54,315 bases of DNA from Blautia sp. (GTDB lineage Bacteria; Bacillota; Clostridia; Lachnospirales; Lachnospiraceae). The notes beneath the pieces were generated by a model. It ran no database searches. It saw only the letters and a program-made list of their open reading frames with translations, and was not told the DNA's origin. Of this stretch, positions 1-54,315 are shown piece by piece. The first letter of the stretch is position 1. Every line of letters begins with the position of its first letter. A program made the position numbers and the translations under genes. The DNA is taken from contig JALFGN010000010.1 in NCBI GenBank assembly GCA_022777285.1, positions 1-54,315 of the forward strand, given 5' to 3'.

Positions 1-20
1 ATCACAACTCCCGCGAAAAG

Positions 21-75
21 ACATAGCTTCGCCATTCCTCATCCACCCGGAATGAGACCCCCTGCTCCGCTATGT
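21..75 (-). promoter_or_regulatory. Structured RNA downstream of loaP (candidate LoaP target/leader element)
   Basis: Read on the minus strand, a 7-bp outer stem (ACAUAGC with GCUAUGU, plus-strand 69-75 and 21-27) encloses a 6-bp inner stem (CAUUCC with GGAAUG, 49-54 and 33-38) with a G-rich 10-nt loop. A second pairing, CUCAU with AUGAG, competes with the inner stem. It begins about 30 nt after the loaP stop, so it would sit in the leader of the next gene, which lies outside the window. LoaP proteins are known to act on RNA hairpins in leaders of long operons; assigning this hairpin as the target is inference. Confidence 0.4.
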
Positions 76-104
76 TCAAATTCCCCGGTCGTGCGGTAAA
101 CCAG

Positions 105-782
105 CTACAACTGCGTCATTTTGCTTATCAGTGCTTCTATATCGATTTCTACTTCTTCCTGCAGTTCTTCATCAAAGACAGTGATAACTCTCTCGTCTTC
201 AGATACTTTATCTGCACCCTTTTCTTTATTTCTCAGAATCTTACTCTCAGTTTCTTCTGTATACAGTTCCTGCTCCCTTAGTTCCTTCAGAGTCAGGATC
301 GTCAACCCAAGCTTCACCGGTTCTTCCCGGAAAGCAAAATCCATCAACACCAAACAGTTATGCTTATCCGTCTTTCGGATATGTCTCTCACAACCGATTA
401 ATGGACCGTAGGTGATGACCGCTTTTCCTGCAGGATTCAGATATCCGTAGGACATGCGGACTGTTCCGGCATCATCCAAAAGCCACTGGAAGAAGGCTCT
501 CTCTTCCTCCGTCAGGGCAGTACCTCCTTCTTCCTTCAACTGTCTGATGAATCCCCACCGTCTTTCCCCCATGGAATCCAGCAGGCTATCGAACTCTTTC
601 TGATCCAGCTCTGACTGTACGAAGATATATCCCGGGAACATAGGCTTTTCTGCCAATCCCTTTTTATCTCTCCGGTAATATTCCATCATGGGAAGGAATG
701 CGTGAACTCCTTCCTGCTCAAGAAGGAAGCACAGCTGACTCTGCTTCTCTGTCTGGACAAACAGGATATACCAGTTTTTCAT
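105..782 (-). CDS. loaP: LoaP-like transcription antitermination protein (NusG paralog)
   Basis: About 225 aa. It starts with an NGN domain (residues 1-100) carrying the family hallmarks WYILFVQT and FPGYIFVQ. A KOW-like segment follows (about 115-160), with the GPLIGCE turn typical of LoaP rather than of core NusG. A charged C-terminal extension of about 60 residues is longer than usual. An upstream GTG at 794 sits too close to the AGGAAGAG Shine-Dalgarno, so the ATG at 782 is preferred. LoaP binds RNA polymerase and an RNA hairpin to let transcription read through terminators in long polysaccharide or antibiotic operons. Here it is the last visible gene of glmS-capD-loaP, 41 bp or so after the dehydratase, and a foldable RNA follows it. 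Core nusG is expected elsewhere in the genome. The family call is firm; the target operon is unseen. Confidence 0.85.
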   Translation of the reverse strand: MKNWYILFVQTEKQSQLCFLLEQEGVHAFLPMMEYYRRDKKGLAEKPMFPGYIFVQSELDQKEFDSLLDSMGERRWGFIRQLKEEGGTALTEEERAFFQWLLDDAGTVRMSYGYLNPAGKAVITYGPLIGCERHIRKTDKHNCLVLMDFAFREEPVKLGLTILTLKELREQELYTEETESKILRNKEKGADKVSEDERVITVFDEELQEEVEIDIEALISKMTQL

Positions 783-835
783 ATTGTTACACACTCTTCC
801 TATATCTACATGTAGGTACTACTTCTATCGCATTG

Positions 836-2785
836 TTATGCCGGATGATAGGTAGGCACAACTTTCTGAACTCTTTCGCGCATATCTTCTTTATTCTTAT
901 ATGCAGCCTCCAGAAGTGCATCCAGCTGCTCTAAGAATTCTTCGATATCAAACGGGATCGGGCAGCCGATATGGATCAACTCATTCTTCGTCTTCTTTAA
1001 GCCTTCCTCGGCCATCAGTTTTTCCTCAAAGAGTTTCTCCCCACTTCTAAGCCCCGTATATTCCAGTTTAATATCCACATCCGGCGTGTATCCGGATAAG
1101 CGGATCAGGTTCCGTGCAAGGGTATCGATCTTCACCGGCTCGCCCATATCCAGGACAAAGATCTCTCCGCCATTTGCATAGGTTCCGGCGAGAAGCACCA
1201 GGCTTACTGCTTCCGGGATAGTCATAAAATAGCGGATGATATCCGGATGGGTAACGGTTACCGGCCCGCCTGCTTCGATCTGCTTTTTGAACAGTGGAAC
1301 CACCGAACCATTGCTTCCCAGGACATTCCCAAAACGGACGGCTACAAATTCGGTTTGTGTAATCTTTAATGCTTCTATTACTTCGGGAGCCGTAATAACT
1401 TCATCCATCCCATGGGTAAACAGCTGCGGGATCTCATGGGCTTTGCCTTCTTTGATCTTTGCATCAAATGCCTGGATGATCATTTCACACAGGCGTTTGG
1501 AAGCTCCCATGATGTTGGTGGGGTTGACCGCTTTGTCCGTACTGATCAGAACAAACCGTTTGCAGTTATGTACCATTGCAGCATAGGCGGTTTTATAGGT
1601 ACCCATTGCATTATTCTTGATTGCTTCGCATGGGCTGTCTTCCATGAGTGGAACGTGTTTATGGGCTGCCGCATGGTAAACGATCTCCGGTCGGTATACT
1701 TCAAATACTTTGAAGATCTTCCGGCTGTCCCGAACCGAACCGATGATAGTATCCAGCTTAAGTTCCGGATATTTTTTCTTCAATTCCAGCTGGATGTCAT
1801 AAGCATTGTTTTCATAGATATCAAACAGAATCAGGTGTTTCGGATGATGGGATGCGATCTGTCTGGCCAGTTCGGAACCAATGGAACCAACCCCTGTGAT
1901 CAGTACCACCTTACCGCTGATGTATTCAAATACATCTTCCATATCCGGCTTGATGGGATCCCTGCCCAGCAGGTCTTCGATCTGGACCGGCTTCATTTTG
2001 CTTACCGACACTTCTCCGGTATACAACTGGTACATGCCCGGGAGGTTCATCAGTTCGCAGGCAGTCTCATTACAGATCCGCAAAATCTCCCGTTTGTCTT
2101 CCGGCTTTGCACTGGGGATCGCCACATAGATCTTCTCAATCCCAAATTTATCCACAGCTTCCAGGATCCGTTCCCTTCCCCCGAAGACGGGAACATTGTC
2201 GATATACCGTCCCCATTTATTGGGGTTGTCATCGATGAAGCAGGCAACTGTTTCATTTGTCTCTCTGGCCCCTTTGATATCCCGGTAGATCATCTGCCCC
2301 GCACTGCCTGCACCGATCAGCAGAACCTTCTTTTCGGCAGCCTCCGTATTTCTGCGTCCCCGCAGAAGAAGGACAAAGCGGTAGGAAAACCGGATGCCCA
2401 GAATCAGGCAGAACTGGATCAGGATACCGAACACGAAATAGGAGACCGGCATCCGCATGCCAAACCCGGTCGCCAGAACATGGACCGTTCCCGTGACCAT
2501 GGTTGCGAGGAGCACCCGCAGGAGCTCGGTATAGCTGGCAAATCGCCAGATACTCTTATAGAGCCGCATAAACCAGAATACGACCACGCAAAAACCGGCG
2601 TAGATCAAAATCGTGTGGTAATAGGCTTCCAGGTAGTGGGGCTCGATTCCGCTGAACCGACAGTCGAAGCGGATCCACAGAGCCGCAAAGTAGGAGACGG
2701 CCACAGCCAGAAAGTCATAGGCGATCAGCAGGAGCGTCACGACTTTCCAGTGCTCGATTTTCTTTTTCTTTAAATCTTTGTTCAT
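836..2785 (-). CDS. Membrane nucleotide-sugar 4,6-dehydratase/epimerase (CapD/FlaA1/PglF type)
   Basis: About 649 aa, the usual length for the membrane form of this family. Four transmembrane segments lie in residues 15-145, followed by a Rossmann-like domain (LLIGAGSAG near 156) and a short-chain dehydrogenase domain from about 290. The dehydrogenase part has STDKAVNPTN near 415 and MGASKR just after, as in UDP-GlcNAc 4,6-dehydratases. Its nucleotide-binding turn reads TGVGSIG, one residue shorter than the common TGAGGSIG, which is odd. The second ATG (2785) has better spacing to AAGG than the one at 2791. It probably makes a UDP-4-keto-6-deoxy sugar for glycan assembly. It lies about 40 bp after glmS, which feeds UDP-GlcNAc synthesis, so precursor supply and modification appear co-transcribed. 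Confidence 0.85.
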   Translation of the reverse strand: MNKDLKKKKIEHWKVVTLLLIAYDFLAVAVSYFAALWIRFDCRFSGIEPHYLEAYYHTILIYAGFCVVVFWFMRLYKSIWRFASYTELLRVLLATMVTGTVHVLATGFGMRMPVSYFVFGILIQFCLILGIRFSYRFVLLLRGRRNTEAAEKKVLLIGAGSAGQMIYRDIKGARETNETVACFIDDNPNKWGRYIDNVPVFGGRERILEAVDKFGIEKIYVAIPSAKPEDKREILRICNETACELMNLPGMYQLYTGEVSVSKMKPVQIEDLLGRDPIKPDMEDVFEYISGKVVLITGVGSIGSELARQIASHHPKHLILFDIYENNAYDIQLELKKKYPELKLDTIIGSVRDSRKIFKVFEVYRPEIVYHAAAHKHVPLMEDSPCEAIKNNAMGTYKTAYAAMVHNCKRFVLISTDKAVNPTNIMGASKRLCEMIIQAFDAKIKEGKAHEIPQLFTHGMDEVITAPEVIEALKITQTEFVAVRFGNVLGSNGSVVPLFKKQIEAGGPVTVTHPDIIRYFMTIPEAVSLVLLAGTYANGGEIFVLDMGEPVKIDTLARNLIRLSGYTPDVDIKLEYTGLRSGEKLFEEKLMAEEGLKKTKNELIHIGCPIPFDIEEFLEQLDALLEAAYKNKEDMRERVQKVVPTYHPA

Positions 2786-2825
2786 TTTCATTTCCTTACC
2801 TATTTCTTTTGCTTACAGATTCCCG

Positions 2826-4694
2826 TTATTCCACCGTAACGCTCTTGGCCAGATTTCTCGGCTTATCTACATCCAGACCCTTTGCCACGCTCACGTAATA
2901 CCCCAACAGCTGCAGGGGAACCACAGCCAGGCTTCCCACAAAGTGTTCGTCCACTTTCGGCACATATACGGTGAAATCCACCTGGTCTTCCGTTTCATAC
3001 TTTCCATAGGTGGTCAGCCCCATCAGATAGGCGCCCCTGGATTTGCATTCCACCAGGTTGCTGATAGTTTTTTCGTATAATCCGGACTGGGTGAGCAGGC
3101 CGATCACCAAAGTGCCGTCCTCGATCAGACTGATCGTCCCATGTTTCAGTTCACCGGCTGCATACGCTTCGGAATGCACATAGGAGATCTCTTTCAGCTT
3201 CAGGCTTCCTTCCAGGCCTACGGCATAATCGATGCCGCGGCCGATGAAGAAGACATCGTGTGCATTGGCGTATTTTGCCGCAAACCACTGGATCCGTTCT
3301 TTATCCTCCAGGATCTTTCGGATCTTATCCGGAAGGGTCTGGAGTTCGGAAATATAGTTTTTATAATGTTCTTCTGTAATCGTTTCCCGTATCCGGGCAA
3401 ACTGTACCGCCAATGCGTAGCCTGCCGCAAGCTGTGCACTGTAGGCCTTTGTGGTCGCCACGGAGATCTCCGGGCCGGCAAGGGTGTAGAAGACATAGTC
3501 GGCTTCCCTTGCGATACTGCTTCCTACCACATTGACGATGGCAAGGGTACGGATGCCTTTTTCTTTGGCAAGCCGCAGGGCAGCCAGGGTGTCTGCCGTC
3601 TCCCCGGACTGGCTGATCGCAAGAACCAGTGCATGGGGATCCAGCGGCATCTTCCGGTAGCGGAATTCCGATGCCAGTTCCACACGGACCGGAATCCCGG
3701 CCAAGTCTTCCATCACATACTGGAAGGCCATCCCAGCATGCCAGGCAGAGCCGCAGGCAACTACATAGATCTGGCTGACCGCTTTTATTTCTTCCTCCGT
3801 GATTCCCACAGAAGTAAGATCGATGGTTCCGTCTTTGAGCACCGAATTCAGAGTATCCTGTACGGCACCGGGCTGTTCATGGATCTCTTTCATCATGAAA
3901 TGCTCGAATCCGCCTTTTTCTGCCGCCTCGGAATCCCACTTGATCTCGGTGGTCTCTTTCTGAATCTCTTCCCCATCCAGATTGAAGAAGCAGGCTTCTC
4001 CCGGTGTGAGCCGGGCAAACTCCAGATTGCCGATATAATAAACGTTTCTTGTATATTTCAAAATGGCCGGGACATCGGAAGCCACATAGGTCTCACCCTC
4101 GGAGATCCCGATGATCATGGGGCTGTCTTTACGCGCCACCCAGATCTCTCCCGGATAGTCTTTAAACATCAGACACAAGGCATAGGAACCGCGCACACGT
4201 ACCATGGTCTTGGCAATGGCATCCACGGGGCCCATTTTATATTTTTTGTAATAGTAATCCACCAGCTTGACGATCACTTCGGTATCGGTCTCACTGTAGA
4301 AGGTGTAGCCATGCTTCAGCAGTTTTTCTTTCAGTTCCACATAATTTTCAATGATCCCGTTATGGACGCCCACAACCTCCGATTCCACCGTGCCGGAACC
4401 GGAGCCGGTGCAGTTGCCGGAAACATGTGGATGTGCATTGACCTGGCTGGGTTCCCCATGGGTGGCCCAGCGGGTATGTCCCAAGCCGCAGGTCCCGGTC
4501 AAAGCCTTGCCGCCATCTGTTTTTTCCACCAGATTGGACAGACGCCCTTTGGACTTTACGACCTCTGCCATCTGCTCGCCGTCACGTACGGCAAGGCCTG
4601 CAGAGTCATACCCTCTGTATTCCAGTTTTGAAAGCCCGTCCAGAAGGATCGGGGCCGCCTGCTGTTTCCCGGTAAAACCTACAATTCCACACAT
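2826..4694 (-). CDS. glmS: Glutamine--fructose-6-phosphate aminotransferase (isomerizing)
   Basis: 622 aa, close to the usual 600-610. The N-terminus MCGIVGFTG exposes Cys2, the nucleophile of the class II glutamine amidotransferase domain (residues 1-220). Two SIS sugar-isomerase domains follow, with VACGSAWHAG, SQSGETADT and ELKHGTISL, and the protein ends in the family-typical KSVTVE. It converts fructose-6-phosphate and glutamine to glucosamine-6-phosphate, the entry to UDP-GlcNAc. It heads the glmS-capD-loaP unit from a clear promoter at 4837-4864. The leader of about 140 nt is A/T-rich and I do not recognise a glmS ribozyme core in it, so control here probably differs from the Bacillus pattern. 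Confidence 0.97.
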   Translation of the reverse strand: MCGIVGFTGKQQAAPILLDGLSKLEYRGYDSAGLAVRDGEQMAEVVKSKGRLSNLVEKTDGGKALTGTCGLGHTRWATHGEPSQVNAHPHVSGNCTGSGSGTVESEVVGVHNGIIENYVELKEKLLKHGYTFYSETDTEVIVKLVDYYYKKYKMGPVDAIAKTMVRVRGSYALCLMFKDYPGEIWVARKDSPMIIGISEGETYVASDVPAILKYTRNVYYIGNLEFARLTPGEACFFNLDGEEIQKETTEIKWDSEAAEKGGFEHFMMKEIHEQPGAVQDTLNSVLKDGTIDLTSVGITEEEIKAVSQIYVVACGSAWHAGMAFQYVMEDLAGIPVRVELASEFRYRKMPLDPHALVLAISQSGETADTLAALRLAKEKGIRTLAIVNVVGSSIAREADYVFYTLAGPEISVATTKAYSAQLAAGYALAVQFARIRETITEEHYKNYISELQTLPDKIRKILEDKERIQWFAAKYANAHDVFFIGRGIDYAVGLEGSLKLKEISYVHSEAYAAGELKHGTISLIEDGTLVIGLLTQSGLYEKTISNLVECKSRGAYLMGLTTYGKYETEDQVDFTVYVPKVDEHFVGSLAVVPLQLLGYYVSVAKGLDVDKPRNLAKSVTVE

Positions 4695-4836
4695 AACTTT
4701 CTCTCCGTTTTTCTGATGAAAGCAAAATAATTGTTATTATTTTGAGTTTTCAAATTACCAATATCTATCAATAAGGAATAATACTGTTTCCATTACTTAT
4801 AGCTAAAGCAAATTTTTCGTAATAATTCCTTCTTAC

Positions 4837-4864
4837 ATTATACACATTTTTTCCCTTTTTTCAA
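4837..4864 (-). promoter_or_regulatory. Sigma-A-type promoter of glmS
   Basis: On the minus strand, TTGAAA (4859-4864) and TATAAT (4837-4842) are separated by 16 bp. This gives a leader of about 135 nt before the glmS ATG. The rest of the 313-bp gap 4695-5007 holds only this A/T-rich leader and the terminator of the upstream gene. Confidence 0.65.
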
Positions 4865-4941
4865 CAAATAATTACAAAAAGTTTCATTTCTTTCCAATTG
4901 CCTTTTTTCGTAATGCTTTTTTTATCTTTTTCAGCAGCCCA

Positions 4942-4990
4942 AAAAACGGGATACCGATTACAAATATTTGTAACCGATATCCCGTTTTCT
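4942..4990 (-). terminator. Rho-independent terminator of the sugar transferase gene
   Basis: A long hairpin of about 20 bp begins with AAAACGGGAU and is closed by AUCCCGUUUU. Its wobble pairs are G-U only when read on the minus strand, and a T-run follows on that strand. It ends the sugar-phosphate transferase transcript and separates it from glmS. Confidence 0.85.
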
Positions 4991-5007
4991 TCCTATTTAT
5001 ATAAGGT

Positions 5008-6429
5008 TTACATAGAGCCGCTGCCCTTCAAAACCACGAGAACCGTCTTCAGCAACAGCCTGAGATCCAATCCAATGCTCCAGTTCTCTATGTATTCCGT
5101 ATCCAGCTTTACTACTTCTTCAAAGTCCGTAATCTCACTTCTTCCGCTTACCTGCCACATACCGGTAATGCCCGGTTTGATTGCAAGTCTGGCTCTATGA
5201 TGCAATTCGTATTTTTCCCACTCATCCACGGTGGGCGGCCGGGTACCGACGAGACTCATATCTCCTTTCAGTACATTCCAGAACTGCGGAAATTCATCCA
5301 GAGAGGTTTTCCGGATAAAATGGCCAATTCCCTTGATAATCCGAGGATCCGCTTCCATCTTGAACATCCGGCCGTCACTGACCCGATTCTGTTCCATTAA
5401 TTCTTTTTTTCTTTTTTCTGCATCCGGATACATACTCCGGAATTTATACAGTTTAAACTTGCGTCCATTTTTCCCTACTCGCACCTGAGAGAAAAAAATC
5501 TTTCCAGGGGACTTGATACAAATAGCGGGTCCTATAAACAATGCCAACAGCCCCGTTCCTATACACCCGACCAAGCCTCCGCAAATATCCATGGCACGTT
5601 TGATAAACAATTGCCTTGCAGACATCATATTCACGCTGGTAGTAAGGACGGTATAGCTTCCCAGCCGCTCGACAAACTGTTTCTGTCCTCTGATATTCGT
5701 CACCCTGGCAAGTTTCAGATGAACCGTCACACCCATAGCCACAAACTGATTGATCCGTTCTTCGCAAAGAGGCATATTCTCCGGCAAATCAATGAATACT
5801 TCATCAATCCATTCTCTGCATACATATTCGGCCACTGTACTCATATTCGCCACAATGGGGATGCCGTCAATGGTGTCTCCTTCCATGTCTTCATCACACA
5901 TCACAAGCCCTGCCATACGAAATCCTTCATAATTATCTTTCCTGATATTTTCAAGCACACTATGAATCATTGGTCTTACTGTGATAACCAGAAGGGAACG
6001 ATTCCCTTTCCGCCAGAGATTTCTGCTTGTGAGATAATGTTTCCAGGAAATCCGGACAATATAAGTCATAACGAAGTAGATGACCCCCGTCAGAATCATG
6101 GTTGCTCTGGAATAGATATTCCCTTCCTGCATAAGAAAAAGATAAAAGGAGGAAATCAATATGACAAGCACAACATGCTGTACCGTTACAAGAAATTCTC
6201 TGTAGTATCCTCGCTTCAGTATGTTTTTAAAGGATTCAAAAAAGAAAACAACAAGAATCTGAATAAAGAACAAGACGATAAACATATTCCTGTAGATGAT
6301 ATTACGAAACAAATCTGCCGACCCATGCCGGATGAGATAGGCAAAAAAATAAGAACTTTCAAGGCAGATCAAATCAAATAATATGAAATCAAAATGCTTG
6401 ACCCATCCACCTGGTGACTTCCTGTACAT
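5008..6429 (-). CDS. Undecaprenyl-phosphate sugar-phosphate transferase (exopolysaccharide initiating enzyme)
   Basis: 473 aa. Four or five hydrophobic segments lie in residues 10-130, followed by a CoA-binding-like domain (about 145-255). The C-terminal bacterial sugar transferase domain (about 275-473) contains YKFRSMYPDAE, RKTSLDEFPQFWNVLKGDMS, GTRPP and KPGITGMWQVSGRS. These enzymes move a sugar-1-phosphate (Gal, Glc or an amino sugar) from UDP-sugar to undecaprenyl phosphate at the inner face of the membrane, the first step of repeat-unit synthesis. The start at 6429 follows GGGGGAAG. It has its own terminator at 4942-4990 but sits just upstream of glmS-capD-loaP, consistent with a polysaccharide locus extending left. 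The donor sugar cannot be read from the sequence. Confidence 0.9.
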   Translation of the reverse strand: MYRKSPGGWVKHFDFILFDLICLESSYFFAYLIRHGSADLFRNIIYRNMFIVLFFIQILVVFFFESFKNILKRGYYREFLVTVQHVVLVILISSFYLFLMQEGNIYSRATMILTGVIYFVMTYIVRISWKHYLTSRNLWRKGNRSLLVITVRPMIHSVLENIRKDNYEGFRMAGLVMCDEDMEGDTIDGIPIVANMSTVAEYVCREWIDEVFIDLPENMPLCEERINQFVAMGVTVHLKLARVTNIRGQKQFVERLGSYTVLTTSVNMMSARQLFIKRAMDICGGLVGCIGTGLLALFIGPAICIKSPGKIFFSQVRVGKNGRKFKLYKFRSMYPDAEKRKKELMEQNRVSDGRMFKMEADPRIIKGIGHFIRKTSLDEFPQFWNVLKGDMSLVGTRPPTVDEWEKYELHHRARLAIKPGITGMWQVSGRSEITDFEEVVKLDTEYIENWSIGLDLRLLLKTVLVVLKGSGSM

Positions 6430-6598
6430 ATCACTTCCCCCGTATTTCTTCTGTCAAAAATAAGCAGGTTTCCCTACCTGTTTCTAATGATATAATATTT
6501 CTTCAGTCAAAGCAATTGCTTTTCGAATAAATTTTTTAAATCTTCCATATACTTATACTATTCGAATGCAATCATCATAAAGACAGGATGTGATTCTT

Positions 6599-6733
6599 AT
6601 GTTTGTAACCATCGGTGCTTTTTTCCTGGGTTGTTTTCTGGGAATTACCCTGATGTGCCTGCTTCAGATCAACCGCATGGAAAAAGAGCCTGACTACGAA
6701 TCCGAACGCCGCAAAACGGATTCCGGTTCATAA
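6599..6733 (+). CDS. DUF3789 family small membrane protein
   Basis: A 44-aa protein. It begins MFVTIGAFFLGCFLGIT, a single glycine-rich transmembrane helix, continues with MCLLQINR, the hallmark ending of DUF3789 helices, and closes with a short charged tail. AGGATG lies about 8 nt before the ATG. DUF3789 proteins of 30-60 aa are common in Clostridia and have no known function. The gene is convergent with trmD-EFR1, and its 3' coding end forms half of the shared terminator at 6687-6747. The 169-bp gap to the divergent sugar transferase gene shows no promoter I could call with confidence. Confidence 0.75.
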   Translation: MFVTIGAFFLGCFLGITLMCLLQINRMEKEPDYESERRKTDSGS

Positions 6734-6747
6734 TCAGGCTGTTTTTT
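6687..6747 (+). terminator. Bidirectional terminator inside the 3' end of the DUF3789 gene
   Basis: Nested stems: AGCCTGA (6687-6693) pairs with TCAGGCT (6734-6740), and inside it GAATCCG (6698-6704) pairs with CGGATTC (6717-6723). A run of six T follows on the plus strand, and on the minus strand the outer stem is followed by CTCTTTTT. It can therefore end both DUF3789 and trmD-EFR1. Most of the hairpin is coding sequence of DUF3789. Confidence 0.7.
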
Positions 6748-6754
6748 GCAAAAA

Positions 6755-8194
6755 TCAGTACGCTTCTACTACTCTTCTGCTACTGCTTTCCAGACGCTCC
6801 CGGACAGCAGTCGTATCGCTGGTCCGTGCCCCTGTGGGACAAGCCTGTTCGCAGCGGAGGCAATGTACACAGAGGTTTTCCAGAATCCGGTGGCTGTCTT
6901 TGTCAATGGCAGCTGCCGGACATTTCTGTACACAACTTTGGCAGCCGGTACATTTGTCGGGATCAAAGAACTGCTGTACCGGCTTCAGGACTTTCGGTTC
7001 CGGCTTGGGATTGCCGGGCAGTTCCAGATGCTCCTGAAAATTCTCTTCCAGTCGTTTCTTGATCGTCACTGCAAATCTGCGGAACAGTTTCTGGTCTTCC
7101 GCGTCGGGACGTCCTGCCCCGAGTTTCTCCGAATAGATATGTGGAATCACCGGTGCAATGGCACCGATACAATAGAAGCCCCGCGCTTCCAGGATATCCT
7201 GCATCTGAGCAAGGGTATCCTCGTAATGCCGGTTTCCGTAGGCGGCCATGAGAATGCATGGCGTATGATTGCCCCGGAAATTGGTAAAGAGGGCTTCTTT
7301 TAACTGGGGAAGCTGTCCGCCGTAGACGGGCGCAGCTGCCAGAAGCAGATCCTTGTCGGTAAACCGCCGGGTCTGTTTCCGGAATTTTCTTCTGGTCAGA
7401 TCCAGATACTGCGGATTCTGGGACAGAAGCCCTGCCAGCATCTCTGCCGCCCTTCTGGTTCCTCCTGTGGGGCTGAAATAAGCCACCGTCAGTTTCCGGT
7501 TCTTTTCCATCAGATCCGGTCTGCGCTCTCTTGTCCGTTCCAGAGACCGTTCCCAGCGCCAGCTCTCGATTTTATTATGATCACCGGTCAGAAGTACCGA
7601 CGGCACCTTCTGTCCGTGCCATTCTTCCGGTCGTGTATAATGCGGATATTCCAGAAGATTGTCCTGCATGGACTCAAACTGGGCAGATTCCTCATTGCTG
7701 AGCACTCCCGGCACAAACCGGGAAATGGCATCGATCATGACCATCGAGGCAAGTTCCCCGCCGGTCAGTACATAATCTCCGATGGACACGTAGTCCGTCA
7801 CGATTTCCTGCAGTACCCGCTCATCGATTCCCTCGTAATGGCCGCACAAAAAGATCAGTTCCTCCTCCTGGGCAAATTCTTCTACCATAGTCTGGTTAAA
7901 TACCTTTCCCTGCGGAGTCAGGTAAATACAGCGCGGCTTTTTTCCGGCTGCCCGGGAAAGGGAAGTCTCTGCCACCGAAGCGTAGGCCCGGTAGACCGGC
8001 TCCGGCTGGATGACCATACCGGCGCCTCCGCCATAAGGGTAATCATCCACCCGGTTGTGTTTGTTATCCGAGAAATCCCGGATATTGACCGTATGCAGGG
8101 AAATGTGTTTGTCTTTCATTGCCCTTCCGATAATGCTTGTATTGAGTCCCTGTTCCACCATCTCCGGAAACAGCGTCAGCACATGAAAATTCAC
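6755..8194 (-). CDS. trmD: TrmD tRNA (guanine37-N1)-methyltransferase fused to EFR1-type flavodoxin/ferredoxin
   Basis: 479 aa, twice the usual TrmD length of about 240. Residues 1-230 are a complete TrmD with PYGGGAGMV, LTPQGKVFNQ, LCGHYEGIDERV, SIGDYVLTGGEL and the closing ERRPDL. These form the trefoil-knot AdoMet site that methylates G37 of tRNA. After MEKNRK a second protein begins. It has a flavodoxin-like FMN loop YFSPTGGTRRA and two 4Fe-4S motifs, CTGCQSCVQKCP and CVHCLRCEQACP, as in EFR1-family electron-transfer proteins. I see no stop or frameshift between the parts. An internal ATG in the linker (about 7512) could start a separate product but lacks a good Shine-Dalgarno. The start is GTG at 8194 after GGAGGG. 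The gene follows rimM by about 20 bp. rplS, the normal next gene, is absent. Confidence 0.9.
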   Translation of the reverse strand: MNFHVLTLFPEMVEQGLNTSIIGRAMKDKHISLHTVNIRDFSDNKHNRVDDYPYGGGAGMVIQPEPVYRAYASVAETSLSRAAGKKPRCIYLTPQGKVFNQTMVEEFAQEEELIFLCGHYEGIDERVLQEIVTDYVSIGDYVLTGGELASMVMIDAISRFVPGVLSNEESAQFESMQDNLLEYPHYTRPEEWHGQKVPSVLLTGDHNKIESWRWERSLERTRERRPDLMEKNRKLTVAYFSPTGGTRRAAEMLAGLLSQNPQYLDLTRRKFRKQTRRFTDKDLLLAAAPVYGGQLPQLKEALFTNFRGNHTPCILMAAYGNRHYEDTLAQMQDILEARGFYCIGAIAPVIPHIYSEKLGAGRPDAEDQKLFRRFAVTIKKRLEENFQEHLELPGNPKPEPKVLKPVQQFFDPDKCTGCQSCVQKCPAAAIDKDSHRILENLCVHCLRCEQACPTGARTSDTTAVRERLESSSRRVVEAY

Positions 8195-8214
8195 GAACGT
8201 TCCCTCCTATCCAA

Positions 8215-8724
8215 TTAATCCAGAAGACCATCCAGCAGATGAATTTCCATCCGGTTCGCTTCTACGTCCACATCCAGAATACAGTCATGAATGGCAGGAA
8301 TCAGCACTTCTTTTCCCTCTTCTGTCGTTACGATATACACATCATTGGCACCCGTCTCCATGACATCTTTCAAGGTACCGAACCGGCTGCCGTCTTCCAG
8401 ATAGAGTTCCATACCGATCAGGTCTGCAATATAATACTCATCCTCATCCAGATGCTGCGCATTCTCTCTCGTTACATAGAGACTCTTTCCTTTGTATTTC
8501 TCAATGTCATTGATATTGTCAATGCCCCGGAACTTCAAAATGGCATACTGTTTGAAATATTTCACATTCTGGATCTCCAGTTCCCGGTATTCTCTTCCTG
8601 TATCAAGGAGCAGACTGTTCAGTTCTTCAAAACGATGCACATCATCTGTCGTGGGATATACTTTCACTTCCCCCCGGATGCCGTGGGTGGTGGTGATCAC
8701 ACCGATCTGTAATAAATCTTCCAT
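8215..8724 (-). CDS. rimM: Ribosome maturation factor RimM
   Basis: 169 aa, the normal length. The N-terminal barrel has IGVITTTHGIRGEVKV, and the C-terminal PRC barrel ends in ANDVYIV, EGKEVLIPA and IHLLDGLLD. RimM binds S19 and the 30S head during maturation of the 16S 3' domain. It lies between khpA and trmD, the standard neighbourhood. A terminator-like hairpin at 8753-8782 sits upstream of it, so rimM-trmD may be expressed at a lower level than rpsP-khpA. Confidence 0.96.
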   Translation of the reverse strand: MEDLLQIGVITTTHGIRGEVKVYPTTDDVHRFEELNSLLLDTGREYRELEIQNVKYFKQYAILKFRGIDNINDIEKYKGKSLYVTRENAQHLDEDEYYIADLIGMELYLEDGSRFGTLKDVMETGANDVYIVTTEEGKEVLIPAIHDCILDVDVEANRMEIHLLDGLLD

Positions 8725-8752
8725 ATTCCTGTCCTCCGGTCTGTCTATATTG

Positions 8753-8782
8753 AAAAAAGGAGCTGCACATGTGTGAGCTCCC
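8753..8782 (-). terminator. Intra-operon terminator/attenuator between khpA and rimM
   Basis: On the minus strand GGAGCU and AGCUCC pair around a loop of about 11 nt, followed by six U. It lies in the 69-bp gap between khpA and rimM. No separate rimM promoter is evident, so it probably acts as a partial terminator. Confidence 0.7.
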
Positions 8783-8793
8783 GGTTGTAATTC

Positions 8794-9024
8794 TTATTGT
8801 AAAATATCTACGACAACTTTCTTGTCACTTTTGGAAGATGCAGCCTTTACTACGGTACGAATCGCTTTTGCAATTCTTCCCTGACGTCCGATGACTTTTC
8901 CCATATCAGCAGGTGCCACCTTCAGTTCGACCACGATTGCGTTGTCTTCTTCTGTTTCAGTTACAGCTACTTCGTCCGGATAATCTACAAGAGACTTTGC
9001 AATTACTTCAACTAATTCTTTCAT
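8794..9024 (-). CDS. khpA: KH-domain RNA-binding protein KhpA
   Basis: 76 aa, the size of the YlqC/KhpA family. A single KH domain carries the GKVIGRQGRIAKAIRT loop that grips RNA. KhpA works with KhpB (Jag) in RNA binding linked to cell division and elongation in Gram-positive bacteria. AGGTGG precedes the ATG. The gene lies 20 bp after rpsP, as in most Bacillota. Confidence 0.93.
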   Translation of the reverse strand: MKELVEVIAKSLVDYPDEVAVTETEEDNAIVVELKVAPADMGKVIGRQGRIAKAIRTVVKAASSKSDKKVVVDILQ

Positions 9025-9044
9025 TACAAGCCACCTCCCGGATC

Positions 9045-9290
9045 TTATTTCTCGATACCAGCTGCTTTGAAGATTTTAGCTACAACCTCTGTCGGCTGAG
9101 CGCCGTTTGCCAGCCATTTCTTTGCTGCTTCTTCGTCTACTTTGTATACGCTTGGATCCTGGTTTGGATCGTATGTTCCGATTTCGTCGATGAATTTACC
9201 ATCTCTTGGGGATTTGGAATCTGCAACAACGATTCTATAGAAAGGAGCTTTTTTCTGTCCCATTCTTCTTAATCTGATTTTTACTGCCAT
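9045..9290 (-). CDS. rpsP: 30S ribosomal protein S16
   Basis: 81 aa. It begins [20 protein letters not shown] and contains [15 protein letters not shown], both diagnostic of S16, an early-assembling protein of the 30S body. A strong AGGAGGTG lies before the ATG. It stands between ffh and khpA, the conserved order. Confidence 0.98.
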
Positions 9291-9330
9291 TTCTTTTCAC
9301 CTCCTGGGTTATTCCTGTTTTTTCTATATG

Positions 9331-10677
9331 TTAAAAGGGAAGTTTGAATTTTCCCCTTTTAGCACCTTTGCCATTCATCAGTCCGGGCATCTGTTTCATC
9401 ATTTTCTTTGCCTGTTCGAACTGTTTTACAAGCCGGTTGACTTCTGCTACATCCACACCGGCTCCTTTTGCGATTCTTGCCTTTCTGGAAGGATTGAGAA
9501 TCTCCGGATGAGACCGTTCTCTTGGTGTCATGGAAAGGATAATGGCTTCTTTTCTTGCCATATCTTTTTCATCGACCATGCTTTCAATGTCTTTCATCTG
9601 GCCGCCTATGCCCGGAAGCATACTCAGCACACTGGAAATTCCGCCCATGTTCTTCATCTGGTTCATACTTTCCAGATAATCGTCGAATCCGAAAGAATTC
9701 TTGCGGAACTTCTGTTCCATCTCTTTGGCTTTCTCTTCGTCCAGATTCGCCTGCGCCTTCTCGATCAGACTCATGACATCACCCATTCCAAGAATACGGG
9801 ATGCCATACGTTCCGGATAGAACTGTTCCAGATCGGAAAGCTTCTCACCCATACCTACAAAGAGAATGGGTTTTCCGGTAATTGCTTTGATCGACAAAGC
9901 AGCACCGCCTCGTGCATCTCCATCCAGCTTCGTAAGAATGACACCGTCAACTCCTACTTTCTCACCGAAGGTTTCTGCCACATTCACTGCATCCTGACCG
10001 GTCATGGCATCGACTACCAGCACCGTCTGATCTACCCGGATGGCTGTCTTGATATCTGCCAGCTCTTTCATCATGTCTTCGTCAATGTGAAGACGTCCGG
10101 CTGTATCCAGGATCAGAACATTGAATTTCTCTTTCTTCGCATGTTCGTATGCAGCTTTTGCAATGTCTACAGGGCTCTGTTTATCTCCCATAGAGAAGAC
10201 TTCCACACCCTGCTTCTGTCCGTTCACCTGCAGCTGTGTGATCGCTGCGGGACGGTATACGTCACAGGCCACAAGAAGCGGCTTGCGTCCTTTTGATTTT
10301 AATTTTCCGGCCAGCTTTGCGGTGGTGGTCGTCTTACCTGCACCCTGAAGACCTGCCATCATAATCACGGTGATCTCACTTGCCGGCTTCAGTACCAGCT
10401 CTGTCGTCTCACTGCCCATGAGATGGATCAGCTCTTCATTTACAATCTTGATTACCATCTGTCCCGGATTCAGTCCGGACATTACATCCTGTCCCACTGC
10501 CCGTTCCTGAACGGATTTCATAAACTGTTTTACCACCTTGAAGCTTACGTCCGCTTCCAGAAGCGCCATCTTTACTTCTTTCAGTGCGGCTTTTACGTCG
10601 GCTTCCGTCAGACGGCCTTTTTTTCTCAGGTTTTTAAATACGTTCTGTAGTTTGTCCGTTAAGCTTTCAAATGCCAT
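9331..10677 (-). CDS. ffh: Signal recognition particle protein Ffh (SRP54)
   Basis: 448 aa. The N domain is followed by the GTPase G domain with GLQGAGKTTTTAKLA, DTAGRLHID and TKLDGDARGG. The methionine-rich M domain (about 300-440), which binds SRP RNA and signal peptides, contains MTPRERSHPEIL and RKARIAKGAG. It targets nascent membrane proteins to FtsY and the Sec translocon. It follows ylxM by 3 bp. A short A/T-rich hairpin at its stop (about 9331-9360) might weakly attenuate rpsP. Confidence 0.98.
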   Translation of the reverse strand: MAFESLTDKLQNVFKNLRKKGRLTEADVKAALKEVKMALLEADVSFKVVKQFMKSVQERAVGQDVMSGLNPGQMVIKIVNEELIHLMGSETTELVLKPASEITVIMMAGLQGAGKTTTTAKLAGKLKSKGRKPLLVACDVYRPAAITQLQVNGQKQGVEVFSMGDKQSPVDIAKAAYEHAKKEKFNVLILDTAGRLHIDEDMMKELADIKTAIRVDQTVLVVDAMTGQDAVNVAETFGEKVGVDGVILTKLDGDARGGAALSIKAITGKPILFVGMGEKLSDLEQFYPERMASRILGMGDVMSLIEKAQANLDEEKAKEMEQKFRKNSFGFDDYLESMNQMKNMGGISSVLSMLPGIGGQMKDIESMVDEKDMARKEAIILSMTPRERSHPEILNPSRKARIAKGAGVDVAEVNRLVKQFEQAKKMMKQMPGLMNGKGAKRGKFKLPF

Positions 10678-10680
10678 CTG

Positions 10681-11025
10681 CTACAACTCCTCTAAAATCT
10701 CCAGGGAAATATGTTCCACCTCGGAAACCAGTTCTTCCTTGCTCATGCTTTCACAGTTTTTTGCAAGGCCGTGAATCCTGTGGATTTTTTCCTTAATATT
10801 TACAAACTTCTCTACCAGATGCAGCTTGTCTTCATAGTCCTGAAGTGTTTTATTACAACGCTTCACATTGTCGTGAACACCCTGCCGGCTGATTCCCAGA
10901 TCCTGGGCCACTTCACTGAGGGAATAATCATTCAGAACCACATCCTCGTAGATTCTTCGCTGATGCTCGGTCAGGAGCTCACCGTAGAAATCATACAGTA
11001 AAGTCTGCTCTACAAATCTTTCCAC
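10681..11025 (-). CDS. ylxM: YlxM family helix-turn-helix protein (putative SRP regulator)
   Basis: 114 aa. A sigma-70 region-4-like helix-turn-helix ([21 protein letters not shown], residues about 35-55) is followed by a helical tail. YlxM is nearly always encoded just before ffh and is thought to modulate SRP. The start is GTG at 11025 after AAGGTGA; the nearby ATG is out of frame. Transcription begins about 10 nt upstream from a near-consensus promoter. In relatives it directly follows ftsY; here about 8.5 kb separates them. Confidence 0.9.
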
Positions 11026-11042
11026 TTGTCATCACCTTGTGT

Positions 11043-11071
11043 ATCATACTACATGTTTTTTCAGGTGTCAA
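11043..11071 (-). promoter_or_regulatory. Promoter of the ylxM-ffh-rpsP-khpA unit
   Basis: On the minus strand TTGACA (11066-11071) and TATGAT (11043-11048) are 17 bp apart. The -35 is one half of an inverted repeat, TGTCAAG (11066-11072) and CTTGACA (11081-11087), a possible operator or a remnant of the flanking repeat. Confidence 0.75.
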
Positions 11072-11100
11072 GTATTTTTTCTTGACACTTCAAAATATTT

Positions 11101-11226
11101 TTCATCCCAACAAATCCGGCGCCAAAGATGTGCCGATGGTTTCGGGGCGGACATGGATGCCGTGCTCAAACAAGAAAAATTTTCTACTTTGATGATTTTA
11201 CAGGAAATCCGAAAGTACTAAGAAAT
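11101..11226 (+). repeat. Palindromic-element family, copy 1 (single arm)
   Basis: From about 11138 to 11226 the sequence matches the right arm of the full-length element at 40085-40173 with few changes: the shared GGGCGGACATGGATG start, the A/T-rich centre and the AAGTACTAAGAAAT end. The central hairpin core and the other arm are missing. It lies between the divergent ylxM and rpn promoters, at the right edge of ylxM and directly upstream of the Rpn-family gene. Confidence 0.85.
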
Positions 11227-11232
11227 TTTTTG

Positions 11233-11260
11233 TTGACTTTCCCATCAACTCTTATATAAT
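11233..11260 (+). promoter_or_regulatory. Promoter of the Rpn-family gene
   Basis: TTGACT (11233-11238) and TATAAT (11255-11260) are 16 bp apart. It begins 7 bp after the end of the repeat arm. It excludes the in-frame ATG at 11259 and supports the start at 11304. Confidence 0.75.
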
Positions 11261-11303
11261 GGAAGTAACAGATAAATTTCCCTTGCCAAAAGGAGAACCG
11301 TCT

Positions 11304-12176
11304 ATGGCAAGTGAAAATTTCAAAAAACTCAACTTAAGTAATGCGTTTCTGTTTGCAGCTGCACTGGAGGACCCGGAGATCTGCCGCCTGGTACTGGAGA
11401 TTATTCTGGAGCGCCCCATCGATCATGTCACAGTGAAGCCGGAACGCAATATTCTATTCAGCTCGGACTTTCGAAGTGTCCGTCTTGATGTCTACGCATC
11501 GGATCAGGTTCAGGTCGGTTATCATCTGGAAATGCAGAGTAAAAATGAACGTAACCTTCCAAAACGAACCCGTTATCATCAGGCTGAAATCGATATTTCT
11601 TCTTTAAAGCCCGGTGACAATTTCAACCAGTTAAAACCCACTTATATTATTTTCATCTGTTCTTTCGATCCTTTTGGAAAGCGTCTGTATCGGTATACCA
11701 TCGAGAAACGTTTTGCAGAAACCGGTGATCTCTATGACGATGAGACACACGTAGTATTTCTCAATACAAAAGGGCGAAATCCTGATGATGTACCGGAGTT
11801 ACTGGTTGACTTTCTGAAATATGTAGAAAGCAGCACCGATCGCACCATCCAGAAATCAAACAACGACACTTTGAAAAAACTGCACACACGGGTCCAGGAG
11901 TTAAAAGACAGCAGAGAACTGGAGGGACGCTACATGTGGCTTACGGAATGGTTAGAAAGTGAACTGGAGGACCGATTGGACGAACGGTTAAAAGACGAAC
12001 TGGAAGAACGATTAAAAGACGAAAGAGAAAAAATGCAGCAAGAAGCAGTGCGCAATCAGGAGCGTTTCCGGAAATTGTTTCTTGTCCTCACAGATTCCGG
12101 AAGTCAGGAGGATCTGGATAAGGCATTGCATGATCCGGAAGCACTCGAAGAGCTGTACACCAAATATAACATCTGA
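11304..12176 (+). CDS. Rpn family recombination-promoting nuclease / PD-(D/E)XK putative transposase
   Basis: 290 aa from the ATG at 11304, which has AGGAGA 8 nt upstream. The N-terminal half is a PD-(D/E)XK nuclease fold of the RpnA/PDDEXK transposase family, with SSDFRSVRLDVYA and GYHLEMQ supplying the D and E-x-Q residues. A C-terminal region (about 215-265) is a highly charged coiled coil with the heptad-like repeat ERLKDE/DERLKDE. Family members promote RecA-independent recombination or act as abortive-infection-type nucleases; host roles are poorly known. It stands alone on the plus strand, right beside copy 1 of the palindromic repeat, and ends in a terminator that overlaps the convergent gene. 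Association with the repeat is inference. Confidence 0.8.
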   Translation: MASENFKKLNLSNAFLFAAALEDPEICRLVLEIILERPIDHVTVKPERNILFSSDFRSVRLDVYASDQVQVGYHLEMQSKNERNLPKRTRYHQAEIDISSLKPGDNFNQLKPTYIIFICSFDPFGKRLYRYTIEKRFAETGDLYDDETHVVFLNTKGRNPDDVPELLVDFLKYVESSTDRTIQKSNNDTLKKLHTRVQELKDSRELEGRYMWLTEWLESELEDRLDERLKDELEERLKDEREKMQQEAVRNQERFRKLFLVLTDSGSQEDLDKALHDPEALEELYTKYNI

Positions 12177-12308
12177 TATCATTTCTTAATTAATCAAAAT
12201 TTTCTTGATCCGTGCAGGCTGCAGGCGTTGCCTGCAGTCCTGTACGGAATCGATTACAAATCCAACAACAATTTAAAAAAATGAAAAGGGCAGGGAAATT
12301 TATCTGTG

Positions 12309-12370
12309 CTGTTCCGGGCAACTCACACTCCTCAAAGAGTATTTTTTGTGTTGCTCGGAACAGTTTTTTT
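12309..12370 (+). terminator. Terminator of the Rpn gene, overlapping the convergent coding end
   Basis: A 14-bp stem (12309-12322 with 12350-12363, one weak pair) is followed by seven T on the plus strand. No T-run follows on the minus strand. The distal arm lies within the last codons and stop region of the convergent PEP/pyruvate-binding gene (stop at 12332). Confidence 0.8.
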
Positions 12371-14944
12371 CATTTCCCCACACAGGGTTCTGCCTTCCAT
12401 CCTGTCTGCATACAGAATGAGGTTCCGATTTTCTGTATCATAGACATGGATGATTCCATTGAGGCTGTCGTATTCGGGGCAGAGTTCCAGGAAGCGGTCC
12501 GGACAGTTTTTCAGAAGTTCCGGCTGGTAGGTGCGGGTACGGTTGTCTTCATGGATGGCCGCATAGAAGATTTCTGCTTCTACCAGATCCTGGAACATGT
12601 GGCTGCCGTAAGAGAGTTCCGGTGCATAGCCGACCTGGTTGTCTTCTACTTCACACAGGCAGGTGAAACCGGAGATATCTGCAAAGACAGCAGGAACGCC
12701 CAGTTCCGGAGAGGAAGTCCCCAGGCGTCCCGGGGTCAGAAGCATCAGGTGCTTGTTTGTTTCTTTGTAATACCGGTTGATTGCGCCAATGGCTCTTGCT
12801 GCCATGGCTTTTTTTACGTAGGGGTATTCATAATAGCCTTTTGTTTCTACCAGAACTACCACATCAATGTTTGTCTCCGTCAGGCTTCCCATCGCAGAGT
12901 CCTGAATTTCGAAGAGAATGTTTTCTTTCGGAATTTCCGGTATGGAGACGTCTTGCTGCTGCCGGATGATCTGGAGCGGACGGCATTGCAGCAAGTTGAT
13001 CAGGAAGTCGCCTTTTTCTCCATAGTTTACGGTAAATTCAATATCGACCGGATAATGGTAGGCATTCTGTATGGTTGCCAGGATCCGGCGCATCATTTCT
13101 GTAAATGCCTGCTGTTCCAGAATTCCCTGGCAGGAGGCAAAGCATACAGAAGTGTAGCGCCCCATCTCCCGCAGCCGGTATTCGGCATCGGTGTCGTGTT
13201 CCAGCAGAAGCTTCTGTGACCATTTCGGCAGGCAGTCCTGGATTCTGGAGAGGGGAACGGTCACCTGTTTGTTGGCTTCCAGATCGAGTGCGTCCACATA
13301 GTGCTGGGAGTATCGGCTTTTCTCTGCCATATCGCCAAGGGTTGTCACAGTCGGGTGGTCCAGATTGGATAAGCGCGGATAGTCCCCTGCGATCCGGTCG
13401 ACGGCTCTTGTACCAAGACCGGCTACGATTCGCAGCATGCCTGCGGTTGGATCCAGTTCTTTGTTCCAGCGCCACATGCTGCAGGAATAGCCAACGCCTG
13501 CTGCCGTCGGCAGGAAATACTTGCCCCACCGGGTACCGGACACGCGCTGTACCAGAATGGCCATCTGTTCGTCTTTGTCTGCCAGTCCCTGCCGGGTCCG
13601 GTATTCCAGGGCAGAGGGATCCATGGTACTTGCATATACGATCCGGACAGCATGGAGAAATTCCTCCAGGCGTTCTTCCGGCGTACCCTGATTGGCGCAG
13701 AACACAGATTCATATTTTCCTGCAAAGGCATTCCCGAACCCGTCTTCCAGAAGGCTGCTGGAACGGACAATAATCGGACTTTGTCCGAAATATTCCAGCA
13801 TCCGGCGGATCTGTTCCAGAATATTCGCCGGAAACGTGCCGTGAAGGAGCAGCTCTTTCAGTTTGTCCGCCTCTGCCAGCCAGCCCTCTTCTGTTTTCTG
13901 GCGCAGACGCAGTTTCCATCCTTTGTTCTCTACAATGTACGTATAGAATACATCGGAACCGATATAAAAGGAATCATGCGGTTCCATATGTTCCATCATC
14001 TCCGGATAATCCTTTTCCAACAATTTTCTGGAAAGCAGCATGCCGCAGGCTTTCCCGCCGATGGTTCCGGTTCCTACCATCCGCCCCCGGATCCGGAAAT
14101 AATCCTTCGGTTCAAAATACTGCCGCACCAGCCCGGCCATTTCTTTTTCCCGGGTGATCATACTTCTGCACAGATCCCTTTCCGTCTCTTTTGTAAAGAT
14201 TCCTGCTTTGTAGAGACTGCGCACCTGCTCGATCCACCGGTCCCAGCTGTCCTGCGCCTGATTTTCATGTTCCATACTCTCCCGGTTCAGCATTTCATAG
14301 AAATAACTGATCTCCACACCGTCAGAGAGCGACTGAAAGCAGCCTTTTTCCTCGTTGTATTTCTTCGGCAGAAACATGGTTGTGGAATACCGGTTCCATA
14401 CCTTCAGGGGGTACATATATCTGCCCTGTGTTTCATCCTCATAAATATCCAGAAGCAGCTGGGTGGTCTCCCGGATCCGGGCAATGGTATCAAAGGAATG
14501 TTTGCCCCGGATGACCGGGAAATAAGCCACCGTATCCAGTTCAAAGAGATACGGACAAGTTACGCAGAAAAAATTTCCCATCATCAGATCTGCCCACCAG
14601 GCCGCCTGCAAATCAGACAAACAGTCAAATACATAAAACGCATCCCTTCCTTCTTCTGTGATCATCTCATGAATCGCCACCGTAAATGGCTCAAATCCTT
14701 CTTCCGGATGAAATTCCCGGATTTTCAAACCTTCCATCGGTTGCAGAAGCGGCGGATCTGCGGAAAACCGCACATAAATCAGATTGCGCCCGTCCCGGAT
14801 AGCCTGTTCCACATAAGGCACCACAAAGAAACGATAGCTTTCCAGATTTGGTACCTGCCACACGACATTGTCTCCCAGCCGAATGGAATCCAGTGCTTCA
14901 TCGAGCCCCGGAATTCCGGATAAAATTCTGTCAAATGCTGCCAT
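12332..14944 (-). CDS. PEP/pyruvate-binding ATP-grasp protein with degenerate KaiC-like N-terminus
   Basis: 870 aa. Residues 1-230 begin GIPGLDEAL, the opening of KaiC/RecA-like domains, but the expected Walker A loop is replaced by VPNLESYR, so ATP binding there is unlikely. From about 285 to 665 is the ATP-grasp domain of pyruvate phosphate dikinase/PEP synthase: GTIGGKACGM, RSSSLLEDGFGNAFAGKY and, at its end, CRPLQ. The last 200 residues do not show the phosphohistidine motif or the TIM-barrel PEP domain of true PPDK, so this is not a standard PEP synthase. A phosphotransfer or sensor role is possible but unproven. It stands alone after larC, separated by a strong terminator. Confidence 0.7.
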   Translation of the reverse strand: MAAFDRILSGIPGLDEALDSIRLGDNVVWQVPNLESYRFFVVPYVEQAIRDGRNLIYVRFSADPPLLQPMEGLKIREFHPEEGFEPFTVAIHEMITEEGRDAFYVFDCLSDLQAAWWADLMMGNFFCVTCPYLFELDTVAYFPVIRGKHSFDTIARIRETTQLLLDIYEDETQGRYMYPLKVWNRYSTTMFLPKKYNEEKGCFQSLSDGVEISYFYEMLNRESMEHENQAQDSWDRWIEQVRSLYKAGIFTKETERDLCRSMITREKEMAGLVRQYFEPKDYFRIRGRMVGTGTIGGKACGMLLSRKLLEKDYPEMMEHMEPHDSFYIGSDVFYTYIVENKGWKLRLRQKTEEGWLAEADKLKELLLHGTFPANILEQIRRMLEYFGQSPIIVRSSSLLEDGFGNAFAGKYESVFCANQGTPEERLEEFLHAVRIVYASTMDPSALEYRTRQGLADKDEQMAILVQRVSGTRWGKYFLPTAAGVGYSCSMWRWNKELDPTAGMLRIVAGLGTRAVDRIAGDYPRLSNLDHPTVTTLGDMAEKSRYSQHYVDALDLEANKQVTVPLSRIQDCLPKWSQKLLLEHDTDAEYRLREMGRYTSVCFASCQGILEQQAFTEMMRRILATIQNAYHYPVDIEFTVNYGEKGDFLINLLQCRPLQIIRQQQDVSIPEIPKENILFEIQDSAMGSLTETNIDVVVLVETKGYYEYPYVKKAMAARAIGAINRYYKETNKHLMLLTPGRLGTSSPELGVPAVFADISGFTCLCEVEDNQVGYAPELSYGSHMFQDLVEAEIFYAAIHEDNRTRTYQPELLKNCPDRFLELCPEYDSLNGIIHVYDTENRNLILYADRMEGRTLCGEMKKTVPSNTKNTL

Positions 14945-14997
14945 AAACCCTCCATTCTGCAGCTTTGTACAGCTGCTTTTTATTTTTGACTGAAATG

Positions 14998-15040
14998 CAA
15001 AACGAGGAAAGCCGTACCTGCGGCTTTCCTCGTCTTTGAG
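14998..15040 (-). terminator. Terminator between larC and the PEP/pyruvate-binding gene
   Basis: ACGAGGAAAGCCG pairs with CGGCTTTCCTCGT (about 15001-15034) around a short loop. TTTT follows on the minus strand. It ends the larC transcript. I see no clear promoter for the downstream gene in the rest of the gap. Confidence 0.8.
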
Positions 15041-15143
15041 TTTACTTTTATTTTAACACACCGAATCCTTTTTTCCAAGGTGAATTTCATCCATACTTCC
15101 ACTTCGGAACCCTTCCTGTTTCAGAAATATTTCACTGCCAGTT

Positions 15144-16403
15144 TCAGAAGAAGACTGCTGCCTGCACGGCCTGCTCATAGACAGACCGGAATGCCTTCCC
15201 ATTGTCCAGACAAATCTGCCTTACGTCTTCGTATTCCGGATAGTAAAATATTTCCCCGTGATGGGTGCATTTTTTAATCCGTACCTCCTGTCCTCCCGGA
15301 AGTTTGACCCGAATCATTTCCCGTGGAAGAACGGTTCGCTCTTCTGTATATTTCCGAAGGCCGATGCTGGTGGTCTCCTGAAAGATAATCGATTCCATCA
15401 CTGCTTCCTGCTCCGGTCTGCACAGAACCTGAAGCAGGTAGGCCGGTCGGTTTTTCTTCATATATAATGGCATACAGCAGGCATCCAGTGCACCGGCCTC
15501 CAACAATCGTTCCATCGTATAGCCCAGCACCTCTCCCGAACAGTCATCGACGTTGGTCTCCAGTACCCGTACCGGATTCTGCAGTTCCCCTGTTTTCGGC
15601 TCCTCTTCTTGTCTCTGCTCTCTTTCTGCCGCAGGATATTCTTCTGTACAAAGAATCATGGCCCGCAGAATATTGGCATGCGGAAACTCTTTTTTCCCTG
15701 CACCCACTCCGATTCTTTCTATTATAAAAGAATCCGGGAGCGCTCTTTTGTCTGCCAGTGCCACTGCAATCCCTGCTCCGGTCGGTGTGATCATCTCCCC
15801 TTCCACACCGGTAAAATGTGCTCGTAAACTGCTGTTTGCCAGCATTTCAAGCACTGCCGGGGCAGGCACCGGAATCCTTCCGTGCTGACACCAGGTCGTT
15901 CCTTTTCCTTCCCATAATTCCGAGATCAGAATCCGGTCAAATCCCAGCCTCTCCATACAAATGGCAACAGCTGCAACATCCACAATCGAATCGACCGCTC
16001 CCACCTCATGAAAATGCACCTCCTCCACAGAAGTGCCATGAACTGCTGCCTCCGCCTCCGCAATCACATGGAAAATCTTCAGGATTCGGTCTTTTACCCT
16101 TGCAGTCAGATCCGAAGCCTGAATAAATGCCCGAATCTCCCGGTAGCTGTTGTGCGCATGGGTATGGTCGTGTGCGTGGTTATGTACATGATGAGGCTCC
16201 TCTTCCGTAAGAATCACATCAAAATCCATTGCCCGGATCTGATTTTTCTTCGTCTCTGTAATCTTGATCTCATACCCATCCAGATGCAGCTTCTTCAGTT
16301 CCTCTATTAAATCAGATGGCTCCACTCCAAGGTCAAGAAGTGCAGCTACCGTCATATCCCCGCTGATTCCGGAATAACATTCCAGATACAATTCTCTGCT
16401 CAT
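15144..16403 (-). CDS. larC: Nickel pincer cofactor biosynthesis protein LarC (single ORF)
   Basis: About 419 aa from the ATG at 16403, which has GAGAGG upstream; an in-frame ATG at 16433 has none. The start LYLECYSGISGDM is diagnostic of LarC. It has HFHEVGAVDSIVD in the N-terminal part and VNVDDCSGE-like ETNVDDCSGEVLGY at the start of the LarC2 part. A His-rich loop (HHVHNHAHDHTHAH, about residue 80) probably holds nickel. LarC inserts nickel into the pyridinium dithiocarboxylate cofactor of LarA-type racemases, using CTP. In some lactobacilli the protein needs a frameshift (larC1/larC2); here both halves are one frame. No larA, larB or larE is in the window. Confidence 0.92.
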   Translation of the reverse strand: MSRELYLECYSGISGDMTVAALLDLGVEPSDLIEELKKLHLDGYEIKITETKKNQIRAMDFDVILTEEEPHHVHNHAHDHTHAHNSYREIRAFIQASDLTARVKDRILKIFHVIAEAEAAVHGTSVEEVHFHEVGAVDSIVDVAAVAICMERLGFDRILISELWEGKGTTWCQHGRIPVPAPAVLEMLANSSLRAHFTGVEGEMITPTGAGIAVALADKRALPDSFIIERIGVGAGKKEFPHANILRAMILCTEEYPAAEREQRQEEEPKTGELQNPVRVLETNVDDCSGEVLGYTMERLLEAGALDACCMPLYMKKNRPAYLLQVLCRPEQEAVMESIIFQETTSIGLRKYTEERTVLPREMIRVKLPGGQEVRIKKCTHHGEIFYYPEYEDVRQICLDNGKAFRSVYEQAVQAAVFF

Positions 16404-16438
16404 GCCTCTTTCCTCTCTGTCTTTTTCATTCACGAGCT

Positions 16439-16444
16439 ATTATA
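16439..16444 (-). promoter_or_regulatory. Extended -10 promoter of larC
   Basis: TGC directly precedes TATAAT on the minus strand; the -35 region is poor. The site is 35 bp before the preferred larC start. Confidence 0.45.
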
Positions 16445-16485
16445 GCACAAATCCGTCCGAATCACTACCGCTTTCTCTCCTGCTG

Positions 16486-16514
16486 TTTACATCTGGATTC
16501 TTTTCCTGTAAAAT
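16486..16514 (+). promoter_or_regulatory. Promoter of the Uma2 gene
   Basis: TTTACA (16486-16491) and TAAAAT (16509-16514) are spaced by 17 bp, about 45 bp before the Uma2 start. Confidence 0.65.
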
Positions 16515-16558
16515 AGAATTGTAATCATTACAGTGTCAAAACAGAAAGGATGATCCCT

Positions 16559-17089
16559 ATGCCATTACCACTGGAAAAAGTCTATACTACAGAAGATATT
16601 TATGCCTTGCCGGAAGGAATCCGGGCGGAACTGATAGACGGTCATATCTATTACATGGCTCCTCCTTCCAGAAAACACCAGGAAATTCTCGGCCTGTTCT
16701 ATCGGAAAATTGCAGATTACATTGATTCCCAAGGTGGAAGCTGCAAGACTTATCTCGCACCTTTTGCAGTCTTTCTCTCAGAAGATCAAAAAAACTATGT
16801 AGAACCTGATATCAGCGTTATCTGCGATTCCAGTAAACTCAATGACAAAGGCTGCATCGGTGCACCGGACTGGATAATCGAAATTGTCTCTCCCGGAAGC
16901 AGACGCATGGATTACTTTACCAAACTTTTCAAATATCGGACAGCAGGCATTCGGGAATATTGGATCGTGGATCCAGACAAAAACCGCATTACCGTTTATA
17001 ATTTTGAAACAGAAGATACAAACGAATATACATTTTCGGATGCCGTTCCATCCGGTCTTTATCCGGATCTGCTGATTCATTTTTTCTGA
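16559..17089 (+). CDS. Uma2 family endonuclease (DUF820, PD-(D/E)XK fold)
   Basis: About 176 aa. The second ATG (16559) has AAAGGAT 7 nt upstream and is preferred over 16550. Family motifs are present: RAELIDGHIYYMAPPS near the N-terminus, EPDISVICD mid-way, and IEIVSPGSRRMDYFTKLFKY with YWIVDP, the core of the restriction-endonuclease-like fold. Uma2 proteins occur in many copies in cyanobacteria and Clostridia; their biological substrate is not established. The gene has its own promoter and stands alone between larC and the DUF362 gene. It is the second PD-(D/E)XK gene within the block that separates ftsY from ylxM. Confidence 0.88.
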   Translation: MPLPLEKVYTTEDIYALPEGIRAELIDGHIYYMAPPSRKHQEILGLFYRKIADYIDSQGGSCKTYLAPFAVFLSEDQKNYVEPDISVICDSSKLNDKGCIGAPDWIIEIVSPGSRRMDYFTKLFKYRTAGIREYWIVDPDKNRITVYNFETEDTNEYTFSDAVPSGLYPDLLIHFF

Positions 17090-17100
17090 ACAGTAATGTA

Positions 17101-17129
17101 TTGTGATTTTCTTTTCCAGGTGATAGAAT
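17101..17129 (+). promoter_or_regulatory. Promoter of the DUF362 ferredoxin gene
   Basis: TTGTGA (17101-17106) and TAGAAT (17124-17129) are spaced by 17 bp. The in-frame ATG at 17130 abuts the -10, so translation must start further on, at 17160. Confidence 0.65.
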
Positions 17130-17159
17130 ATGTCCATAGAACAACAGGAGGATAAAAAC

Positions 17160-18275
17160 ATGAGTGCTTCAAAAGTATATTATACAGATCTGCGTGTCAA
17201 GAACGGGGACAATCTTCTTACAAAGCTGCAGCGTCTGATCAAAACAGCAGGAATTGGTGCGATTGATTTTGGAGGCAAGTATGTAGCCATCAAGATGCAT
17301 TTCGGTGAACCGGGTAATCTGGCGTTTCTTCGTCCGAATTATGCAAAGGCTGTAGCTGATGTGGTAAAGGAATTGGGCGGAAAACCGTTTCTTACCGACT
17401 GTAATACATTATATGTGGGCGGAAGAAAGAATGCGCTGGATCATCTGGACAGTGCCAGTCTGAACGGATTTAACTCAATTACAACCGGCTGTCAGATTCT
17501 GATCGCGGATGGTCTGAAAGGAACCGATGAAGAACTGGTTCCTGTGGCAGGCGGCGAATACGTAAAAGAAGCCAAGATCGGTCGTGCCATTATGGACGCA
17601 GATATTTTCATTTCTCTGAGTCATTTTAAAGGTCATGAAGCGACCGGTTTCGGCGGTACACTGAAGAATATCGGTATGGGATGCGGTTCCCGTGCAGGAA
17701 AGATGGAAATGCACAGCGCAGGAAAACCGCATGTCGATCAGGATCTGTGTATCGGATGTAAACAGTGTGCAAAAATCTGTGCACATGGCGCACCGCAGTT
17801 TGAAGATAAAAAGGCTTTTATTGACCATAACAAATGTGTCGGCTGCGGCAGATGCATCGGTGTCTGTCCGAAAGATGCGGTACTTCCGGCATCGGACGAA
17901 TCCAACGACACCCTGAACTGCAAAATCGCAGAATACACAAAAGCAGTCATCGACGGACGTCCAAACTTCCATATCAGTCTGGTCATTGATGTTTCTCCAT
18001 ACTGCGACTGCCATGCAGAAAATGATGCTGCCATCGTACCAAATGTAGGTATGTTTGCTTCCTTTGACCCGGTTGCACTTGACCTGGCCTGTGCAGAAGC
18101 AGTAAACAAACAGCCGGTGATCAAAAACAGTCTTCTCGGAGACAAGATGGAAACCGAACCGCATCACGATCACTTCCACACCGTTTCTCCGGAAACCAAC
18201 TGGGAATCTTCCATTGAACATGGAGTAAAGATTGGTATCGGTCAGAAAGAATACGAATTGATTCAGGTAAAATAA
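17160..18275 (+). CDS. DUF362 domain protein with two 4Fe-4S clusters
   Basis: 371 aa from the ATG at 17160, which has AGGAGG 8 nt upstream. The DUF362 region holds KMHFGEPGN, FLTDCNTLY and SHFKGHEATGFGGTLKN. Two ferredoxin motifs follow in the middle of the protein, CIGCKQCAKICAHGA and CVGCGRCIGVCPKDA. The C-terminal part resumes DUF362 with ASFDPVALDLACA. Members are cytosolic iron-sulfur proteins of unknown reaction, often annotated as Fe-S centre proteins and likely redox-active. Monocistronic, ending in a bidirectional terminator. Confidence 0.9.
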   Translation: MSASKVYYTDLRVKNGDNLLTKLQRLIKTAGIGAIDFGGKYVAIKMHFGEPGNLAFLRPNYAKAVADVVKELGGKPFLTDCNTLYVGGRKNALDHLDSASLNGFNSITTGCQILIADGLKGTDEELVPVAGGEYVKEAKIGRAIMDADIFISLSHFKGHEATGFGGTLKNIGMGCGSRAGKMEMHSAGKPHVDQDLCIGCKQCAKICAHGAPQFEDKKAFIDHNKCVGCGRCIGVCPKDAVLPASDESNDTLNCKIAEYTKAVIDGRPNFHISLVIDVSPYCDCHAENDAAIVPNVGMFASFDPVALDLACAEAVNKQPVIKNSLLGDKMETEPHHDHFHTVSPETNWESSIEHGVKIGIGQKEYELIQVK

Positions 18276-18280
18276 AAGAA

Positions 18281-18322
18281 AAAACAGGCGTCAATCAAAC
18301 GGTTGATGCCTGTTTTCTTTTT
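18281..18322 (+). terminator. Bidirectional terminator between DUF362 gene and ilvA
   Basis: AAAACAGGCGTCAA pairs with TTGATGCCTGTTTT across an 8-nt loop, with T-rich sequence on both sides. It serves the two convergent genes. Confidence 0.85.
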
Positions 18323-19532
18323 AAAGATTTGCTGTGATCTGTCTCGGGCGATAGCCTTCTTCTTCCAGTGCATGGATGATCTGGTTTTTGTGTTCGGTTC
18401 CGAAGGCTTCGATGGTAATCTTCAGTTCCACTGCTGCGGAACGGTTCGTGCTTACGAACTGGTTGTGATCCAGTTTGATCACGTTTCCTCTCTCGTTTGC
18501 AATCACGGTTGCCACGCGTACCAGTTCTCCCGGTTTGTCCGGAAGGAGTACGGAGACTGTGAAGATTCGGTCACGGGCGATGAGGCCTAACTGTACAACA
18601 GAAGCCATGGTGATCACGTCCATATTTCCGCCGCTTAAGATGGATACCACTTTCTTTCCTTTAAACTGCAGGTGTTTTAATGCTGCAACGGTAAGAAGTC
18701 CGGAGTTTTCCACGATCATTTTGTGGTTTTCTACCATATCCAGGAATGCGACGATCAGTTCATCGTCATCTACGGTAATGATCTCGTCTACGTTTTTCCG
18801 GATGTATGGGAAGATTTTTTCTCCCGGTGTCTTAACTGCAGTACCGTCTGCAATGGTGTTGACGGTTTCCAGGGTGGTCACTTCGCCTCTTCTTACGGAT
18901 TCCTGCATGCAGTTTGCTCCGGAAGGTTCTACACCGATGACTTTGATGTTCGGATTGAGCAGTTTTACCAGAGTGGAAACACCGGTTGCCAGTCCGCCGC
19001 CGCCGATTGGTACGAGAATGTAGTCTACCAGAGGCAGTTCTTTGATGATTTCCATGGCAATGGTTCCCTGTCCGGTCGCAACGGCCGGGTCATCGAATGG
19101 ATGGATGAAGGTATAGCCGTTTTCTTCTGCCAGTTGATACGCATGTTCACAGGCTTCATCGTATACATTTCCGTAGAGTACGACTTCTGCTCCATAACCT
19201 TTGGTGCGTTCGACTTTGATCAGAGGGGTGGTCGTCGGCATTACGATGACGGCTTTCACACCGAAGGCTTTGGCTGCATATGCCACGCCCTGTGCATGGT
19301 TTCCTGCAGATGCCGTGATCAGACCTTTTGCCCGTTCTTCCTCGGAAAGGGTGCTGATCTTGTAATAGGCTCCTCGTAATTTGTAAGCACCGGTCATCTG
19401 CATATTTTCCGGTTTCAGATACACTTTGTTTCCTGTCTGTGCGCTGAAGTAATCACTGTATACCAGTTTTGTGTCCTGCGTCACTTTCTTTACAATTTCC
19501 GACGCTTCTTCAAATTTCTCTAATGTCAGCAT
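18321..19532 (-). CDS. ilvA: Threonine ammonia-lyase (threonine dehydratase) with C-terminal ACT domain
   Basis: 403 aa. The PLP lysine lies in TGAYKLRGAYY, the Ser/Asn loop in SAGNHAQGVAYAA, and the glycine-rich phosphate loop in PIGGGGLATG. A single ACT domain (about 325-403) starts at VSVLLPDKPGELVRV, the shorter regulatory type. It converts threonine to 2-oxobutanoate, the first step to isoleucine. It lies 16 bp after ftsY and so is most simply the last gene of rnc-smc-ftsY-ilvA, an unusual position for an amino-acid enzyme. Confidence 0.93.
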   Translation of the reverse strand: MLTLEKFEEASEIVKKVTQDTKLVYSDYFSAQTGNKVYLKPENMQMTGAYKLRGAYYKISTLSEEERAKGLITASAGNHAQGVAYAAKAFGVKAVIVMPTTTPLIKVERTKGYGAEVVLYGNVYDEACEHAYQLAEENGYTFIHPFDDPAVATGQGTIAMEIIKELPLVDYILVPIGGGGLATGVSTLVKLLNPNIKVIGVEPSGANCMQESVRRGEVTTLETVNTIADGTAVKTPGEKIFPYIRKNVDEIITVDDDELIVAFLDMVENHKMIVENSGLLTVAALKHLQFKGKKVVSILSGGNMDVITMASVVQLGLIARDRIFTVSVLLPDKPGELVRVATVIANERGNVIKLDHNQFVSTNRSAAVELKITIEAFGTEHKNQIIHALEEEGYRPRQITANL

Positions 19533-19548
19533 GATTCTTCTCCTTTAT

Positions 19549-20481
19549 CTATTCTGTCATATTGAAAAGGGCGTTTACGAATTGGTCGGAATCAAATTTC
19601 TGCAAGTCGTCAATGCTCTCTCCTACACCAATGTATTTTACGGGGATGTCAAGCTCGGATTCGATAGCAACGGCAATGCCCCCTTTGGCAGTTCCGTCCA
19701 GTTTGGTCAGGATGATGCCGGTCACATCTGCCACTTCGTTAAACTGTCTTGCCTGCAGCAAGGCGTTCTGTCCGGTGGTTCCATCCAGTACCACAAGGGT
19801 TTCCAGATAAGCTTCCGGATATTCTCTTTCGATGATCCGGTAAATCTTGCGCAGCTCTTCCATCAGATTTTTCTTATTGTGCAGACGTCCGGCTGTATCA
19901 CAGAGCAGTACGTCTGCATCTCTGGCTTTTGCTGCTGCAATGGCATCATAAACGACGGAAGCCGGATCTGCGCCTGCCTGTCCCCCGATCAGCTCTACCC
20001 CTGCACGGTTGGCCCACTGAGTCAGCTGTTCGCCTGCTGCCGCACGGAAGGTATCGGCTGCTGCCAGAATGACTTTCTTGCCCTGGTCTTTTAACTTTCC
20101 TGCCAGTTTTCCTACGGATGTGGTTTTTCCCACTCCGTTGACACCGATGACCAGAATCACGGATTTCCGGTTTTCAAATTCGTATGCGGTCTCTCCTACT
20201 GCCATCTGTGCTTTGATACTGTCCATCAGAAGTTTTTTACATTCCTGCGGATCTTTGATTTTCTTTTCTGTCACCTGCATTTTCAAATCTTCAATGATCT
20301 TTGTGGTGGCATTGATCCCCAGGTCTCCCATAACCAGAATTTCTTCTATTTCTTCATAAAAATCATCATCAATACTGGAATATCCGCTGAATATAGAGTC
20401 AATGCTGTTTACAATATTGGCTCTTGTCTTCGAAAGACCGGATACCAGACGTTGAAAAAAACCTTTCTTTTCTTCTCCCAT
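19549..20481 (-). CDS. ftsY: Signal recognition particle receptor FtsY
   Basis: 310 aa, the short form with almost no acidic A domain. The NG domain carries GVNGVGKTTSVGKLAG, AADTFRAAA, DTAGRLHNK and TKLDGTAKGG. FtsY docks Ffh-ribosome complexes at the membrane. It lies 12 bp after smc. In most Bacillota ylxM-ffh follows next; here ilvA does. Confidence 0.97.
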   Translation of the reverse strand: MGEEKKGFFQRLVSGLSKTRANIVNSIDSIFSGYSSIDDDFYEEIEEILVMGDLGINATTKIIEDLKMQVTEKKIKDPQECKKLLMDSIKAQMAVGETAYEFENRKSVILVIGVNGVGKTTSVGKLAGKLKDQGKKVILAAADTFRAAAGEQLTQWANRAGVELIGGQAGADPASVVYDAIAAAKARDADVLLCDTAGRLHNKKNLMEELRKIYRIIEREYPEAYLETLVVLDGTTGQNALLQARQFNEVADVTGIILTKLDGTAKGGIAVAIESELDIPVKYIGVGESIDDLQKFDSDQFVNALFNMTE

Positions 20482-20493
20482 AACGCCCTCCTA

Positions 20494-23400
20494 CTATTTA
20501 TCTAAATCGTTCTCTATGAGATTTACGGAGACCAGGGTAGACACACCTTTCTCCTGCATGGTAATACCATAAAGTCGGTCTGCGGCCGTCATCGTACCAC
20601 GTCTATGTGTAATAATAATAAATTGTGTATTCTTTGTCAACTTATGAAGATACTGTGCATATCTTGTAACGTTGGAATCATCCAGAGCAGCCTCGATCTC
20701 ATCCAGAAGACAGAACGGGGATGGTTTCAGATTCTGAATGGCAAAGAGAAGCGCAATGGCTGTCAAAGCTTTCTCCCCTCCGGAAAGCTGCATCATATTC
20801 TGCAGTTTCTTGCCCGGCGGCTGGGAAATGATCCGGATGCCTGCTTCCAGGATATCTTCGTCCTCATCCAGTTCCAGCGTTCCTTTTCCTCCGCCAAACA
20901 GTTCTTTGAATGCCTTGTCAAATTCCAGGCGGATCTGGGCAAACTTCTCTTCAAACTGTCTGCGCATGCCGGTATCCAGCTCCTCAATAATCGCAAGCAA
21001 GGTCTGCTCTGCCTGTACCAGATCTTCGTGCTGCTCCTTCAGGAAGGTGTGACGCTTTGACAATTCTTTGAATTCTTCTATGGCATTCACATTGACATTT
21101 CCCAGTTTTCGGATTTCCTCCCGTACAGCCGCCTGTGCCTTGCGGATTTCCTGGCGTTCCATCCGTTCTTCGGGCGCACGGGTGCAAGCCTGGCCATAGG
21201 TGATCTCATATTCTTCCCACATATAGTTGATCTGGTTTTCCTGGCTTTCTTCCAGTTTTTCTTTCTGATTTTCCAGACGATAGATTTCTTTATCCAGAAG
21301 GTTCATACGGCCGGACAGTTCATCTCTTCGCTCAAAGAAGGATTTATGGCTCTGATTCATCTCTTCTTTCTGTTTGAGATATTCCTGCATCTGTGTCTCA
21401 TCTTCTGCCGCTTCTTTCTCTGCCTTGCGGATCGTCTGCTGCATTTCGCAGATGTCTTCTTCTTTTTTCTGGATTTCTTCCTTTCCGGCAGACAGATTTT
21501 CTTTTAAACCGGCTAACTGTGCTTCCAGATTTTTGGCTTCTTCCCGGATACGGCTCAGATTTTCTTTTAAGAATCCCCGTTTGGAGGTCCGGTTGACGAT
21601 TTCCAGATTCACCGTTTCCAGAGTTTTGGAACATGCTTCTTCAACTGCTTTTTTCTCTTCCAGTGCTTCCTGATTTTCGGTAATGGTCTGTTCCAGTTCT
21701 TTCTCCCGCTCTGCACTGGTTTCCAGCTCCAGACGGATGGAATTGCTGTTTTCTTCGATTTCTTCCAGCTGCTGTTCCAGTTCCTGCCGTTCCCGTTTCA
21801 GGCTTTCGTATTCTGCTGCCATTTCCTCTTTCTTGGCAGTCATGGCTTTCAGGTTCATACGGACTGTGTTGTCTTTCAGATACTGTTCCTGCAGAAGCTC
21901 TCCCATACGGGTTACTTCATCTCGATAGTGGTTGCGCTTCTCCCGATAAGTTTCCAGATCTTTCTGGCTGGTTTCCATCCGGTTTTTCAAGGTTTCCACC
22001 CGATTTTGCAGTTCTTCGATCTCACGCCTTCGTCCCAGCAGATTGCTGTTATTCTTAAAAGCACCTCCGGTCATGGAACCACCCGGATTCAGGGATTCTC
22101 CTTCGATGGTCACCATCCGGAGACTATACTGGTATTTCCGGGCAATGGCAATGGCGTGATCAATGTGATCCACCACCAGTGTACGGCCAAGCAGGTAGGA
22201 AGCCATGCCTTCGTATTCTTTTTCTACCGTTACCAGTTCACTGGCCACACCGATCACCCCGGGTTCTTTCAGGGCTGCCGGCGTACCGAATGGTTTCTTG
22301 TTTTTCATGCTGGTAAGCGGCAGGAAGGTGGCTCTTCCGTATTTGTTCTGCTTTAGAAAAGCAATCATTTCCTTTGCCGTTGTTTCGTTGTCTGTGACAA
22401 TGTTCTGGATGCTGCCGCCCAGTGCCGTCTCTATGGCCGTTTCATAATTCTTCTCTACTTTGATCCGATCGGCTACTACACCGCGAATGCCGGGAACGCG
22501 TTTTCGCTGTTCCATCACACGGCGGATGCTGTTTCCGTATCCGTCATAACGTTCCGTCAGATTCCGCAGGGATTCCAGACGGGAGGCTTCTCTGTGATAA
22601 TCTGCCTGGCTGGTCTGCAGTTCTTTGGATGCCTGCCCGATCAAGGTCTGATACTGTTTGATCTTATCTTCGCTGTGATTGCTTTTTCTGGTGAGCTGGT
22701 CAATGGCTGCATCAATTTCCTGCTGCTCTTTTTCATACTGTTCTTTTGCTTCTTTTTGCTGCTGGATCTCGCTTTTGAGCCGGAGATGTTTCTGGTTCAG
22801 CTCTGTTTTTCGAAGGGAAATCTGCTCCATCATAGCATCATAACGCTGCATCTTTCCTTTTGTGGAAGCCCGCAGATTCAGGATCTCTATGATCTCATTC
22901 TTGTCTTCTTCTATCACTTCTTCCAGCTTGTGGATTTCCAGCGTCAGATCCCGGAATGCTTTCTGGGCCTGTTCCTGTTGGGCTTCTAACTGTGCCAGCT
23001 GTTGATCCAGTTCCTGTTTTTCCTGCCTGTATTTTTCGGCTTCTTCCTGCCGCCGCCTGCGCTCTTCTTCCAGTGCTGCCGTTCGTTCCTGATACTGCGC
23101 ATCGCTTTGTCTGGCCGCATGGATCTGCTCGCGCATCACATTGATCTGCCCTTCCAGCTGCTGTTTCAAAAGCGCTTTTCTGGTCGATTCCTGGCGGAAG
23201 GATTCGATTCTTGCATCCAACTGCTCCAGCTGTTCTTCCAGTGCTTCGTATTCCGCTTTGGTTGTCTCAAAGTTCTTTCCGGTTTCTTCCAGCTGCTGCT
23301 GTGCGATCTGATTCTTCTCTTCGATTTCTTTTAGCTGGGCCTTGATCCGCTCCATCTCCGTCAGAAACATCCGGATATCCAGTTCTTTTAAGTCTTCTTT

Positions 23401-24054
23401 CTTTTTCAGATAGATTTTCGCTGTTTCGGACTGCTTTTCAAGCGGGGCCAGCTGTCTGGTCAGTTCCGATAAAATATCGTTGACACGGGTCAGATTCTGC
23501 TGCTCTTCTTCCAGTTTTTTCAGGGAAGCCGCTTTTCTTCGTTTGAATTTTACGATGCCTGCTGCCTCATCAAACAGCTCTCTTCGTTCTTCCGGCTTGC
23601 CGCTTAATATTTTATCGATCTGTCCCTGGCCGATAATGGAATAGCCTTCTTTTCCGATACCGGTATCGTAAAACAGTTCATTGACATCTTTCAGACGGCA
23701 GGATACACCGTTCATCAGATATTCACTTTCTCCGGAACGATACAGACGTCTGGCGATCGTTACTTCTTCATATTCTACGGGAAGCTTATGGTCGCTGTTA
23801 TCCAGAGTAATGGCCACATAGGCAAATCCCAGGGGTTTTCTGGTCTCTGTCCCGGAGAAAATCACATCCTGCATGTTGCCGCCGCGGAGCTGTTTGGCAC
23901 TTTGCTCGCCCAGCACCCACCGGACGGCATCTGCTACATTACTCTTTCCGCTGCCGTTTGGTCCCACAATTCCTGTGATGCCGTTGTGAAATTCAAATGT
24001 TATCTTATTGGCAAAGGATTTGAATCCCTGTACCTCAATGGTTTTTAAATACAT
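20494..24054 (-). CDS. smc: Chromosome segregation protein SMC
   Basis: 1186 aa, full length. It has a Walker [17 protein letters not shown] at the N-terminus, a long coiled coil, and a hinge around 510-660 containing [10 protein letters not shown] and [11 protein letters not shown] second coiled coil follows, then the C-terminal head with [16 protein letters not shown] and [11 protein letters not shown]. With ScpA and ScpB it compacts and separates chromosomes. It sits between rnc and ftsY with gaps of 3 and 12 bp, one transcript. Confidence 0.98.
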
Positions 24055-24057
24055 AGA

Positions 24058-24756
24058 TCACCCTTGTTTTCTCAATTTTTTGATTGCGCAGTAGGCAGCC
24101 TGCTGTTCTGCAGCTTTCTTGGTATGGCCGCATCCTTCTCCCAGGATCCGTTCTCCCAGAAGCGCATGTACATAGAAGTTTTTGTTGTGGTCCGGTCCTT
24201 CCTCTTTTACAATTTCATACCGGACATCTTCGTCGTAACTTCCCTGTACAATTTCCTGAAGCGTAGTCTTGCTATCATAAAAGAGTTGTTTGTTTTCAAT
24301 ATCGTCCAGAATAAACCGGTCAATAAACTCTTTTGCATTAGCAAACCCACCATCCAGATAAATGGCTCCGATCAGTGCTTCCATTGCATCGGAAACAATG
24401 GAGTCTCGTTTTCTTCCGCCTGTGGCATCCTCACCCTTTCCCAGAAGCAGATACTCTCCCAGAGAAATTTCTCTTGCACAAAGCGCCAGTGTCGGCTCAC
24501 AGACCATGCTGGCCCGTTTCTTGGTCAGCGTTCCTTCCGGTATATCCGGATAATTCCGGAATAAATAATCGCTGGAAATCAGCTCCAGGACGGCATCCCC
24601 CAGAAATTCCAGACGTTCATTGTGTTCTCTTTGTTCTTTTTTGTGTTCGTTTGCATAGGAACTGTGCGTCATAGCCCGGATCAGGAGATCAAAGTCCTGA
24701 AACGGATAACCGATTTTCTTCTCCAGCTCCAGCAGTTTCTTTCTATCCTTATTCAT
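24058..24756 (-). CDS. rnc: Ribonuclease III
   Basis: About 232 aa from the ATG at 24756, preceded by AAAGGA. The catalytic signature ERLEFLGDAVLEL and the second acidic site in DAMEALIGAIYLDGG are intact. A C-terminal dsRNA-binding domain ends in GCGHTKKAAEQQAA. It cleaves double-stranded RNA in rRNA maturation. The multi-copy long palindromes in this genome would be natural substrates if transcribed (inference). It heads rnc-smc-ftsY-ilvA after the acpP terminator. Confidence 0.97.
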   Translation of the reverse strand: MNKDRKKLLELEKKIGYPFQDFDLLIRAMTHSSYANEHKKEQREHNERLEFLGDAVLELISSDYLFRNYPDIPEGTLTKKRASMVCEPTLALCAREISLGEYLLLGKGEDATGGRKRDSIVSDAMEALIGAIYLDGGFANAKEFIDRFILDDIENKQLFYDSKTTLQEIVQGSYDEDVRYEIVKEEGPDHNKNFYVHALLGERILGEGCGHTKKAAEQQAAYCAIKKLRKQG

Positions 24757-24783
24757 AAATCGTCCTTTCTGTACCAAAACAAA

Positions 24784-24820
24784 GAAGATGTCTCCAAATC
24801 CGCAGAATCGGAGACATCCC
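24784..24820 (-). terminator. Terminator after acpP
   Basis: GATGTCTCC (24787-24795) and GGAGACATC (24810-24818) form a 9-bp stem, followed on the minus strand by a T-rich tract. No clear promoter lies between it and rnc, so some readthrough is likely. Confidence 0.75.
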
Positions 24821-24827
24821 TTTTTTG

Positions 24828-25058
24828 TCAGCCAATCAGCTTTTTGATTTCTTCTACCGCATCTCCTACGGACACAATCTGTTCTACCTCTTCTGAAGGC
24901 ATCTCAATATCAAATTCTTCTTCTATTCCCATAATAATTTGAAAAATATCCAGAGAATCTGCTCCCAGGTCCTCCACAAATGTAGTGTCCATGGTTACTT
25001 CCTGAGCATCCACATTGAGAACCTCTGCTATAATCTTCTGTAATTTTTCCAGTTCCAT
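24828..25058 (-). CDS. acpP: Acyl carrier protein
   Basis: 76 aa, acidic. The phosphopantetheine serine lies in GADSLDIFQ, and the helix ending IEEEFDIEMP is typical. It carries growing acyl chains in fatty-acid synthesis. It lies 11 bp after plsX; PlsX uses acyl-ACP, so the pair forms a functional unit. Confidence 0.97.
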   Translation of the reverse strand: MELEKLQKIIAEVLNVDAQEVTMDTTFVEDLGADSLDIFQIIMGIEEEFDIEMPSEEVEQIVSVGDAVEEIKKLIG

Positions 25059-25069
25059 GATCTTCCTCC

Positions 25070-26098
25070 TTAAAGTTCTTCTTTTTCTTTTGCAGGTACC
25101 ACAATATTCTCACTGATCTTCTTGCTGATTTCCTGTTCTTTAAAGGAAATACACTGAAGAATCGAGTTTTTCACTTCCAGGGCTTTGGAATTGCCATGGC
25201 ATTTTACGACAAGGCCTTTGAGTCCGAGAAGCGGTGCGCCTCCGTACCGGCTTGCATCAAAACTTTTCAGGGTTTCTTTTAATGCCGGTTTTACCAGAAG
25301 TGCGCCTACTTTGCTGCGTGTCGTAGACATCATACCTTCTTTTACTTTTGAGATCAGGGTACTTCCAAGACCTTCATACAGTTTCAGGATGACATTGCCC
25401 ACAAATGCCTCTGCAACGATGACATCTGCCGCACCGGACGGAATCTCTCTTGCTTCAATGCTGCCTACAAAGTTGATATCTTTGCATTCTTTTAACAGAG
25501 GATAGGTTTCCTTTACCAGTGCATTGCCCTTCTCTTCTTCTACACCGATATTCACGATTCCCACACGGGGATTCTTTACACCCATCACATGTTCCATGTA
25601 AATGGAGCCCATTTTTGCAAACTGTACCAGATGGGAAGCTCTGGCATCTACATTGGCCCCACAATCAATCAGAAGAGAAAATCCGTCTCTTGTAGGAATG
25701 ACCGGAGCCAGCGGCGCCCGTTCAATCCCGCGGATTCTTCCCACGATCGTAGTCCCTCCTACCAGAATCGCACCGGAACTTCCGGCTGATACAAATGCAT
25801 CTGCCTCTCCTTTTCTCACTGCTTTCATTCCAACAACAATCGAAGAATCTTTCTTGCCTTTGATGGCAGCCACCGGCGGTTCTCCGGTCTCAATCACCTG
25901 GGATGCAGGAAGAATCGCAACCCGTTCTTTTGGATAGTCATACGCTTCCAGTTCTTTTTTTATGATTGCTTCCTGACCGGTCAGTAATACGCTTACATTC
26001 TCTCTTTCTTTTACCGCTTCTACCGCTCCTTTGATAATCTCAAACGGTGCGTTGTCTCCGCCCATAGCATCCACTGCTACTGTAATTCTGTTTTCCAT
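25070..26098 (-). CDS. plsX: Phosphate acyltransferase PlsX
   Basis: 342 aa from the ATG at 26098, preceded by AGGAGG; the longer reading frame begins within the promoter. The opening ITVAVDAMGGDNAP and the internal GFSLLIDCGANVD are diagnostic. It turns acyl-ACP and phosphate into acyl-phosphate for phospholipid synthesis. In relatives rpmF lies directly upstream; here a lipoprotein gene and a repeat intervene, and plsX has its own promoter. Confidence 0.97.
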   Translation of the reverse strand: MENRITVAVDAMGGDNAPFEIIKGAVEAVKERENVSVLLTGQEAIIKKELEAYDYPKERVAILPASQVIETGEPPVAAIKGKKDSSIVVGMKAVRKGEADAFVSAGSSGAILVGGTTIVGRIRGIERAPLAPVIPTRDGFSLLIDCGANVDARASHLVQFAKMGSIYMEHVMGVKNPRVGIVNIGVEEEKGNALVKETYPLLKECKDINFVGSIEAREIPSGAADVIVAEAFVGNVILKLYEGLGSTLISKVKEGMMSTTRSKVGALLVKPALKETLKSFDASRYGGAPLLGLKGLVVKCHGNSKALEVKNSILQCISFKEQEISKKISENIVVPAKEKEEL

Positions 26099-26129
26099 CT
26101 TACTTACTTCCTCCTGTACTCTGAAACCA

Positions 26130-26158
26130 ATTTTACCAGACATCTTTTAAAACCGCAA
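26130..26158 (-). promoter_or_regulatory. Promoter of plsX-acpP
   Basis: TTGCGG (26153-26158) and TAAAAT (26130-26135), 17-bp spacing. It starts at the edge of the upstream gene's terminator, so plsX is uncoupled from the lipoprotein gene. Confidence 0.6.
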
Positions 26159-26198
26159 GAGGGCGGCTGCAAAAGATCCTCTTTTACAACCGCCCTCT
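26157..26198 (-). terminator. Terminator of the lipoprotein gene
   Basis: GAGGGCGG (26159-26166) and CCGCCCTC (26190-26197) form the base of an extended hairpin with an imperfect upper stem. The downstream minus-strand sequence is only moderately T-rich. Confidence 0.7.
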
Positions 26199-26205
26199 CT
26201 GACGC

Positions 26206-26994
26206 TTATTCTTCCGTCCATTTTCCGTTGCTTCCCAGATGATAACCATCTACATCCGTGTCTTTTGCCATGGCACCGTTCTTTTTCAGGTAGTACCAGT
26301 CTTTTCCGTCTTTGAACCAACCGGTTCGCATGTAACCATTTTCATCAAAGACATACCATTCCCCATCGATTTCTTTCCAGGCATTTCTCGGGTAAGTACC
26401 GTCTCCATTGTCATACCACCAGCCCTTGTCGTCCTCCTGCCAGGAACCAAGGACCTTACTTGCTCCCGCATCGGCTTCACTCTCTGCGATAAGCGTTCCA
26501 TCCTCCGATACCAGAATCTCAGCGGTCTCACTGGTAGCCCCCTTACTGGAAGAACCAATGGTGCTGGTTGCAACCACATAATAATACATCGTTCCCTCGG
26601 TATCCGTCGGCGGTGTGAAAGAAGCCTCTGTCGCACCTTCAATCGGTGTTCCGCCTCCGTTGGTATTCGTCTGACTCTTATACCACTGATAAGTAATGCT
26701 GCCCTCATCCGAAGTCTCCGCTTCTACTGTGAGGGCCTCTGCCTCGTCTCCTATGGCATACGCAGCCGTACCACTGAGATTCTGCGTAAATTCCGGCTTT
26801 GCCACATCGACTTCTGGCTCCGCTTCCTGTGTGGTATCGGTTGTATCTTCGGTTGCTTCTGTCTTTTTATCCGGCTTTGGATCTGTCTTCGCCAGGAGCT
26901 GATCCATGACGCTTTCCACACTACAGCCGGTCATAGTAAAAGTAAGGCATCCGACTGCAAGAAGCAGCATTCCCTTCTTTAACCATCTATTCAT
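26206..26994 (-). CDS. Lipoprotein with Ig-like domain and choline-binding-type cell-wall repeats
   Basis: 262 aa. A signal peptide (residues 1-23) ends in a lipobox-like MTGC, so the protein is probably lipid-anchored. A Thr/Glu/Asp-rich linker follows. An Ig-like domain (about 70-165) has ITYQWYKSQ and YYYVVATSTIG. The C-terminus (about 185-262) carries aromatic repeats, GWWYDNGDGTYPRNAWKEI, GEWYVFDENGYMRTGW and DWYYLKKNGAM, as in cell-wall/choline-binding repeats. It is likely exposed at the cell surface and bound to wall polymers. It has its own promoter (27033-27061) and terminator and sits inside what is normally rpmF-plsX, beside palindrome copy 2, so it looks like a later insertion. 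Confidence 0.85.
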   Translation of the reverse strand: MNRWLKKGMLLLAVGCLTFTMTGCSVESVMDQLLAKTDPKPDKKTEATEDTTDTTQEAEPEVDVAKPEFTQNLSGTAAYAIGDEAEALTVEAETSDEGSITYQWYKSQTNTNGGGTPIEGATEASFTPPTDTEGTMYYYVVATSTIGSSSKGATSETAEILVSEDGTLIAESEADAGASKVLGSWQEDDKGWWYDNGDGTYPRNAWKEIDGEWYVFDENGYMRTGWFKDGKDWYYLKKNGAMAKDTDVDGYHLGSNGKWTEE

Positions 26995-27032
26995 CGTATC
27001 AAATCCTCCTTCATCAATAACTTCTACCCAAT

Positions 27033-27061
27033 ATATTAACTTGTTTTTGCAAAAATCGCAA
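27033..27061 (-). promoter_or_regulatory. Promoter of the lipoprotein gene
   Basis: TTGCGA (27056-27061) and TAATAT (27033-27038) with 17-bp spacing, just downstream of palindrome copy 2. Confidence 0.5.
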
Positions 27062-27095
27062 GGATTTCTTTCATTTTATTACAAACTTATTACAT

Positions 27096-27351
27096 ACAGG
27101 TACCGGCAAAACGGGAGCAGGGATGTTTGATTTCTGCGGCCCTTAGCAAACGCGCTGCGCTTGAACGGTGCACGGACCGCAGTTCATCCCTGCTGCACCG
27201 TTTTGGGTACCTGTAACAGTCTTTGCTCAATGCTTTTGCAGGAAGTGTTTCGGGGCGGACATGAGATTGCAGTGCGAGTTTTGAAAAATTTTCCTGCCAT
27301 AAAGGATGATCGTCAGGAAATCCTGAAAGCACTGAAATCCCGAATCGGCCG
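27096..27351. repeat. Palindromic-element family, copy 2 (core hairpin plus one arm)
   Basis: This 256-bp stretch matches the reverse complement of 39802-40057 at identical length with only about 11 differences by eye. The 119-bp core (27096-27214) starts ACAGGTACC and ends GGTACCTGT. It can fold into a long hairpin with an inner CTGCGG/CCGCAG stem. The arm that follows corresponds to the left arm of copy 3. The opposite arm is missing. The rest of the gap up to rpmF (27352-27423) is G-rich and shows nothing else. It lies between the rpmF terminator and the lipoprotein promoter. Confidence 0.92.
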
Positions 27352-27423
27352 GAAAAACCGAAAGCGGCGGCCTGCAAGGGGAGGGGATGCGCCCTGCCGG
27401 ATGGGAAACAGGCGTGTGGGGGC

Positions 27424-27454
27424 AAAAAAAGCTGCCGCATAAATGCGACAGCTT
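27424..27454 (-). terminator. Terminator of rpmF
   Basis: On the minus strand AGCUGUCGCAU pairs fully with AUGCGGCAGCU (one G-U), followed by seven U. It closes yceD-rpmF and separates it from the repeat and the lipoprotein gene. Confidence 0.9.
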
Positions 27455-27468
27455 TCTGGCATACAAAA

Positions 27469-27654
27469 TTATTCTGCATCCATAGAAATGATTTCTTTTT
27501 TGTTGTAACTTCCGCAAGCTTTGCATACTCTGTGAGGCATCATTAAAGCACCACATTTGCTGCATTTTACTAAGTTCGGAGCACTCATTTTCCAGTTTGC
27601 TCTTCTTTTATCTCTTCTTGCTTTAGAAGTTTTATTTTTTGGACAGATGGACAT
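27469..27654 (-). CDS. rpmF: 50S ribosomal protein L32
   Basis: 61 aa. The start SICPKNKTSKARRDKRRANW and a zinc ribbon (CSKCG ... CKACG) are diagnostic. The Cys-containing form binds zinc. AAGGAGGTG lies before the ATG. It follows yceD by 3 bp. Confidence 0.97.
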   Translation of the reverse strand: MSICPKNKTSKARRDKRRANWKMSAPNLVKCSKCGALMMPHRVCKACGSYNKKEIISMDAE

Positions 27655-27657
27655 TCG

Positions 27658-28185
27658 TTACACCTCCTTAAATTTGCTAAATATATCACGGATTGCCGCC
27701 ATTCTCGGATCGAGGCTTTCCTGTTCGCAGGAACAGGGGCCCTCATTTAAATCTTTTCCGCAATGGCTGCAGATTCCCTTACAGTCCTCTTTACACAGGA
27801 CCCTCATAGGCCAATGGATTAAAATCTCATTATGCAAAAGCTGCTCCATGTTCAGGCTGCAACCTGTGATATAATTAATTTCATCTAAGTCTTTTATCCT
27901 GTCTTCCTCAGAAGCCTTCATATCCACTTCTCTTTCCGTTTGAATGGAAAATTCTGTAATCACGTCTTTGAGACAGCGGTCACAGGGAAGGGCAATGGAA
28001 ATTTTTCCTTCTGCCTGAATCTTAAGAACTTTCTTACCTGTATTCGTAATGGTCAGGTTTATGGGTTCTTTTTTCACGACGGGAAATTTTCCCAGTCTGG
28101 TTTCAAAGAAATCCATGGAAACCGGTGTTTCTAACACCTCTGTCTTTCCATCCAGGGATAAAATATCTGATAAATCAATTAGCAT
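27658..28185 (-). CDS. yceD: YceD family protein (DUF177)
   Basis: 175 aa. The family is recognised from its place before rpmF and from motifs: PCDRCLKDV in the middle, then CKEDCKGICSHCGKDLNEGPC towards the end, a Cys-rich knuckle likely to bind zinc. In plants and bacteria YceD is linked to 23S rRNA/50S assembly. Transcribed from a perfect consensus promoter. Confidence 0.9.
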   Translation of the reverse strand: MLIDLSDILSLDGKTEVLETPVSMDFFETRLGKFPVVKKEPINLTITNTGKKVLKIQAEGKISIALPCDRCLKDVITEFSIQTEREVDMKASEEDRIKDLDEINYITGCSLNMEQLLHNEILIHWPMRVLCKEDCKGICSHCGKDLNEGPCSCEQESLDPRMAAIRDIFSKFKEV

Positions 28186-28211
28186 AATAGTCTCCTAATC
28201 ACACCTAGTAA

Positions 28212-28240
28212 ATTATACATAGGTAAGTTCTATTTGTCAA
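28212..28240 (-). promoter_or_regulatory. Consensus promoter of yceD-rpmF
   Basis: TTGACA (28235-28240) and TATAAT (28212-28217), exactly 17 bp apart, the full sigma-A consensus. Expected to be strong. Confidence 0.85.
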
Positions 28241-28243
28241 CCA

Positions 28244-29446
28244 TTATTTCTGATTCTTTACCAGTTCTGCTGTTTCCTGGCAAATTGCCAGCTCTTCGTT
28301 TGTCGGAACGATGGCAACTGTTACTTTAGAATCCGGTGTAGAGATGATTTTATTCTCGCCTCTTGTCTGATTTGCTTCTTCATCCAGTGTGATTCCCAGA
28401 TAAGCCAGGCTCTTGACAACGGTTTCACGAACCGGGATCGCATTTTCACCGATACCGCCTGTGAAAGCGATTGCGTCTACTCCATTCATAGCTGCTACAT
28501 AAGAACCGATGTATTTGATGATTCTGTAGCACAGGCAGTCAACTGCACGTTTTGCATCTGCGTTGCCCTGTTCGCTTGCTTCGTTCAGGTCACGGAAGTC
28601 GCTGGACAGTCCTTTGGAAAGTCCTAATAAACCGGATTTTTTGTTCAGGATGTTTACCATCTCTGTAACATCTATGCCTTCTTTTTTGCATACGAAGTCC
28701 AGAACTGCAGGATCCAGGTCACCGGAACGTGTACCCATGATCAGACCTTCCAGTGGAGTCAGACCCATAGAAGTATCTACACATTTTCCGTTTACAACTG
28801 CACTGATGGAAGAACCGTTTCCAAGGTGTGCAACGATGACTTTGGAGTTGTCCGGATCCAATCCCAGGAATTTGATGGTTTCTTTGGAAACGAATCTGTG
28901 TGATGTTCCGTGGAAGCCGTATTTACGAACTTTGTATTTTTCATAGTATTCATAAGGAATTGCATACATATATGCTTTTTCCGGCATGGTCTGATGGAAA
29001 GCAGTATCAAATACAGCTACGTTTGGTTTGCCCGGCATCAGTTCCATACATGCACGGATCCCCATCAGGTTTGCAGGGTTGTGCAGAGGTCCAAGGTCGC
29101 AGCATTCTTCGATTACACTGAGTACTTCGTCATTGATGATGCAGGAATCGGAGATTTTTGCGCCGCCGTGGAGTACACGGTGTCCGATTGCTTCTACTTC
29201 ATCCAGGTTCTTCAGTACACCTGTAGAAGGATTTACCAGAGCGTCAAGAACCATCTTGATTGCTTCTGTATGTGTAGGCATAGCCGCCTCTGTAATTTCT
29301 TTTTCTCCGCCTGTCGGCTGATATACAAGTCTTCCGTCAATACCGATACGCTCGCACAGACCTTTTGCTGCAACTTCCTCTGTTTCCGAGTTAATGAGCT
29401 GGAATTTCAGAGATGAACTTCCGCAGTTTACTACTAATACGTTCAT
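28244..29446 (-). CDS. ackA: Acetate kinase
   Basis: 400 aa, typical length. It opens VLVVNCGSSSLKFQL and contains VFDTAFHQTMP, YGFHGTSH, HLGNGSS and FTGGIGENA, the signatures of the acetokinase family. It makes ATP and acetate from acetyl phosphate, a main fermentation step. pta is not adjacent in this window. It has its own promoter at 29503-29531, and the leader holds a small hairpin (ACGGCC/GGCCGT). Confidence 0.97.
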   Translation of the reverse strand: MNVLVVNCGSSSLKFQLINSETEEVAAKGLCERIGIDGRLVYQPTGGEKEITEAAMPTHTEAIKMVLDALVNPSTGVLKNLDEVEAIGHRVLHGGAKISDSCIINDEVLSVIEECCDLGPLHNPANLMGIRACMELMPGKPNVAVFDTAFHQTMPEKAYMYAIPYEYYEKYKVRKYGFHGTSHRFVSKETIKFLGLDPDNSKVIVAHLGNGSSISAVVNGKCVDTSMGLTPLEGLIMGTRSGDLDPAVLDFVCKKEGIDVTEMVNILNKKSGLLGLSKGLSSDFRDLNEASEQGNADAKRAVDCLCYRIIKYIGSYVAAMNGVDAIAFTGGIGENAIPVRETVVKSLAYLGITLDEEANQTRGENKIISTPDSKVTVAIVPTNEELAICQETAELVKNQK

Positions 29447-29502
29447 AATTTTTCCTCCGTTATCAATATCTTTACGGCCTGTGAATGGCCGTGCTTGTTG
29501 TT

Positions 29503-29531
29503 ATTATAACTCTTTTCAAAAAAAGGCACAA
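29503..29531 (-). promoter_or_regulatory. Promoter of ackA
   Basis: TTGTGC (29526-29531) and TATAAT (29503-29508) with 17-bp spacing; divergent from the tmcAL promoter 55 bp away. Confidence 0.6.
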
Positions 29532-29585
29532 GTCCGGTTCGGAAATTTCAGGAAGAAAATTGTATTCTTTTCCAAACATATAGCG

Positions 29586-29614
29586 TTGACTTCTTTCTTT
29601 TTTTTGCTTATACT
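29586..29614 (+). promoter_or_regulatory. Promoter of tmcAL
   Basis: TTGACT (29586-29591) and TATACT (29609-29614), 17-bp spacing, 40 bp before the ATG. Confidence 0.7.
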
Positions 29615-29653
29615 GGCTCTATTCAGAATAGCAGAAGAAAAAAGGAGTTTTTT

Positions 29654-30886
29654 ATGGCAGGGATTACCGGTATCATTGCAGAATACAATCCATTTCACAA
29701 CGGACACGCCTATCAGATCGAACAGGCGCGTCTGCTCACGGGCTGTGACTTTCTTGTGGTCGTTATGAGCGGCGATTATGTGCAGCGGGGCGCCCCTGCT
29801 GTCTTCGACAAATATACCCGGGCGCGCATGGCACTGGCCTGCGGAGCCGATCTGGTTCTGGAACTTCCCGTTGCCTGTTCCTGTGCCAGTGCGGAATTTT
29901 TTGCTTCCGGCGCAGTTTCCCTGCTGGATGGTCTGGGCTGTGTTGACTTTCTTTGTTTTGGAAGTGAATCCGGCGATCTGCAATCCCTGATGGAGCCTGC
30001 ACGGATTCTGGCTAAGGAAAGTCCCGTATTTCAGGAGGCACTGCGCAGAGGACTTTCTTTGGGTCTTTCTTTTCCTGCCGCCAGAAAAGAAGCCTTTCGT
30101 GCCTGTGCCTCGAACCCGGATATTCTGGATCTTCCAAACAATATCCTGGGAATTGAATACCTCAAAGCTCTGCTTCAAAGGGAAAGTAGCATAAAACCGG
30201 TGACTATAAAACGCAAAGGCCAGGGATATCACGATACGCTCCTGGATTCGGGATTTGCCAGTGCTTCCGGCATCCGCAGATTCCTGAAGCAAGAAGAAGC
30301 CCCCCTGTCTGCTCTGCCTGCCCTGAAAGAATCCCTTCCGGATCCGGTGATAGAAGTCCTGAAAGACACCCTTGCGCATACTCTGCCTGTATGGGAAGAA
30401 GACTTTTCCATGCTTCTGCGCTATGAACTTCTGCGCCAGTCCGCTTCGGACCTTACCCGGTATGCAGATATCTCCCCGGACCTTGGCAGACGCCTGAAAA
30501 ACTGCGCAGACAAATTTTCTTCTTTTTCAGAGTTTGTAGCCCTGGTGAAAACAAAAGATGTGACTTATACAAGAATTACCCGTGCACTCTTTCATATCCT
30601 TCTGAACCTGACAGGAGAAGATACACGAAACTCCGTGGCCATGCCCTATGCCCGGATCCTGGGCTTCCGAAAAGACCACTCCCGCATCCTTGGCCTGCTG
30701 AAAGAAAACAGCCGCATTCCCATCATCCCAAAAGCGGCAGACTACAAAACCTACCTCACACCGGATCTGCAGCCGCTCTTCGAAAAGGATCTCTTTGCCG
30801 CCAACTTATATGAAACCATCGCAGCCGCCAAACAAAAAAGAGCGTTTCTCCATGACCTGAAACGCTCTCCTGTGATTCTTTCTTAA
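29654..30886 (+). CDS. tmcAL: tRNA(Met) cytidine acetate ligase TmcAL (YlbM)
   Basis: 410 aa. It opens GIIAEYNPFHNGHAYQI, a nucleotidyltransferase core with the HxGH-like FHNGH, followed by MSGDYVQRGAPA. TmcAL forms acetyl-AMP from acetate and ATP and acetylates C34 of elongator tRNA-Met. Its pairing with ackA, which makes or uses acetate, is a common arrangement in Firmicutes. Its last codons contain the terminator hairpin of the convergent Cys-rich gene (30833-30868). Confidence 0.95.
   Translation: MAGITGIIAEYNPFHNGHAYQIEQARLLTGCDFLVVVMSGDYVQRGAPAVFDKYTRARMALACGADLVLELPVACSCASAEFFASGAVSLLDGLGCVDFLCFGSESGDLQSLMEPARILAKESPVFQEALRRGLSLGLSFPAARKEAFRACASNPDILDLPNNILGIEYLKALLQRESSIKPVTIKRKGQGYHDTLLDSGFASASGIRRFLKQEEAPLSALPALKESLPDPVIEVLKDTLAHTLPVWEEDFSMLLRYELLRQSASDLTRYADISPDLGRRLKNCADKFSSFSEFVALVKTKDVTYTRITRALFHILLNLTGEDTRNSVAMPYARILGFRKDHSRILGLLKENSRIPIIPKAADYKTYLTPDLQPLFEKDLFAANLYETIAAAKQKRAFLHDLKRSPVILS
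30833..30868 (-). terminator. Terminator of the Cys-rich gene inside the tmcAL coding end
   Basis: A perfect 10-bp stem, AGAGCGTTTC (30839-30848) with GAAACGCTCT (30859-30868), is followed on the minus strand by TTTTTTGTTTG. It lies wholly within the tmcAL reading frame and acts on the opposing transcript. Confidence 0.8.
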
Positions 30887-30898
30887 TTCAATGAAAAC

Positions 30899-31054
30899 TT
30901 ATTCCTCTGTATGGCATCCATCGCATCCACAACTGCAGCCGCCTCCGCAGCTGCTGCAGGTCTTTCCTGCTTTTTTATCCTTATACATTTTATTCAGCAC
31001 AAGTGCCACTACACAAACAAGAATCGCCAATACAACCATTGTTCCCAGATTCAT
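30899..31054 (-). CDS. FeoB-associated Cys-rich membrane protein
   Basis: About 51 aa from the ATG at 31054, with GGAAAGG 8 nt upstream; the ATG at 31060 is too close to it. One transmembrane helix (NLGTMVVLAILVCVVALVLN, residues 2-21) is followed by a lysine-rich turn and a Cys tail, CSSCGGGCSCGCDGC. Proteins of this kind usually accompany the ferrous iron transporter FeoB and may bind Fe(II). No feoA or feoB is present here. A palindromic metal-box-like operator overlaps its promoter, which supports an iron link. Confidence 0.75.
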   Translation of the reverse strand: MNLGTMVVLAILVCVVALVLNKMYKDKKAGKTCSSCGGGCSCGCDGCHTEE

Positions 31055-31116
31055 ATCCATCACCTTTCCAAACTTCCTGATCTCTTTCACAGTTTCTTTT
31101 TCTTTGATTCGTCTAT

Positions 31117-31146
31117 AAGTTAGCATAAACTAACGTCTTTTGTCAA
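31117..31146 (-). promoter_or_regulatory. Promoter and metal-box-like operator of the Cys-rich gene
   Basis: TTGACA (31141-31146) and TAACTT (31117-31122), 18-bp spacing. The palindrome GTTAG-6-CTAAC (31119-31134) overlaps the -10 and spacer. Such half-sites resemble DtxR/MntR-family boxes; the regulator is inferred only. Confidence 0.5.
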
Positions 31147-31186
31147 CCCCAAATTTTTACATCCTCTCTTTCTCTGATTTTCATAA

Positions 31187-31222
31187 AGAAAGAGAGGGTG
31201 CCGCTGTACCGGCATCCTCTCT
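31187..31222 (-). terminator. Terminator of the PFL-family gene
   Basis: A 13-bp stem with one mismatch (31191-31203 with 31210-31222), followed on the minus strand by TTTCTTT. It follows the PFL stop by few bases. Confidence 0.8.
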
Positions 31223-31229
31223 GTATGGA

Positions 31230-32594
31230 TTAGTTTTTGAAGCTGTGGATCGGAGCCGGAATTCTTCCGCCTCTGTTTACAAATGCATCGCAGGAATACG
31301 GATTCACCGGCATGATTGGTGCATAGCCCAGAAGGCCGCCGAATTCTACGGTTTCTCCTACGCCTTTTCCGATTACCGGAATCAGACGTACGGCTGTTGT
31401 TTTCTGATTCACCATACCGATCGCACATTCATCTGCAATGATTCCGGAGATGGTGGTTGCTTTTGTATCACCGGGAATTGCGATCATGTCCAGTCCTACG
31501 GAGCAGACGCAGGTCATTGCTTCCAGTTTCTCGAGTGTCAGGGCATTGGCTTTTACGGCATCGATCATACCCTGGTCTTCACTGACCGGAATGAATGCAC
31601 CGCTGAGTCCGCCGACATAAGAAGAGGCCATAACGCCGCCTTTTTTCACCTGGTCATTTAAGAGTGCCAGTGCTGCGGTAGTTCCCGGTGCACCTGCATA
31701 TTCCACACCGATTTCATGAAGAATATCTGCCACGCTGTCTCCGATCGCCGGTGTCGGTGCAAGGGAAAGATCCACAATACCAAATGGAATCCCCAGTCTC
31801 TTGGATGCTTCTTTTGCTACCAGCTGTCCTACACGGGTTACTTTAAATGCGGTTTTCTTGATCGTCTCACAAAGGACTTCAAAGTCTTTGCCGCGTACTT
31901 TTTCCAGTGCTGTTTTTACAACGCCCGGTCCGGATACCCCTACATTGATAATCGCATCGGCTTCGGTTACACCGTGGAATGCACCAGCCATGAACGGGTT
32001 ATCATCCGGTGCATTACAGAATACAACCAGTTTTGCACAACCCAGAGAATCCTGATCTTTTGTGGCATTGGCAGTTGCCAGAACGATTTCACCCATGAGT
32101 TTTACTGCATCCATATTGATTCCTGTTTTTGTGGAACCCAGGTTGACAGAACTGCAGACTCTTTCGGTACATGCCAGTGCTTCCGGAATGGAACGGATCA
32201 GCATTTCGTCTGCTTTTGTCATGCCCTTTGATACCATGGCAGAATATCCGCCGATGAAGTTTACGCCTACTTCTTTTGCTGCTTGATCCAGTGTTTCCGC
32301 AAGTGTCACGAAATCTTCCGGTGCTTTGCATGCAGCGCCGCCGATCAGCGCGATCGGTGTAACGGAAATTCGTTTGTTTACAACAGGAATACCGAATTCT
32401 CTGGAGATTTCTTCGCCTGTTTCCACAAGATTTCTTGCCAGTCTTGTAATCTTTTCATATACTTTACGATTCACCTGCTGGAGATCTGCGTCAATACAAT
32501 CCAGAAGGCTGATACCCATCGTGATGGTACGCACATCCAGATTTTCCTGCTCGATCATCTTATTGGTTTCGTTTACTTCAAATATGTTAATCAT
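31230..32594 (-). CDS. PFL family protein (UPF0210/DUF711)
   Basis: 454 aa. Sequence features seen in the family: [10 protein letters not shown] near the N-terminus, [40 protein letters not shown], and the glycine-rich end [16 protein letters not shown]. Structures in the family resemble glycyl-radical (pyruvate formate-lyase) barrels, but I see no radical-glycine motif and the reaction is unknown. It forms a conserved pair with the ACT-domain gene 31 bp upstream, which suggests a ligand-regulated two-gene unit. Confidence 0.9.
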
Positions 32595-32625
32595 ATATAC
32601 TTCTGTCCTTTCTCAGATCCGTGTC

Positions 32626-32898
32626 TTAGATACGATGCATTTTTGTAAAGATATCTTCGTGCTGTGCGTGAATCACAACGCCGATTTCTTTTCCAATCTC
32701 AGCAAGTTCTGTAGAAATCTGATCCAGTTTTTTCTCTGATCTGGAAGTATCTGTGATCATCATCATATTAAAATAACCGTCAATAATGGTCTGGGAAATA
32801 TCCAGAATATTGATGTTGTTTTCTGCCAGATAAGTGCAGACTTTCGCAATGATTCCTACCGTGTCCTGTCCTACTACGCTGATAATTGTTTTCTTCAT
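32626..32898 (-). CDS. ACT domain protein (UPF0237)
   Basis: 90 aa, a single ACT domain. It begins TIISVVGQDTVGIIAKV and contains NINILDISQTI. ACT domains bind amino acids or other small ligands. In many Firmicutes and archaea it is encoded with the PFL-family gene, as here. The start ATG follows AAGGAG. Confidence 0.92.
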   Translation of the reverse strand: MKKTIISVVGQDTVGIIAKVCTYLAENNINILDISQTIIDGYFNMMMITDTSRSEKKLDQISTELAEIGKEIGVVIHAQHEDIFTKMHRI

Positions 32899-32945
32899 CT
32901 TTTCTTATCTCCTTTTCGTTTTTTCGAAAGTGTCTATAATTCGCC

Positions 32946-32974
32946 ATTATACAATAATAAGTTCTGATGCGCAA
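32946..32974 (-). promoter_or_regulatory. Promoter of the ACT-PFL pair
   Basis: TTGCGC (32969-32974) and TATAAT (32946-32951) with 17-bp spacing, lying in the final codons of walJ. It separates this pair from the polA-coaE-walJ unit. Confidence 0.6.
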
Positions 32975-33744
32975 TCTCTATGTGCCACAGAAATCTTAAA
33001 ATCAGAAGAATACCAGGGATTTTCTCCCATGGTCACTTCCGAGCACACGGTCTCATAGGCCAGTGCTTCATAATTATTCTCCTTGCTGAGATGTCCCAGC
33101 AGGATTTCTTTCATCTTGTCATGGAGCAGGCGGCAAAGAAGCCGTCCTGCGGACTCGTTGGACAGATGGCCTTTCTCTCCCAGGATCCGCTGTTTCAGCG
33201 CATAGGGATACGGTCCTACCTGAAGCATGTTTACATCATGGTTCGCTTCCAGCAGCAGTGCATCCAACCCCTGCAGCCGATCCACGATGTAATCATTGTA
33301 TTTTCCCAGGTCTGTGGCAATTCCCACCGATTTTTCTCCATGATTCACCCGGTATCCCACCGGTTCTGCCGCATCATGGGAAATCTGAAAGGGATGAATG
33401 TCCAGATCACCGATGGAAAAGCCTTCATCTGCTTTTATGACGTGGTACAATCCTTCCGGCATCTTTCCAAGGGATGCCATTCCCTGCAGGCGGTTTCTGG
33501 TTCCTTCGGTACAGTAAATAGGAATCTTATATTTCCTGGAAACCACCCCGAGGCCTTTGATATGATCGGAATGTTCATGGGTGATCAGGATTCCGTCGCA
33601 GTCCTTTGTGGTCCGGTCAATGGTACGAAGCCCCTCTTCGATCCGCTTTCCGCTGATTCCCACATCCACCAGAAGGCTTGTATGGTCGCTGCCCACATAA
33701 ATACAATTGCCGCTGCTTCCGCTGGCAATACTACATAGATTCAT
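32947..33744 (-). CDS. walJ: MBL-fold metallo-hydrolase WalJ (YycJ)
   Basis: 265 aa. It opens NLCSIASGSSGNCIYVG and has the metal motif THEHSDHIKG, then ATDLG and LLEANHD, all typical of YycJ/WalJ. In Bacillus the protein coordinates DNA replication with cell-wall metabolism and acts as a nuclease. Its start overlaps the end of coaE by 14 bp, so translation is coupled. Its usual walRK neighbours are absent here. Confidence 0.9.
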   Translation of the reverse strand: MNLCSIASGSSGNCIYVGSDHTSLLVDVGISGKRIEEGLRTIDRTTKDCDGILITHEHSDHIKGLGVVSRKYKIPIYCTEGTRNRLQGMASLGKMPEGLYHVIKADEGFSIGDLDIHPFQISHDAAEPVGYRVNHGEKSVGIATDLGKYNDYIVDRLQGLDALLLEANHDVNMLQVGPYPYALKQRILGEKGHLSNESAGRLLCRLLHDKMKEILLGHLSKENNYEALAYETVCSEVTMGENPWYSSDFKISVAHRDCASELIIV

Positions 33745-34333
33745 AATAAGTTCTCATCCTTCGCTCAATCTGAAGATATGTATGAGACACATCCTCATCA
33801 TTATATAACTGGAAGTCACATCTGGCTTCAAACTCATCCTCGGACAACTGATTTGCCATCATTTTTCGGATTTTCTCTTCGGAATAGCCTCTGTCCCGGC
33901 GCAGTCTTTCCATACGGACTTCTTTTTCGCAATAAACATACCACATTTCATCGTAAATTTCATCATAATTATCTTCAATCAACAAAGCTGCCTCAATAAA
34001 GAAAAATTCTGTTCCTTCTTTTTCCGAACGTTTGATTTCTCTTTTGATGTAGCGCTTGACTGCCGGATGAATGATTCCGTTGAGTTTTTCCAGCATCTCT
34101 TTCTTTTCAAAAACGATTTTTGAGATGGTCTCCCGGTCAAGAGAACCGTCTTCTTTCACGATCCATTCACCGAACAGAGAAATCACCGGTTCATAGCAGG
34201 CCTGTCCCGGCATCATCAGGAGATGCCCCACATCATCTGCCTTTACGATTCTTGCATCAAAATGTGCTTCAATATAATTCAGTACTGCACTTTTTCCGGA
34301 TCCTACTCCACCGGTTACTCCTATGACTCTCAT
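33731..34333 (-). CDS. coaE: Dephospho-CoA kinase
   Basis: 200 aa. A P-loop in GVTGGVGSGKSAVL and the DxD-like KADDVGH are the family marks; VFEKKEMLEKLNGIIHP matches the CoaE helical region. It phosphorylates dephospho-CoA, the last step of CoA synthesis. It lies 23 bp after polA and overlaps walJ, the common polA-coaE pairing. Confidence 0.95.
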   Translation of the reverse strand: MRVIGVTGGVGSGKSAVLNYIEAHFDARIVKADDVGHLLMMPGQACYEPVISLFGEWIVKEDGSLDRETISKIVFEKKEMLEKLNGIIHPAVKRYIKREIKRSEKEGTEFFFIEAALLIEDNYDEIYDEMWYVYCEKEVRMERLRRDRGYSEEKIRKMMANQLSEDEFEARCDFQLYNDEDVSHTYLQIERRMRTYYESM

Positions 34334-34356
34334 ACGTCTTCCTCCTTTGTCCCCTG

Positions 34357-36999
34357 CTATTTTGCCTCATACCAGTTCTTCCCTGTATGCATATCTATTT
34401 CCAGAGATACCGCAAGATCTGCTGCATGTTTCATCTCTTTTTCAAGAATCCTTTTCACCTGTTCCAGTTCGTCCTCTGCGGTCTCAATGAGCAGTTCATC
34501 ATGCACCTGGAGGATCAGTCTGGATTTCAGATTCTGTTCCTGCAGTGCTTTTTCGACCCGGATCATAGCAATTTTAATAATGTCTGCGGCGGTTCCCTGA
34601 ATCGGAGAATTCATGGCAACCCGTTCCCCGAAAGAACGCTGCATGAAATTGCTGGATTTCAGTTCCGGTACCGGACGTCTTCTGCCGAACATGGTGCTGA
34701 CATACCCCAGCTCTTTTCCCTGTTCCACCAGTCCGTCCAGAAATCCTTTGATTCCCGGATAAGTTTCAAAATAATTTTCAATGTATTGTGCGGCTTCTTT
34801 TCTTGTAATACTCAGATCCTGTGAAAGTCCGAAGGAACTGATGCCGTATACAATTCCGAAATTGACGGCTTTTGCATTTCTTCGCTGCAGATCGGTAACC
34901 TGATCAAAGGGCACATGAAAGACCTGCGATGCTGTCATGCGGTGGATATCCTGTGCTTCCCGGTATGCCTGGATCAAGGTCTTATCCCCGGACATATGGG
35001 CAAGTACGCGCAGCTCGATCTGGGAATAATCCGCATCCACAAATACAAATCCTTCTCTTGGAATAAATACTTTTCGGATCAGTCTTCCCAGTTCCATACG
35101 AATGGGGATATTCTGCAGATTGGGTTCTGTACTGCTGATCCTTCCTGTAGCAGTAATGGTCTGATTGAAGGTAGAATGAATCCGTCCGTCTTCTCCGATA
35201 AAGACTGCCAGACCGTCTGCATAAGTGGATTTCAGTTTTGCCAGCTGCCGGTACTCCAGAATATCTGCCACCAGTTTATGATCCGGTGCCAGTTTTTCCA
35301 GTACTTCCGCAGCTGTGGAATAGCCGGTTTTCGTTTTCTTGCCTCCTGGCAGCTGCAGTTTTTCAAACAGAATCACCCCCAGCTGTTTTGGAGAATTGAT
35401 ATTAAAGGTTTCACCCGCTTCTTCATAAATTTCTTTTTCCAGTTCCCCGATCCGGATCTGAAGCTGATTTCCGTATTCTTTTAATGCTTCTCCATTTACC
35501 CGGATTCCCTCTTTCTCCATATTTGAGAGGGTAAATAAGAGGGGCATTTCGATTTCTTCAAACAGAGACAGCATTCCTGTTTCTTTCAGGGCTTTCTGCA
35601 AAGGTTCCCGGCAATTCAGTGCCGTATATGCCATGTAGCAGATGCTTTCTGCCACTTTGTCTTCTTTCTCTGCCATTGCTTTTGTGTAGCTCAGTTTTCC
35701 AAGCAGGTCTTCTCTGGCCGGAAGCATTTCCTGCAAATATTCTTTTGCAATGTCATCATACGTATAGGAAGATTTCAGAGGATTCAGCAGATAGGAAGCA
35801 ATGCCTCCGTCAAACATTCCTTTATGGGATTTCAGCTCCATATAGCGAAGCATGGATTTGACATCCAGAGATGCCACTGCTGTATGGGCACACAGATCCT
35901 CTGCTTTATCCATCAGGTACGCTTCTGTGACAAATCCTTCCGGGAAAATGCAGAATGCCTTTGTTTTGTCTTCCGCTTTCCAGGCAAGTCCCAGTCCGAA
36001 AAGCACCCCGTTTTCCCGCAGCATCTCCATCGCAACGATGTCCTGTTCTTTGGCCTGTCGAAAAAGTTCTTCGGTATCACCAAATGCTCTTATCGTCTCC
36101 ATCACAAGGGGAATCTCTTTTTCCTGTCCCTGTTCTTCAAATCGTGTCAGAAAATTTTTAAATTCCAGTTCTTTAAAAAATTCGTAAGCCTCCTGGGTAT
36201 AAAGATTTCCCAGTCTGGAGGTCTCCCAGTCATAATCAATGGGACTGTCTATCTTGATCGTAGCCAGCTTTTTGCTGAGTATGGCCATATCATAATGATC
36301 CAGAAATGCATTCTGGGCTTTCTTCGGTTTGATTTCCTGCACATGTTCCCAGGCATTTTCCACCGTTCCATATTCTAACAAAAGCTTGGTAGCGGTCTTC
36401 TCTCCCACGCCCGGCAGTCCCGGGATATTGTCTGCCGAATCTCCCATCAATGCCTTTAATTCAATGATCTGTTCCGGCTCCAGCTGATATTTTTCCTTCA
36501 CATCTTTTGCGAAATAATCCTCCACTGTGGTTTTTCCAAACCGCGTCTTTGGAATCCGAATACAGATCTGCTCACTGGCAAGCTGCAATAGATCCCTGTC
36601 TCCGGAAAGCACCGTAACGTCCATTCCCTTTGCCTCGCTTTTTTTTGCCACCGTTCCAAGCAGATCGTCCGCCTCGTACCCTTCCTTCGAAAGAATGGTG
36701 ACACCCATGGCAGTCAGCACATCTTTCATAATCGGTACCTGCTCACGCAATTCCGCAGGCATGGGTTTTCTGGTTCCTTTATATTCGGTATACATTTTAT
36801 GACGAAAAGTAGGTGCATGCAGATCAAATGCAACGGTCAGATAATCCGGCTTTTCCTCTTCGATTGTCTTAAAAAGAATATTTAAAAATCCATAAATAGC
36901 ATTCGTATGAAGCCCTTCTGCGTTGGTTAGTTCCGGCAGCCCGTAAAAAGCCCGGTTCAATATACTGTGCCCGTCAATCAACAGGATTTTTTCGCTCAT
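34357..36999 (-). CDS. polA: DNA polymerase I (proofreading domain probably inactive)
   Basis: 880 aa. The 5'-3' exonuclease domain (about 1-290) has LLIDGHSILNRAFYGL, EADDLLGT and GDRDLLQL. The middle domain (about 310-470) lacks the DxE of the 3'-5' exonuclease: the matching strand reads VAMEML. The polymerase domain has DADYSQIELRVLAHMS, RRNAKAVNFGIVYGIS and QVHDELLIE. It fills gaps and removes RNA primers. Loss of proofreading in PolA is common in Firmicutes. An extended -10 lies at 37050-37055. Confidence 0.97.
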   Translation of the reverse strand: MSEKILLIDGHSILNRAFYGLPELTNAEGLHTNAIYGFLNILFKTIEEEKPDYLTVAFDLHAPTFRHKMYTEYKGTRKPMPAELREQVPIMKDVLTAMGVTILSKEGYEADDLLGTVAKKSEAKGMDVTVLSGDRDLLQLASEQICIRIPKTRFGKTTVEDYFAKDVKEKYQLEPEQIIELKALMGDSADNIPGLPGVGEKTATKLLLEYGTVENAWEHVQEIKPKKAQNAFLDHYDMAILSKKLATIKIDSPIDYDWETSRLGNLYTQEAYEFFKELEFKNFLTRFEEQGQEKEIPLVMETIRAFGDTEELFRQAKEQDIVAMEMLRENGVLFGLGLAWKAEDKTKAFCIFPEGFVTEAYLMDKAEDLCAHTAVASLDVKSMLRYMELKSHKGMFDGGIASYLLNPLKSSYTYDDIAKEYLQEMLPAREDLLGKLSYTKAMAEKEDKVAESICYMAYTALNCREPLQKALKETGMLSLFEEIEMPLLFTLSNMEKEGIRVNGEALKEYGNQLQIRIGELEKEIYEEAGETFNINSPKQLGVILFEKLQLPGGKKTKTGYSTAAEVLEKLAPDHKLVADILEYRQLAKLKSTYADGLAVFIGEDGRIHSTFNQTITATGRISSTEPNLQNIPIRMELGRLIRKVFIPREGFVFVDADYSQIELRVLAHMSGDKTLIQAYREAQDIHRMTASQVFHVPFDQVTDLQRRNAKAVNFGIVYGISSFGLSQDLSITRKEAAQYIENYFETYPGIKGFLDGLVEQGKELGYVSTMFGRRRPVPELKSSNFMQRSFGERVAMNSPIQGTAADIIKIAMIRVEKALQEQNLKSRLILQVHDELLIETAEDELEQVKRILEKEMKHAADLAVSLEIDMHTGKNWYEAK

Positions 37000-37049
37000 C
37001 TTCTTCTCCTTTCCTACGCTTCCTTTCTGGCATCTGGCCAGTTTCCCTC

Positions 37050-37055
37050 ATTATA
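37050..37055 (-). promoter_or_regulatory. Extended -10 promoter of polA
   Basis: TATGC precedes TATAAT on the minus strand; the -35 region overlaps the T-tail of the galT terminator and is weak. The leader includes a small hairpin (CTGGC/GCCAG). Confidence 0.5.
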
Positions 37056-37068
37056 GCATACCGAAAAT

Positions 37069-37098
37069 AAAAAAGACAGGCACAGGCCTGTCTTTTTT
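37069..37098 (-). terminator. Terminator of galT
   Basis: AAGACAGGC and GCCTGTCTT form a stem over a 4-nt loop, with T-rich tracts on both sides. Confidence 0.85.
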
Positions 37099-37099
37099 G

Positions 37100-38590
37100 T
37101 TATAAAACAGAAATAAAACGTTTGAAGGCTTCTCTTCCTTCCGGTGTACATTTGTAAACGCCTGCGTCTTCCAGAACTTTTACAAAGACTTCTCCTACTT
37201 CTTTTTGCAGGATTTCCATTACATTGTCTTTGTTGATCTCGCTGTATTTTGGCAGGAATTCTTTTACCCAGTCTGCATGTTTCTCCAGCGCTTCATTTTC
37301 TGCCGGATCTTTTCCTTCCAGAATATACGCAGCAAGCAGTTCGAGTTCTTCTTTCAGTCTTGCAGGAAGTACGGCAAGTCCCATAACTTCGATCAGACCG
37401 ATGTTTTCTTTTTTAATATGATGATATTCTGCATGTGGATGGTAAACGCCAAGCGGATGTTCATCTGTTGTAATATTGTTGCGAAGGGTCAGATCCAGTT
37501 CATAAGTATCGCCCACTTTTCTTGCGATCGGTGTGATGGTATTGTGTGGTTCTCCGTCTGTCTCTGCAAAAATAAATGCTGCTTCATCCGTATAGCCTCT
37601 CCATTTTTCCAGTACATGAGAAGCCAGGTCAATGAGGCGTTTTTCGTCTTTGTGACGGATACGCAGTACGGATAACGGCCATTTTACGATTCCGGCTTCT
37701 ACATCTTCATATCCTGGAATGGTAACGGTTTCTTCCATCGGTGCTTTTGCCATGGCAAAGGTGTAATGTCCGCCCTGGAAATGGTCATGGCTTAAGATGG
37801 AGCCGCCTACGATCGGAAGATCTGCATTGGAGCCCAGGAAATAATGCGGGAACAGTTTTACAAAATCAAAAAGTTTGATGAATGCATTGCGTTCAATTTT
37901 CATCGGCACATGCTGTCCGTTAAATACGATGCAATGTTCATTGTAATATACGTAAGGAGAATACTGGAATCCCCATTTGCTGTCATTAATGGTGATCGGA
38001 ATGATTCTGTGATTCTCTCTTGCAGGATGGTTCAGACGTCCTGCATATCCTTCATTTTCCATACAGAGAAGACATTTCGGATAACTGCTCTGTTTTGCAT
38101 TCTTTGCAGCTGCAATGGCTTTCGGATCCTTCTCCGGTTTGGAAAGGTTGATGGTAATGTCAATGGTTCCGTATTCACTGTCAACCGTCCATTTTCTGTC
38201 TTTTTTGATCCGGTAACGGCGAATATAATCGCTGTCCTGACTGAGTTTATAGAAATAATCCGTTGCCGTCTCCGGTGATTCTTCGTATTTCTTCCAGAAG
38301 GTTTCCTGTACCTGTGCAGGACGAGGCATGAGACAGTTCATGATCTTTGTATCAAACAAATCTCTGTATCCGATGCTGTCTTCAATGATTCCTCTTTTTA
38401 CCGCTTCATCCAGCAGTTCTTTCAGAGTCTCTTCCAAATCGACATTTTCATACGCTTCTTCCGGTTCTTCATACTCATCCTGATGGAACAGATCCAACAG
38501 CAGATTGATGGTGTAATTGCGTTCACATGCAGGCACCAGACCTGACTCCATACCATACTGTACCAGCTTCTTAATACTTTTGTTTAACAT
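37100..38590 (-). CDS. galT: UDP-glucose--hexose-1-phosphate uridylyltransferase (GalT type 2)
   Basis: 496 aa from the ATG at 38590 with AAGGGG upstream; the frame stays open further but overlaps the leader. Length and motifs such as LMPRPAQVQETFW, CLLCMENEGYAGR, SHDHFQGGHY and DEHPLGVYHPH fit the Firmicutes type-2 GalT rather than the 350-aa type-1 enzyme. It exchanges UMP between UDP-glucose and galactose-1-phosphate in the Leloir pathway. galK and galE are not adjacent in the window. Promoter at 38678-38705. Confidence 0.95.
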   Translation of the reverse strand: MLNKSIKKLVQYGMESGLVPACERNYTINLLLDLFHQDEYEEPEEAYENVDLEETLKELLDEAVKRGIIEDSIGYRDLFDTKIMNCLMPRPAQVQETFWKKYEESPETATDYFYKLSQDSDYIRRYRIKKDRKWTVDSEYGTIDITINLSKPEKDPKAIAAAKNAKQSSYPKCLLCMENEGYAGRLNHPARENHRIIPITINDSKWGFQYSPYVYYNEHCIVFNGQHVPMKIERNAFIKLFDFVKLFPHYFLGSNADLPIVGGSILSHDHFQGGHYTFAMAKAPMEETVTIPGYEDVEAGIVKWPLSVLRIRHKDEKRLIDLASHVLEKWRGYTDEAAFIFAETDGEPHNTITPIARKVGDTYELDLTLRNNITTDEHPLGVYHPHAEYHHIKKENIGLIEVMGLAVLPARLKEELELLAAYILEGKDPAENEALEKHADWVKEFLPKYSEINKDNVMEILQKEVGEVFVKVLEDAGVYKCTPEGREAFKRFISVL

Positions 38591-38677
38591 GCAATCCCCT
38601 TCCCGTTTTCTGAAGGATCTCAATGATTCCTCAGAAACATTATAATATTTTTGTTTTATAACATAATTCCTGTTATT

Positions 38678-38705
38678 ATTATAACACAAGAATCCTTTTT
38701 GTAAA
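38678..38705 (-). promoter_or_regulatory. Promoter of galT
   Basis: TTTACA (38700-38705) and TATAAT (38678-38683), 16-bp spacing, leaving a leader of about 80 nt. Confidence 0.65.
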
Positions 38706-38713
38706 GAAATTTT

Positions 38714-39628
38714 TTATTCGTATGCAATCCGCATTACAATATCCTGCGGATAATCTCCGAAAGAGTTGCCGAAAATATTGACACCCCCAATGTGTGCGGC
38801 GTCTTCTTTGATTCCGATCCGAATGGATATATAAGGACCTTCTGCCAGACAGTAAGCGGAAATTCCCGTATCATTGACTTTCTCCTGATCCAGATAGGTC
38901 CCGCTTTCATCGATCCTCCATGTTTTCAGGTTTCCATACTGGGTATTTTTGTCTTCCCACCAGTCCGGGTTCAATTTGCCTCTTCGTCCGCCGAAATCAC
39001 TGGGACAAGTCCAGGTTCCTGCATCCAGACCATTCACCCATAAAGTAATATCGGAAGGGCAATCCAGATCATAATCTGCAGTCTCGGAGCATAACTCCGC
39101 TGACAATTCCATGCTTGTTACCTTCCCGCCCTGTATTCCGGCATTCGGAAACCGGTATTCCAGATAGCCCGAAGAAAACCAGACCAGCTTGGCCGAGGTT
39201 CGCCTGGGATCATAGAAACACCTTGGTTCGTCCTCTCCGTCGATATATTCTTCATCATTGACCATCCCGCAGGTCGGTGTGATCTTATAATCCACATAAT
39301 TTCCTACCGGCATGGAAATGATTTCTTCCTGTTTTTTCTCTTTGTTTTCTTTCAAAAGAAGAAGGATTTCGTCCTCCTGACGAATACACTGCTTCATAGA
39401 ACCCCTGACACCCGGCTTCAACTCCGTCCGAATCAACTGCGCCTCCTCCAGCACACGCACATTCAAAGCCGCAGAAGAGGCAGGTATCTGCAATAACTCC
39501 GCTATCTCATTGACACAATAGGGTCTTTCATCCAACAATTTCAGAATCTGGATTCTGATTTCCGAAGAGAGGGCCTTTCCCAGTAAAATCAGTTCTTTTT
39601 CCTTTTCAAAGGATATTTTTCTTGTCAT
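38714..39628 (-). CDS. ArsR-like winged-helix regulator with large C-terminal beta-rich domain
   Basis: 304 aa. Residues 1-90 form a winged helix-turn-helix (LGKALSSEIRIQILKLL, VNEIAELLQIPASSAALNVRVLEE). The remaining 200 residues are rich in aromatic and beta-prone stretches, with CGMVNDEEYIDG, RTSAKLVWFSSGYLEYRFPN and ITLWVNGLDAGTWTCPSDFGG, and suggest a carbohydrate-binding-like sandwich, not the small metal site of classical ArsR. It may sense a sugar or glycan (inference). It lies upstream of, and in the same direction as, galT, separated by the galT promoter. Its own promoter is at 39662-39691, just outside the big palindrome. Confidence 0.75.
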   Translation of the reverse strand: MTRKISFEKEKELILLGKALSSEIRIQILKLLDERPYCVNEIAELLQIPASSAALNVRVLEEAQLIRTELKPGVRGSMKQCIRQEDEILLLLKENKEKKQEEIISMPVGNYVDYKITPTCGMVNDEEYIDGEDEPRCFYDPRRTSAKLVWFSSGYLEYRFPNAGIQGGKVTSMELSAELCSETADYDLDCPSDITLWVNGLDAGTWTCPSDFGGRRGKLNPDWWEDKNTQYGNLKTWRIDESGTYLDQEKVNDTGISAYCLAEGPYISIRIGIKEDAAHIGGVNIFGNSFGDYPQDIVMRIAYE

Positions 39629-39661
39629 GTCATTCCCCTTTTCTTCACCCTGCTTTTCTTT

Positions 39662-39691
39662 ATTTTACTCTGTCTTACAGCTACTTGTCAA
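39662..39691 (-). promoter_or_regulatory. Promoter of the ArsR-like regulator
   Basis: TTGACA (39686-39691) and TAAAAT (39662-39667) with 18-bp spacing. The palindromic element begins 11 bp upstream of the -35. Confidence 0.65.
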
Positions 39692-39701
39692 TTACAACCA
39701 C

Positions 39702-40302
39702 CGGTCCTTTTCTCTGCCGCACCAGACATTTCCCTCATCCCGGGCAGGCATCCGGCAGACGCTGGGACACGCTTATTAAAATATCACATTTTCTTTTTCC
39801 GCGGCCGATTCGGGATTTCAGTGCTTTCAGGATTTCCTGACAATCATCCTTTATGGCAGGAAAATTTTTCAAAACTCACACTGCCATCTCATGTCCGCCC
39901 AGAAACACTTCCTGAAAAAGCATTGAGCAAAGGCTGTTACAGGTACCCAAAACGGTGCAGCAGGGATGAACTGCGGTTCGTGCACCGTTCAAGCGAAGCG
40001 CGTTTGCTAAGGACCGCAGATATCAAACATCCCTGCTCCCGTTTTGCTGGTACCTGTTAAGGCTTTGATTTGCTTTTTCAGGAAGTGTTTCTGGGCGGAC
40101 ATGGATGCAGTGCTCAGACAAGAAAAATTTTCTGCTTTGATGATTTTACAGGAAATCCGAAAGTACTAAGAAATCCCTGCATATGGCCAGCGAAAATAAG
40201 AAAATGTCTTTCTGATTTTTCAATGAAAGAGCGTGTCCCAGCGTCTGCCGGATGCCTGCCCGGAATGAGGGGGGATGTAGGATGCGGCAGAAAAAAGGAC
40301 CG
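39702..40302. repeat. Palindromic-element family, copy 3 (full-length, about 600 bp imperfect palindrome)
   Basis: The two ends are inverted repeats: 39733-39773 matches the complement of 40230-40270 at 40 of 41 positions, and weaker matches continue out to 39702 and 40302. Further in, a 33-nt segment starting TGCTTTTTCAGGAAG is identical in both arms, and the rest of the arms align with gaps. The centre (39939-40057) is a 119-bp hairpin core bounded by ACAGGTACC and GGTACCTGT. The whole can fold into one long stem. It fills nearly all of the 708-bp gap 39629-40336. The right end reaches into the permease terminator. No conserved protein is encoded. Confidence 0.93.
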
Positions 40303-40334
40303 CCTTCCTGCTGGAAGTGCGGCCTTTTTCTGGT
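40289..40334 (-). terminator. Terminator of the ABC permease gene
   Basis: On the minus strand AAAGGCCGC plus CUUCC pairs with GGAAG plus GCGGUCCUUU across an AGCA loop, followed by six U. Its distal arm coincides with the right end of the palindromic element. Confidence 0.85.
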
Positions 40335-40336
40335 TC

Positions 40337-42436
40337 CTATTTCACACATTCGGGATAGTCTCCCTTGATAAAATACACAACGCTATAGCTTTCTCCGATT
40401 CCGTCTTTCCAATAGATCTGAATATTTTTGTTATAATCCGGCATTCTTCCGGTCCAGAATCCATTGCTGTTGTCGTATTCCACTTTTTCCATGATTTCCT
40501 GAATGTCTTTTTCGTCTGTATATTCTGTCGTTTTTACATCGTTCATCTCGTCCACATATTCATCTACTGTAATTTTTTCGATTTCTGCTGCATTCTCTTT
40601 TGTATAAATATGCGCACCTGCCTGTTCCAGTAGTTCCAGGGTTCCTGTAAAGCATGCATAGATGGGTACCTGAATGTCTTCGGTCTCTTCATAATCCACA
40701 TACTGGAACCAGTCTGGTTCATATTTAATCCGAAAGCTTAGATATCCTTCCACTTTCTGTTCTTTTAAATCTGCATATTTCAGACTTTCCCACTCATGTG
40801 TGTAGGTTTTCAGGATATGCTTCATATCCGTTTTTGTAAGTTCCGGTCTTCTTCCGGCACTGTAAATGTCTGTAACAGTAATATCCCGGAGATTTTCTTC
40901 TTTGATGTATTCGACTGGAAGTGTTTTTTCTTTAAATTCCCAGTTGTCGTAGATTTTTCCGATCCGATCGGTCACTTCTTCTGTTTTTTCTACCGTATAA
41001 AATTTATATACGGAGCGGCCGGATTTCCGGTTGTATTTTATATAGAAGGAAATGGTATCTGATTCTGAGTCATCCGCTGCCAATGATTTCAGATTCTTGT
41101 TTTTCTGTTCTTCTACCCCTGCTTTTGCCAGTTCATAAACAGCTGCATATTCTTTTAATTCTACTTTATCCAGATACGCCATGTAGGGTTCCATCTTCTC
41201 TTCATATGGATAAGAGTAAAGGCTGTTCAGTCCATTGATGTAGATCGACATACTTTCCAGTTTGTCTTCTTTTGGGATCCAGGTGTCTACACCAAAGACA
41301 TCCAGTCGTGCACCCAGGATCGTAAGGATCAGTATGCCAATTGCGATTCCGGAAGAGATATTCAGGCGGAAGCATTCTTTCAGATCCATATGATACAGAA
41401 ATTCCACTGCTGCCAGAAGAATCAGTGCAGACAGCAATGTCGCTGCCACAAACCAGACAAAGTTTCTGGATGCATAGGCACTGAGAAGCAGACCGATGAG
41501 GAGCGACAGGGGAACGACCATACCGATCTTGATCACCGGTTCCAGTTTTCGAAATGCAATGGCTTTGTGATAGCTTTCTGTCGGTCTTTTCTTATACGCA
41601 AAGACACACAGTACAAGAATCACCAAAGCAGACACACCAAAGACTGCGACCTCACCGGCAGGGAAACTGCCCATGGAAGTATAATTCGGTTTTGCATCAG
41701 ACAGCAGATTGAAATATCTTAAAACCGGACTGGTCTTATTGGAAATGGCACAAAAGCTGGAAGAATAATACTCTCCTCTTACATTATAGCCGCCTCCGGA
41801 CACGAATGTGTCAAAAAACCGGCTGCCCAGATGATGCAGTGCCTCAAAAATCAAAATTCCATAAATCAGAAAGGTACCATACGCCAGTGTTCCGGTAAAA
41901 AGATTTCCAGTCAGCAGAATGCCCAGCACTGCAAGGTTATAAAAAAGAAGGAACACGACGATATTCGCTGCAAAGCTTCCGGCCAGAACGGTCCACATAC
42001 CGGTAAATCCGGCTCCTTTTGCAATACCGATTCCCATAGCAAACAGAAGATTCAGCCCATAGGGAACGGCAAAGATCAGAATTCCTGCCAGATAATTGCT
42101 GAAAAACAGTGTTTCTCTTCTTACAGGAAGGCTGTGATAAAAGTCTGTTTTCTCTCCGGAATATAAGTACCAGTATCCGGACATGGCGAGCAGATAGGGC
42201 ATTCCAATTACCAGAACGATCATCAGCTCATTTCCATATCCGATGGTCGCTGCCAGTTCCTGATGCATCTGCTGATAAAGCCGGGCGGGTTCTACAAGAT
42301 CCGACACAGAGTCCAGTCTGAGCATCAGCATGACCGGAATCGACAGAAAGAAGGCCAGAAAAGAAAGCACCGTCCATACATTTCTGGAGACCAGATTTTG
42401 TCCTGTTAATTTAATAAAAAAGTTTTTTGATGTCAT
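40337..42436 (-). CDS. ABC transporter permease with DUF6449-type extracytoplasmic region
   Basis: 699 aa. About eight to ten hydrophobic segments lie in residues 20-390 (for example WTVLSFLAFFLSIPVML and LMIVLVIGMPYLLAMSGYWYL). A soluble region of about 300 residues, lysine/glutamate-rich with many tyrosines, fills the C-terminal half and is probably outside the membrane. The start NFFIKLTGQNL and the layout fit YtrC/D-like permeases with a DUF6449 tail. It overlaps the ATPase gene by 26 bp. With the GntR regulator it resembles the ytr-type antibiotic/cell-wall-stress transporters of Bacillus; the substrate is unknown. Confidence 0.8.
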   Translation of the reverse strand: MTSKNFFIKLTGQNLVSRNVWTVLSFLAFFLSIPVMLMLRLDSVSDLVEPARLYQQMHQELAATIGYGNELMIVLVIGMPYLLAMSGYWYLYSGEKTDFYHSLPVRRETLFFSNYLAGILIFAVPYGLNLLFAMGIGIAKGAGFTGMWTVLAGSFAANIVVFLLFYNLAVLGILLTGNLFTGTLAYGTFLIYGILIFEALHHLGSRFFDTFVSGGGYNVRGEYYSSSFCAISNKTSPVLRYFNLLSDAKPNYTSMGSFPAGEVAVFGVSALVILVLCVFAYKKRPTESYHKAIAFRKLEPVIKIGMVVPLSLLIGLLLSAYASRNFVWFVAATLLSALILLAAVEFLYHMDLKECFRLNISSGIAIGILILTILGARLDVFGVDTWIPKEDKLESMSIYINGLNSLYSYPYEEKMEPYMAYLDKVELKEYAAVYELAKAGVEEQKNKNLKSLAADDSESDTISFYIKYNRKSGRSVYKFYTVEKTEEVTDRIGKIYDNWEFKEKTLPVEYIKEENLRDITVTDIYSAGRRPELTKTDMKHILKTYTHEWESLKYADLKEQKVEGYLSFRIKYEPDWFQYVDYEETEDIQVPIYACFTGTLELLEQAGAHIYTKENAAEIEKITVDEYVDEMNDVKTTEYTDEKDIQEIMEKVEYDNSNGFWTGRMPDYNKNIQIYWKDGIGESYSVVYFIKGDYPECVK

Positions 42437-43313
42437 ATCCTGCCACCTCCGTTTCGCTGATAAAGATTTCTTCCAGTGTCAAGGGGATCATTTCTGCAAA
42501 CAGCGGAAATTTGCTTTCCACCTTCTGCATGATCTCGTTTTTCTTTCCACGCACCACTATGGTAAGCAGAGACAAGCGTTTCTCGTGCTGTACCACATCC
42601 AGTTCCCGAAGCAGTTCTTCTTCCAGAAGGGGATTGGGAATCACACACTGGATTTTATGTATATGCAGTTTCATATCTTCAATTTCTCTTGAGAGCAGTA
42701 CACCGCCTTTATGCAGCAGTCCCACATGGTCACAAATGTCTTCCAGCTCTCTTAAATTGTGTGATGCGATGATCGGTGTAAATTCCCGTTCCGTCACTTC
42801 GTAAGCCAGAATGCTTTTGGCCGCCTGGCGCATGACCGGATCGAGTCCGTCAAACGTCTCATCACAGAACAGATATTTCGTTCCTGCACAGATTCCAAGG
42901 AGCATGGATACCTGACGTTTCATGCCTTTGGAAAGGGTCTGCACCTTTCTTGTCACATCCAGATCCAGTTTTTCTGCCAGTTCACGGAATCTGTTTTTAT
43001 CAAATTTTTCATAATACAGGGAATAAAAATCCGCCATGGATTTCCCTGTCGCATTCTGGGGAAAATAGGCATTGTCCGGAAGAAAGAAAATCTTTTTCTT
43101 GGTTTCTTCTCTTTCCCAGACCGGCATATCGTCAACCAGAATCTCTCCTTCATCGGGTTTCAGCACACCGGAAAGCAGACGCAGAAAGGTACTTTTCCCT
43201 GCTCCGTTGGTTCCTGCCAGACCGAAGATACTGTTGTCGGAAATATCCAGACTGATCTGATCCACTGCTTTGATTTTCCCAAAATTTTTAGAAATCTGCT
43301 TTGTACTAATCAA
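42411..43313 (-). CDS. ABC transporter ATP-binding protein (YtrB-like)
   Basis: 300 aa. Walker A is GTNGAGKST, the signature is the variant LSKGM, and Walker B is YLFCDETFDGLD, followed by SHNLRELEDICD with the switch histidine. The C-terminal 80 residues are extra. The start is TTG at 43313, overlapping the gntR stop by 4 bp; the next ATG would lose the first strand. It powers the adjacent permease. Translation is coupled to both neighbours, so the three genes form one operon. Confidence 0.92.
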   Translation of the reverse strand: MISTKQISKNFGKIKAVDQISLDISDNSIFGLAGTNGAGKSTFLRLLSGVLKPDEGEILVDDMPVWEREETKKKIFFLPDNAYFPQNATGKSMADFYSLYYEKFDKNRFRELAEKLDLDVTRKVQTLSKGMKRQVSMLLGICAGTKYLFCDETFDGLDPVMRQAAKSILAYEVTEREFTPIIASHNLRELEDICDHVGLLHKGGVLLSREIEDMKLHIHKIQCVIPNPLLEEELLRELDVVQHEKRLSLLTIVVRGKKNEIMQKVESKFPLFAEMIPLTLEEIFISETEVAGYDIKKLFY

Positions 43314-43690
43314 TGCTCTCCCTCCTCAAATACTGCTTCTGTACATGCCATACATTCCGATTTTGTCACGCCCATCTCTTTTCCTTCTTTGACCAGGGTT
43401 TCCAGTTGCCGGAAAAATGCATTTCTTTTTTTGTCCAAAAGAGTCTTGCTTCCTGAGACAAAATTTCCCCGTCCTTTTACTGGATAAATGTAGCCCTGTT
43501 GTTCCAGAAGTGTATACGCTTTCTGAATGGTATTGGGGTTAATGGAAAGTTCCGCGGCAAGTGAACGGACCGACGGCATCTGTGTATCCGGTTCCAGAAC
43601 CCCTTTTACAATCAGCATCTGAAAGCGCTCCACAATCTGTTCATATATGGGCTTTCGATTCTGATAATCAATGATAATCATACGCCTCAT
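43310..43690 (-). CDS. GntR family transcriptional regulator (YtrA subfamily)
   Basis: About 126 aa from the ATG at 43690, after AGGAAGG; an ATG at 43681 is also possible. The frame stays open further up but that part lies on the promoter. A GntR winged helix (PIYEQIVERFQMLIVKG, MPSVRSLAAELSINPNTIQKAY, GRGNFVSG) is followed by a short helical tail without a ligand domain, as in YtrA. The gene is first in an operon with an ABC transporter and carries YtrA-like operators over its own promoter, pointing to autorepression. Confidence 0.9.
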   Translation of the reverse strand: MRRMIIIDYQNRKPIYEQIVERFQMLIVKGVLEPDTQMPSVRSLAAELSINPNTIQKAYTLLEQQGYIYPVKGRGNFVSGSKTLLDKKRNAFFRQLETLVKEGKEMGVTKSECMACTEAVFEEGEH

Positions 43691-43721
43691 CTTTCCTTCC
43701 TGTTCCTGTTTTCGTGTATCT

Positions 43722-43756
43722 AGTGTACTGTGTATCCTAGTACACTTATAGTGTAC
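43722..43756. promoter_or_regulatory. YtrA-type operator(s) over the gntR-ABC promoter
   Basis: AGTGTA (43722-43727) and TACACT (43741-43746) are separated by exactly 13 bp, the inverted repeat I recall for Bacillus subtilis YtrA. A second, tighter palindrome, GTACACT-3-AGTGTAC (43740-43756), overlaps it and covers the -10. Confidence 0.75.
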
Positions 43757-43778
43757 AATAGGACACTGCATGTGTCAA
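43750..43778 (-). promoter_or_regulatory. Promoter of the gntR-ABC operon
   Basis: TTGACA (43773-43778) and TACACT (43750-43755), 17-bp spacing. The -10 lies within the operator palindrome, so regulator binding should block transcription. Confidence 0.75.
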
Positions 43779-43803
43779 CCATTTTATTGCATGATTCGAT
43801 CAT

Positions 43804-43844
43804 AAAAAACAGCACCTGGCAGATTTTTCAGGTGCTGTTTTTTA
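43804..43844 (-). terminator. Terminator of the aspartokinase-thioesterase unit
   Basis: AAAACAGCACCTG pairs with CAGGTGCTGTTTT over a 10-nt loop, with T/A-rich flanks. Confidence 0.88.
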
Positions 43845-43849
43845 CTTGC

Positions 43850-44266
43850 TCAATGTTTCTGCATGGCTGACAGAAACAGATTGTGTGCAGGAATGTCTGC
43901 ATGTTTCAGAGAAAGCAGATTTCCTTCTCTGTCAAGGAAGCAATGTTTGGAGTTTCCCACTGCGCGGATTTCTCCTGTTTCTGCATTTTTCACTTCATAG
44001 GACAGTTCCAGCCGAATGCCATTGTATTTTTCCACCCGTGTCTCGATGGATACGGTTTCCCCAAAACGGGTCATGGACTTATACTGGCAGTTTACTTCCA
44101 GTACAGGGCTTATGATTCCTTCTGCCTCCATCCGGTCATATCCCATCCCAAGCTGTTCCATCAGATCGGTTCTTGCTTCTTCAAACCACCGAATATAATT
44201 GGAATGATGCACGATTCCCATCTGATCGGTCTCATAATATTGTGTTTTGTGTTGATAGATCTTCAT
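43850..44266 (-). CDS. Acyl-CoA thioesterase, 4-hydroxybenzoyl-CoA thioesterase family (YbgC/FadM-like)
   Basis: 138 aa, a single hot-dog fold. The catalytic region YYETDQMGIVHHSNYIRWFEEAR holds the conserved Asp and the HHSNY turn. Members hydrolyse short or long acyl-CoA; the chain-length choice is not readable here. It follows the aspartokinase by 15 bp and shares its terminator, though no metabolic link between them is obvious. Confidence 0.88.
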   Translation of the reverse strand: MKIYQHKTQYYETDQMGIVHHSNYIRWFEEARTDLMEQLGMGYDRMEAEGIISPVLEVNCQYKSMTRFGETVSIETRVEKYNGIRLELSYEVKNAETGEIRAVGNSKHCFLDREGNLLSLKHADIPAHNLFLSAMQKH

Positions 44267-44281
44267 AACTTTCCTGTCTGA

Positions 44282-45604
44282 TTAAATCCGTGTTTCCACA
44301 AAAATATCATAGATTGCTTTTATAGCTGTTTCAAAGTCTTCGTTGCGCACACCGATGATCACATTCAGTTCACTGGATCCCTGATCGATCATTTTCACAT
44401 TGACATTTGCATGTGCAAGAGCCGCGAAGATTCTTGCTGCAGTACCTCTGTTGGCACGCATACCGCGGCCTACCACTGCTACCAGAGCCAGATCGGTCTC
44501 CAGTTCCATAAAGTCCGGATTGACTGCGCGGTGGATTCCTGCGATTACCTGCTGCTCTTTCTCTGCAAACTCATCCTGGTGAATGAATAAGGTCATTGTA
44601 TCAATGCCGGATGGAATGTGTTCAAAGGAAATGCCCTGTTCTTCCAGTACCTGCAGGACTTTACGGCCAAATCCGATTTCCGCATTCATCAGAGATTTCT
44701 CGATAAACAGAGAACAGAAGCCTTTCTTTCCTGCAATACCGGTAATGGTAAAGGCCGGTTTCTTACAGGTATCTTCCACAATCATGGTACCTGCATCTTC
44801 CGGTGCATTGGTGTTGCGGATATTGATCGGAATTCCTGCTTTTCTTACCGGGAAAATTGCTTCTTCGTGAAGAACGGTCGCACCCATGTAAGAAAGTTCA
44901 CGCAGTTCACGATAAGTGATGGTATCGATCACTTGTGGATTGTCAATGATTCTCGGGTCTGTTACCAGGAATCCGGAAACATCGGTCCAGTTTTCATAGA
45001 GGTCTACATCCAGGGCACCTGCAACAATGGAACCGGTAATATCGGAACCGCCTCGTGAGAAGGTCTTGACCGTTCCATCTTCCATTGCTCCGTAAAATCC
45101 CGGAACGACTGCATTTTCTTTATTCTTCAGATATTCTCTTGTCAGACGGTTAGTCATTTCCATATCGAACTGGCCTTCTCCGTCAAAGCGGATGATTTTC
45201 GCTGCGTCTACGAATTCATAACCCAGATATTCTGCCATGATCTTACCATTTAAGAATTCCCCTCTGGATGCAGCATATTCTTCGCCTGCATGGTTTCTGA
45301 AATTTTCTTCAATCATCTGAAACTCTTCTTCCAGTGACATGGAAAGTTCCAGGCCATTGATAATATCCTGATAACGTCCTTTGATTTCGCTGAGAATGGA
45401 ATCAAAATCAGACTGCCCTTTTTCAGCCGCCCGATAACATTTATAGAGAAGGTCTGTGACCTTGGTATCTGCGGAAAAACGTTTGCCTGGTGCGGAAGGA
45501 ACTACATATCTTCTGCTTTCATCTGCACGGATGATATTGCCTACTTTTTTAAACTGTTCTGCACTGGCCAGTGAGCTCCCGCCGAATTTTACTACTTTTC
45601 TCAT
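44282..45604 (-). CDS. Aspartate kinase
   Basis: 440 aa. It starts VVKFGGSSLASAEQFKKV, the amino-acid kinase signature, and has SRGGSDITGSIVAGAL in the ATP/aspartate site. Two ACT domains (about 300-440) begin near ITGIAGKKGFCSLF. It makes aspartyl phosphate for lysine, threonine and methionine. The long monofunctional form with regulatory ACT domains implies feedback control; which amino acid is unclear. No lysine riboswitch is apparent in the short leader (gap 45605-45702). Confidence 0.93.
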   Translation of the reverse strand: MRKVVKFGGSSLASAEQFKKVGNIIRADESRRYVVPSAPGKRFSADTKVTDLLYKCYRAAEKGQSDFDSILSEIKGRYQDIINGLELSMSLEEEFQMIEENFRNHAGEEYAASRGEFLNGKIMAEYLGYEFVDAAKIIRFDGEGQFDMEMTNRLTREYLKNKENAVVPGFYGAMEDGTVKTFSRGGSDITGSIVAGALDVDLYENWTDVSGFLVTDPRIIDNPQVIDTITYRELRELSYMGATVLHEEAIFPVRKAGIPINIRNTNAPEDAGTMIVEDTCKKPAFTITGIAGKKGFCSLFIEKSLMNAEIGFGRKVLQVLEEQGISFEHIPSGIDTMTLFIHQDEFAEKEQQVIAGIHRAVNPDFMELETDLALVAVVGRGMRANRGTAARIFAALAHANVNVKMIDQGSSELNVIIGVRNEDFETAIKAIYDIFVETRI

Positions 45605-45702
45605 TTTATCTTATCCTCCCTTAAGTTAAAGCATCAAAGTAAATATAGAACTAATAATAACTTTTATGCAAAAAAATGTCCAGTATTTTCTGTTTCTTTC
45701 GA

Positions 45703-46869
45703 CTATTTTTTTTCAAGTTCTGCAAGAAATGCCTGAATCCGGGAGAAGGCTGCTTTCAATTCTTCTATGGAGTACGCATAGGAAATACGGATAAATCCTT
45801 CTCCGCATGCACCAAATGCACTTCCCGGCACAACTGCCACCTTCTGTTTACGAAGCAGCTCTGTAGCAAATTTTTCGGAGGTCATGCCGAATTTTGAAAT
45901 ATCCGGAAAGATATAAAAAGCACCATAAGGTTCAAAACAGGGGATTTCCATTTCCTTTAAAATATGAAGAAGGAATCTGCGCCGCTGATCATAAGCGATC
46001 CGCATTTCCATGACATCCGGATTGCCGTTTTTCAATGCACTGATTGCTGCATACTGGCTGGTGGTCGGTGCGGACATAATGGCAAACTGGTGCAGTTTGA
46101 TCATTTCATGCATGATTTCCGCCGGTGCCAGGGCATAGCCAAGACGCCATCCTGTCATGGCAAAGGCCTTTGAAAAGCCATCGATGACAATGGTCCGTTC
46201 CCGCATACCCGGAAGGGATGCAATGCTCACATGTCTGGATTTATAAGTCAGTTCGCTGTAGATTTCATCAGAAATCACAAGAATATCATGGGAAATGATC
46301 AGATCGATCAACGCTTCCAGATCTTCTTTTTCCATGATTGCTCCTGTAGGATTGTTGGGATAAGACAGAAGCAGCACCTTGGTTTTCGGTGTGATGGCTG
46401 CCTCCAGTTCCTCCGGTGTCAGGCGAAATTCATTTTCTGCCTTTAAAGGAATCGTAACCGGAACACCCCCTGCCAGCTGAACACAGGGCACATAGGAGAC
46501 AAAGGCCGGTTCCGGAATAATCACTTCATCGCCCGGATCCAGTACGGTACGAAACGCAATATCAATGGCTTCACTTCCGCCCACGGTGACCATAACTTCT
46601 GACTCCGGTGCATAGGACACATGAATCTTCTTTTCCGTATAGCTGCAGATTTCCCTTCGCAGAGGCATCAGACCCGCATTGGAAGTATAAAAGGTTTTGC
46701 CGCCTTTTAAAGAACGAATGCCTTCTTCCCGGATGTGCCAGGGTGTATCAAAATCCGGTTCTCCCACCCCAAGAGAAATCGCATCCGGCATTTCACTTAC
46801 AATATCAAAAAATTTCCGGATACCGGAAGGCTTAATATTTTTTACTTTTTCCGTAACAAACTGTCTCAT
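45703..46869 (-). CDS. PLP-dependent aminotransferase class I/II
   Basis: 388 aa. It has VGEPDFDTPWHIREE, the cofactor lysine in DGFSKAFAMTGWRLGYA, and RISYAYSIEEL near the end. Fold type I aspartate/aromatic aminotransferase family; PatA-like by overall look, substrate not readable. Its start overlaps the end of the Lrp gene by 4 bp. An Lrp regulator paired with an aminotransferase is a common arrangement, so it probably responds to an amino acid. Confidence 0.92.
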   Translation of the reverse strand: MRQFVTEKVKNIKPSGIRKFFDIVSEMPDAISLGVGEPDFDTPWHIREEGIRSLKGGKTFYTSNAGLMPLRREICSYTEKKIHVSYAPESEVMVTVGGSEAIDIAFRTVLDPGDEVIIPEPAFVSYVPCVQLAGGVPVTIPLKAENEFRLTPEELEAAITPKTKVLLLSYPNNPTGAIMEKEDLEALIDLIISHDILVISDEIYSELTYKSRHVSIASLPGMRERTIVIDGFSKAFAMTGWRLGYALAPAEIMHEMIKLHQFAIMSAPTTSQYAAISALKNGNPDVMEMRIAYDQRRRFLLHILKEMEIPCFEPYGAFYIFPDISKFGMTSEKFATELLRKQKVAVVPGSAFGACGEGFIRISYAYSIEELKAAFSRIQAFLAELEKK

Positions 46870-47360
46870 AGGGTGATCACCATTCTTCCATCCTGTTTTT
46901 TCCTTGTGAGATTGACTCCCTGCTCTTTGTATTTGGTCAGCGTAAAATACGTCGCTGTACTCTGCACTTCCTCAATAGAAGCCAGATTCTCTGATACAAA
47001 GAGAGAAATATCTTTGATACTCTTTCCGCGAAGCAATACGAGGAAATCATAGGCACCGGACATGAGATAGAGTGTTTCTACCTGCGGATACTGATAAATC
47101 TGCTCTGCAATCTTATTATATCCATCTCCGCCCTGCGGGGTTACTTTCAGTTCGATCAGTGCAGTAACGGTATCATCATCCACTTTATCCCAGTTGATCA
47201 ATGCATGATACCCACAGAGAATGCCGTCTTTTTCCAGTCCTTCTATGGTTTCTTTCACTGTTTTTTCATCACTGCCTGTCATCACAGCAATTTCTTCTGC
47301 TGTCAGACGGCTGTTTCTTTCCAGAATGTTTAATATCTGTCGTTTCAAATCCTGCTCCAT
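46866..47360 (-). CDS. Lrp/AsnC family transcriptional regulator
   Basis: 164 aa. An N-terminal helix-turn-helix (ILNILERNSRLTAEEIAVMTG) is followed by an amino-acid-sensing RAM domain with LYLMSGAYDFLVLLRGK. It likely controls the translationally coupled aminotransferase. It lies 14 bp after xdhC and so may be the fifth gene of a six-gene unit. Confidence 0.92.
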   Translation of the reverse strand: MEQDLKRQILNILERNSRLTAEEIAVMTGSDEKTVKETIEGLEKDGILCGYHALINWDKVDDDTVTALIELKVTPQGGDGYNKIAEQIYQYPQVETLYLMSGAYDFLVLLRGKSIKDISLFVSENLASIEEVQSTATYFTLTKYKEQGVNLTRKKQDGRMVITL

Positions 47361-47374
47361 TTTCTTTTCACTCC

Positions 47375-48316
47375 TTATAATTTTTCAAAAAGGACCTTTA
47401 CCTGTCCTCCGCATACCATACCCAGAGTAGCTGCCTTCGAATTGGACAAGTTATATTCTTTTATGGCAAATCCCGAAGGATCGTCAAACGCTTTTGCTTC
47501 CTGGATGGCTGCATATTCCACACTGCCGCCTCCGATGGTTCCGTAAATTTTCCCATCCTTGCACACGATCATACGGGTTCCTTCTCCTCTTGGGGAAGAA
47601 CCGGATTTCTCGATCACGGTTACCATGGTATGGGCATCTTCATCCTGAATCCCCTCCAGAATCGAAGCTTCCAGTGTATTTCTCGGCTGCCGGTTTTTCT
47701 CCTGAATGATTTCTGCCGCAATGCTGACACCGATTTCTGTCGGTGTCTTTGCACCAATGGCAAGACCGATCGGTGAATGGATCCTGCCGATCACCTCTTC
47801 CGCATATCCTTCTTTTCGCAATTTTTCAAAAGATAAGGCAACTTTGCTGCGGCTGCCGATCATGCCCACATAATCCCGTTCCCGTTCCAGTACCGCCTTC
47901 AGGCAACTGTAGTCATACTGATGTCCTCTTGTAACAATGACATAATACGCATGATTTCCAAAATCATTTTCCCGGAAAAAGTCCGTAAATTCCATACAGA
48001 AGATCTCATCTGCCTGCGGGAACCGTTCTCGGTTGGCAAACTCCGGTCTTTCATCTACGACGATCACGCGAAATTCCAACATTTTCAAGAGCTGTACAAT
48101 GGACAAGGAAACATGTCCCCCTCCACATACGACTGCCTTTGGCTTTCCATAAAGTACTTCCCGGTACACACCGTTCTCTGGCAGACAGTTCCCTTCTTCC
48201 CTTGAAAGCATCCGTTTTTCTCCGGCATGTGGTCCTTCCAGAATCGTCTCCAGAATCACTTCATCCTGCTTTTGGAAACATTCTGCAATGTTCTGATACA
48301 TCTTTCTGTCTGCCAT
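47375..48316 (-). CDS. XdhC/CoxI family molybdo-enzyme maturation protein with swapped domain order
   Basis: About 313 aa from the ATG at 48316, with AAGGTGA upstream; the GTG at 48325 overlapping the previous stop is an alternative. The Rossmann part comes first (VVCGGGHVSLSIVQLL, VTRGHQYDYSCLKAVL, IHSPIGLAIGAKTP), and the XdhC/CoxI segment (VIEKSGSSPRGEGTRM, GTIGGGSVEY) is C-terminal. In classical XdhC the order is reversed. XdhC helps load sulfurated molybdenum cofactor onto xanthine-dehydrogenase-type enzymes. No such enzyme is in the window. Confidence 0.9.
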   Translation of the reverse strand: MADRKMYQNIAECFQKQDEVILETILEGPHAGEKRMLSREEGNCLPENGVYREVLYGKPKAVVCGGGHVSLSIVQLLKMLEFRVIVVDERPEFANRERFPQADEIFCMEFTDFFRENDFGNHAYYVIVTRGHQYDYSCLKAVLERERDYVGMIGSRSKVALSFEKLRKEGYAEEVIGRIHSPIGLAIGAKTPTEIGVSIAAEIIQEKNRQPRNTLEASILEGIQDEDAHTMVTVIEKSGSSPRGEGTRMIVCKDGKIYGTIGGGSVEYAAIQEAKAFDDPSGFAIKEYNLSNSKAATLGMVCGGQVKVLFEKL

Positions 48317-48321
48317 GCAGA

Positions 48322-49356
48322 TCACCTTCCTTTTCCGAAACCGCAGTTCGGGAATGTGCAGCGTTCACAGTTCAGGCAAAGTCCACCCTCTCCCAGTGCC
48401 GCCAGTTCGTCTCTTGTAATTGGATCATCTGCCATCAGTCTTGGCAGTACCAGGTCAAAAATCGTTCTTGCTGCATACATCACACATCCCGGAAGACCCA
48501 CGATTGGAATCCTTCTGCCGTCTTTCTCATAATAAGCGACCAGAAGCATCGCTCCCGGCAGTACCGGCGCGCCATAAGAGACAATCTCTGCTCCTGTATT
48601 CATGATGGCACCTGGTGTACAGTCATCCGGGTCTACACTCATACCGCCGGTACAGATGACAAGATCGGCTCCCTGGTCAATGTAATCCAGAATTGCTTCG
48701 GTAATATCTCCTTTGTCATCTCCGCTCAGAACCTGTCCCAGTACTTCCACCGGAAAATGGCTGAGTTTTTCCCGGATAACCGGACCAAATGTATCTTTTA
48801 TCAGCCCGTTCTTTACTTCACTTCCGGTTGTAACGATTCCTGCTTTTTTCTGTTTATACGGCAAAATCTGAAACAGCGGTTCCTCTCCTGCTGCCTCTTT
48901 TGCCCGTTTCATTTTCTCCTCTTCAATTACAAGAGGAATGATACGCATCCCTGCGATTTTATCCCCCTTCTTTACCGGGGTGTCTCCAAAGCGGCTGGCA
49001 ATCATCATTTCTCCCAAACCATTGACCGCACGTAGCCCTTCTCTTCGGATTTTTAACACACCGTCAATCTCTGCTGTCAGTTCTATCTTTCCTTCTTTGA
49101 TCTCTGACTCAGACATAAATTCATTTTTGCAGATATCCCGCAGAATCTCGGCCCCTTCATTCTCATGGAGAATTCCTTCCTTCTTCTCCCAGACATAAAG
49201 ATGCTCCTTTCCTACCGATAAAAGCACCGGAATATCTTCCTCGCGCACCACATGCCCTTTTCTGAAAACAGGCCCCTTCTTCTCCCCCCGTATAATCTGG
49301 GTGATATCATGGCACAACACATGCCCTACTGCTTCTGTTGTCTTAATTTCTTTCAT
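48322..49356 (-). CDS. MoeA-like molybdopterin-binding protein with C-terminal Cys cluster
   Basis: About 344 aa from the ATG at 49356, whose ATGA overlaps the MATE stop. The start KTTEAVGHVLCHDITQI and the MoCF domain with VTTGSEVKNG and CTGGMSVDPDD match molybdopterin-binding proteins in gene sets for selenium-dependent molybdenum hydroxylases. The C-terminus CLNCERCTFPNCGFGKG has four cysteines, likely a metal site. It differs from housekeeping MoeA by this tail and by context with XdhC. Confidence 0.88.
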   Translation of the reverse strand: MKEIKTTEAVGHVLCHDITQIIRGEKKGPVFRKGHVVREEDIPVLLSVGKEHLYVWEKKEGILHENEGAEILRDICKNEFMSESEIKEGKIELTAEIDGVLKIRREGLRAVNGLGEMMIASRFGDTPVKKGDKIAGMRIIPLVIEEEKMKRAKEAAGEEPLFQILPYKQKKAGIVTTGSEVKNGLIKDTFGPVIREKLSHFPVEVLGQVLSGDDKGDITEAILDYIDQGADLVICTGGMSVDPDDCTPGAIMNTGAEIVSYGAPVLPGAMLLVAYYEKDGRRIPIVGLPGCVMYAARTIFDLVLPRLMADDPITRDELAALGEGGLCLNCERCTFPNCGFGKGR

Positions 49357-50705
49357 AGTTTTGCTTCCCTTTCTTCTTTCTTTTCTTCTTCCTGCATTCT
49401 CCAGAGATAGGTGAGGATCAGTGGTATTGCAGCTGCCAGCCATGCGAGGGGATCTGCCCAGCAGATTCCGCGAAAAGACTGGATGTTCGCCGCATAAAAG
49501 GCTGCAACGGTTCGTGCAGCAAGTTCTGCCACACCTGCCATCATCGGCACAAATCCGAATCCCATGCCTTGCAGAATATTTCTGTAAATAAAAATACTTC
49601 CAAGGGGAATCATGAACGGTGTGATTGTGGCAAAATACATTTTACAGTAAGAAAGTACATCCGTCTGTCCTTGTTCAATGAACAGAAGTACCATGTATCT
49701 TCCAAAGAAGTAAAGGAGAAGACCGATGGCCGCTGCATAAACAGAGGACATCAGGGTGGATACCCTTGCACCTTTCCGAATCCGGTCAAGGCGTCCGGCT
49801 CCCATATTCTGGGAGGCATAGGTGGCCATGGTGACGCCAATGGAAATATAAACCTGATTCACCAGCTGCATGACTTTGGTAGATGCCGTAAAGCCGGCCA
49901 TTGCTCTGGCTCCGAAGCCATTCAGTGCGCTTTGCAGAATGATGATGCCGAGAGCGGTAATGGAAAACTGCAGCCCCATGGGAATGCCGACTCCCATCTG
50001 AAAACGGATTGCATTTTTTTCCAATTTTCGATGCTCCTTCTTTATATGAAGGAGAGGGACTTTCCGGATAATGTATACAAGGCAGAGAATACCGGAAATT
50101 CCCTGCGCGATAACCGTTGCCACAGCTGCCCCTTTTGTTCCCATATGAAATCCCAGAATAAACAGGAAATCCAGAAGAATATTCAGCAATGCTGCCAAAA
50201 TCAGAAAATATAATGGGATCTTACTGTTTCCAAGTGCCCGCAAAAAGCTGGCCAGCAGGTTGTATAACACCTGGGTCCAGATTCCCAGAAACATGATAGA
50301 CAGATACTGGTATGCATCGTTGTAAATGTCACTCGGTGTATTCATAAGATGCAGAATGCCCGGAAGTCCCAGTGTACTGACCAAAGTAAGTACAAGCGTC
50401 ATAAGTACTGCAAGGACGGAAGCGGAAAATATCGACTTCTTCATTCCTTCCATGTTTCCTGCCCCGAAGGTCCGCGAAGTAAGAACGGTAAATCCGGTTG
50501 ACAGTCCATTCAGAAAACCGAGAATCAGAAATACGAGACTGCCGGACATCCCAACAGCTGCCAGTGAATTGACCCCTACGAATCTTCCGACAATCACAGC
50601 ATCGACCATATTATAAAGCTGCTGGAATATATTGCCGATCACAAGGGGAATGGCAAAAAATAAAATCAGTTGAAAAGGACTTCCCTTTGTCAGATCCTTC
50701 TCCAT
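49353..50705 (-). CDS. MATE family efflux transporter
   Basis: About 450 aa with some 12 transmembrane segments. DLTKGSPFQLILFFAIPLVIGNIFQ at the N-terminus (first helix, residues 4-28) and FQQLYNMVDAVIVGRFVG are typical of the DinF/NorM clade found in Clostridia. It exports cations or drugs using Na+ or H+. The ATG at 50705 with GGAGGG upstream is preferred over 50714. Its stop overlaps the MoeA-like start, so the pair is translationally coupled. Confidence 0.9.
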   Translation of the reverse strand: MEKDLTKGSPFQLILFFAIPLVIGNIFQQLYNMVDAVIVGRFVGVNSLAAVGMSGSLVFLILGFLNGLSTGFTVLTSRTFGAGNMEGMKKSIFSASVLAVLMTLVLTLVSTLGLPGILHLMNTPSDIYNDAYQYLSIMFLGIWTQVLYNLLASFLRALGNSKIPLYFLILAALLNILLDFLFILGFHMGTKGAAVATVIAQGISGILCLVYIIRKVPLLHIKKEHRKLEKNAIRFQMGVGIPMGLQFSITALGIIILQSALNGFGARAMAGFTASTKVMQLVNQVYISIGVTMATYASQNMGAGRLDRIRKGARVSTLMSSVYAAAIGLLLYFFGRYMVLLFIEQGQTDVLSYCKMYFATITPFMIPLGSIFIYRNILQGMGFGFVPMMAGVAELAARTVAAFYAANIQSFRGICWADPLAWLAAAIPLILTYLWRMQEEEKKEEREAKL

Positions 50706-50728
50706 ATGTATCATACCCTCCAGTTTTG

Positions 50729-52096
50729 TTACTTTTTGCTCATATTTTTTAGTATTTGTCTAAACCGGATGAAAAACAGCGCTCCTGTCGTGGTAACTGC
50801 AAGTGCATCCGCCACCGGCTCTGCCAGAAAGACTGCCTTGGTCTTATCCGAAAAGAACACCGGCAAAATATAAATCGATGGAATCAGAAGAATGACTTTT
50901 CTCAGCAAAGCGAGGAAAATGGATTCTTTTGCTCTTCCCAGTGCGATAAAGGTCTGCTGACAGGCAATCTGAATTCCGAAAATACAGCTGACTGCCATGT
51001 AAATCCGCATTGCCCAGCAGGTGATCTCGGTCAGTTCCGGATCTCCGGTAAAGATCCCTGCAAAGATCTGCGGCACAAAAACGGCAATTGCCCAGATGGC
51101 AGTGGAATAGATCAGGCAGGACCGCAGAAGAAGGAAGAAGGCTTTTTTCACTCGTTCTTTATCCCCTGCACCGAAATTATAACTTACGATGGGCTGAGAT
51201 CCCTGGGTCAGTCCCTGGAGAGGCAGCATGGAAAACTGCATCACACTGGATAAAATCGTCATTGCCCCAACTGCCATATCTCCCCCGTACTTTAATAAAG
51301 AAGAATTAAAACAGATATTTAAGATACTCTCTGTAGACTGCATAATAAAAGGAGACAGTCCCAGCGCCATGCATGGAAGAAATACTTTCGGCTGTATTTT
51401 CATATTTTTTCGTTTCAGTTTCAGTCCAGTCTTTTCTCCCGTGAGGAAACGGATGACCCAGACTGCGGAAACTGCCTGCGAAAGGATCGTTGCCAGTGCC
51501 GCACCTCTGACGCCCATATGACATCCGAAAATAAAGATCGGATCCAGAATAATGTTACAGACTGCACCAATGACTACACTTAACATACTGACCGCAGCAA
51601 ATCCCTGGGCGGTAATAAATGCATTCATACCGAGCGCCGCCTGAACAAACAAGGTACCGGCTGCATAAATCCGCATATAAGAAGCCCCATATTCAATCGT
51701 ATTCTCACTGGCTCCAAACAGCAACAGCAGTTTTCTTGAAAAGATCATAAAAAATACAGTCAGGACAATTCCTGTAAAAAACAATGCAGTCGCACAGTTT
51801 CCCATAATCTTTTCTGCTTCCTCTTTGTTCCCCTTTCCCATCATAATAGACGCTCTTGGGGCACCTCCCATACTTACCAGGGCAGCAAACGCACTGATCA
51901 GCATGATCAGAGGAAGCGTTACACCCAAACCGGTAAGCGCCGCAGCTCCGGTTTCGGGAATATGTCCGATATACATACGGTCGACCATATTATACAGAAC
52001 ATTTACGACCTGAGCGGTAATAGCAGGCAGGGACAATCGGAAGAGCAATCCGCCTATGGGATCTTTTCCAAGATCTGCCTCTTTTCTGTTTTTCAA
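50729..52096 (-). CDS. MATE family efflux transporter (MepA-like)
   Basis: 455 aa with about 12 transmembrane segments. PIGGLLFRLSLPAITAQ, NMVDRMYIGHIPETG and QGSQPIVSYNFGA are characteristic of the MepA-type subgroup. The start is TTG at 52096 after AAAGGGGTGA. It is followed 23 bp later by a second, different MATE gene. No clear promoter lies between it and the pyrI terminator, so part of its expression may come from readthrough. Confidence 0.9.
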   Translation of the reverse strand: MKNRKEADLGKDPIGGLLFRLSLPAITAQVVNVLYNMVDRMYIGHIPETGAAALTGLGVTLPLIMLISAFAALVSMGGAPRASIMMGKGNKEEAEKIMGNCATALFFTGIVLTVFFMIFSRKLLLLFGASENTIEYGASYMRIYAAGTLFVQAALGMNAFITAQGFAAVSMLSVVIGAVCNIILDPIFIFGCHMGVRGAALATILSQAVSAVWVIRFLTGEKTGLKLKRKNMKIQPKVFLPCMALGLSPFIMQSTESILNICFNSSLLKYGGDMAVGAMTILSSVMQFSMLPLQGLTQGSQPIVSYNFGAGDKERVKKAFFLLLRSCLIYSTAIWAIAVFVPQIFAGIFTGDPELTEITCWAMRIYMAVSCIFGIQIACQQTFIALGRAKESIFLALLRKVILLIPSIYILPVFFSDKTKAVFLAEPVADALAVTTTGALFFIRFRQILKNMSKK

Positions 52097-52125
52097 TTTT
52101 ACTCACCCCTTTGTTTTCCTTCAAG

Positions 52126-52172
52126 ATAAAACAGCTCTGTTTTCCAAAGAAAACAGAACTGCTCTTTTTTGA
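52126..52172 (-). terminator. Terminator of pyrBI
   Basis: A fully paired 15-bp stem including G-U pairs (52130-52144 with 52149-52163) over a 4-nt loop, followed on the minus strand by TTTTATCTT. Confidence 0.8.
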
Positions 52173-52188
52173 CTCATCATCCATCGCT

Positions 52189-52617
52189 TTACTTGCGGCG
52201 ATATTTTTCCTCGCAGTAACGACAACGATATACCTCTTTTTTCGGATCTGCAAGAATGAATACATGATCCAGTTCCTGTTCAATCGATGTAATGCATCGT
52301 GGATTTTTACATTTGATTACATTTCTGATTTCTTTCGGAAGCTGCAGTTCTTTCTTCTCCACAATATTGCCATCTTTGATAATATTTACAGTGATGGTAT
52401 GATCAATGAATCCGAGAATATCCAGATCCAGACTGTCAATCGGGCATTCTACTTTGATAATATCTTTTCTGCCCATTTTCTGACTTCTTGCATTCTTAAT
52501 GATCGCCACACAGCAGTCCATCCGATCCAGCTGCAGGTCACGATAAATGGTCATACTTTTACCGGCTTTGATGTGATCCAGAACCACGCCTTCATTTAAC
52601 TGCCCAACATTTAACAT
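52189..52617 (-). CDS. pyrI: Aspartate carbamoyltransferase regulatory subunit
   Basis: 142 aa. An N-terminal allosteric domain ([15 protein letters not shown]) and a C-terminal zinc domain with four cysteines (CKNPRC ... CRYCEEKY) match PyrI. It binds nucleotides and tunes PyrB. Its start overlaps the pyrB stop by 7 bp. PyrI is frequent in Clostridia but missing from Bacillus. Confidence 0.95.
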
Positions 52618-53531
52618 ACTTCCACCTCCAACAATGTAAGAATCAGTGCCATTCTGACATAAACTCCGTACTTGACCTGTTTGAAATAAGCAGCCCGTGG
52701 ATCCTTGTCCACCTCAGTGGAAATTTCGTTCACTCTTGGAAGTGGATGCAGAACCAGCATATCCGGTTTTGCAAGTTTCATCTTTTCTTTATCAAGAATA
52801 TAGAAATCTTTCATACGTACATAGTCTTCTTCGTTAAAGAAGCGCTCTTTCTGTACCCTTGTCATATAGAGAAGGTCAAGATCCGGAAGGGCATCTTCCA
52901 GACGTTCTACTTCAATAAATTCATGACCGCTTGCTTTGAGCACATCTTCACGGATATAATCGGGAACTTTCAGTTCTTCCGGAGAAATCAGCACAAATTT
53001 CACACCTTTATAACGCACAAGCGCTTCGATCAGAGAGTGCACGGTACGCCCAAACTTCAGGTCTCCGCACAATCCGATGGTAATGTTATCCAGACATCCT
53101 TTCATAGAACGAATGGTAAGCAGATCGGTGAGTGTCTGTGTCGGATGCTGATGGCCGCCATCTCCTGCATTGATCACAGGAATTTCCGATGCCATGGATG
53201 CCACCAGAGGTGCACCTTCCTTCGGATGACGCATTGCACAGATGTCCGCATAACAGGAAACCACACGAATGGTATCTGCTACGCTCTCTCCTTTCGATGC
53301 GGAACTGGAATCTGCACTGGAAAATCCCAGAACCTTTCCGCCCAGACGAAGCATCGCTGATTCAAAGCTCAGTCGTGTACGTGTACTTGGCTCATAGAAC
53401 AATGTAGCCATAATTTTTCCGTCACATGCATGGGCATACTTTTCCGGGTTTTTCTCAATATCATTCGCCAGATCCAGTACCTGATCCAACTCATCCAAGT
53501 TAAAATCCAACGGACTCATTAAGTGTCTCAT
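52611..53531 (-). CDS. pyrB: Aspartate carbamoyltransferase catalytic subunit
   Basis: 306 aa. Carbamoyl-phosphate site [16 protein letters not shown], then [15 protein letters not shown] and [12 protein letters not shown]. It condenses carbamoyl phosphate with aspartate, the committed step of pyrimidine synthesis. It forms the pyrBI pair; other pyr genes are not nearby. A promoter lies at 53593-53621. I see no PyrR-type attenuator in the 60-nt leader. Confidence 0.97.
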
Positions 53532-53592
53532 ACATAACCTCCTGTGTATTTTTTCAAAATAAATCTGAAATCAAAAATTTATATCATATAGT

Positions 53593-53621
53593 ATTCTATA
53601 CCAGAACAGGGGTAATATCAA
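53593..53621 (-). promoter_or_regulatory. Promoter of pyrBI
   Basis: TTGATA (53616-53621) and TAGAAT (53593-53598), 17-bp spacing. The -35 touches the stop region of the upstream gene. Confidence 0.6.
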
Positions 53622-54007
53622 GAATTATCTGACAGTATTTTTTCAAAAAAAAGCCCCACTGCAAACCATACCGGAGCGTAGTCCAGACGAATCAATCCCT
53701 GATAATTGACAGGACTTTTGCTGTAGTCCCAGGGGCATACATGAAAATATCTGAGAATGCTCCCGCTGCCCAGTTCTGCCGCAAAAATCCCCGCCATATA
53801 GATACTCCCTCTAACAAAGACCGGACAGTTTTTCAAACACCTGGACAAAGGACCGATACAGGCTGCCATACCATAGATCGGAAACATCCACAGGGACGAC
53901 TGCCCGATCATACAATAGTCCTTTTTCCCAAAAGCATGCAGCCCTGTCCATAAAATCTCCATACACCAGCCTGCAGCCCCACAAATCAGAAACGAATGTC
54001 TTTTCAC
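53618..54007 (-). CDS. Small membrane protein, putative ABC transporter permease family (CmpB/DUF1113-like)
   Basis: 129 aa with about four hydrophobic segments. The motifs CGAAGWCMEILWTG, SSLWMFPIYGMA, ELGSGSILRYFHVCPWDYS and NYQGLIRLDYAPVWFAVGL are those of the CmpB-type family annotated as putative ABC permeases. No ATPase partner is seen and the function is unproven. The start is GTG at 54007 after AAGGAGG. It lies just downstream of palindrome copy 4 and upstream of pyrBI. Confidence 0.85.
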   Translation of the reverse strand: MKRHSFLICGAAGWCMEILWTGLHAFGKKDYCMIGQSSLWMFPIYGMAACIGPLSRCLKNCPVFVRGSIYMAGIFAAELGSGSILRYFHVCPWDYSKSPVNYQGLIRLDYAPVWFAVGLFFEKILSDNS

Positions 54008-54105
54008 GCTTTGCCTCCTTGTTTTTCCTTAGTATATCCATATCCGCCCTCCCTATTCAGCCCGGCTGCATACAAAGATTCGCCCCCGCTCCCGCCCCGC
54101 CCGGA

Positions 54106-54315
54106 ATTTCTTATTTGCCTGGCCATATGGAAGGATTTCTTAGTACTTTCGGATTTCCTGTAAAATCATCGAAGCAGAAAATTTTTCTTGTCTGTGCACT
54201 GCATCCATGCCCGCCCCGCAACACGTCCTGAAAAATCAAAACAAAGCCTTAACAGGTACCAGCAAAACGGGAGCAGGGCTGTTTGATTTCTGCGGCCCTT
54301 AGCAAACGCGCTTCG
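54106..54315. repeat. Palindromic-element family, copy 4 (cut by window end)
   Basis: Read in reverse complement, 54106-54315 matches the right arm and half of the core of copy 3: 54252-54315 is the first 64 bp of the core with a couple of changes from copy 2, and the arm again runs from the GGGCGG segment to AAGTACTAAGAAAT and on to CATATGGCCAG. The other half would lie beyond the window. The rest of this gap (54008-54105) is G/C-rich leader with no gene. Confidence 0.9.

Follow-up and report, generated by a model that had tools for sequence, protein, structure and literature searches.

We analysed a stretch of DNA of 54,315 nucleotides from a Blautia sp. genome (the window), which contains a 601-bp palindrome belonging to a dispersed repeat family. 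We interpret this repeat as a foldback element, dispersed and probably mobile, that keeps a conserved tip while its stems are extended and rewritten through hairpin-primed copying from the adjacent host DNA, and we put the probability of this reading at roughly 0.55. The element is probably non-autonomous, its mobility being something that we infer. Dispersed hairpins are usually defined by common ends; here the tip is common and the ends can be host-made. If the reading is true, such repeats would become longer by taking up the ends of adjacent genes in inverted orientation, giving rise to new long hairpins and altered gene ends. At orthologous loci, they would also preserve natural traces of fold-back DNA synthesis, on which its timing and mechanism could be tested.

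The Blautia palindrome and its copies

Comparison of the arms confirmed that positions 39702-40302 form one long inverted repeat of 601 bp, as the first-pass annotation had described. Segments 39732-39773 and 40230-40271 (42 nt) are 98% complementary, and the outermost segments, 39702-39734 and 40270-40302 (33 nt), are 82% complementary. The 33-nt segment said to be identical in both arms is indeed so, with 39890-39922 pairing to 40071-40103 at 100%. The minimum free energy of the 601-bp palindrome as RNA is -370 kcal/mol. Counted from the apex, the pairing extends for 285 nt to the left and 296 nt to the right.

The genome comprises 2.72 Mb in 146 contigs, of which the window is contig C50. 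A DNA search of this genome gave 24 matches, which we merged by hand into seven full copies (c1-c7, c1 being the palindrome above), one truncated copy (c8) and five fragments; the remaining matches are the same places matched on the opposite strand. Copies were found on other contigs, outside the window, which bears out the proposal of a dispersed family. The seven full cores show pairwise identities of 85.5-96.1%, and the core of c1 spans 39803-40188 on the plus strand (386 bp). A repeat unit of about 600 bp, as first suggested, does not hold, because the homology between most copies ends 186-209 nt from the apex on each side, with single comparisons reaching 236 nt. Within the window, c8 lies at 27096-27357 on the minus strand, with its apex at 27147-27166 and the right part of the core missing, and a fragment from the right arm of the core lies at 11139-11226 on the plus strand (88 bp, 95%).

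Copy c3 is divided between two contig ends. Its part in the window, at 54107-54315 on the minus strand, continues on contig C29, and positions 54093-54315 overlap the start of C29 by 223 bp inside c3 (97.8%, five mismatches). From this overlap, C50 and C29 probably adjoin on the chromosome. The mismatches, the number of contigs and the location of some copies at contig ends could be taken to point to an assembly artefact at hairpins. We give this explanation almost no credence, since the arms within a copy differ by substitutions and indels, and the same layout is seen in many independent assemblies.

The copies occur in mixed contexts, in both orientations and beside tandem as well as divergent neighbouring genes; several lie just past stop codons or terminator-like hairpins, as read by eye. 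At c1, a terminator-like hairpin (40291-40329, minus strand; fold -25.3 kcal/mol, z -4.31) is situated just past the stop of the gene at 40337-42436 (minus strand), and was absent from the output of a consensus scan. The right arm of c1 ends within this hairpin, such that a half-stem forms the arm end, and the left arm repeats only half of the stem. Since only the half-stem recurs in the left arm, the right side of c1 is probably native, although this is a hint and not proof. Just outside the left arm, at 39691-39662 on the minus strand, there is a promoter-like match (11/12) for the gene on the other side.

The outer arms of c1-c7 are copy-specific. In c1, this applies almost wholly to the left (39702-39802) and right (40189-40302) outer arms, both given on the plus strand: the outermost ~85-100 bp per side find only each other as matches in the own genome (E<=0.001), apart from a 19-nt motif, CATCCGGCAGACGCTGGGA. 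All seven full copies end in palindromic arms of their own, with within-copy scores of 59, 41, 28.5, 36, 32, 32 and 42, whereas alignment of outer arms across copies (42 pairs) gave a mean score of 10.9 and a maximum of 19. The outer arms are unrelated even where the cores are 94-96% identical, and a search with the c7 arms against the own genome matched no other place. Thus, the annotated conservation of the arms between copies is correct for the core and incorrect for the outer arms. Pairing ends at nearly the same distance from the apex (left/right) in c2 (244/244 nt), c4 (245/243), c5 (245/244), c6 (247/248) and c7 (246/246), c3 being cut by a contig end in this measurement. Beyond a conserved TTTCTT-like border, the arms measure 46-50 nt in c2-c7, counted by hand. 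This near-fixed length suggests that the added arm was made at or soon after insertion.

Copy-specific arms would follow automatically if the core inserted into the middle of pre-existing palindromes such as terminators, and the copies placed just after stops and terminator-like hairpins fit this idea. We judge it to be very improbable, because nothing other than c1 in the whole 54-kb window forms an inverted pair whose arms reach 40 nt, because arm length is near constant, and because arms can consist of an inverted copy of the coding end of a gene, as described below.

The 19-nt motif lies in the c1 arms at 39749-39767 and 40236-40254, and occurs with 0-3 mismatches at three other places in the own genome (C29:42855, C19:163 and C79:22596). 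Its presence in both c1 and a fragment (L017) had been considered as a trace of inherited arm layers; this was dropped, the motif being a separate small repeat. At C19, it forms the loop of a different hairpin.

Folding of the core and distribution of the apex

RNAalifold predicted 153 pairs for the seven cores, 25 of which contain at least one double change. The inner variable stem, formed in c1 by 39890-39922 on the left and 40071-40103 on the right (plus strand), varies by copy while its pairing is kept. Leaving out this stem, 120 pairs remain, with 99.2% of the cells paired. Nine of these show double changes, compared to 1.7 in shuffles (0/500) and 0-1 with the partner slid, although the fold, being derived from the same seven sequences, is favoured over the slid versions. 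The compensatory changes between copies that had been named as a sign of functional structure are therefore present. Changes to G.U and A.C number 8 and 5, respectively, on pairs predicted for both strands. The apex alone folds no better than shuffled sequences (z -0.25 as RNA, -0.03 as DNA), and the apex hairpin retains a G.U pair on one strand.

The paired changes, the retained G.U pair and an apex that is invariant across genera would be in keeping with a functional structured RNA, in which a conserved loop is carried on stems whose sequence may change provided that pairing is kept, with dispersal by gene duplication. Judged from the sequences, this is improbable: the occurrence is rare and patchy, orientation and context are mixed, the outer arms are unrelated between cores of 94-96% identity, and arms contain host coding sequence. 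Furthermore, Rfam 15 gave no matches in the window at the gathering score, in agreement with the annotation, which knew of no named family that fits, and among 25 sources of related loci Rfam identified two unrelated riboswitches only.

The 20-nt apex, GTTCAAGCGNARCGCGTTTG, is carried by all eight own copies. In c1 it is found at 39987-40006 on the plus strand (GTTCAAGCGAAGCGCGTTTG), and it occurs in other genera. Of 391 genomes sampled from the class, the own genome alone contained the exact apex, at its eight places, and the reversed control gave 0. By DNA search, the own family was detected in 1 of 20 genomes of the genus, and 60 relatives yielded one other match only (32 bp, in genome G016), which was discarded, as it sits in an apparent coding gene. 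A search against other Lachnospiraceae, as the first-pass annotation had advised, was carried out with a covariance model of the core, and matched 3 of 299 family genomes: the own genome, G252 and G224. G252 is 69% identical to c1 over 103 nt (E 4e-5) without the 24 exact apex bases; G224 has the same 24 bases as c1, and carries the apex 17 times, compared to 0 in its eight congeners. There were no matches to the core pattern in a genome-contig collection, to the element in the plasmids and phages searched, or to the viral patterns.

The apex pattern GTTCAAGCGNANCGCGTTTG was found in at least 115 stretches in 84,980 genomes, where about 7.5 matches are expected by chance for 18 fixed bases in 257 Gb, and in 0 viral contigs. 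Selenomonas, Centipeda, Eubacterium, other Clostridia and Bacteroidales MAGs are among the sources of the matches listed. At the free base of GCGNAGCGCG, the 112 distinct matches among those listed have A in 72 cases, C in 19, T in 11 and G in 5; the other 5 differ at the next variable position. Thirteen matches with less than 100 nt on one side were left out of the pairing analysis. Of the 99 with enough flank, 45 pair above the highest score (27) among 300 unrelated pairings, and a further 29, counted by hand, exceed the 99th percentile (14.1) of these. One of the tested Bacteroidales matches passes this percentile. The 25 below the 99th percentile include the Woykebacteria match and three of the four tested Bacteroidales matches. 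The apex tops long hairpins in Selenomonas and Centipeda and in scattered Clostridia, and does so weakly in Bacteroidales. The family is no speciality of the Lachnospiraceae, as the apex occurs in other classes, though rarely. Six matches within the 25 (Hyphomicrobium, Castellaniella, an alphaproteobacterium, Fimbriimonas, a Christensenellaceae bacterium and a Diapherotrites archaeon) were taken as chance.

Pairing outruns the longest left-side homology to another copy of the same genome in 6 of 7 copies of S34M_St_44 and in all 4 copies of AF22-9; for three copies in each genome, this holds on both sides. In S. ruminantium, homology extends past the pairing. The two extents overlap in the copies of S. 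massiliensis, Lapin and G224, with homology often the longer in S. massiliensis and Lapin. Thus, this measure gives no grounds to claim copy-specific arms in these four. The arm lengths of G224 vary, which speaks against a fixed ruler. Short copy-specific ends were seen in Selenomonas, by eye only. In L105 (S. infelix) and L167 (S. massiliensis), similar foreign sequence interrupts the left arm at about the same relative position, and Rfam gave no match for it.

Host-gene sequence in the arms and orthologous loci

We scanned 39 copies for reading frames that enter an arm. This produced 20 rows, mostly uninformative, and three loci of relatives (L196, L195 and L107) at which host-gene sequence in an arm is supported by a protein domain. 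The left arm of L196, which reaches 312 nt, takes in the final 70 coding nt of an RnfB-like gene, the end of which is 242 nt away from the apex; the gene product has a Fer4 match at residues 244-266 of 266. In the gene on the opposite side, the ApbE domain ends at residue 384 of 410. The right arm of L195 (to 340 nt) contains 112 nt of a 5-formyl-THF (5-FTHF) cyclo-ligase gene, with the domain extending to residue 180 of 192. The right arm of L107 contains 58 nt of truA, with the Pfam domain extending to residue 251 of 254 and an NCBIfam TruA model above the cut-off. At each of these loci, one arm encodes the intact, domain-bearing end of a host gene and the other is a decayed inverted copy of it, the native side being the left in L196 and the right in L195 and L107. 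At L205, a weaker case, the YbjN match of the reading frame is borderline (22.4, cut-off 22) and stops short of the arm, and NCBIfam gave no match.

Alignment of the inverted arm to the opposite arm showed 87 of 102 identical bases in L196, 88 of 109 in L195 and 75 of 88 in L205. The arm-pair scores of L196 (48.5) and L195 (48) compare to a cross-copy background with a mean of 25 and a maximum of 42.5. Some arm alignments in G224, those of L205 (35.5) and L202 (40.5), lie within this family-shared background. The score of L107 is 32.5, for which there is no separate background. An arm that is the reverse complement of adjacent host sequence, as in template switching, is seen at L195, L196 and L107, and at L205 as judged by the reading frame only.

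In the mechanism that we propose, the element would move as a folded single strand, either RNA or ssDNA, with the apex as the part that is recognised. Movement is favoured by the patchy distribution, in which a few genomes hold many copies. At the hairpin base, a free 3' end would fold back and be lengthened with the neighbouring host strand as template. Once a strand attached to host DNA by one of its ends had been extended in this manner and later rejoined, the arrangement would be F-element-rc(F)-G, which is the geometry of hairpin-primed template switching. The same copying could rewrite both sides of a stem at once.

Orthologous loci were compared in relatives. L107 and L133 share the interval from a glnQ-like gene (named by eye) to truA, and are 90.7% identical from 74 nt left of the apex through truA. 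Further left, L133 has 16 nt and L107 has 395 nt, which include a second apex and hold an inverted copy of the truA side, adjoining the first apex. Most of the 395-nt stretch is also present in L085. As L107 and L085 have the stretch and L133 lacks it, gain and loss are both possible and no polarity is implied. At the second apex, L085 and L107 are 89-93% identical in the flanks and 64% in the cores. Of the 79 stem pairs, 40 are the same, 31 differ in both partners and 8 in a single partner, broken pairs being underestimated because the fold was predicted from these two sequences. In L126 and L129, 60 of 60 pairs are unchanged. L098 and L152 represent the same locus in two species with the whole hairpin inverted: the flanks are 86.6% identical on the minus strand over 2.3 kb, and the element is 93.6% identical on the plus strand.

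These comparisons bear on the timing of the copying. Growth in place only, in which the repeat spreads by an unrelated route and template switching during replication later lengthens, corrects and inverts its hairpins, would draw on a process reported to extend stems, to make multiple compensatory changes and to invert loops, in the part of the source considered (PMC8794818). The variable arm lengths of G224, the 31 of 79 rewritten pairs of L085/L107 and the inverted hairpin of L098/L152 favour such later growth. The near-constant arm ends in five own copies and the unchanged pairs of the orthologous L126/L129 arms argue against it, and we regard it as unlikely. The same two observations favour copying at insertion. 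Tentatively, this could be taken further, to a new class of mobile element in which a folded strand is recognised by its 20-nt apex and the insertion itself copies a measured stretch of the target backward, as host-made palindromic ends; it would amount to a transposon lacking ends of fixed sequence.

Relation to known repeats and search for a partner

We found no description of long inverted repeats of Lachnospiraceae, of palindromic repeats of Selenomonas or of the apex in the open-licence literature. A dispersed extragenic palindrome as such is a known kind of sequence. An apex common to several classes, together with host-derived arms, is not a defining feature of the REP, MITE and Rfam families considered. 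MITEs have ends that are common to all copies and flanked by direct target repeats. The foldback element with host-copied stems that we favour is similar to MITEs in being non-coding, dispersed and built as an inverted repeat, but each own copy has different, unrelated outer ends, and the ends of the common core lie inside the palindrome. No direct target repeats were recognised by eye at the flanks of the own copies outside the arms.

REPs are hairpins of 20-40 bp, one end of which carries a GTAG or CGTC tag, according to the sections of the two sources used here (PMC8266576, PMC3733652). As described there, the REP, BIME and REPIN sequences associated with RAYT (TnpA_REP) resemble the present element in being dispersed extragenic hairpins, some of them species-specific, that are recognised in folded form and thought to be non-autonomous mobile DNA. 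Unlike the REPs of these accounts, the present hairpins are mostly far longer, with a core of 386 bp; the apex is the conserved part, and the ends differ by copy and have no common tag. The reverse-complement copies beside a hairpin, the multi-base compensatory changes and the loop inversions are also those of template switching, or quasipalindrome correction, as portrayed in the excerpted source (PMC8794818). However, that is a mutation process, with short stems in the same account, while here arms of hundreds of nucleotides recur around one apex. Mitochondrial repetitive hairpin elements are likewise dispersed, and mobility has been suggested for them, with an RNA route in one case, but they are organellar and short. 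In the sponge case, as given in the portion of the source consulted (PMC2800124), the stems are conserved and the loops differ, the reverse of the present element.

No transposase was seen in the element, in agreement with the annotation. An empty c1 site was sought in relatives of the genus, which gave only short diverged matches. Near the 112 listed apex matches we identified no convincing partner gene, the largest cluster of neighbouring frames comprising 9 loci. The apex could serve as bait for a protein that recognises it. The Y1 transposase domain (PF01797) had 0 matches in G224, which carries 17 apices, and three partial matches over the cut-off in the own genome; in all, it was present in 8 of 20 genomes. 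RVT_1 was found in both apex genomes, but of the 18 other genomes searched 16 had it as well, 8 of these 18 having been tested for the apex and the rest by DNA search of the element only.
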